From the NCBI GenBank assembly GCA_012960245.1, contig DUBO01000025.1, positions 1 to 34,468 of the forward strand: a stretch of 34,468 nt of DNA. The letters run 5' to 3'. The DNA is from Candidatus Binatota bacterium (GTDB lineage: Bacteria; Desulfobacterota; Binatia; UBA1149). Below the pieces are notes generated by a model. That model did no database searches and was not told where the DNA came from. It saw only the letters and a program-made list of their open reading frames with translations. Shown piece after piece: positions 1 through 34,468 of the stretch. The translations under genes were made by a program, and so were the position numbers. The stretch's first letter is position 1. Every line of letters begins with the position of its first letter.

Positions 1-1571
1 CCAACGGCGACGGCAACGTCACCGCGGCAGACGCGCTTTATTGCCTGCAGATGGCGGTTGGCAGCCAAACCACCGACCTCACCACCTGTGACGCCGACGA
101 CGGCGGCGCGGCTACGGCGGCGGACGCGCTGCGCATACTGCAAAGCGCCGTGGGCCAGACGGTTACCCTGGTCTGCCCCATGGGCTGCGAGGGAAGCACG
201 GGGCCTGCTTGCGGGGGCGCGTGTCCGTCCGGCTCAGTGTGTATCGCCGATGATTTCGACGTGACCTCGTGTTTCTGTGCGTCGGGCTGCGAGACCGAAA
301 CCGCTCCCACCTGCACTGAGGGTGACTGCACGGCGGAGCCCGGCAAGAGTTGCCAGATTGTCACCCTGGCCGCTCCCGATCTGGATGAACAGGCCGATCT
401 CTGCGAGTGTATTCCGCCGGGGCTGCAGGCCTGCGTTGATTCGGCTGGCTCGGGTTGCGACGGAGCCTGTTCGCCGGGGAGCGTCTGCGGCGGTAGTGGT
501 CTGACGGGCTGCACTTGTGAAGCTTTACCGGTCCAGGTCACCTGCGCCGTGGCAACGGCACCGTCTTGCGGTGGCACCTGCTCGACCCCGGGTGAAGTCT
601 GCAGCCAGGGCGGTAGTGGCAGTTGTTCGTGTGGGCCTGGTCCCGAGACCTGCGAGGGGCAGCCCTGGCCCAGCTGCGGCGGCGTTTGCGATGGCGGTCG
701 ATATTGCGCCGCCGACATACTGGGTGACTGCGAGTGCTTGGACCTCTGCGAGATCGGTCAGGCACCGGCCTGCGGCGGTACCTGCCTGGATCAAGGTGAC
801 GCGTGCTTCCGTGTGACGGCGACCGTGGGTGGCGAGACGATCGATTTCTGCCAATGCATCTCGACGACTTCGACGACCACGACCACGATGCCGCCACCCA
901 GCTGCTTCTCCAGTTCGGCGCCAACTTGCGGGGGAGATTGTCCGGCTGGCGAGTTCTGCATAGATGACGGTTTCGGGTGTGATTGCATTCCCGGATGCGA
1001 GGGCGAAGAAGCGGGATTTTGTGGAGGCGGTGATTGCACTACAAGGCCGGGCTGGGACTGTCAGCACATCCAGATTGCGCTACCGGATCTGGGTGAATCT
1101 GAGGAGTTCTGTGAATGCCTGCCCCCGGATATTCAGTTGTGCGAAGATACTTTAGCTAGCGGGTGTGACGGGGTGTGCGGTGACGGGCAGCTTTGCGAAA
1201 ACGGCAGCGGAGGCTGTACCTGCAGCGCCCAACCCCTGCAGGGTAGCTGTGCCGGGGCCAGTCAACCGGCCTGCGGAGGCACATGCGGGCCGGGCGAGAT
1301 CTGTACGACCAGCGGGCCGAGCGGTTGCGCTTGCGCGCCGTCGGGGTTTGAGACCTGCCTTGACCAGTCGGGTCCTTCCTGCGGGGGCTCGTGTTTCGGC
1401 GGGGCCCTGTGCGCGGTCGATATATTCGGCGACTGCGACTGTTTCAGTCCCTGCGAGTTGGACGGCGATGAGCCGACTTGTGGCGGTTTCTGCGTTGAGC
1501 CGGGTGATCAATGCGTACATATACAGGCCACGGTTAATGGCGGGACGCTGGACTTGTGCTCCTGCGAGTAG
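1..1571 (+). CDS. Secreted Cys-rich repeat protein with dockerin-like motifs (5' truncated)
   Basis: The reading frame is open from the first bases of the window, so the N-terminus lies upstream and the ATG at 51 is internal. Nucleotides 3-165 encode two dockerin type I-like calcium-loop repeats (NGDGNVTAADAL, then DADDGGAATAADAL, each followed by an L/I-x2-x-AVG-type helix end). The rest is about 470 residues built from twelve six-cysteine units of the form C-x7-C-x3/4-C-x5/6-C-xn-C-x-C, often with a CGG-x-C core. Six units (about 186-860) are followed by a Thr-rich linker and Pro run (about 862-897), then six more units in the same order (about 900-1568). So many paired cysteines imply an exported, disulfide-stabilised surface or extracellular protein. 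No catalytic motif is visible and the function is unknown. The gene ends TAG at 1569-1571. Confidence 0.85.
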   Translation, partial: NGDGNVTAADALYCLQMAVGSQTTDLTTCDADDGGAATAADALRILQSAVGQTVTLVCPMGCEGSTGPACGGACPSGSVCIADDFDVTSCFCASGCETETAPTCTEGDCTAEPGKSCQIVTLAAPDLDEQADLCECIPPGLQACVDSAGSGCDGACSPGSVCGGSGLTGCTCEALPVQVTCAVATAPSCGGTCSTPGEVCSQGGSGSCSCGPGPETCEGQPWPSCGGVCDGGRYCAADILGDCECLDLCEIGQAPACGGTCLDQGDACFRVTATVGGETIDFCQCISTTSTTTTTMPPPSCFSSSAPTCGGDCPAGEFCIDDGFGCDCIPGCEGEEAGFCGGGDCTTRPGWDCQHIQIALPDLGESEEFCECLPPDIQLCEDTLASGCDGVCGDGQLCENGSGGCTCSAQPLQGSCAGASQPACGGTCGPGEICTTSGPSGCACAPSGFETCLDQSGPSCGGSCFGGALCAVDIFGDCDCFSPCELDGDEPTCGGFCVEPGDQCVHIQATVNGGTLDLCSCE

Positions 1572-1633
1572 CCTTGGCGATGACCGATTGAATAAGGTCA
1601 GCGTCGAGAAAAAATGGTTGGTAATACATCGGA

Positions 1634-2020
1634 ATGGAAATAGCCGAAGAAATAGCCCGTGATTTTATGGATGCCCTTTCGAGCGGTGATACCGAGCGCA
1701 TCCTGGCTTGCTACACCGACGACGCCACGGTGTGGACAGCGGGGGCACTGCCCATATCGGGACTGCACGACCTCGACGAGATCCGGGCCCTGTGCGATGG
1801 ACTGCTGGGGGCCTTCCCCGAGGGGCTGAAGTTCACGATCACCGCCATGACGGTAGGCGACGACCGGGTAGCCATAGAAGCCGAGGGCCACGGTGTGCAC
1901 GCAAGTGGCAGATCATACGATCAGAATTATCACTTCCTGTTGTCTTTGCGTGACGGCAAGGTCGCGCAGATGAAAGAGTACTTTGACACCGAGCTCGCGC
2001 GCGAGGTGCTGCTGGGCTGA
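1634..2020 (+). CDS. SnoaL/NTF2-like family protein
   Basis: A 128-residue protein of typical size for the NTF2-like cone-shaped alpha+beta fold (SnoaL, ketosteroid-isomerase-like). Family hallmarks are the N-terminal helix ending in FMDALSSGDTERILACYTDDATVW, the middle segment with a hydrophobic pocket strand (VAIEAEGHG), and the closing strands with DGKVAQMKEYFDTELA. Members are small-molecule isomerases, cyclases, hydratases or non-catalytic pocket proteins, and the substrate cannot be read from the sequence. It sits 62 bases after the Cys-rich gene and about 110 bases before the DUF1214-like gene, with no clear operon partner. It is one of four NTF2-like genes in the window. The ATG at 1634 has only a weak upstream GGA, so the start is chosen on family length. 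Confidence 0.8.
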   Translation: MEIAEEIARDFMDALSSGDTERILACYTDDATVWTAGALPISGLHDLDEIRALCDGLLGAFPEGLKFTITAMTVGDDRVAIEAEGHGVHASGRSYDQNYHFLLSLRDGKVAQMKEYFDTELAREVLLG

Positions 2021-2066
2021 GCTCCAGCCCCGTGTCCGAGGCCTGCTCCGGAACGCCGCCGCTCCC

Positions 2067-2100
2067 GCAGGCAGGGCCAGGGCGACGGGCCTGCTTTATT
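2067..2100 (+). terminator. Possible weak Rho-independent terminator
   Basis: The arms GCAGGC (2067-2072) and GCCTGC (2089-2094) form a 6-bp stem with a 16-base loop, followed by TTTATT. It lies just after the NTF2-like gene and before the next ribosome-binding site. The long loop and interrupted T run make it a weak candidate. Confidence 0.3.
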
Positions 2101-2128
2101 AAGGCCTGCGCTCGTGGGAGACAGGAGC

Positions 2129-3265
2129 ATGGAAAACCAGACCCTCGCGCCCTTGTCGCAGGCGGCATGGAAACAACTGGTCGAGTTACTGGCGGGTGGC
2201 GAAGAGAGCTTCCTGGCTCCCCACCGCGGTGTGAAGCTCGAGCACGACCAGGCCTCGGGCTACCGCTCGCTGATCCACCTGCTCGGCTACGCCGTTGACC
2301 TCTACATGGACAACGACCCGCTGCGGCCCACTCTGGTGCAGCTGGCCTCGCCGGTGCGCAAGATGCTGGGCGATAACGTTGATTCGCACTATCATTTTAC
2401 CCAGCTCGACCCCACGCGCAGCTACAGGTTGTACGGGCGCAAGGGCAATCACTGTTACCTGGGCTTCTGCGTTTACGCCGGCCCACGCGACGGCTCATGG
2501 TCGGATCGCATCGCCGCCAATATGTCGCACAGGGACATAGAGTTTGAAGACAACGGTGCCTTCGAGTTGTCGCTCGTGCCCGCGGCGTCGCTGCCCGGCT
2601 CTGGCGAAAACGGCCCCCCCCAAAGTGATGCGAAGAACGTAATCGCGCTCGACGAGGACGTGAGCTGTCTTATCGTGCGCCAGTATTTTTTCGACCGCGA
2701 CGAGGCCGAGCCGGCCGAGCTTGAGATAGAGATGCTCGAGGACATCGGCCCTCCCGCCCCGCTGTCGGACCAGGAGACGGCCGACCGTTTGCGCGCGGCG
2801 ACGCGTTTTGTTGAGCAGACGATGGGCGCGGTGCCCATGCCCGATCTCGGCGAGGCCAACAAGTTCCTGGGCTTTATAGAGTTTGACAAGAACGCCAGCG
2901 GCTGGGGCACGACCGACAACGTGTACGCGCTGGGCAACTACAGCCTGGCCGACGACGAGGCGCTGGTCGTGGAGGGCTACCCGCAGCCCTGCTGTTACTT
3001 CGGCCTGCAGTTGTGGAACCGTTACATGCAATCGCTCGATTACCGCTACCAGCGCGTGGCCATCAACGGTGAGCAGGTCGAGTTCGAGGACGATGGCAGC
3101 TACCGCGTAATAATAAGCGCTGTCGATCCAGGCCTGCCCAACTGGATAAGCACCGCCGGCCACCCCGAGGGCGTGTTCTTCTGCCGCTGGCTGCTCGCCG
3201 ACGAAGATCTTGACATGCCCAGCTGCAGCGTGGTGCCGGTCGAGAGCCTGCGCCCTGGCGGCTGA
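2129..3265 (+). CDS. DUF1214-like domain protein
   Basis: A 378-residue protein without signal peptide or membrane segment. The C-terminal third (from about residue 290) has the pattern I associate with DUF1214: a W-x-R-Y-x2-SLDYR element, an N-G-E strand, DGSYR-V, PGLPNWI-x-T-x-GH and a final RW. The N-terminal part has Y-R-L-Y-G-R-x-G-N strands also seen in DUF1214/DUF1254 proteins. No catalytic residues are known for this family and the role is unknown. The ATG at 2129 is preferred over the GTG at 2114 because GGGAG at 2116-2120 lies about eight bases upstream. The next gene starts 42 bases after the stop, so co-transcription with the deacylase is likely. The family assignment is from recognition of the motif order, not a search. 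Confidence 0.65.
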   Translation: MENQTLAPLSQAAWKQLVELLAGGEESFLAPHRGVKLEHDQASGYRSLIHLLGYAVDLYMDNDPLRPTLVQLASPVRKMLGDNVDSHYHFTQLDPTRSYRLYGRKGNHCYLGFCVYAGPRDGSWSDRIAANMSHRDIEFEDNGAFELSLVPAASLPGSGENGPPQSDAKNVIALDEDVSCLIVRQYFFDRDEAEPAELEIEMLEDIGPPAPLSDQETADRLRAATRFVEQTMGAVPMPDLGEANKFLGFIEFDKNASGWGTTDNVYALGNYSLADDEALVVEGYPQPCCYFGLQLWNRYMQSLDYRYQRVAINGEQVEFEDDGSYRVIISAVDPGLPNWISTAGHPEGVFFCRWLLADEDLDMPSCSVVPVESLRPGG

Positions 3266-3307
3266 CACTCTGTGGCTTCAGGCCCTGAGGGCGGGCATAC
3301 TGCTGCG

Positions 3308-5047
3308 ATGCACGACCTGGTAATTCGCAACGCAACTGTAGTAGACGGAACCGGCCGCGAGCGCTTTGAAGGCGACGTGGCCATAGACAATGGACGCGTG
3401 GCCGAAGTGGGCCAGGTGGCGGGCAAGGGCGAAGAGGAGATCGACGCCTCGGGTCTGCTGGCGATGCCCGGCTGGGTGGACGTGCACACGCACTACGACG
3501 GCCAGGTCACCTGGGATCCGCTGCTGACGCCTTCGTTCTGGCACGGGGTAACGACCGTGGTCATGGGTAACTGCGGAGTTGGCTTTGCGCCGGCCGCTCC
3601 GGGGCAGCGCGAGTGGCTGGTCGGCCTGATGGAGGGAGTCGAAGATATTCCCGGCACCGCGCTCAACGAGGGCATCCGCTGGGACTGGGAGAGTTTTCCG
3701 GAGTACCTCGACGCGCTCGAACGCTGCCCGCACGCCATCGACGTGGCCGCGCACATTGCCCACGGTCCGGTCCGGGCCTACGTCATGGGCGAGCGCGGTG
3801 CGAGCAACGAGCCGGCTTCTGCCGAAGACATAGCCAGGATGGCCGAGCTGGTGGGCGAGGCCATGCGCGCGGGCGCCCTGGGTTTTTCTTCCTCTCGTAC
3901 GCTGCTGCACGTGGCCATCGATGGCGAGCCGGTGCCCGGTACCTTTGCCGCCGAGGACGAGCTGATGGCCTTTGCGCGGGTGCTGGGCGAACACGGCAGC
4001 GGCATTTTTGAGGTCGCGCCGGCGGGCGTGTCGGGTGAGGATCTGGCTGCCCCCGAAAAAGAGATCGCGTGGATGCAGCGGGTGTCGGCGGCAACCGGCT
4101 GTCCGATCACCTTTCTGCTGGGGCAGAACACTCTCGAGCCCGACGCATGGCGGCGCATGCTGCAACTGTGCGAGCAGGCCGACGCCGAAGGCGCGCGCGT
4201 GTACCCGCAGGTGTTCGGGAGACCGACCAGCCTGCTGTTCAGTTTCGAAGGCGTGAGTCCCTTCGCGCGCTACCCGAGTTTTGCGCCGCTGATGGACATG
4301 ACTCCCGAAGAGCGCATGCCGTTTCTTCGCGACCCATCGTTTCGCGCCAAGGTGTTGTCGGAGAGCGACCCCAACGACGATGTCTTTGCCATGATGATGA
4401 AAGACCCGTGGCAGCAGGCCTTCGAGCTGGGTGACCCGCCCGATTACGAGCCCGACGCTTCGCGCTCGCTGGCGGCGCGCGCGGCCCGCGACGGTGTTGA
4501 TCCGCGCGAACTGGCCTGGGACATAATGCTGGGCGACGACGGGCGCGCTGTGGTGTTATGGGCCCTGCTCGGTTACGCCGACGGTGATCTTGAACCGGTG
4601 CGCGAAATGCTCGAACACCCGCTGTCGGCCGTTGGCGGCAGCGACGGTGGCGCCCACTGCCGCATGATCTGCGACAGCAGCGTGCCTACTTTCCTTCTCA
4701 CGCACTGGACCCGCGACCGCAGCCGTGGCGAGCGTTTGTCACTGGAGTCGGTGGTCAAGAAGCAGAGCCGCGACACCGCGCGCCTTTACGGGCTCGACGA
4801 CCGCGGCGAGATCACCCCCGGGCAGAAGGCTGATATCAACCTTGTCGATTACGACGCGTTGTCGGTTGGCGTGCCGCGCATGGTGTACGACCTGCCCGGT
4901 GGCGCGCCGCGCTTCATGCAGAAGGCGGTCGGCTACAAGGCTACGCTCGTGGCTGGACAGGTGGTGCAACGCGACGGCGAAGACAGTGGCGCACGACCGG
5001 GGCGCGTGGTCAGGGGCGCGCAGCCGGCGTACCAAGCAGGGCAGTAA
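3308..5047 (+). CDS. N-acyl-D-amino-acid deacylase family amidohydrolase
   Basis: A 579-residue metal-dependent amidohydrolase of the D-aminoacylase/N-acyl-D-aspartate (glutamate) deacylase group. The family removes the acyl group from N-acyl-D-amino acids in the cytoplasm. The N-terminal beta-sandwich begins LVIRNATVVDGTG. The metal motif VDVHTHYDGQ gives His60 and His62, and GNCGVG supplies Cys89, the metal-bridging Cys position of D-aminoacylases. The late barrel motif GGSDGGAHC carries Asp446, the expected catalytic Asp. The C-terminal G-x-I-x-PGQKADINLVDYD is typical of the family. The ATG at 3308 is preferred to the GTG at 3272 because the family starts with the LVIRNA strand. The 3' end overlaps the oppositely oriented aminotransferase by 38 bases. 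Exact substrate (D-Asp, D-Glu or neutral D-amino acid) cannot be told; many members of this sequence group are uncharacterised. Confidence 0.85.
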   Translation: MHDLVIRNATVVDGTGRERFEGDVAIDNGRVAEVGQVAGKGEEEIDASGLLAMPGWVDVHTHYDGQVTWDPLLTPSFWHGVTTVVMGNCGVGFAPAAPGQREWLVGLMEGVEDIPGTALNEGIRWDWESFPEYLDALERCPHAIDVAAHIAHGPVRAYVMGERGASNEPASAEDIARMAELVGEAMRAGALGFSSSRTLLHVAIDGEPVPGTFAAEDELMAFARVLGEHGSGIFEVAPAGVSGEDLAAPEKEIAWMQRVSAATGCPITFLLGQNTLEPDAWRRMLQLCEQADAEGARVYPQVFGRPTSLLFSFEGVSPFARYPSFAPLMDMTPEERMPFLRDPSFRAKVLSESDPNDDVFAMMMKDPWQQAFELGDPPDYEPDASRSLAARAARDGVDPRELAWDIMLGDDGRAVVLWALLGYADGDLEPVREMLEHPLSAVGGSDGGAHCRMICDSSVPTFLLTHWTRDRSRGERLSLESVVKKQSRDTARLYGLDDRGEITPGQKADINLVDYDALSVGVPRMVYDLPGGAPRFMQKAVGYKATLVAGQVVQRDGEDSGARPGRVVRGAQPAYQAGQ

Positions 5048-6194
5048 CAACGGCTTCGGCCACGCGCGCTTGCTCGCTATCGCCGAGGTAGGCCGAGATG
5101 GGCAGGCTCAGCACCTCGCTGCAGGCCTGTTCAGTTGTTGTCAGCGTTACCGGCGCGACTGAGTTGTCGGCAAACGCGGGTTGCTTGCTCAAGGGCTCGG
5201 GATAGTAGACCCCGCTCGCGATTCCCTGTTCGGCCAGGGCTGCGCGCAGCTGATCCCGTCGCTGGTCGGCTACCCGCAGCGTGTACTGCGCCCAGGCCGG
5301 CAGTGAACCGGCTGCGGTGGTAGGCAGGGTGATGGCCGGATGTGGGCTCGCCTCGGCGGCGGCGGCGAGCAGTTGCCCGTAACGCTCGGCGAGTTCGCGG
5401 CGGCGGTGAAGCTCTTGTTCAAACAACGGCAACCTGGCCAGTAGCACGGCCGCCTGCATGGTGTCCATGCGCGCGTTCAGGCCCACGCGCAGGTTGCGGT
5501 AGCGGTCGCCGCCCTGGCCGTGTTCGCGTATGGACCTGAGCAGGTCAGCGGTATCGCTGTTGCTCGTGAAGACCATGCCGCCGTCACCCCAGCAGCCCAG
5601 CGGCTTGGCCGGAAAGAAACTCGTGGCGGCGTCAACACCGAGGCCGCCCGCCATGCGCCTGCTGTGCGAAGCTCCCATCGACTGGGCGGCGTCCTCGAGC
5701 AGCAGAAGTTCGTGCCGGTCGCACAGCCGCCCCAGCGCCTCGTAGTCGGCCAGGTGACCGAACAGGTCCACGGCGATGACGGCCCGCGGGGTGACCTGCG
5801 CAGTTTTCGCCGTGGCTGCGACGGCCGCGGACAGCGAGTCGGCGCTCATGTTCATGGTCGCGGCGTCAATGTCGACAAACACCGGCGTGGCACCGGCCAG
5901 CGCCACGGCGCCGGCGGTGGCGGCAAAGGTAAAGGCGGGCACGAACACCGCGTCGCCCGGGCCTACGCCGTGGGCCATGAGCAGCATCAGCAGCGCGTCG
6001 GTTCCCGACGAGCAGGCTACCGCGTGGTGGGCGCCGGTAAACTCGGCCAGCGCCGCTTCGAGCTCGGCTACTTCGGGCCCGTTGATGTAGCGGCCCGACT
6101 CCATCACGCGATCGAGACGCGGTTGAACCAGGGGCCGCAGCACCGCGTCCTGCGCGGCAATATTCACCATCGGTATGTTCGGGTTGTCAGCCAT
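5010..6194 (-). CDS. DegT/DnrJ/EryC1/StrS family aminotransferase
   Basis: A 394-residue PLP-dependent aminotransferase of the sugar-aminotransferase type. The family transfers an amino group to keto-sugars of nucleotide-sugar pathways for surface glycans or natural products. Visible motifs are CSSGTDAL (PLP phosphate), the VPAFTFAATAGAV segment, LLLLEDAAQSMGA with Asp168 contacting the PLP ring nitrogen, and SFFPAKPLGCWGDGG with Lys197 as the Schiff-base lysine. NARMDTMQAA follows. The FFPxKPLGCWGDGG form resembles WbpE/WlbC-like enzymes, although no other sugar-nucleotide gene is in the window, so the pathway is open. The start ATG is preceded by AGGA about nine bases upstream. It is divergent from the NTF2-like gene at 6245 (50-base gap) and convergent with the deacylase, with overlapping 3' ends. 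Confidence 0.9.
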   Translation of the reverse strand: MADNPNIPMVNIAAQDAVLRPLVQPRLDRVMESGRYINGPEVAELEAALAEFTGAHHAVACSSGTDALLMLLMAHGVGPGDAVFVPAFTFAATAGAVALAGATPVFVDIDAATMNMSADSLSAAVAATAKTAQVTPRAVIAVDLFGHLADYEALGRLCDRHELLLLEDAAQSMGASHSRRMAGGLGVDAATSFFPAKPLGCWGDGGMVFTSNSDTADLLRSIREHGQGGDRYRNLRVGLNARMDTMQAAVLLARLPLFEQELHRRRELAERYGQLLAAAAEASPHPAITLPTTAAGSLPAWAQYTLRVADQRRDQLRAALAEQGIASGVYYPEPLSKQPAFADNSVAPVTLTTTEQACSEVLSLPISAYLGDSEQARVAEAVVTALLGTPAARP

Positions 6195-6244
6195 GGGGGC
6201 GCTTCCTTTCTACAGGGGCGGCGAGGGGCTAGAAATGCCACATT

Positions 6245-6688
6245 ATGACGCAATTTGACAGAGAAGAAGTGCAAGCCGCCTTCGCGGCGCGCCTCGAGAT
6301 ACAGGAACGTGACGACTGGGCTGCCTTCGCCGATACCTTTACCGACGATGCCGTCTACGTGGAACACCACGAGGGCACCTTCCGCGGCCACGCCGCGATA
6401 AAGGAATGGCTGGTGCCGGTCATGAAGCTCTGCGAGGGCTGGACCTATCCCAACGAGTGGGTGGTCGTTGAAGGCAACCGCGTGATCTACAAGTGGTTGA
6501 ATCGCCTGCCGGGCAAGCGCAGCGACGGCAGCTACTACGAGTTTGCCGGCATCTCGGTGTCCGAGTACGCGGGCGACGGTAAGTTTAATTTCCAGGAAGA
6601 CCTCTACAACTGGGAAGAGACCATGGCCGTGATGACGCAGTGGAGCGAGGACAACAAGGCTGCTGCCGGCAACGACGCAGCTTCGTGA
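6245..6688 (+). CDS. SnoaL/NTF2-like family protein coupled to an SDR
   Basis: A 147-residue NTF2-like protein. The N-terminal helix (FDREEVQAAFAARLEIQERDDW), the AFADTFTDDAVYVEHHEGTFRGHAAIKEWL block and the C-terminal strands with ISVSEYAGDGKFNFQEDLYNWEE are typical of SnoaL-like dehydratases or isomerases. Tyr/Asp/His residues in the pocket could be catalytic, but no reaction can be assigned. Its TGA stop (6686-6688) overlaps the GTG start of the following short-chain dehydrogenase, so the two are almost certainly translationally coupled and probably act on the same substrate. It diverges from the aminotransferase with a 50-base shared control region. Confidence 0.82.
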   Translation: MTQFDREEVQAAFAARLEIQERDDWAAFADTFTDDAVYVEHHEGTFRGHAAIKEWLVPVMKLCEGWTYPNEWVVVEGNRVIYKWLNRLPGKRSDGSYYEFAGISVSEYAGDGKFNFQEDLYNWEETMAVMTQWSEDNKAAAGNDAAS

Positions 6689-7470
6689 GCGCGGGGCCAC
6701 TCGAGGGACGGCGCGCGTTGGTGACCGGTGCGGCGTCGGGCATAGGCGAGGCGACAGCCCGCCTGCTCGTGGTCCAGGGCGCGCGCGTGGCGCTGCTCGA
6801 CCGTGACGGTGAGCGGCTTGGCGTCGTGGGCAAGAGCCTCGACTCACTCGCTCTTGAAGCCGACGTGTGTGACGAGCAAGCCGTTGTGCGAGCGGTCGGC
6901 GAGGTCACCGACGGGCTGGGTGGCCTCGACCTGCTGGTAAACAACGCCGGCGCCGGTAACCTGGCGCGCTTTGAAGATCACGCGGCCGATGACTGGCAGC
7001 GCGTACTGTCGGTGAACCTTGCGGCCGTTGCTACCGTCACGCGGGCGGCGTTGCCTGCGCTTCGAGCCGCCGGCCCCGGGGCTGCAATCGTAAACAACGC
7101 GTCGGGCAGCGCCCCAAGGCCTACCCGCGGCGAGTCGGCCTACTCGGCGGCCAAGGCCGGCGTGGTGGCGCTCACCCAGGCCCTGGCCCAGGAACTCGCG
7201 CCCGACATCCGCGTGAACTGCGTGTCGCCTGGCGTTATCCGCACGGCCATGACCGAGCCGCTGTTCCAGATCGAGGGCCTGCTCGGGCCCGTGAACGAGG
7301 CGACGCCTTTGGGCCGCGCGGGCACGGCCGAGGAAGTGGCTGCGGTCATCGCCTTCCTCGCCGGCCCGGGCGCGGCTTTCGTCACCGGCCAGAACCTGGT
7401 CATCGACGGCGGCATGTCGCTACCCCAGGCCGGCATCGACCAGGTGCTCAAGGGCGTGGTCGGGGGCTGA
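6685..7470 (+). CDS. Short-chain dehydrogenase/reductase (SDR)
   Basis: A 261-residue classical SDR, an NAD(P)-dependent oxidoreductase of alcohols and ketones. The Rossmann motif TGAASGIG is at residues 14-21, the NNAG motif at 86-89, catalytic Ser140, and Y-x3-K as Tyr153 and Lys157. The C-terminal G-x-NLVIDGG is characteristic. An Asp at the end of the second strand (LLDRDGERL, Asp39) is the usual sign of NAD(H) preference. The GTG at 6685 is chosen because it overlaps the stop of the upstream NTF2-like gene in a GTGA; the longer frame to 6640 would overlap that gene for 45 bases. The stop is 6 bases from the convergent MFS gene. Substrate unknown, probably shared with the coupled NTF2-like protein. 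Confidence 0.9.
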   Translation: MSAGPLEGRRALVTGAASGIGEATARLLVVQGARVALLDRDGERLGVVGKSLDSLALEADVCDEQAVVRAVGEVTDGLGGLDLLVNNAGAGNLARFEDHAADDWQRVLSVNLAAVATVTRAALPALRAAGPGAAIVNNASGSAPRPTRGESAYSAAKAGVVALTQALAQELAPDIRVNCVSPGVIRTAMTEPLFQIEGLLGPVNEATPLGRAGTAEEVAAVIAFLAGPGAAFVTGQNLVIDGGMSLPQAGIDQVLKGVVGG

Positions 7471-7476
7471 CCCCGC

Positions 7477-8736
7477 TCACGCGCCAGGAGCCCCGGCCGG
7501 CATGGCTTGCCCCGGCGCTACCGGGCGCGCCCGGCCGCTGAATTCGCGCGAGAACGCGAAGCTCATCGCCACCAGCAGCAGCAGCGTGGCCGCCACCAGG
7601 TAGGTGGACTGGTAGCCGGCAACGGTCGCGAGCTGACCCAGTCCCCACGCACCGGCCGACATGCCTCCGTAGAAGGAGGCGACGAACAGCGCCATCATCC
7701 TGCCGTGCTCGCGCGCGGGAGTGACCGATAGCACCATGCCGTGCAGCGACGGAAAGAACAGACCGTGGGCCAGGCCCAGGACCAGGCCTGCCAGCTCGAG
7801 CGCGTCGGCTCCCAGGAGCGGCGTTATCGCGACGGCGGCCACGTACACGTGCAGGGAGACCACGGCCGTGCGAAAGCGTCCCACACGATCCGGAAGACCA
7901 CCGAGCAGCAGGCGCACGAAGACCGCGGCCCCCGCGTAGGCTGCAAAGAACCCGGCCACGTGATCTCGACCGAGCTCGAGCGCCATCGGCGGAGTGAAGG
8001 TAAACATCACCCCGAAGGCACAGCCGGTAACGGCCGACACCAGTGCGTACTGTCGAGTTTGCCTGCGAGCCATCATCGCGCGTCCGGTACCCCGGGCGGG
8101 CGGCGTCACTGGAACGGCCGCGTCGCCTCCCGGGACGGCAAGCGCAAGCCCGGTAGCCAGGGTGGCTGATGCCGCCGCTATGGCGAACACCACCTGCCAG
8201 CCGGCGGCGTGGGCCAGCGGCTCCATGAGCGCGGGTGCTATGGCGTTCATCACCAGCATGCTGGCGCCGACCAGCCCCATCGCCTCGCTCAGCCGTTCGC
8301 GCGGAGCCAGCCTGGCAACCAAGGCGTTGAGCGCGGTGAAGACCACGGTGAAAGTCGCGCCGTGCACGGCTCGCAGCAGGTACATGGCCGGGCCCACCGA
8401 CTCGACGAAATAGAATGCCGCCGCCGACAGCGCCATGGTGGCCGACCCCATGGCGGCCAGCCGACCCAGCGCCACCCGGTCGGCCCAGCGGGCAACCAGC
8501 GGCGCGGCCAGGACGGTGGCCAGCGCGCAGGTAGCCGTAACCGATCCGATGGTATCGGCGCTGGCGCCCAGGTCACCAGCCAGCCACGCGGGCAGCAGGT
8601 AGAAGCTCGACATGGCAAACCCGTACGCCGACCCGCAGGCCAGCGTGGTCAGCATGGCGCGGTTAAGCAGGGCCGGTCGGGTATCGCGGGAACGATTCTT
8701 CCCACGGGCGGTATTGTTTTGTTTTTGCGCATTCAT
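7477..8736 (-). CDS. Major facilitator superfamily transporter
   Basis: A 419-residue inner-membrane transporter with about twelve hydrophobic segments in two halves. The first half has the MFS loop motif LVARWADRVALGRL between helices 2 and 3, and the second half has GGLPDRVGRFRT at the equivalent position. The pattern fits 12-TM drug/metabolite efflux or uptake carriers of the MFS_1 type, and the substrate is unknown. The ATG at 8736 is preferred: the frame stays open to 8898, but that extension is not MFS-like and runs through a perfect terminator hairpin (8787-8822). A 30-codon ORF starting at 8825 ends in an ATGA overlap with this start. The leader architecture suggests regulation by transcription attenuation. 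Confidence 0.85.
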   Translation of the reverse strand: MNAQKQNNTARGKNRSRDTRPALLNRAMLTTLACGSAYGFAMSSFYLLPAWLAGDLGASADTIGSVTATCALATVLAAPLVARWADRVALGRLAAMGSATMALSAAAFYFVESVGPAMYLLRAVHGATFTVVFTALNALVARLAPRERLSEAMGLVGASMLVMNAIAPALMEPLAHAAGWQVVFAIAAASATLATGLALAVPGGDAAVPVTPPARGTGRAMMARRQTRQYALVSAVTGCAFGVMFTFTPPMALELGRDHVAGFFAAYAGAAVFVRLLLGGLPDRVGRFRTAVVSLHVYVAAVAITPLLGADALELAGLVLGLAHGLFFPSLHGMVLSVTPAREHGRMMALFVASFYGGMSAGAWGLGQLATVAGYQSTYLVAATLLLLVAMSFAFSREFSGRARPVAPGQAMPAGAPGA

Positions 8737-8786
8737 GGCGTTCGGACCCGCGCCGCCAGGTGCCGGGGGCCGTCGCTTCGCGCAAC

Positions 8787-8822
8787 AAAAAAGCCCTCCG
8801 GTCGCCTGTGCGACGGGAGGGC
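8787..8822 (-). terminator. Strong intrinsic terminator in the leader of the MFS gene
   Basis: On the minus strand GCCCTCC (8822-8816) pairs with GGAGGGC (8799-8793). After a one-base C/C mismatch an inner GTCG/CGAC stem closes a 6-base loop. Six T follow directly (8792-8787). It lies 50 bases before the MFS start codon, so transcripts entering from upstream would stop before the gene unless the hairpin is prevented. Confidence 0.88.
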
Positions 8823-8876
8823 CATTCTCCTTGCCGTTTATCCTGTTGGTCAGGTAATCGGCTGCAGCCCTCCCGT
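8813..8876 (-). promoter_or_regulatory. Antiterminator-like inverted repeat overlapping the terminator
   Basis: A perfect 10-base inverted repeat joins ACGGGAGGGC (minus strand, 8876-8867) to GCCCTCCCGT (8822-8813), with 44 bases between. The downstream arm is the 5' arm of the terminator stem, so the two hairpins are mutually exclusive, as in attenuators and riboswitch expression platforms. A perfect palindrome GGCTGCAGCC (8860-8869) overlaps the upstream arm. Further upstream on the minus strand are the imperfect dyad CTGCATTGCAG (8982-8992) and the AT-rich stretch 8960-9000, a possible promoter. No known riboswitch class was recognised in this 314-base gap. Confidence 0.55.
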
Positions 8877-9050
8877 GCCACTGGCGAGGCATATCCACGC
8901 CACCGCCTTCTTGTGGAAAGCAGCGGTCGCAGTCAGGACGCCCGTTATCGGCGTCCCGGGCATATAAAGTGAGAGGGAGAACTGCATTGCAGAAATATTA
9001 CTCGCTTCAGTTTGTATCGGCAAGCCACCAGGGCCGGGTCGCGGCCGCCT

Positions 9051-9821
9051 TTAAGCCGAAAGTTTTCTTGCGGCGACGATAGTGCTGCGCGCGCACAAGC
9101 TGCGCCAGCTGTTCATCGCCGCGAGGGCCGAGGCGTTGTCGGCCAGCAGGCCGGGGGTCTTGCGCGCCATGCGTCGGTGGGCTTTCCATTCCGACAGCTT
9201 GATCAGTGGCCAGGCCAGCGGCAGCATTGCCAGGGCTGAGGTCTTGAAGCGGTCGTGGTGGTGGGTCACCTGTTCGAAACCGGCCCGCGTCATTCCCCAG
9301 TTCACGTAGTAGGGGTGCATGGGCATTATGTGTCCTGACAGGTAGCGGGCCGACTCTTCGTCGGTGGCCAGGGGCCCGAACAGCATCCAGAAGCCCCGTC
9401 CGGCAAACGCCAGCCTCGAGTTCAGGTTGAGCAGGTTGGGCGTTGTCACCACGGCCAGGCCGCCAGGCTTGAGCACCCGGTAGATCTCGCGCAGGAAGGC
9501 GTAAGGGTTTTCGAGATGCTCGATGACTTCCACCGAGTAAACGCAGTCAAAACTCGCGTCGTCGTAGGGCAGGGAGTCCATGAAACGCATGCCGCGGCAC
9601 TCGACTCCCTCGCAGTCAAAGTAGTCGGGAAACAAGTCGCAGGCTGCCAGCACCTGCCCGGGGTCGAGGCCATCGGCGCGTGCGCGTTCGGCCAGCAGTC
9701 GCGCGAGGTAGCCGTTGCCCGCACCCAGGTCGAGCAAACGACGGTCGCGCAGGCCTCCTTCGGACACCAGTTCGAGTACGCGCGCGTTGGTGGTGGGATT
9801 TGAAAGCGGTTGCGGGTCCAT
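9051..9821 (-). CDS. Class I SAM-dependent methyltransferase
   Basis: A 256-residue methyltransferase of the Methyltransf_11/23 type, transferring a methyl group from S-adenosylmethionine to a small molecule. Motif I is LLDLGAGNGYLARLL (about residues 29-43). The acidic post-I region LAACDLFPDYF, the FDCVYSVEVIEHLENPYAFL segment and the LKPGGLAVVTTPN motif follow in order. The C-terminal part after about residue 150 includes a basic, partly helical segment (WKAHRRMARKTPG), possibly for membrane or substrate contact. The ATG at 9821 matches the family start; the frame extends to 9938 without methyltransferase features. The gene follows the selenoprotein gene on the same strand by 80 bases, so they may share a transcript. 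Substrate unknown. Confidence 0.85.
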   Translation of the reverse strand: MDPQPLSNPTTNARVLELVSEGGLRDRRLLDLGAGNGYLARLLAERARADGLDPGQVLAACDLFPDYFDCEGVECRGMRFMDSLPYDDASFDCVYSVEVIEHLENPYAFLREIYRVLKPGGLAVVTTPNLLNLNSRLAFAGRGFWMLFGPLATDEESARYLSGHIMPMHPYYVNWGMTRAGFEQVTHHHDRFKTSALAMLPLAWPLIKLSEWKAHRRMARKTPGLLADNASALAAMNSWRSLCARSTIVAARKLSA

Positions 9822-9901
9822 ATTTCTTTGCTCGTGTGCTTGCGGCGGGTGCCTGCATGGCGGCGGTTGGCCGGCCGGGCAAGGCTCCCTGTTGTCGGGA
9901 C

Positions 9902-11107
9902 TCAGCCGGCCTGGCTCGCCGGCATAAGGTAGAACCACAGTGGCTGCGCGACGCCCGCTTCTTTCATGGCCGCGGCGGCGGCGCGTATGACCTTGCCGGT
10001 TTCGGTCTGGCGATAGATCCAGTTCTCGGTCTGCCGCGCTGCAGGCACGTGGTCGGCTAACTGCATGGCCGCCTGCTCGTAGTAGCAGCGCAGGTCATGT
10101 CCGGCGGCCAGGAGGTCGCCACCGGGCACGTCGGCGTCTTCAAAGGGAGTACCGTCGGCTATGCGTATGAAGGCAGCCACGGCGTCGGGTACGGTGTCGG
10201 CCGTGAGCTTTTTGCCGAAGCCCGAGCGCAGGGCGCTTTCGCCGGCGCGTTCGAAGGCCGCGCGCAGGCCGCGTGCTTCTTCAACGGCCGGATGACTGTC
10301 GCCGTCGTGGCGCGGGGGCAGTGGGCAGGACAACTGCTCGGCCTGTTCGTCGAGTATGACCTCGGGGTAATCCAGCAGTACCGGGCCGGTGGGAGCCTCG
10401 AGCATCTCAAAGGCGGCGCGTAGAACTCCGCGCTGAAACTTCGCATCGCCTGGGCGCCCCAGTGGTCGTCCCAGCGGAAACTCACAGTGCAGCATGCGCG
10501 GCGCGTGCACGCGCTCGGCCTGTCCGCGTACAGACGACAGGCTCACTGTCGCAAGCCCTGCCTGCTCAAAAACGTGGGCGAGCACACCAACGGTGCGCGT
10601 GCAGAACGGTCATATGGGGGTGAGCACAACGATGTCGGTTCCGTCGCGCTTGAGGCGTTCGGCGCAGGCAGGCCCACTATCCAGGCGCATGGTTTCAAGG
10701 TTGTGGTCAGGCTGGGCGCCCATGAACGAGTAGTGCAGGGGGGCCACGCTGCCTATGGTGCCGTCGGCCGCCAGTTCGGCCAGTCGCTTGACGGGAAACA
10801 CCACCTCGGGGTCGGCCATAAAACCGCTGCGGTCGAAGTTGGGGCTGAAGTGCGCGAGCGCCAGCTTGTCGGCGTCCACGGGGATCTCGGTGAAGGCCTG
10901 GTCACCGGGCGCCCAGTAGGTGTCGCCGTCCGTGCGCAGGCCGGCGGTTGTCACGATGGCCACCTGGGCCTCGGCCAGCAGTCGTGGTTCGGTGAATGCG
11001 GTGTCGGCGAAGTCGTAAACGGGAATGTCGTTCACGAACTGTCGCAGCAGCACGTCTCCCCGGGGATCGTCGCCCTTTTTCTGGTCTTTCGTCGGCTGGT
11101 CACTCAT
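9902..11107 (-). CDS. GrdB-family selenoprotein (glycine/sarcosine/betaine reductase selenoprotein B-like)
   Basis: One gene of 401 residues if the in-frame TGA at 10612-10610 is read as selenocysteine (Sec166). The frame before it ends DIVVLTPI and the frame after it begins PFCTRTVGVLAHVFEQAGL, giving a U-x-x-C redox motif where homologues carry C-x-x-C or U-x-x-C. Both halves belong to the same family: the N-terminal half with PVYDFADTAFTEPRLLAEAQVAIVTTAGL, the C-terminal half with GVLRAAFEMLEAPTGPVLLDYPE. A SECIS-like hairpin follows the TGA. Classical GrdB reduces glycine, sarcosine or betaine with GrdA/GrdC, but those partners are absent here, and such stand-alone homologues are of unknown substrate; a thiol-redox role is inferred. 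The ATG at 11107 is chosen over the TTG at 11116; no clear Shine-Dalgarno is seen. Automatic callers would report two separate ORFs. Confidence 0.87.
10582..10598 (-). promoter_or_regulatory. Bacterial SECIS-like hairpin for Sec insertion
   Basis: On the minus strand GCGCACC pairs with GGTGTGC (7 bp including one G-U) around the loop GTT. The loop begins with G, 19 bases after the UGA at 10612-10610. A short stem with a G at the start of the apical loop, 16-37 bases after UGA, is the established pattern for bacterial SECIS elements read by SelB. The hairpin lies inside the coding sequence, as bacterial SECIS elements do. Confidence 0.75.
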
Positions 11108-11241
11108 GCGCGACAATTACCACGGCACCGCAGGGCTGTCTATGGATTCCCAGCCGGTGTCCACCTACACTGCTTTCCGAGCCCTGGGCCGTTGCGCGAG
11201 CCCGTGCATAGACTGTTGTTTCCTGGAGGGAGGGAGAGAAG

Positions 11242-11673
11242 ATGACCAACGAAGAACTCGTACGGGCCGCTTGCAAGGCGGTGTGGAGTGACCACGACCT
11301 TGATAAGATCGACGACCTGTACGCCGCCGACTTCGTAGCGCACTACTCGTCGGTGGGGATGCCCGACGTGGGCCCGGGCCCGGAGGGGGTGAAGCAACTT
11401 GCGATTTCTATCAGGGGGAGTTTTCCCGATTATCACGAGACCGTCGAGGACCTGGTCGCGTCGGGTGACCGTGTTGCCGTCCGCCTCACCCTGCGGGGGA
11501 CTAACACCGGGCCGCTACCCGATGGAACCGTTACCGGCAAGGCTGTCGAATTCACCGACATGACCATGCTGCGCATCGCCGATGGTAAGATCGCCGAGTT
11601 GTGGGGACTCAGCGATCACCTTTCGATCCTGGTCCAGTTGGGCACTGTCGAACTGCCCGTAGCTGTTGCATGA
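11242..11673 (+). CDS. SnoaL-like polyketide cyclase/ester cyclase family protein
   Basis: A 143-residue NTF2-fold protein close to the SnoaL ester-cyclase group. It shows the DDLYAADFVAHYS helix-strand, the GPEGVKQLAISIRGSFPDYHETVEDLVASGDRVAVRLTLRGTNTGP block that marks SnoaL-type proteins, and a C-terminal FTDMTMLRIADGKIAELWGLSDHLSILVQLG. The group includes polyketide cyclases but most bacterial members are uncharacterised. A purine-rich ribosome-binding site (GGAGGGAGGGAGAGAAG, ending just before the ATG) suggests efficient translation. It diverges from the selenoprotein gene, and is followed by an MBL-fold hydrolase after 28 bases, so those two likely form an operon. Confidence 0.87.
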   Translation: MTNEELVRAACKAVWSDHDLDKIDDLYAADFVAHYSSVGMPDVGPGPEGVKQLAISIRGSFPDYHETVEDLVASGDRVAVRLTLRGTNTGPLPDGTVTGKAVEFTDMTMLRIADGKIAELWGLSDHLSILVQLGTVELPVAVA

Positions 11674-11701
11674 GCTGTTGCTTGGGATACAGCCTGAACG
11701 C

Positions 11702-12652
11702 ATGGAACTCACGCAGGTAGCAGACTCGGTATACGCGGTAACGCAGCTCGGCAAACCCACCGTGCTGGGCTGGAGCAACTCGGGCCTGATCGATTCCGGT
11801 GACGGGCTGGTAGTCGACACCTTCTGGGATCGCCCGCTGACCAACGAACTGTTGGGGCTTTACGCGGGCGTTCGCTCGGAGCGCCCCGGCACCCTGGTGA
11901 ACACTCACCACAACGTCGACCACACCGGCGGCAACTCGGCCATGCACGGCGCGCGTATAATTGCCCACGCTAACTGTGCGGCTGCGATGGAGGCCGAGGC
12001 CGGGATGCACGGCTTGTTCCAGGCCCTGGCCGACGCTGACCCGGCCACCCTCGAGCCCGCGCAGGCTGCCCTGGCCGAGGAGCTGCGCCCTTTTGACCAC
12101 GCGAGCGTGGAGCTGGAGCTGCCCACCGAATCGGTCGAGGAGGCCACCGAGCTTGAACTGGGCGGCACAGCAGTGCGGCTGATCCCCATGGGCCCGGCGC
12201 ACACCGACAACGACATGGTCGTTCACCTTCCGGAGCAGAACGTGCTGTTCACCGGCGACCTGCTCTTCAACCAGTGCACGCCCATAGGCTGGGCCGGCAC
12301 GACGCAGCTGTGGATGGACTCGCTCGACGCCATGGTGGCGCTCGAGCCCGAGGTGGTAGTGCCCGGCCACGGGCCGGTGTGTGATACTGACGGTTTGCTG
12401 GGTCTGCGCGATTACTTTGCCTACGTGTTGCGAGAGGCGCGCGTGTTTTTTGACCGCGGGGTGGCGGTGGACGACGCCTGCCGGCAGATAGATCTCGGGC
12501 CTTACGGCGAGTGGGAGGCCCCCGAGCGACTGGTGTTCAACGTGCAGCGCGCTTACAACGAGTTTGCCGGCGACACTGCCGCCACCATAGACGCGGCCGA
12601 CATGATGTCGCGCGCGTTCGCCCTCAAGCCCGCCCTCAAGCCCGCGCGCTGA
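11702..12652 (+). CDS. MBL-fold metallo-hydrolase with HxNxDH motif
   Basis: A 316-residue metallo-beta-lactamase-fold hydrolase. The first metal motif reads THHNVDHTGGN: His69, Asn71, Asp73 and His74 stand at the HxHxDH positions, so the second His is replaced by Asn. Other ligands look intact: His167 in GPAHTDND, Asp186 in LFTGDLLF and His223 in VPGHGPV. The family covers hydrolysis of esters, lactones, thioesters and phosphoesters; the substrate is unknown. The ATG at 11702 starts at the expected first strand (MELTQVADSVYAV); the ORF extends to 11666 but would overlap the upstream gene. The C-terminus carries a 12-base tandem duplication encoding ALKPALKP, and the last 17 bases overlap the convergent methyltransferase gene. 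Confidence 0.85.
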   Translation: MELTQVADSVYAVTQLGKPTVLGWSNSGLIDSGDGLVVDTFWDRPLTNELLGLYAGVRSERPGTLVNTHHNVDHTGGNSAMHGARIIAHANCAAAMEAEAGMHGLFQALADADPATLEPAQAALAEELRPFDHASVELELPTESVEEATELELGGTAVRLIPMGPAHTDNDMVVHLPEQNVLFTGDLLFNQCTPIGWAGTTQLWMDSLDAMVALEPEVVVPGHGPVCDTDGLLGLRDYFAYVLREARVFFDRGVAVDDACRQIDLGPYGEWEAPERLVFNVQRAYNEFAGDTAATIDAADMMSRAFALKPALKPAR

Positions 12653-13505
12653 CCATCCAGCTGCGGCCGGGCATGATCACGCCGCGCTCGGCGCTGTAGA
12701 AAGGCTCGAGTGCTTCGCGCACCGCGCCGCGGGCGGCCTCGGCGGCCTGGGCGTCGGCCTCGCGCACGGCCTGCGCGGCTGGCCCCATCTGCAGCATGAA
12801 CTCGACCGTCTGGTCCAGCTCGGCACCGCCGCCGACTTCCATTTCTACTTCGAAGGGCTCGACCAGCACGTCACCGAAGCCTGCCCCGGTGAGTAGTCCG
12901 AGCAGCCGCTCGCGGTCGGCGAAGGCGAACGGCCCGGGCGCGTGCGGGTCGGTGGGTGCCTCGACGGCAACGTGGGCCATGGCCGCACGCGTGGGTTCGA
13001 ACATCCACGGGTTTTCGGTGATAGCCTGCCAGCACACGAAGGACATCCTGCCGCCGCCTTCTATAGCGCGCCCGAGGTTACCGAGCGCAGCTACGGGGTC
13101 GTCAAAGAACATCACCCCGAAGCGTGAGTACACGAGGTCGTAAGCCCCCGGCTCAAAGTCGTATACCTGGGCGTCGGCCACGAAGGCCTCGATGTTTTTA
13201 AACCCGTTGGCCGCGGCACGTTCGTTGGCCCGCGCTACCATGGGCGAAGACACGTCCACGCCCGTAACGTTGCCGCTCTCGCCCACATCCGCGGCCATCT
13301 CGAGCAGTGTCTGTCCGCAGCCGCAGCCGACGTCGAGCACCGACTCGCCCGCGGAGGGCGCGCCGCGACGCCGGGCCTCGACCCCCAGCGGGCCTATCAA
13401 GCGGTCGAGCGAGTCCTGCATGGCCACCCAGCGCGGGCCGGCGGTCTGGTCCCAGTAGTCGATCTGCTTTTCGTTGGTCGTGGTCGCGCTGCTGTCGTCA
13501 TGCAT
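12636..13505 (-). CDS. Class I SAM-dependent methyltransferase (UbiE-like)
   Basis: A 289-residue methyltransferase. After an N-terminal segment with YWDQTAGPRWVAMQDSLDRLIGPLG, motif I is VLDVGCGCGQTLLEMA (residues 56-71), followed by VTGVDVSSPMVARANERA, the FVADAQVYDFEPGAYDLVYSRFGVMFFDDP segment and a C-terminal lid. This arrangement is common in small-molecule methyltransferases related to UbiE/Methyltransf_25. The ATG at 13505 (MHDDSSATT) is chosen because the longer frame to 13598 has no conserved sequence. Convergent with the MBL hydrolase, with a 17-base overlap, and divergent from the serine hydrolase at 13646 over 140 bases. The substrate is not evident. Confidence 0.85.
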   Translation of the reverse strand: MHDDSSATTTNEKQIDYWDQTAGPRWVAMQDSLDRLIGPLGVEARRRGAPSAGESVLDVGCGCGQTLLEMAADVGESGNVTGVDVSSPMVARANERAAANGFKNIEAFVADAQVYDFEPGAYDLVYSRFGVMFFDDPVAALGNLGRAIEGGGRMSFVCWQAITENPWMFEPTRAAMAHVAVEAPTDPHAPGPFAFADRERLLGLLTGAGFGDVLVEPFEVEMEVGGGAELDQTVEFMLQMGPAAQAVREADAQAAEAARGAVREALEPFYSAERGVIMPGRSWMVSARA

Positions 13506-13645
13506 GCGTGGGTTTTTGCACGCGTGCAGCGGATTGAAAAGCGATCGGGTCCGGTCGTCGGTCGCGGGGTGGAGAGAAGCCTGCCGCCCGGGAAGCAAAA
13601 AAATACTGTCGTGGCTATCGGTGGTGGGCTGCCGGGCAGGCTACA

Positions 13646-14995
13646 ATGGGGGGAGTGCTCCAATCTGTGACAGAAGAAGAACACCCCGACGACCTGCCAG
13701 GCCCGGCGCTACTCGACATGGCCTATTCGCTGATGCCATCGTTGGTCACGCGTGCGCGCGTGCCGAGCGATATCAGCAGCGTGGAGACCATAGACCACGA
13801 GCGCGAGGTGCACCCGGCCGAGGTGGGCGCCGATTCGGTACTGCTCGAGAAATCATGGCAGGCCGCCCGCGAATTGTTTGCCAGTGGCATTCACCCGGCG
13901 GTGGGCATGTGCGTGCGTCGCCACGGGCGCATCATACTCAACCGGACCATAGGCTACGCGAGCGGCTCGGGGCCGGGTGACCCCGAAGACGCGCCGCCGG
14001 TCAAGGTGGGCCTGGACTCGCCCTTCAATATTTTCTCGGCGTCCAAGGCTATTACGGCCATGGTCATCCATCTGCTCGACGAGCGCCACTTGCTGCACCT
14101 CGATGACCCGGTGTGCGAGTACATACCGGAGTTCAACGCGCAGCAAAAAAAATGGATTACGATCAAGCACGTGCTCGCCCACCGGGCCGGGCTGCCGCAT
14201 CTCCCCCCGGCGGCTTTTGACCTCGACCATCTCGACGATCGTGACTGGGTGATCGGCCACCTGGCCGAAGCACGCGTGAGCGGACGCCCGGGACGGCGCC
14301 TCGCCTACCACGCCATCAGCGGCGGCTTTATCCTGGGTGAGATCGTGCGCCGCGTGACCGGCAAGAGTATCCGCGAGGTGCTCGCCAGCGAGATACTCGA
14401 CCCGCTTGGTTTCGAGGGCCTGAACTACGGAGTGGCGGCCGACAAGCTGGGCAGCGTGGTACGCAACTACCACACCGGCCTGCCCTTGCTGCCGCCGTTA
14501 TCGACGGTGTTGAAACGAGCCCTCGGCATCGATTTTGACCAGGTCATAGAGATGACCAACGACGAGCGCTTTCTCACCGGCATCGTTCCGTCGGCCAACA
14601 TCTGCGGCACGGCCGAAGAACTCAGCCGTTTCTACGAATTGCTGCTGGCCGGTGGCACGCTGGGCGGAGTGCAGGTGTTCAACCCGCTCACCATACGCCG
14701 GGCCACGATGGAGCAGTCTTACCTCGAGTTCGATTTCACCCTGGGCGCACCAATACGTTACGGAATGGGGTTCTTCCTGGGTGGTGAATGGATCAGCGTT
14801 TACGGCCCCGACACGAGCAAGGCCTTCGGGCACCTCGGTTTTACCAACGTGCTGGGTTGGGCAGACCCGGAGCGTCGCATCTCGGTGGGGCTGGTGACCA
14901 GCGGCAAGCCGGTGTTGTACCCTGAACTGTTCCACGGCTGGAACCTTTTGCGTTACCTGGGCCAGGCCTGCCCCAGGGTTCGCGAGGTCAACTGA
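13646..14995 (+). CDS. Serine hydrolase of the beta-lactamase/EstB family
   Basis: A 449-residue protein of the class C beta-lactamase/penicillin-binding-protein-like esterase family. The nucleophile motif S-x-x-K is FSASK (Ser131, Lys134). The second motif is YHA (Tyr221) in AYHAISGGFILGEIVRRVTG, the form seen in EstB-like esterases rather than YSN of true beta-lactamases. The HxG-type third motif is FGHLGFTN near the C-terminus. There is no signal peptide, so it is probably cytoplasmic. It may hydrolyse esters or peptides; beta-lactam resistance is unlikely but not excluded. The first 120 residues precede the catalytic domain and contain an acidic linker. The ATG at 13646 is used; a GTG at 13667 with better-spaced GGGGGGAG is an alternative. 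Confidence 0.85.
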   Translation: MGGVLQSVTEEEHPDDLPGPALLDMAYSLMPSLVTRARVPSDISSVETIDHEREVHPAEVGADSVLLEKSWQAARELFASGIHPAVGMCVRRHGRIILNRTIGYASGSGPGDPEDAPPVKVGLDSPFNIFSASKAITAMVIHLLDERHLLHLDDPVCEYIPEFNAQQKKWITIKHVLAHRAGLPHLPPAAFDLDHLDDRDWVIGHLAEARVSGRPGRRLAYHAISGGFILGEIVRRVTGKSIREVLASEILDPLGFEGLNYGVAADKLGSVVRNYHTGLPLLPPLSTVLKRALGIDFDQVIEMTNDERFLTGIVPSANICGTAEELSRFYELLLAGGTLGGVQVFNPLTIRRATMEQSYLEFDFTLGAPIRYGMGFFLGGEWISVYGPDTSKAFGHLGFTNVLGWADPERRISVGLVTSGKPVLYPELFHGWNLLRYLGQACPRVREVN

Positions 14996-15069
14996 CAGCC
15001 CCTCTCGCTCTTCAGTTTGCTGTCCAGCGGGGCGTGGATTCGTAGCCCTACCGGTGACATAACCACGCT

Positions 15070-15495
15070 GTGAGTACTCGCAGGCCTAGCTTCGTGTTGG
15101 CGCTCGTCGTGGTGGCGTTGTCGGCCACCGTTCTTGAGCTGGGTCGCTTGGCGCTGGGCGGCCCGGCCGACTACTCGCAGACCCTTTTCGGTTGGCGCTT
15201 CAGCGGTAACGTGGCCGGCCTCGTGTTGCTGGTTCACCTGGCGGTGTGGTTGCCCGGCGCCTGGGGGCTATGGACCCGCCGTGCCTGGGCCAGGTGGCTG
15301 GCCATGGCTTACCTGGGATACCTGCTGGGCTGTTTCATGATCTGGGGTGTCCGCGACGTCCGCCAACTTGGCGCGGGTTGGGCACTGGCCTGGCACGCGG
15401 CACTGGTGCCGAGTGCGACCTTCGCAGTAGGCTTTCTCTGGCAGGGGGCCCGTTATTTTGAATCCGGTGCTGTCGTCGAAGAGGCGCAGCAGTGA
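15070..15495 (+). CDS. Four-TM membrane protein
   Basis: A 141-residue protein with about four hydrophobic helices (residues about 8-28, 47-67, 76-98 and 107-127) joined by short Arg-rich loops such as WTRRAWARW. I do not recognise the family. Its GTG start follows the serine hydrolase by 75 bases. Its TGA stop (15493-15495) overlaps the GTG start of the double-hotdog thioesterase in a GTGA, so it is translationally coupled to that gene and is the first gene of the 15070-19824 run. GC-rich third codon positions support real coding. Confidence 0.7.
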   Translation: MSTRRPSFVLALVVVALSATVLELGRLALGGPADYSQTLFGWRFSGNVAGLVLLVHLAVWLPGAWGLWTRRAWARWLAMAYLGYLLGCFMIWGVRDVRQLGAGWALAWHAALVPSATFAVGFLWQGARYFESGAVVEEAQQ

Positions 15496-16442
15496 GCCTG
15501 CCAGCGTGGAGGTCAGCTGCCGGAGAACTCGCGGCGTCGGCATATGCGCGCAGGTTGGGATTGGCGGCCGGGGGCGGGCTCGGGGATGCAGCGGCCATGG
15601 AGCAGGCAGCAACCGGTGGCGATTGCGTCGGGCTTGCGTGGACGGTCGATAACACCAACACCGGCGGTCGCCTGCACGGTGGTGCCGTGGCGTCGGTGAT
15701 GATGGCTGCGGCACCGCTGGCCCTCGCCGCGGGTGACGGCGACGGCAGTGGCGGCCAGGGCGGCTCCGCATCCTGGCTGCCGGCCGCGGTGTCGTTGCGT
15801 TTTCTCGAGCCGGTGCGCAGCGGGGGCCAATTGACAGGCCGTGCGCGCGTACTCAGGCGTGGCAGGACCCTGGCCTTCATCGAGGCCGAGGCTGTTGCTG
15901 CTGGCGGTTCGCGCGTGGGGGTGGCGATGATTACCCTGCACAGGGTAGCCGGCCGCGCGACCGCCGGCCCGTCGCTTCTCGAAAAGCCCAGTGGCCCTGC
16001 GGGGGCGACCTGGCCGCGCGTCGGTCAACGCGCCCCGTCGGCTTACACGCATGGACTGGGCATGGAGGTGGAAACAATAGGCAGCCACGGAGCGGCCGTG
16101 AAAGCTCCGCTCGCGCCCAACGAGGGCAGGGCCGGGTGTTTTGACGAGGGTGCGATCGTCGGCTTGCTCGACACCTGCGGGGCGATCGCGGCTTACACTA
16201 CTTCTATCGATGGCGGCCGCGGTGCTTCGTCAACACTGGGCCTCGACCTGTCTTTCATCACGCCGCTGGTGGGCGACTGCCGGGCGGTGTCACGCGCGCT
16301 CGGGCGCAGTGGTGAGGTCGCGACCGGTTGCGTTGAAGCGAGCATGGTGGGCCGCCACGCCGTGGCTGGCGACCGCAACGGCGTGGCCGTGGTGGGAACG
16401 ATTACTTACCGGCTGCAATCCGACGGAGAGCTGAAGTCGTGA
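15492..16442 (+). CDS. Double-hotdog acyl-CoA thioesterase-like protein
   Basis: A 316-residue protein with two hotdog domains in tandem. Domain 1 (to about residue 155) has the PaaI-type N-TGGRLHGGAVASVMMAA segment and a SLRFLEPVRSGGQLTGRARVLRRGRTLAFIEAEA strand series. Domain 2 (from about 165) has the equivalent GCFDEGAIVGLLDTCGAIAAY helix and TLGLDLSFITPLVGDCRAVSRALGRSGEVATGCVEA strands. PaaI-type hotdogs hydrolyse acyl-CoA thioesters; the first domain has the HGG loop, the second has DEGA instead and may be degenerate. The GTG start overlaps the upstream stop by GTGA, and its own stop overlaps the K+ channel start in the same way. The acyl substrate is unknown. Confidence 0.82.
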   Translation: MSLPAWRSAAGELAASAYARRLGLAAGGGLGDAAAMEQAATGGDCVGLAWTVDNTNTGGRLHGGAVASVMMAAAPLALAAGDGDGSGGQGGSASWLPAAVSLRFLEPVRSGGQLTGRARVLRRGRTLAFIEAEAVAAGGSRVGVAMITLHRVAGRATAGPSLLEKPSGPAGATWPRVGQRAPSAYTHGLGMEVETIGSHGAAVKAPLAPNEGRAGCFDEGAIVGLLDTCGAIAAYTTSIDGGRGASSTLGLDLSFITPLVGDCRAVSRALGRSGEVATGCVEASMVGRHAVAGDRNGVAVVGTITYRLQSDGELKS

Positions 16443-17476
16443 AGCATCGTCGCGGGGACGGCTATTCACGGTCGCGTCTCGCCATGGGTGAGGGTGGCTT
16501 CCCGTTCGCGGTCACTCTTGCCGCCATATGCACGCTCACTGCCGGTGGCACGGCGGGGTTCATGTACATCGAGGACATGGGCTGGATCGATTCGCTGTAC
16601 ATGACGGTGATCACGCTTTCGACGGTTGGTTTCGGCGAAGTCCAGGAGCTGAGCCAGGCCGGTCGCCTGTTTACCGTCGTGCTGATCGTGTTCGGCATAG
16701 GCGTGGTACTTACCATAATAGGGGCCTGGGCTCGCGCTTTACTCGAGGGTGAACTGCAGGCCTACTTTGGAATGCGGAGGACGCAGAGAATGCTGCGAGA
16801 TTTGAAAGATCACTACATCGTATGTGGCTACGGTCGTTTTGGCCGCCGCCTGGTGGCCGAGCTCGAACAGCGGGGCGTGAGCTTCGTGGTCATCGAGCGA
16901 GACAAGCCGTTGCCCGAGGGGATGCTTGGGATAAATGACGACGCCACGCGCGAGGAAGTACTCGAGCAGGCGGGTGTAGCGCGCGCCCGTGGTTTGTTGA
17001 CAACCTTTCCGTCTGACGCCGACAATCTCTACGTCACGCTCACTGGCCGCGAGATGAACCCCGACCTGTTCATCGTGGCCAGGTGCGAGAACGACGCCAA
17101 CGAGGCTCGCCTCAAGCGTGCTGGAGCCACGCGCACGGTGTCGCCCTACAGCATCGCCGGTCATCGCATGGCGCAGGCGGCGTTGCATCCGCGGGTACTC
17201 GATTTTGTCGACGTGCTCACCTCGCCCAGCGATCGCAAGGTGGGAATGGCCGAGGTGGCCATTGCGATGGGGTCGCTGTGCGACGGTGTCACTCTCGGGG
17301 ACGCCGACCTGCGTTCTCGCTTCGGGGTGCACGTGGTCGCGGTTGCGAGCGGTGGCGGTGATATGGAGTTCAACGTATCAACCGACCGCTTGCTCGAACA
17401 GGGCGATACCTTGCTGGCCATAGGCGATGAGAAATCCATAGACCTGCTTGCTTCCGCCACCGGCTCCGAGCAGTGA
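16439..17476 (+). CDS. Potassium channel with RCK/TrkA domain
   Basis: A 345-residue inner-membrane channel subunit. Two TM helices (about residues 21-41 and 75-98) flank a pore loop with selectivity filter TVGFGE (residues 62-67), a variant of TVGYGD found in some proteobacterial channels. A cytosolic RCK/TrkA-N Rossmann domain begins with YIVCGYGRFGRRLVAEL (about 126), and a TrkA-C-like domain occupies the last hundred residues. The layout matches MthK/Kch-type ligand-gated K+ channels. The RCK glycine motif GYGRFG suggests nucleotide (NAD/ATP) binding. The GTG start overlaps the thioesterase stop by GTGA. The nuclease gene begins only 8 bases after the stop, so the operon continues. Confidence 0.9.
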   Translation: MKHRRGDGYSRSRLAMGEGGFPFAVTLAAICTLTAGGTAGFMYIEDMGWIDSLYMTVITLSTVGFGEVQELSQAGRLFTVVLIVFGIGVVLTIIGAWARALLEGELQAYFGMRRTQRMLRDLKDHYIVCGYGRFGRRLVAELEQRGVSFVVIERDKPLPEGMLGINDDATREEVLEQAGVARARGLLTTFPSDADNLYVTLTGREMNPDLFIVARCENDANEARLKRAGATRTVSPYSIAGHRMAQAALHPRVLDFVDVLTSPSDRKVGMAEVAIAMGSLCDGVTLGDADLRSRFGVHVVAVASGGGDMEFNVSTDRLLEQGDTLLAIGDEKSIDLLASATGSEQ

Positions 17477-17483
17477 AGGTGTC

Positions 17484-18305
17484 ATGTCGTCTCCCAGCCT
17501 GACCGCGGGCACCGCCTTGGCGGGGCCCTACAGCTTTTCACGCGTGAACCAGTTCACGCAGTGCGCTCGTCGGTTTCGCTATCGTTATCTCGATGGTGTC
17601 AAGGAGGCCTTCCAGTCGGTTGAGGGCTTCATGGGCAGCCGCGTGCACGATGCCGCCGAGTGGCTGTTCAACGAGCGCGTAGGTGGCCGCGAGCGCTCGT
17701 CCGAAGATGCGGTGGAGTGGTACTGCCGTCGCTGGGACAAGATGCTCGCTGACCACGTGCCGCCGATTCGCGTTATCAAGGCCAACGACAACATGGAGTA
17801 CTACCGCCGCGAAGGGGCGAGGATTCTCAGCTCCTGGCACGCTACGCGCTTCTCTGTCGACCAGATGAAGACAATCGGTTGCGAGTACCACTTTGAAATA
17901 GAGCTGGCCAACGGCAGGTTCTTCCAAGGCTTCATCGATCGCCTGGCCAGGGACGACGAGGGTCGACTGCACATCATCGACTACAAGACCGGCAAGCGCG
18001 TCCCGACTCGATTTGAGGGCAAGGAGGCCGAGCAGTTGCGTGCGTACGCACTGGCGATGTTTCGCGAGACCGACGACGACGAGGTCGAGCTGGTGCTCGA
18101 TTTTCTCAAGCGCGGGCGCGTCCTGCGCGCGGTGGTACGCCGGGAGGAAGCCGACGAGATAGAATCGGGGCTGGTGCAGAAAATCGCGGCCATCGAAGCG
18201 GCGACGGTTTTCCCGCCCGACCCCGGCGTGCTGTGCAACTGGTGCGGTTACAACGACCTGTGCGACGCGGCCTCGGCGGGCCTGTTCAGGACCCGGGCTT
18301 CCTGA
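17484..18305 (+). CDS. PD-(D/E)XK nuclease, RecB/Cas4-like with Fe-S cysteines
   Basis: A 273-residue single-domain nuclease of the RecB/Cas4 (PDDEXK_1) group. Motifs in order are the substrate-pocket GSRVH-x-A (His55), GFIDRL (Asp152), IIDYKTGK (Asp166, Lys168) and the QLRAYAL helix (Gln184, Tyr188). Four cysteines, Cys27 in QCARRFRYRYL and Cys251, Cys254, Cys260 in CNWCGYNDLC, match the 4Fe-4S cluster arrangement of AddB and Cas4. It likely cleaves single-stranded DNA ends in repair; a link to CRISPR adaptation is not supported because no array or other cas gene is present. GAAGGTG just before the ATG at 17484 supports this start over the frame start at 17448. It follows the channel gene by 8 bases. 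Confidence 0.87.
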   Translation: MSSPSLTAGTALAGPYSFSRVNQFTQCARRFRYRYLDGVKEAFQSVEGFMGSRVHDAAEWLFNERVGGRERSSEDAVEWYCRRWDKMLADHVPPIRVIKANDNMEYYRREGARILSSWHATRFSVDQMKTIGCEYHFEIELANGRFFQGFIDRLARDDEGRLHIIDYKTGKRVPTRFEGKEAEQLRAYALAMFRETDDDEVELVLDFLKRGRVLRAVVRREEADEIESGLVQKIAAIEAATVFPPDPGVLCNWCGYNDLCDAASAGLFRTRAS

Positions 18306-18342
18306 TAGCTGTCTTCTTTCCGGGCCGACAAAGGAGAGCACA

Positions 18343-18915
18343 TTGGCTAGACTTGATTACCCCGACCTCGACGCGCTTGACGAGCAGACCACCCGGCGCC
18401 TGAACGCGCTCGGCCGGCCGCTCAATATTTTCCGCATGCTGGCGTGGTCGCCGGACCTGCTGGCGGGTTTCCAGGATATGGGCGCGGTGGTACTCGGGGG
18501 CCTCGAGCTCGATGCCTCGCTGAGGGAGATAGCCATACTGCGCGTGGCCCGCGTGGCCGGTGCCGGTTACGAGTGGGCCCAGCACGTTCCCATGGGCATG
18601 GCCTGCGGCGTGACCCAGGCCCAGGTGGACGCTCTCGAGCAGGGCGAGGCCGACTCCGACGCGTTTTCGGAAGTGGAGCGTGACGTCATCGCAGCGGCAG
18701 ATGAGCTGTTGGCTGACGCCCGCCTCGGGGACGCAACCCTGGAAAAACTTCGCGCCGCTCTCGGTGATCGCCAGGTGGTAGAGCTGTTGGTGGCCGTGGG
18801 CTTCTACACCATGGTGAGTCGTTTTCTCGAGAGTACCGGCGTGGAGCTCGAGGATGGCGGCGTGCCCGGCCCCGATGAACAGCGGCGCGTGATGGATCGC
18901 GTCGGCGAAGCCTGA
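18343..18915 (+). CDS. Carboxymuconolactone decarboxylase/AhpD-like family protein
   Basis: A 190-residue all-helical protein of the carboxymuconolactone decarboxylase family. The signature REIAILRVARVAGAGYEWAQHVPMGMACGVTQAQV (Glu62, Tyr76-Glu77-Trp78, His81) is the YEWxxH form, without the CxxC pair that makes AhpD a peroxidase reductant. Proteins of this form are mostly uncharacterised. They are often found near aromatic and small-molecule catabolism genes. A TTG start at 18343 is chosen because AAGGAG lies six bases upstream. It is sixth-from-last in the sense of the same-strand run: 37 bases after the nuclease and 6 bases before the MBL gene, which suggests it works with the MBL hydrolase. 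Confidence 0.85.
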   Translation: MARLDYPDLDALDEQTTRRLNALGRPLNIFRMLAWSPDLLAGFQDMGAVVLGGLELDASLREIAILRVARVAGAGYEWAQHVPMGMACGVTQAQVDALEQGEADSDAFSEVERDVIAAADELLADARLGDATLEKLRAALGDRQVVELLVAVGFYTMVSRFLESTGVELEDGGVPGPDEQRRVMDRVGEA

Positions 18916-18921
18916 GTCGTC

Positions 18922-19824
18922 GTGGAGCGGCTCGGCCTGGGTGAGCGGGGTGACCTCCACCTGCTCGGCGGATCGCGCGGTGGCAAGTACCCATCGGGCA
19001 ACTCGCTGCTGCTCGAAGACGACTTGTGCCTGGTCGTAGACCCGTCGCTCGACGTGGCCGAGGCGGGCGCGTCGGTCACGAGCCGCAAGGTCGACCTGGT
19101 CATCAACAGCCACGCGCACGAGGATCACTTTGCCGGCAACTCCGTCTTTGAAGACGCCGAGCTTTTGCTGCACGAGAAGGAGGCCCCGCTCATGGCCTCT
19201 CTGGACGCGCTCATGGCCGGTTACGGCATGGACGAGGAGTTCGACACGCTGTGGCGGCAGGTAACGGTAGACAAGTTCAACTTTCGCCCGCGCCCGGACG
19301 CGCGCTCAGCAGTGGACGGCGAGGTTATCGACACCGGCCGTAACCGTGTGCACCTGCTGCACACGCCCGGCCACACGGGCGGGCACCTGGTAGTTCGTTT
19401 TGAGCCTGACGACATAGTCTTCGTGGGCGATCTCGATCTGACCGCCTTCGGGCCTTATTACGCCGACGCCTCTGCGAGTCTGGACGACACGGTTGCTTCG
19501 CTCGAGATGCTGCGTGACATGGCTCCCGGGTTGCGGGCCTTCGTGAGTTTCCATGAAGCGGGCGTCATAGAAGACGATCTCGTTGGTGCCGTTGACCGTT
19601 ACCTGGCCGTGGTCGATCATCGCGACCGGCGCTTGCTCGAGTTGAGCGAAGAGCCGCGCAGCCTCGGAGAGATCGCGCGTGAGTGCGTGGTGTACGGCAA
19701 GCGCTACGAGCACATACCCTGGCAGCCCTTCGTCGAGCGCGTGATGATGGAACGGCACGCCGAGCGCTTGATCGCACGCGGCGAGTTAACCAGGGAAGAA
19801 GACGGCCGCTTTCGCCGCGTATGA
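18922..19824 (+). CDS. MBL-fold metallo-hydrolase
   Basis: A 300-residue metallo-beta-lactamase-fold hydrolase. The metal motif SHAHEDH (His64, His66, Asp68, His69) is complete. His151 in HTPGHTGGH, Asp170 in VGDLDL and His211 in SFHEAG complete the binuclear site. The C-terminal helical part resembles MBL hydrolases of the glyoxalase II/LACTB2 type, ending with a basic region that includes IPWQPFVERVMMERH. A thioester or lactone hydrolase role is plausible; the exact substrate is not evident. The GTG start lies 6 bases after the carboxymuconolactone decarboxylase-like gene, ending the six-gene run. The next gene is convergent, 12 bases away. Confidence 0.85.
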   Translation: MERLGLGERGDLHLLGGSRGGKYPSGNSLLLEDDLCLVVDPSLDVAEAGASVTSRKVDLVINSHAHEDHFAGNSVFEDAELLLHEKEAPLMASLDALMAGYGMDEEFDTLWRQVTVDKFNFRPRPDARSAVDGEVIDTGRNRVHLLHTPGHTGGHLVVRFEPDDIVFVGDLDLTAFGPYYADASASLDDTVASLEMLRDMAPGLRAFVSFHEAGVIEDDLVGAVDRYLAVVDHRDRRLLELSEEPRSLGEIARECVVYGKRYEHIPWQPFVERVMMERHAERLIARGELTREEDGRFRRV

Positions 19825-19836
19825 ACCAGGGAGCGG

Positions 19837-20283
19837 CTACCCGTCCGCGAGTTCGAGCAGCAGCCCGGCTGGATCCCACCAGGACATCAAGGCGCGGATC
19901 TTACCGTCGTCGTTGAACTCTAATACGTCGATGCCTTCGCAGCCGGCTTCGCCCGACTCCGCGGTGGCAGTACCGGTCCAGTATACGGCCGCGCCGGCCC
20001 TGCTCTGCAGCACCCGCTCGGGACGCCGTTGGTAGGATGAGAACGGCCCGGTGAACTGCTTCCACAATTCGGCTATGGCCGCGTGGCCCTCGGCCGCTGG
20101 CGAGTCGACGGGGTCGTGCACCACCGCGTCGGTGGCAAACAGGTCGAGCCAGGCGGCGAGGTCGCGCGAGGCCTGGGCCTTGTAGAGCAGGGCTATTGTG
20201 CGAGTGATGGTGGGGTCTTCGAGAGTTGTATCCACAGGCTCTGCCTGCCCGCAGATGGCTGCCGATTCAAGCCGAGCTATCAC
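19837..20283 (-). CDS. SnoaL/NTF2-like family protein
   Basis: A 148-residue NTF2-like protein. The ITRTIALLYKAQASRDLAAWLDLFATDAVVHDPVDSPAAEGHAAIAELWKQF block is typical of SnoaL-like isomerase or cyclase proteins. Closing strands EGIDVLEFNDDGKIRALMSWWDPAGL follow. The function is unknown. The GTG at 20283 is preferred: it overlaps the stop of the upstream small ORF (GTGA) and has AAGG seven to nine bases upstream. The longer frame, to 20385, is not NTF2-like. A later GTG at 20235 (VDTTLEDP) is a shorter alternative. Convergent with the MBL gene at 19824. Confidence 0.75.
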   Translation of the reverse strand: MIARLESAAICGQAEPVDTTLEDPTITRTIALLYKAQASRDLAAWLDLFATDAVVHDPVDSPAAEGHAAIAELWKQFTGPFSSYQRRPERVLQSRAGAAVYWTGTATAESGEAGCEGIDVLEFNDDGKIRALMSWWDPAGLLLELADG

Positions 20284-20543
20284 TTGGCCGCCTTTTTTGC
20301 GGGCTCCGGCAGCTGGCCTCCCGGCAAAGCCGCGTGTTTGGCGGGCGTTTCGCCAACGTGGAAAAATACGATAAGAAACATGCACTTAGGGAGAACCATC
20401 CACCTGGGGGGGCAGCCCTCGGCGGCCTCCACCCCGGGCTCGCCGAACAGCGCTCTGCTAAATCGCGGGCAAGCAGAGCCTGCTCGGGGGTCGGTGCGAA
20501 ATAGACTGGGATTCGCTCTGCAAGTGGTGCAATCTTGAGTCAC
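20280..20543 (-). CDS. Small Cys-containing hypothetical protein
   Basis: An 87-residue ORF using the GTG at 20543, or 89 residues from the ATG at 20549. AAGGAG is well placed for the GTG (7 bases). The sequence has CTTC near its start, further Cys residues at CPRF, GCPP and KCMF, a hydrophobic stretch MFLIVFFHVG and a basic Ala/Lys-rich C-terminus. The paired cysteines suggest metal binding or a redox role, but I do not recognise a family. The stop overlaps the GTG of the following NTF2-like gene by GTGA, which argues for real translation and coupling. The 3' half uses AT-rich codons unlike its neighbours. It shares the region with a possible plus-strand RNA (see 20575-20608), so it could instead be chance. 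Confidence 0.45.
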   Translation of the reverse strand: MTQDCTTCRANPSLFRTDPRAGSACPRFSRALFGEPGVEAAEGCPPRWMVLPKCMFLIVFFHVGETPAKHAALPGGQLPEPAKKAAK

Positions 20544-20574
20544 TGCCATTCTCCTTCACACGACCTACGGCAGG

Positions 20575-20608
20575 GGGAGCCTCACTTCGGAGAGGCTCCC
20601 TTTTTTTT
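20575..20608 (+). terminator. Orphan strong intrinsic terminator, plus strand
   Basis: GGGAGCCTC (20575-20583) pairs perfectly with GAGGCTCCC (20592-20600) over an 8-base loop, followed by eight T (20601-20608). No plus-strand gene lies between 19824 and this point. The terminated transcript is therefore either long read-through from the MBL gene or an unrecognised plus-strand RNA. It also lies only 32-65 bases upstream of the minus-strand small ORF start. Within 20386-20574 an inverted repeat GCTCTGC/GCAGAGC (20452-20458/20473-20479) suggests RNA structure. The remaining gap (20609-20734) is AT-rich near 20628-20650 and probably holds the promoter of the next gene. Confidence 0.9.
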
Positions 20609-20734
20609 GGCCTTCCCTGTGGCTGAATAATACAGCAAAAACAAAATAAAGGGCGGGCGCGGCAGGTCGAGGGGGCATAGCTGTCGGCCCCCTGGCTTGT
20701 GTACCGCGGCTGACCCGTCTAGCACGGCAGTGTT

Positions 20735-22090
20735 ATGGCTCAATCAAATCCTGATCTTCTCGTCATCGGCGGCGGCAGCGGTGGATTGGCCACGGCCAAG
20801 CGGGCGGCGTCTTACGGCGCGCGCGTGCTATTGGTCGAAGGCGACCGCCTGGGCGGCACCTGCGTCATACGCGGCTGCATTCCCAAGAAGCTGATGTTCT
20901 TTGCGGCCTCGTACGCCCACTCGGCCCATGACGCGGCCGCTTATGGTTGGCGATCCAGCGGCCCGGCCGAGCTCGACTGGCCGGCACTGGTGGCCGCTCG
21001 CAACGCCGAGGTAGGCAGACTCGAGGGCCTGCACGAGCGCTTGCTGGCCGAGGCCGGCGTGGAGTTGCTGCACGGCAGGGCCAGTCTTTGCGGTCCGGGC
21101 AGCGTGCAGGTCGATGGCCGCGAGATAAAGGCGGACAAGGTGCTGCTCGCTACCGGCAGCCGGCCCGCGCTGCCCACGCTGCCGGGCGTGGAGCACGCGA
21201 TTACCAGCGATGGGTTTTTTGAACTCGCCGAGCAGCCGGCGAGAGCCGTGGTGGTCGGTGCCGGCTACATAGCCGTTGAGCTGGCCGGCGTACTATCGGC
21301 GCTCGGTACCCACACCTCGCTTGTCTACCGGCGTGGGCTGCCACTTCGCGGCTTCGATGAAGACATCCGCGCCGAACTGGCCGAGCGCATGGATGATTCG
21401 GGCATAAAACTCTGTGCGAACAGCGTGGTCGAGGGCATAGAACACGGCGATGGCGGGCTGGCCGTGCAGTTGAAAAGCGGCGACCAGGCGTCGGAGATCA
21501 CGAGCGACGTGGTCATTTATGCAACCGGGCGTAAGCCCAACACCGAGGGCCTGGGCCTCGAAGCGGTCGGCGTGGCCACGGGCCCGCAGGGGCAGGTGCT
21601 GGTGGACGAGGCCTTGCGTAGCAACGTTGAGGGGGTGTTTGCCGTGGGCGATCTCACCGGGCGCGTGATGCTGACACCGGTGGCCATACAGGAAGGTCGC
21701 GCGCTGGCCGACCGCGAGTTCGGCGGCAAGGACAGCGTGATGGACTACGAGGGCATACCCACGGCGGTGTTCAGCGAGCCGCCCATAGCCACCGTGGGTC
21801 TGAGCGAAGAACAGGCGCGCGAACGGTGGGGCGAAAACGGCGTGCGCACCTTCAGCACGCGCTTCAATCCGCTGCTGCACTCGCTCACCGGTCGCCGCTC
21901 GCCGGTGTTCATGAAGCTGGTCGTGCGCAAAAGCGACGACACGGTGGTGGGATGTCACATGACCGGACCCGACGCGCCCGAGATCATACAGGGCGTAGCC
22001 GTTGCCATGAAGGCCGGCGCCACCAAGGCCCAGTTTGACGCCACGGTGGGCATTCACCCGAGCAGCGCCGAAGAACTCGTCACTCTCTGA
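20735..22090 (+). CDS. gor: Glutathione-disulfide reductase
   Basis: A 451-residue FAD-dependent disulfide oxidoreductase, reducing GSSG with NADPH in the cytoplasm. The FAD motif VIGGGSGGLATAKRA is at residues 10-24. The redox pair is GGTCVIRGCIPKKL (Cys43, Cys48), the CVIRGC form found in plant/cyanobacterial and many bacterial glutathione reductases instead of CVNVGC. The NADPH motif VVGAGYIAVELAG is followed by YRRGLPLRGFDEDIR, whose arginines bind the 2' phosphate of NADPH. The second FAD motif is VFAVGDLTG. The C-terminus HPSSAEELVTL gives His441 and Glu446 of the glutathione reductase active site. Full family length. The ATG at 20735 starts the Rossmann strand; the stop is convergent with apaG. 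Confidence 0.93.
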   Translation: MAQSNPDLLVIGGGSGGLATAKRAASYGARVLLVEGDRLGGTCVIRGCIPKKLMFFAASYAHSAHDAAAYGWRSSGPAELDWPALVAARNAEVGRLEGLHERLLAEAGVELLHGRASLCGPGSVQVDGREIKADKVLLATGSRPALPTLPGVEHAITSDGFFELAEQPARAVVVGAGYIAVELAGVLSALGTHTSLVYRRGLPLRGFDEDIRAELAERMDDSGIKLCANSVVEGIEHGDGGLAVQLKSGDQASEITSDVVIYATGRKPNTEGLGLEAVGVATGPQGQVLVDEALRSNVEGVFAVGDLTGRVMLTPVAIQEGRALADREFGGKDSVMDYEGIPTAVFSEPPIATVGLSEEQARERWGENGVRTFSTRFNPLLHSLTGRRSPVFMKLVVRKSDDTVVGCHMTGPDAPEIIQGVAVAMKAGATKAQFDATVGIHPSSAEELVTL

Positions 22091-22110
22091 AGGGGATCAC
22101 GCTCCTTCGA

Positions 22111-22494
22111 TCAGTGCAGGGTGCGCGGCATGTTCAGCTCGAAGCGGGGTATGGTCACCCGGAAGGTCTCGCCATCCTCGCCTATCATGCCGTAGCTGCC
22201 CTGCATGCTGCCGTCGGGGCAACCCAGTATCGCACCGCTGCTGTACTCGTGCTCTTCGCCTGGTTCGAGCACCGGCTGTTCCCCGACCACGCCTGGGCCT
22301 TCCACTTCGCGCACCGAGCCGTCCTGCTCGCTGATAACCCAGTGGCGGTCGAGCAGTTGCACGCTGCGCTCTGACTGGTTGCCAATAGTGATGTGGTAGG
22401 CAAACACGTAGCGATCCCGGGCCGGGTCGGACTGTTGAGCAATGTAGGCAACCCGTACCGCAATTTCGATTCCTTTTGTGATTTCACTGCGCAC
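22111..22494 (-). CDS. apaG: ApaG family protein
   Basis: A 127-residue protein, the usual ApaG length, with the fibronectin type III-like ApaG fold. Hallmarks are the start VRSEITKGIEIAVRVAYI, the central YHITIGNQSERSVQLLDRHW-x-I-S strands, GPGVVGEQPVLEPGEEHEYSSGA and the C-terminal GSYGMIGEDGETFRVTIPRFEL. ApaG is associated with Co2+/Mg2+ handling in enterobacteria; its molecular action remains unclear. The GTG at 22494 is chosen by family length, as the frame extends to 22623 with non-ApaG sequence. The start has a weak purine-rich upstream AAAAGAAAG. It diverges from the molybdopterin oxidoreductase gene over 152 bases, and its stop is 20 bases from the glutathione reductase stop. Confidence 0.92.
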   Translation of the reverse strand: MRSEITKGIEIAVRVAYIAQQSDPARDRYVFAYHITIGNQSERSVQLLDRHWVISEQDGSVREVEGPGVVGEQPVLEPGEEHEYSSGAILGCPDGSMQGSYGMIGEDGETFRVTIPRFELNMPRTLH

Positions 22495-22646
22495 GCTTTC
22501 TTTTAGCAGCAGCCGCCGGTCGTGCGCAATTGGGATCGTGCAGCGGTGGCCGACACGGACCCCGTTCCGCGGCCCCCGTGGTCGACGCGGGCCCCCTGGG
22601 AAACGACGCTGTTCCGTGGGCAACGCCGCTGTGGCAAGCTGCCCCC

Positions 22647-24788
22647 ATGCCGCTACATCATCGTGCCTGCAACCTGTGTGAAGCCTGCTGTGGAATCCTC
22701 GTGGAGACCGAGCAGGACCGTGTCGTAAAAATCGAGGGAGACCAGAACGACCCCTTGTCGCGGGGCTACATATGTCCCAAGGTATTTGCGCTCGTCGACC
22801 TGCACGAAGACCCCGATCGCCTGCGTCGTCCGGTGATTCGCGAGGGGGACAGCTGGCGGGAAGTGGAGTGGGACGAGGCCTTTCGTGTCGCCGCGCAGGG
22901 ATTGCACGCGGTGCAGAAAACCGGCGGCCGCGACACTCTGGCCACCTACTTCGGTAACCCCACGGTACACAACCTGCCGGCCCAGTTGTCGGCCGGCATG
23001 CTCATACGCACGCTGGACAGCCAGGTGCGTTTCAGCGCGTCGACGGTCGACCAGTTCCCCCACATGTTGGCGGCCCAGCAGGTATTCGGTGGCCAGTTGA
23101 CCATCGCAGTCCCCGACGTCGACCGCTGCCGAATGCTGATCATTATGGGCGCCAACCCGCTGGCCTCGAACGGTAGCTTCATGACCGCCCCTGGCATCCG
23201 TGGCCGCCTGCGGGCCATACAGAAACGCGGCGGCAAGGTGGTCGTCATCGACCCGCGCCGCACCGAGACCGCGCGCCTGGCCGATCGCCACCTGTTCATA
23301 CGACCATCCACCGACCCGCTGTTGCTGCTGGCCATGCTCAACGTCATTTTTGCCGAGGGCCTGGTTGCGCCCGGCGCGGCCGACGGGCTGATCGACGGCG
23401 CTGAGCTCATCGAACAGCACGCCGCGAACTACACCCCCGAAGCAGTGGAGCTGCTAACGGGAATTGCCGCGGCCGACATCCGCGAGCTCGTCAAGGATTT
23501 TACCGACGAGCCGGCGGCGGCCGTGTACCCCCGCATCGGCACCTGCCTGCAGCCCTACGGCACGCTGGTCAGCGTGCTGTCCCTTGCCGTTAACCTGCTC
23601 ACGGGCAAGGTCGACCGGGAAGGCGGCCTGATGTTTCCCCACGCAGCGATACCCAACCGTTCGCGTGGCAGGTACGGTCGCTGGAAGTCGCGGGTGCGCG
23701 GCATGGCCGAGTTCGCCGGCGAGATCCCGGCGGCCACCATGGCCGAAGAAATGGATACGCCTGGTGAAGGGCAGTTGCGTGGCCTGGTCACGATGGCCGG
23801 CAACCCGGCATTGTCTACGCCCAACGGTCGGCGACTGGAGGGCGCGCTGGAGGGGCTCGATTTTATGGTCAGTCTCGACCCCGCGCTCAACGAGACCACC
23901 AGGTTTGCCAACGTGATACTGCCGCCGAGAAGTTCGCTCATGAATCCGCAGTACAGCCTGGCCTTTCACCAACTGGCCGTGCGCGACACTGCTCGTTTCA
24001 GCCGGCCGGTTTTTGAGGCCGCCGATGGCGACCTGAGCGAGTGGGAAATCAGCCGTGGCTTGCTGTCCGAGCTCGTCCGGCTGCGTAACGAAGACGCCGC
24101 CGCTTCCGGCAGCGAGCCCGAGGCCGACCCCGCCCAGGCCATGTCGGCAACGGTGACCGAGGTGGTCGACATGATGCTCGCCGGTGGTGAGCACGGGCTG
24201 ACGGTTGAGAAACTCTCGGAGCATCCCTCGGGGCTGGACCTGGGTGCGCTCAAGACCGGTGGCCTGGCGCGGGTCGTGCTTCACGACGACGGACGCGTCA
24301 AGCTGGCCGGGGACATGGTCGAGGGAGAGCTCGAACGCCTGGCCGCCGACTTTGCCCAGGGAAGGGTGGGGCAGGTGACTGAGCCCGACGCCGAGGGCAA
24401 CGGCATGTTGCTGGTTGGCCGACGGCACCTGCGGTCGAACAACTCCTGGATGCACAACTGTCCGAGCCTGGCCGAGGGCAAGCCCCGCTGCACGGCGCTG
24501 ATCAATCCGGCTGATGCCTCGCGCCTGGACCTGGCGGATGGGCAGCTGGTTAGCGTTCAGAGCCGCGTGGGCCGGGTGGATATTCCGGTGGAGCTGAGCG
24601 ACGAGATTATGGTCGGCGTGGTAAGCATTCCCCACGGCTGGGGGCACGATCGCCCCGGAACCCGCATGAAGGTGGCGGCAGAAGTCGGTGGCGTGTCGGT
24701 AAATGACCTTACCGACGAGGCCCAGACCGAGGGCCTGACGGGCAACGCGGTGCTCAACGGCGTGCCTGTAACCGTGGCTGCGGCCTGA
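22647..24788 (+). CDS. Molybdopterin-dependent oxidoreductase
   Basis: A 713-residue member of the DMSO reductase superfamily carrying bis-MGD molybdenum (or tungsten) and one 4Fe-4S cluster. The N-terminal cluster motif C-x2-C-x3-C with a distant Cys is seen as Cys8, Cys11, Cys15 and Cys43. The molybdopterin domain includes MGANPLASNGSF and VVIDPRRTETARLAD. The C-terminal dinucleotide-binding domain includes LDLADGQLVSVQSRVG and IPHGWGHDRPGTRMK. RFSASTVDQFP aligns with the region that in nitrate reductases carries the Cys ligand, so Ser130 is the likely metal ligand. No twin-arginine signal is present, so it is probably cytoplasmic. No electron-transfer partner gene is adjacent and the substrate is unknown. 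The ATG at 22647 is chosen because the upstream 39 residues of the open frame are not conserved-looking. Confidence 0.88.
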   Translation: MPLHHRACNLCEACCGILVETEQDRVVKIEGDQNDPLSRGYICPKVFALVDLHEDPDRLRRPVIREGDSWREVEWDEAFRVAAQGLHAVQKTGGRDTLATYFGNPTVHNLPAQLSAGMLIRTLDSQVRFSASTVDQFPHMLAAQQVFGGQLTIAVPDVDRCRMLIIMGANPLASNGSFMTAPGIRGRLRAIQKRGGKVVVIDPRRTETARLADRHLFIRPSTDPLLLLAMLNVIFAEGLVAPGAADGLIDGAELIEQHAANYTPEAVELLTGIAAADIRELVKDFTDEPAAAVYPRIGTCLQPYGTLVSVLSLAVNLLTGKVDREGGLMFPHAAIPNRSRGRYGRWKSRVRGMAEFAGEIPAATMAEEMDTPGEGQLRGLVTMAGNPALSTPNGRRLEGALEGLDFMVSLDPALNETTRFANVILPPRSSLMNPQYSLAFHQLAVRDTARFSRPVFEAADGDLSEWEISRGLLSELVRLRNEDAAASGSEPEADPAQAMSATVTEVVDMMLAGGEHGLTVEKLSEHPSGLDLGALKTGGLARVVLHDDGRVKLAGDMVEGELERLAADFAQGRVGQVTEPDAEGNGMLLVGRRHLRSNNSWMHNCPSLAEGKPRCTALINPADASRLDLADGQLVSVQSRVGRVDIPVELSDEIMVGVVSIPHGWGHDRPGTRMKVAAEVGGVSVNDLTDEAQTEGLTGNAVLNGVPVTVAAA

Positions 24789-25171
24789 GAAAGCGGTCCA
24801 CGCGGCAGCCGGGCGAGTAATTTTGGGAGCGATCGGGGGGGCGTGTCACGGTGGCTGTGCATTGCGCGCATAAAGTTGGCCGCCAACCGAAATATCTCTT
24901 GCCCTGCCGTCGCAGGGTGGTATCGTTGTCTTGCGGACGGGGCGCATCGATCGGAGCCCCGGAACTGCATCTAGAGCCGTCCTACTGAGGCGGTTCATAA
25001 ACGGGGGCGCAATAAGCACCCTTGCTCCGGGGACAAGGTGAAGACCCTTGTTTCCGGAGTCGTTTTTTGGGCTTCTTTTCGCGTTTCTTCACCCGGCTCT
25101 ACGACCTTTCCTGGCGGGATAACCCGGTTTCCCCTTGCAAGGCAGCGGCGTCGCTTTATGCTGTAGCCGTT
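24789..25171 (+). other. Structured intergenic region, possible ncRNA or leader
   Basis: A 383-base gap with several inverted repeats. GTTGGCCGCCAAC (24875-24887) is a 6+6 dyad that looks like an operator. CCCTGC/GCAGGG (24902-24907/24912-24917) is a hairpin with a CGTC loop. From about 24936 a nested fold is possible: an outer GGACG/CGTCC pair around GGGGC/GCCCC. The region ends in the strong terminator 25025-25068. I do not recognise a known riboswitch (c-di-GMP, glycine, TPP, cobalamin) or housekeeping RNA in it. No tRNA is seen. Either a small RNA or a regulatory leader of the 25172 gene is possible. Confidence 0.4.
25025..25068 (+). terminator. Very strong intrinsic terminator
   Basis: A 14-bp stem pairs 25025-25038 with 25046-25059, all paired with two G-U, over the 7-base loop TGAAGAC. 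Six T follow at 25063-25068. It lies 236 bases after the molybdopterin oxidoreductase stop and about 100 bases before the start of the 25172 gene, so it ends either that gene's transcript or a separate short RNA. Confidence 0.92.
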
Positions 25172-25729
25172 ATGAAAGTTATTACAGCTGGCCCGCGCCG
25201 GGCAATTTATCTTGTCGTCCCTGCACTGCTCTGCGCCCTGGCGCTACCTGCCGCTGCCGCCGACGTGGTGGTGGACCACTGCGGACAGCTGGTCGAAGCC
25301 GGCGACACGGGCTGGCTGCTCGAGGATCTGGACTGTAGTGAGGTATCCACCGAGGGAGTCGTGCTGTCGGATCGGTCCAGGCTGCGTCTGGATGGCTTCA
25401 GCATTATCGGCAACTCTGAAACCCTCACTCCCCGGCAGGGAGTGCGCTGCCTTTACGGAAGCAGCTGCAGCGTGCTGGGGCCGGGCGAGATCAGCGGTTT
25501 TTCGGCCGCCGGCGTTGCCGGCACCCGCGTGCGTGTGCGCGACCTGCGCATCGTGGGCAACGGCAGGTCGGGCGTCGCTGCTTACCGGCGGGTGGTTGCC
25601 CGCTCGGTAGAGATCGAGCAGAACGCGCTCACCGGTAGTCACGCCGGCTTGCACGCCGGTCGAAGGGTACGGGTGCGCGACTCGGTACTGGGCGAACATC
25701 CGGCGGGGGCCACGCTTACCGGCAACTGA
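25172..25729 (+). CDS. Secreted beta-helix-like protein
   Basis: A 185-residue protein with a signal peptide: basic PRR, a hydrophobic core AIYLVVPALLCALAL and a cleavage site after PAAAA, so it is exported. The rest is a run of short strands with repeats such as SRLRLDGFSIIGNSE, GVRCLYGSSCSVLGPGEISGF, VRVRDLRIVGNGRSGV and VRVRDSVLGEHP. These fit a right-handed parallel beta-helix (NosD/pectate lyase-like), as in carbohydrate-binding or surface-stabilising proteins. No catalytic site is visible; it is short for an enzyme of this fold. Four Cys may pair. The ATG at 25172 is chosen because it begins the signal peptide; the frame extends upstream to 25022 through the terminator. It is followed 48 bases later by the ABC-F gene. 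Confidence 0.72.
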   Translation: MKVITAGPRRAIYLVVPALLCALALPAAAADVVVDHCGQLVEAGDTGWLLEDLDCSEVSTEGVVLSDRSRLRLDGFSIIGNSETLTPRQGVRCLYGSSCSVLGPGEISGFSAAGVAGTRVRVRDLRIVGNGRSGVAAYRRVVARSVEIEQNALTGSHAGLHAGRRVRVRDSVLGEHPAGATLTGN

Positions 25730-25777
25730 TATCCCGGCTGGCGCTTTCTCGCGCTACCCGCCGCTGCGTTTACTACC

Positions 25778-27769
<1,992 letters not shown>

Positions 27770-27780
27770 CAGCTGCCCGC

Positions 27781-28536
27781 TCAGGTGTGGATGTACTGGC
27801 CGCCGTCTACGCGTAACACCTTGCCGGTGATCCAATCTCCGTCGCTTGAGGCCAGGAAAGCCACCATGCGGCCTATGTCGTCGGGCTGGCCGATGCGGCC
27901 GAGCGCGATGCTCGCCAGCGCGGCTTCGCCGTGGGTGTTTACCACCGCGTCGCCCATGGCCGATTTCACCAGGCCAGGAGCCACGACGTTGACCCTGATT
28001 CCCGAAGAGGCGACCTCTTTTGCCAGCGTCAGGGTCAGCGCGTTGACGCCGGCCTTGGCCACGTTGTAGGGAGACCCGAAGGGCATGAGGTTATCGGCAG
28101 CTATCGACGAGATCGCCGTTATCGAACCGCCGCCAGCTTTCTCGATGTAGGGCACCGCGGTTCTCAGCGTGTAGAACACGCCGTCAAGGTTGGTGTCGAG
28201 CACCTTGCGCCAGTAGCGTGGCTCGACCTGCGACACCGGGGCCACGCCCGAGGGCAGGCCGGCGTTGGCCACTACGGTGTCGAGTCCGCCGAGGAATTCG
28301 TTGGCCCGGGCAAACGCGTCTTCAACCTGCTCGAGGTCACTCGCGTCGCTCTTGAGGGCCAGCGCCCGTCCGCCGAGCGCTTCTATCTCGGCCACCGCCG
28401 AGGCGGCTTCTTCTTCAGCGCGACGATAAGTGATGACCAGCGAAGCCCCGCAGCCGGCCAGTGCCAGCGCGATTCCCCGGCCTATTCCCCGCGAGCCGCC
28501 GGTAACGAGCGCGCGATATCCAATGAGATCAGCCAA
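27781..28536 (-). CDS. Short-chain dehydrogenase/reductase, FabG-like
   Basis: A 251-residue classical SDR. The cofactor motif is TGGSRGIG (residues 12-19); an Arg pair after the second strand (TYRRAEEE) suggests NADPH. NAG is at 91-93, catalytic Ser143/Ser144, and Y-x3-K is Tyr157 and Lys161. The PGLVKSAMG segment and the C-terminal RVDGGQYIHT are typical of the 3-oxoacyl-ACP reductase-like group. It may act on ketoacyl or other ketone substrates; the fatty-acid cluster is not here, so FabG itself is not claimed. On the minus strand it follows the DUF2889 protein by 32 bases and they probably share a transcript. Convergent with the ABC-F gene. Confidence 0.9.
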   Translation of the reverse strand: MADLIGYRALVTGGSRGIGRGIALALAGCGASLVITYRRAEEEAASAVAEIEALGGRALALKSDASDLEQVEDAFARANEFLGGLDTVVANAGLPSGVAPVSQVEPRYWRKVLDTNLDGVFYTLRTAVPYIEKAGGGSITAISSIAADNLMPFGSPYNVAKAGVNALTLTLAKEVASSGIRVNVVAPGLVKSAMGDAVVNTHGEAALASIALGRIGQPDDIGRMVAFLASSDGDWITGKVLRVDGGQYIHT

Positions 28537-28568
28537 TGTCAGCTCTCCTTTTCAGCGGGTGTCCGCGC

Positions 28569-29144
28569 TCAGTCTTCGCCGCGGGCGTCATCTATGTTTT
28601 TCGTCGGCATGTCCTGCTCGAGCATCCGCAGGGGGGTGGCTTTTTCTTCTACCAGCTTTCGGTTGGCCGTGCTGTAGCTGAAGCAGGTGTCGCGCATGCC
28701 GGGCACGTTGTTGAGAACGAAATCGTGGCGGCGCAGGGGCACGTCTTCTCGTTCGCGTTCCTCTCGCGACTGCGAGGTGAACAGGCGCACGAAATGCAGC
28801 TGGTAGGCGGCCTGGGCGATCTCTACCAGCAGCTCCGATACGCGGTGGCACCCGCCCGAACCGCCAACGGCCTTGCGCGCTTCCAGCGTAAAGCCGCGCG
28901 CGACCTTCATCCCCACCAGGCGTTCGATGTTGGGGTGGGTCATGTTGCAGACCTCGGTGAAGGGTCCGTTGCGCACCTCGCTGCGGGCGGCGACTATCTC
29001 CAGCGAAGGATGCAGGATCTCCACCTCGGCTCGAACGTCGTGTACCTCGTCGCGCAAGGAGGCCGTTATGAGAAAGCGATCTCCCTCGATGGGAAAAATG
29101 CTCACGTTCTTGTTGCGGTGATAGATAGCGCTGCGTGTCGGCAT
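28569..29144 (-). CDS. DUF2889 family protein
   Basis: A 191-residue protein that I recognise as DUF2889-like: an N-terminal TRSAIYHRNKNVSIFPIEGDRFLITASLRDEVHDVRAEVEI strand series, a GMKVARGFTLEARKAVGGSGGCHRVSELLVEIAQAAYQ helix, and the C-terminal MRDTCFSYS motif. The family is of unknown function and often sits near aromatic or acyl-CoA metabolism genes. A GG-CHR motif with Cys and His could bind a metal; that is an inference. It is 57 bases downstream of thiC and 32 bases upstream of the SDR on the same strand. Confidence 0.72.
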   Translation of the reverse strand: MPTRSAIYHRNKNVSIFPIEGDRFLITASLRDEVHDVRAEVEILHPSLEIVAARSEVRNGPFTEVCNMTHPNIERLVGMKVARGFTLEARKAVGGSGGCHRVSELLVEIAQAAYQLHFVRLFTSQSREEREREDVPLRRHDFVLNNVPGMRDTCFSYSTANRKLVEEKATPLRMLEQDMPTKNIDDARGED

Positions 29145-29201
29145 CGCTATTGTTTAGCGGGGTGGCCTACCCGAAAAAAGCAGCTTCCCAGCCCTGCCGC
29201 T

Positions 29202-30842
<1,641 letters not shown>

Positions 30843-30851
30843 TCAATGGAA

Positions 30852-30911
30852 ACGACCGGCCGTGCGACTTGGTGTGTCCGCGGGCCACCGCTATACCTGT
30901 CGGCCGGTCGT
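30852..30911. promoter_or_regulatory. 11-bp inverted repeat between thiC and xthA
   Basis: ACGACCGGCCG (30852-30862) is the exact reverse complement of CGGCCGGTCGT (30901-30911), 38 bases apart, in the divergent thiC-xthA gap. A second pairing, GGTCC/GGGCC (about 30920-30932), is close by. On the plus strand TTGGTG (30869-30874) and TATACC (30892-30897), 17 bases apart, could be an xthA promoter lying between the arms. On the minus strand TTGACA (30846-30841) precedes thiC. The repeat could be an operator pair or RNA structure. Confidence 0.4.
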
Positions 30912-30952
30912 GCAGGCCGGTCCTTCGGGCCGGGCCCGACCACTGTTGGATC

Positions 30953-31762
30953 ATGCGCATAGTTTCTTGGAACGTTAACGGTATTCGCGCGGCCGCGCGG
31001 AAGGGCTTCCTCGGGTGGCTCGAACGCAGCCGGCCCGACGTAGTGTGCCTGCAGGAAACAAAGGCCCTGCCCGAGCAGGTGCCTGACGACGTGCTGCTCG
31101 CCATCTCGTCGCTGGGCTACCATCTCGATTGGCACTCGGCCGAGCGCAAAGGCTACAGCGGCGTGGCGACCTTCAGCCTCGAAAAACCCTTGTTCGTCAC
31201 CCGCGGGCTCGGGTTTGAGCGCAACGAGGGGCGGATTCTTGTCACCGAGCACGGCGCGGTCACGGTTTACAATGTCTACTTTCCCAACGGCCGGCAGACC
31301 CCCAAGGGGCCAGACCCCGATCGCCTGGGTTTCAAGATGGAGTTTTACGCCGCGCTGCTCGAGGTGGTCGACGAAGAACGCGAGCAGGGTAAGAACGTGG
31401 TCGTGTCGGGCGACTGGAACACGGCGCATACCGAGGTCGACCTGGCCCGCCCGAAACAGAACGAGACGGTGACTGGTTTTCTACCCGAGGAACGCCGGGC
31501 GTTGCAGGACTGGTTTGATCGCGGATACGTCGACACCTTTCGCGCCCTCAATCCCGCGTCGGCTTATGAAGGCAAACAAGCGCACGAGCGAGATTATTCC
31601 TGGTGGAGTTATCGCGCGGGTGCGCGTGATCGCAACGTTGGGTGGCGCATCGACTACCACGTTGTCGATGCGGGGCTGGCTTCGCGTGTAAAGTCGGCGC
31701 TCATCCACGCCGAAGTCATGGGCTCAGACCACTGTCCCATCGAGTTGGAGCTGGACGTTTAG
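30953..31762 (+). CDS. xthA: Exodeoxyribonuclease III
   Basis: A 269-residue endonuclease/exonuclease/phosphatase-fold enzyme of the exonuclease III family, which cleaves at abasic sites and removes 3' blocks in base-excision repair. Motifs are SWNVNGIR (residues 5-12), VVCLQETKA with metal-binding Glu35, VYNVYFPNG, GDWNTAH with the catalytic Asp and Asn, the WWSYRAGARDRNVGWRIDYH block and the final GSDHCPIELEL. Full family length. The ATG at 30953 begins the first strand; the frame stays open to 30818 but those 45 residues are not conserved. Its TAG overlaps the stop of the convergent two-TM gene. Confidence 0.93.
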   Translation: MRIVSWNVNGIRAAARKGFLGWLERSRPDVVCLQETKALPEQVPDDVLLAISSLGYHLDWHSAERKGYSGVATFSLEKPLFVTRGLGFERNEGRILVTEHGAVTVYNVYFPNGRQTPKGPDPDRLGFKMEFYAALLEVVDEEREQGKNVVVSGDWNTAHTEVDLARPKQNETVTGFLPEERRALQDWFDRGYVDTFRALNPASAYEGKQAHERDYSWWSYRAGARDRNVGWRIDYHVVDAGLASRVKSALIHAEVMGSDHCPIELELDV

Positions 31763-32091
31763 AAACCGCCGCGGCCCACGCGCCGGGGATGTTGCGACAG
31801 GTGAATCGTGGGCGGCCACCTGCGCCGGTGTCGCGGAGTGGAGTTGCTGTGGAAGAGCAGGGCCCGGATTCCGCCGCAGGTGCCGACGATTGTAGCCACC
31901 AGCAGCACGAAGGCGATGCTGGTGGGTACGGCGCGCAGTATGGTCTGCAGCAAGGTGAGGGCGAGCAGGCAGATCGCGAGTCCGAACACCAGGTAGCCCA
32001 GCACGGTAGCCACAGGGCCCCCACCGGGTTCGTCCGGTCGTTGATCAGGCACCAGGCTGGTATCCCAGCCAGCTCTATTTACCGTAACCAT
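31759..32091 (-). CDS. Small two-TM membrane protein
   Basis: A 110-residue protein from the ATG at 32091 (GGAG just upstream). A short hydrophilic N-terminus with Pro/Asp is followed by two hydrophobic segments, about residues 28-50 and 55-76 (TVLGYLVFGLAICLLAL and SIAFVLLVATIVGTCGG), then a basic Arg-rich tail (RHRRRW). Third-position GC is high and matches the neighbours, supporting coding. I do not recognise the family. Its stop overlaps the xthA stop by 3 bases, a convergent arrangement. Confidence 0.6.
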   Translation of the reverse strand: MVTVNRAGWDTSLVPDQRPDEPGGGPVATVLGYLVFGLAICLLALTLLQTILRAVPTSIAFVLLVATIVGTCGGIRALLFHSNSTPRHRRRWPPTIHLSQHPRRVGRGGF

Positions 32092-32392
32092 TGCTCCAAC
32101 CGTCGTACCGAACTGTCCCACCCTGATGGGCCACCTGCTTCTCCTGGTAGGCAAGCATACAACCGGCCCCGCATTCTAACCTCACTTGGGGGCTGATTAC
32201 CAAGCTGATAACCCGTTTATGGCAAAAAACAGGTACAGAAAGTTAAGAATTGGGCTGTTTCCGCACTTGGCTCGCAATTTTGCACGATTCTCACCCGAGC
32301 GCTTTGTTCCCCCCCTGAGCGGGGGGTTCCGGGTTCTACAGCATGACAGCGCGTACTCGACACAACACGGGCGGCAGGTGAAAACCCAGTCC
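32092..32392 (+). other. Intergenic region with AT-rich stretch and GC hairpin
   Basis: A 301-base gap upstream of the amidase. The central part (32200-32290) is clearly AT-richer than the surroundings and may contain the amidase promoter; no convincing -35/-10 pair is claimed. A hairpin CCCCCC/GGGGGG (32310-32315/32321-32326) with loop TGAGC precedes the start codon by about 70 bases and has no T run, so it could affect translation rather than terminate. Nothing else was recognised. Confidence 0.4.
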
Positions 32393-33814
32393 ATGAGCGA
32401 CTTGATGGACCTTTCGGCTGTTGAACTTGCGGCACTGGTAAGGGCCGGCGACGCTTCGCCCAGCGATTGCGTGGAGGCAGCGCTGGCGCGTATCGACGAG
32501 CGCAACGAGTCGCTCAACGCTTTCGTGCACGTCTGCGCCGAGCGTGCGTTGGGTGATGCGCGTGACCTGGAAAAACGCATGGCCGATGGCGAGCGAACGC
32601 TTCCGCTGGCCGGCGTTCCCCTGGGCGTCAAGGATCTCGAAGAGGTGGCCGGACTTCCCTGCACCTACGGCTCGGTGCCCCTGCGCGACAACGTGGCCAA
32701 ACGCGACTCGGTGCAGGTGGAACGCCTGCGCGCAGCCGGTGCGATCGTGGTGGGCAAGACCAACACGCCCGAGTTCGGTTACACGGGCTTTACCAGGAAC
32801 CGTGTGTTTGGCACCACGCGCAACCCGTGGAACACCGAGCGCACGCCGGGTGGATCGAGCGGAGGGTCGGCGGCCGCACTCGTCGGCCGCATGGTACCGC
32901 TGGTCACGGCTTCCGACGGGGGAGGGTCCACGAGGATACCCGCTTGCTACACCGGCGCGTTCGGCATCAAGCCGAGCTTCGGCCGCATACCGCTGGGGCC
33001 ACTCGACGGTGGCAGCGCGCAGTGGGCCGACACCATTCACCTCGGTCCCATAACCCGCAGTACGGCCGACGCGGCGGCGTTCATCGACGCCTCCTGCGGT
33101 TATCATCCCGCCGACGCCAACTCGCTGCCGCACCCGCGATTTTCTTATCTCGAGAGCATCGATGATCTGCCGACAGGGTTACGAGTGGGCTTCAGCCGTG
33201 ACCTCGGCTACGCGCGGGTGCAGAAAGACGTGCTGCGCGAAGTCGAAGGCAGCGTGGCCGAGCTGGCGGCGCTGGGATTCGAAATAGAAGAGCTGGATCT
33301 GAAGTTGCCCGACCTCGGCAACGACTGGGCCATGATGGCCGGAGCCGAGACCTTCGGCGTGGTGGCGCCGCTGGTCGAAGGCCACGAGGAAGAGCTGGGC
33401 CGGGGTTTCTGGCAGGGCCTGCAGTTTGCTTCGCGGCTCGACCCGGCCGGCATCGCGCGCATACAGCGGCAGCGCGCTGAGCTCAACGCGGCGCTTGGTG
33501 CCCTGTTCGAAGACTATGATCTGCTGGTAACGCCGCAGTTGCCGACCGAGGCTTTTGCGGCTTCGGGGCCGCCGCCTTCGGGCGTCGACGGTCGGGATTT
33601 TGACGCGCCCATGCACGCGGTGGCTTTTACCTACCCGTTTAACATGTCGGGGCATCCGGCGGCCAGCCTGCGTGCCGGCATGACCGACGCGGGCTTACCT
33701 GCGGGCCTGCAGCTGGTGGCCGAGCGTCATCGTGACGAGCTGGTCTTGCAGACGGCACGGGCACTGGAGTTGTCCCGGCCCGCGGCCGACTGGCCGGCCT
33801 TTCCGTTCTCCTGA
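32393..33814 (+). CDS. Amidase signature family amidase
   Basis: A 473-residue amidase-signature hydrolase. The Ser-cisSer-Lys triad is Lys80 in PLGVKDLEE, Ser155 in TPGGSSGGSAAAL (cis-Ser), and Ser179 in SDGGGSTRIPA (nucleophile, equivalent to DTGGSIR in GatA). The motifs are in the order and spacing of the family. It could hydrolyse small amides or act on peptides; it is not GatA itself by context, because gatB and gatC are absent. No signal peptide. The ATG at 32393 is chosen because the frame to 32186 adds no family sequence; GTG at 32379 is a possible alternative. Convergent with pckG, 1 base apart. Confidence 0.9.
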   Translation: MSDLMDLSAVELAALVRAGDASPSDCVEAALARIDERNESLNAFVHVCAERALGDARDLEKRMADGERTLPLAGVPLGVKDLEEVAGLPCTYGSVPLRDNVAKRDSVQVERLRAAGAIVVGKTNTPEFGYTGFTRNRVFGTTRNPWNTERTPGGSSGGSAAALVGRMVPLVTASDGGGSTRIPACYTGAFGIKPSFGRIPLGPLDGGSAQWADTIHLGPITRSTADAAAFIDASCGYHPADANSLPHPRFSYLESIDDLPTGLRVGFSRDLGYARVQKDVLREVEGSVAELAALGFEIEELDLKLPDLGNDWAMMAGAETFGVVAPLVEGHEEELGRGFWQGLQFASRLDPAGIARIQRQRAELNAALGALFEDYDLLVTPQLPTEAFAASGPPPSGVDGRDFDAPMHAVAFTYPFNMSGHPAASLRAGMTDAGLPAGLQLVAERHRDELVLQTARALELSRPAADWPAFPFS

Positions 33815-33815
33815 G

Positions 33816-34468
33816 CTAGAGTCCGAGTCGTTCAGCCAGCGCTCGGTGCTGTTCCCAGATTTTCTCGGGCAGGCGATCACCGAACTTTTCGTAGAAGGCT
33901 TTCTGGTCCTCTACCTCGGCCTGCCATGACTCACGGTCAATGTGCAGCAGGTCGGCCATCGTTTCTTCGTCGACGTTGTCCAGGCCGTCGATGTCAATCG
34001 CGCCCTCGGCCGGCACCCAGCCGACCGCTGTCTTCACCGCCTCGGCTGCCCCCAGGCAGCGCTCGCGTATCCAGCGCAGCACGCGGAGGTTCTCGCCGAA
34101 GCCCGGCCATATGAATCGCCCGCCGTCGTCCTGGCGAAACCAGTTCACATGGAAGATAGCGGGCAGCTTGTCTGACTTCGCACCCAGCGACAGCCAGTGG
34201 GCAAAATAGTCGGCCATGTTGTAACCGCAGAAAGGTATCATCGCCATTGGGTCGCGCCTGACGACGCCGACCGCGCCCGTGGCCGCTGCCGTTGTTTCCG
34301 AGGCGACCGCCGATCCAACGTAAACGCCGTGCTCCCAGTCGAAGGCTTCGAATACCAGGGGAGCCGTTTTCGCCCGCCGACCACCGAAGATGAAGGCCGA
34401 AATCGGCACGCCGCGCGGTGATTCCCAGTCCTCCGATATGCAGGGACACTGAGAGGCGGGCGCGGTGA
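33816..34468 (-). CDS. pckG: Phosphoenolpyruvate carboxykinase (GTP), C-terminal part
   Basis: The frame is open to the window edge and ends TAG at 33818-33816; about 216 C-terminal residues are present. Diagnostic sequences are the SQCP segment, then GVPISAFIFGGRR, the DWEHGVYVGSAVASETTAAATG block, RDPMAMIPFCGYNMADYF, IFHVNWFR, RFIWPGFGENLRVLRWI and the final helical region. These are characteristic of GTP-dependent PEP carboxykinase, which interconverts oxaloacetate and PEP in gluconeogenesis. ATP-type enzymes do not have them. The N-terminal half, with the P-loop, is beyond the window. An internal GTG at 34409 is not the real start. Convergent with the amidase. Confidence 0.95.
   Translation of the reverse strand, partial: TAPASQCPCISEDWESPRGVPISAFIFGGRRAKTAPLVFEAFDWEHGVYVGSAVASETTAAATGAVGVVRRDPMAMIPFCGYNMADYFAHWLSLGAKSDKLPAIFHVNWFRQDDGGRFIWPGFGENLRVLRWIRERCLGAAEAVKTAVGWVPAEGAIDIDGLDNVDEETMADLLHIDRESWQAEVEDQKAFYEKFGDRLPEKIWEQHRALAERLGL

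Follow-up and report, generated by a model that had tools for sequence, protein, structure and literature searches.

D-proline reductase contains the best-matching relative of the protein described here, its selenium subunit PrdB (TIGR04483; 242 aa with Sec152 in Clostridium sticklandii). In the mechanism proposed for this enzyme, the substrate is held on the pyruvoyl group of PrdA, the selenolate of PrdB attacks the alpha-carbon, and a cysteine of PrdB cleaves the selenoether to leave a mixed selenide-sulphide (PMC3091704). Selenoprotein B of the glycine, sarcosine and betaine reductases (GrdB, GrdF and GrdH; PF07355) possesses a Sec domain of common ancestry. A GrdB-type complex has been predicted to cleave the C–F bond of fluoroacetate, where a Schiff base cannot form (PMC10838667), and a peroxidase activity of GrdB is named in the title of Groebe et al. 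2007, which is cited in PMC3091704. Stand-alone relatives are known as well. Aerobes such as Haematobacter and Roseomonas encode Cys forms annotated as 'glycine/sarcosine/betaine reductase selenoprotein B family protein', with CPxC at the same site. From marine metagenomes, PrdB-labelled UxxC selenoprotein genes have been reported since 2005, with 42 in the Sargasso Sea (PMC1088965); the GOS survey gives 235 Sec and 110 Cys forms of PrdB (PMC2398784), and PrdB makes up 6.4% of marine selenoprotein genes (PMC9402790).

Here we analyze a PrdB-like gene of a Candidatus Binatota bacterium, located in a window of 34,468 nucleotides, by which we mean the whole stretch of DNA that was analyzed (Table 1). 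Readthrough of the single in-frame TGA of the gene joins a first open reading frame to a GTG-started second one, each of which is open by itself, and places TPI-U-PFC at residue 166. Translation returned the coordinates, the frame, the TGA at 10612-10610 and this motif just as an earlier reading, made from the DNA letters without database searches (the sequence-only reading), had given them, and folding returned the geometry of its hairpin, a 7-bp stem whose loop G is located 19 nt downstream of the UGA.

Table 1. Predicted features of the locus; positions refer to the window
Feature	Position	Strand	Details and basis
PrdB-like selenoprotein gene	9902..11107	(-)	401 aa, UGA = Sec166, final stop TGA at 9902-9904 (translation)
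In-frame UGA = Sec166	10610..10612	(-)	TGA column across homologues
Cys169, resolving residue of the U-x-x-C motif	10601..10603	(-)	invariant in alignments A1 and A4
SECIS hairpin: 7-bp stem, GUU loop, loop G at 10591	10582..10598	(-)	fold and covariation
PrdB-homologous domain, residues 42-237	10397..10984	(-)	TIGR04483, E 1.2e-32, 113 bits
C-terminal helical domain, residues 248-401	9905..10366	(-)	no catalogued family or fold match; pLDDT 86; clade support 99/93
SAM methyltransferase, 80 bp downstream of the selenoprotein gene	9051..9821	(-)	Pfam Methyltransf_11; judged a neighbour outside the system

Comparative evidence for selenocysteine at the in-frame UGA

A frame interrupted by a stop codon, with both parts open and a GTG start on the second, may reflect a pseudogene, a sequencing error or two separate proteins divided by a real stop. 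The comparison with homologues speaks against each of these. In a tblastn set of more than 60 loci from five phylum-level groups, every homologue that spans the site, whether long or short, has exactly one in-frame stop, and this is a TGA in the Sec166 column. The set comprises the sister species (94% identical), other members of the class, Acidimicrobiia, SAR202-like Chloroflexota, Pseudomonadales/K189A and Rokubacteria/Methylomirabilota; two loci (L025 and L086) stop short of the Sec166 site and are uninformative on the TGA. A class-wide search likewise has TGA at the site in nearly all matches listed. TGC takes the place of TGA in three homologues, namely those of the aerobic Alphaproteobacteria Haematobacter and Roseomonas and a full-length relative from the window's own class (G100), resulting in CPVC or CPIC (CPxC). 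The PrdB proteins encoded in the prdA-prdB operons of Enterococcus raffinosus and Ligilactobacillus salivarius have TGA at the aligned site, within UGTC. Residue 166, for which the sequence-only reading had proposed an alignment, is thus occupied by Sec (TGA) or Cys (TGC) in the homologues. In a 30-row alignment, 22 residues are invariant, and they are located on both sides of the UGA.

The sequence-only reading had also claimed a SECIS hairpin. This hairpin directly follows the UGA, carries the loop G and shows strong covariation. In a gap-free alignment of 42 sequences, its 7-bp stem has 92.9% standard pairs and 93 double-sided changes, and its covariation score is 0.766 compared to 0.245 after shuffling (none of 500 shuffles was as high) and to 0.04–0.18 for slid pairings. 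In the sister species, the reading frame is maintained downstream of the TGA. Comparison of the window with its locus (L048) gives a dN of 0.025 and a dS of 0.31 downstream of the TGA (dN/dS about 0.08), and a dN of 0.033 and a dS of 0.20 upstream. The scan for selA, selB, selC and selD that the sequence-only reading had suggested found all of them in the window's genome (G000): selA, selB and selD follow one another at C50:190015-194340 (L009, L001 and L087), and a tRNA-Sec was detected with 69 bits, above the gathering score of 47. This selD carries a TGA in its own active-site motif (GGUASK), and SelD is thus itself a selenoprotein.

Since four independent lines, i.e. homologues, SECIS, selection and machinery, agree, we consider it strongly supported that the gene encodes a genuine selenoprotein, as the sequence-only reading had claimed, and that the UGA would be decoded as Sec166 via the adjacent SECIS by the organism's own SelA, SelB and SelD together with tRNA-Sec. 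The recurrence of this TGA across five phylum-level groups and independent assemblies, the purifying selection downstream of it, the covarying SECIS and the Sec machinery leave a pseudogene, a sequencing error or a split into two proteins with a vanishingly small probability; chance or a pseudogene is refuted by the TGA conservation, the SECIS covariation and the dN/dS.

Relationship to PrdB and GrdB and the C-terminal domain

The best curated model for the protein is TIGR04483 (PrdB), which scores 113.3 bits over residues 42–237 and does not reach its cut-off of 300 bits. The curated models of GrdB, GrdF and GrdH score 31–49 bits against cut-offs of 602–800, with alignments starting at profile position ~219 or later, and PF07355 reaches its gathering score (26.1 versus 22 bits) over profile positions 201–345 only. 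All 30 long homologues score like the window protein against these family models. When aligned with the operon-borne PrdB proteins, the UxxC sits at the Sec position of PrdB, reading UPFC where PrdB has UGTC. Hence, the designation as a GrdB-family protein in the sequence-only reading holds insofar as PF07355 matches and the Sec domain shares ancestry with GrdB (26–49 bits), but PrdB is closer (113 versus 31–49 bits) and the N-terminal half of GrdB is absent, the match beginning only after GrdB position ~200. Judged by these profile scores, the protein is closer to PrdB than to GrdB in the strict sense.

The sequence-only reading further held that both halves of the gene belong to one family. 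The PrdB model indeed crosses the TGA, whereas residues ~248–401 fall into no catalogued family; this C-terminal helical domain was absent from its description of the gene. These about 150 residues gave no Pfam or NCBIfam family match in the window protein or the long homologues, and the C-terminal reading frame by itself had zero Pfam matches. An AlphaFold2 model of the whole protein reached a pLDDT of 88.8 and a pTM of 0.89, with a pLDDT of 86.0 for the C-terminal helical part. Sequence search found no solved relative in the PDB. Fold comparison of the whole model returned generic Rossmann-like matches only (Z 7.4 at best), and the best PDB match of the C-terminal domain had a Z of 3.5. A maximum-likelihood tree built from the PrdB part separates the long proteins from the rest by a branch supported at 99/93; some short rows lie on long branches and their placement is unsure. 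The C-terminal helical domain thus marks a well-supported clade of long proteins. Compared to this type, the Haematobacter and Roseomonas proteins have Cys in place of Sec and are without the C-terminal domain of 150 residues.

Missing reductase partners and a known marine kind of selenoprotein

The best match to PrdB, and the alignment of the UxxC with the operon-borne PrdB of E. raffinosus and L. salivarius, would be expected if the protein served a D-proline (or glycine-type) reductase complex as its selenium subunit, with the gene for the pyruvoyl partner located elsewhere or lacking in the assembly. PF09338, which represents the pyruvoyl subunit (GrdE/PrdA), had no match in the window's genome, in G001 and G002, in the f7 relatives, or in G015 and G034, and PF04723 (GrdA) had none in the window's genome, G002, G015 and G034; the same searches do recover full sets in two members of the class, G026 and G033. 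The TIGR04480 (PrdA) profile matched nowhere and, having no positive control, carries no weight on the absence, and PF09338 was used instead. Since the window's genome (2.8 Mb) is about 96% complete, the absence of these partners from it is likely real, and it is also common to the near relatives. It is conceivable that a PrdA/GrdE-type gene is lost from view through the completeness of ~96%, that the partner is too diverged to be recognized, or that the carbonyl cofactor is an unconventional one. The sequence-only reading was therefore right to call the protein stand-alone with respect to GrdA, and the GrdE/PrdA type is likewise absent. Together with the score of 113 bits against the 300-bit cut-off, the extra C-terminal domain and the absence of prd-like genes among the neighbours seen at the relatives' loci, the PF09338 result makes a reductase complex of this kind quite improbable.

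In G026 and G033, GrdA and several GrdE-type subunits occur with GrdB-like genes (L121-L128, L144 and L145), apparently real glycine/betaine-type reductases. A plasmid of Peptoclostridium acidaminophilum DSM 3953 carries a TGA-containing prdB (L147:3977-4690) whose surroundings, over 8.7 kb, contain no prdA; within the stretch examined, an orphan PrdB is thus also found in a cultured amino-acid fermenter.

With pfam07355, UxxC and no partner genes, the window gene fits the stand-alone PrdB-like selenoproteins of the sea, and it is a further member of this already known kind. The sequence-only reading had considered the role of such a protein open because the glycine reductase pathway does not explain it; we agree with this, but stand-alone PrdB-type selenoproteins have long been known and are abundant in the sea. 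The window gene shares motif, Pfam family and marine habitat with the 'PrdB' of the Sargasso and GOS surveys (PMC1088965, PMC2398784), a likeness by description and not by sequence. In their searchable text, these surveys do not distinguish long, C-terminally extended proteins as a clade, and they assign D-proline reduction by name. A literature search for 'PrdB-like' found no paper, and neither the long clade with its extra domain or function nor a doubt on its proline-reductase label was found described in the searchable literature, the supplements of which may hold either.

Gene neighbourhood and paralogues

The neighbouring genes differ between phyla, and no operon partner is conserved across phyla. 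The Chloroflexota loci have shared surroundings of their own, which look like ordinary synteny. The methyltransferase, for which the sequence-only reading had suggested a link, is kept beside the gene in the sister species of the same genus alone, leaving a functional link unsupported.

The window's genome encodes two further, short PrdB-like selenoproteins, at C43:29010-29612 (L129, UPVC) and at C45:36493-37215 (L130, UGYC), and a gene for a luciferase-like oxidoreductase lies immediately upstream of the former. Luciferase-like genes (PF00296) occur within about 1.5 kb of 13 of the 60 selenoprotein loci of the class but of none of 31 other loci, the C43 locus being outside this count. Both observations would suit a partnership with flavin- or F420-dependent luciferase-like oxidoreductases in the breakdown of organic compounds. 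However, the 13 loci include many close relatives or duplicates, housekeeping genes make up most of the control loci, and the comparison is post hoc and uncorrected for relatedness or gene number. Genomes of family f7 contain at least 119 candidate PF00296 genes each, for which we estimate a chance neighbour at about 1 in 8 loci, and no PF00296 gene adjoins the window gene. We thus regard the luciferase-like neighbours as suggestive, a lead at most, and such a partnership as unlikely.

Elsewhere in the window, positions 51-1571 hold a Cys-rich open frame of 506 aa without Pfam match, composed of two similar halves with a threonine-rich run (TTSTTTTT) between them, and positions 22530-24788 encode a molybdopterin oxidoreductase of 752 aa with an N-terminal Fe4S4 domain. 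An amidohydrolase family 3 protein is encoded at 3308-5047; relatives of it are also found close to the selenoprotein gene at L137 and L138, perhaps through abundance alone.

A putative single-gene reaction

The explanation towards which we lean, if only slightly, is that of a stand-alone PrdB relative with an added helical domain, in which Sec166 and Cys169 would perform a partner-free reaction as the function of a single gene. By analogy to PrdB and GrdB, enzymes that themselves depend on a partner absent here, we infer a half reaction of Sec attack and Cys resolution that proceeds without Schiff-base activation, after which cellular thiols would regenerate the protein. The PrdB domain, which is Rossmann-like, would bind a substrate that has an electrophilic carbon or is of peroxide type; the selenolate of Sec166 would attack this substrate, Cys169 would cleave the selenium adduct to form a Se–S bond, and thioredoxin or another cellular thiol would re-reduce this bond. 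With no pyruvoyl subunit, the substrate should need no Schiff-base activation. Most likely, the protein would then cleave an activated carbon-heteroatom bond reductively or act in peroxide-type detoxification.

A function as thiol peroxidase or antioxidant selenoprotein, in which Sec166 reduces hydroperoxides and Cys169 resolves, would agree with the UxxC redox motif, with the occurrence as a single gene without a conserved partner and with the peroxidase activity named for GrdB. Conservation extends far past the UxxC into the large domain and the helical domain, though, which is more than a simple peroxidase needs, and the presence of three diverged paralogues in a genome of this small size points to different substrates. 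We give this function a small, yet not negligible, chance. The sequence data would be equally compatible with a structural, chaperone or regulatory redox role of the protein.

For the long clade as a whole, with its PrdB domain, new helical domain and Sec in every member found, we tentatively raise the possibility of a single-component, pyruvoyl-independent and selenium-dependent reductase of activated carbon-heteroatom bonds in bacteria of ocean and soil. Its hosts are Acidimicrobiia, SAR202-like Chloroflexota, Pseudomonadales, Rokubacteria/Methylomirabilota and the class of the window's organism. Few selenoprotein labels are commoner in metagenomes of the sea than 'proline reductase'; since the pyruvoyl partner is absent, at least the long branch probably does not represent a proline reductase of the known type. 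As the curated models score its genes far below their cut-offs, the long clade needs a family model of its own. With one gene, one Sec, one resolving Cys, a confident structural model and no solved relative found in the PDB, it offers a clear target for enzymology.
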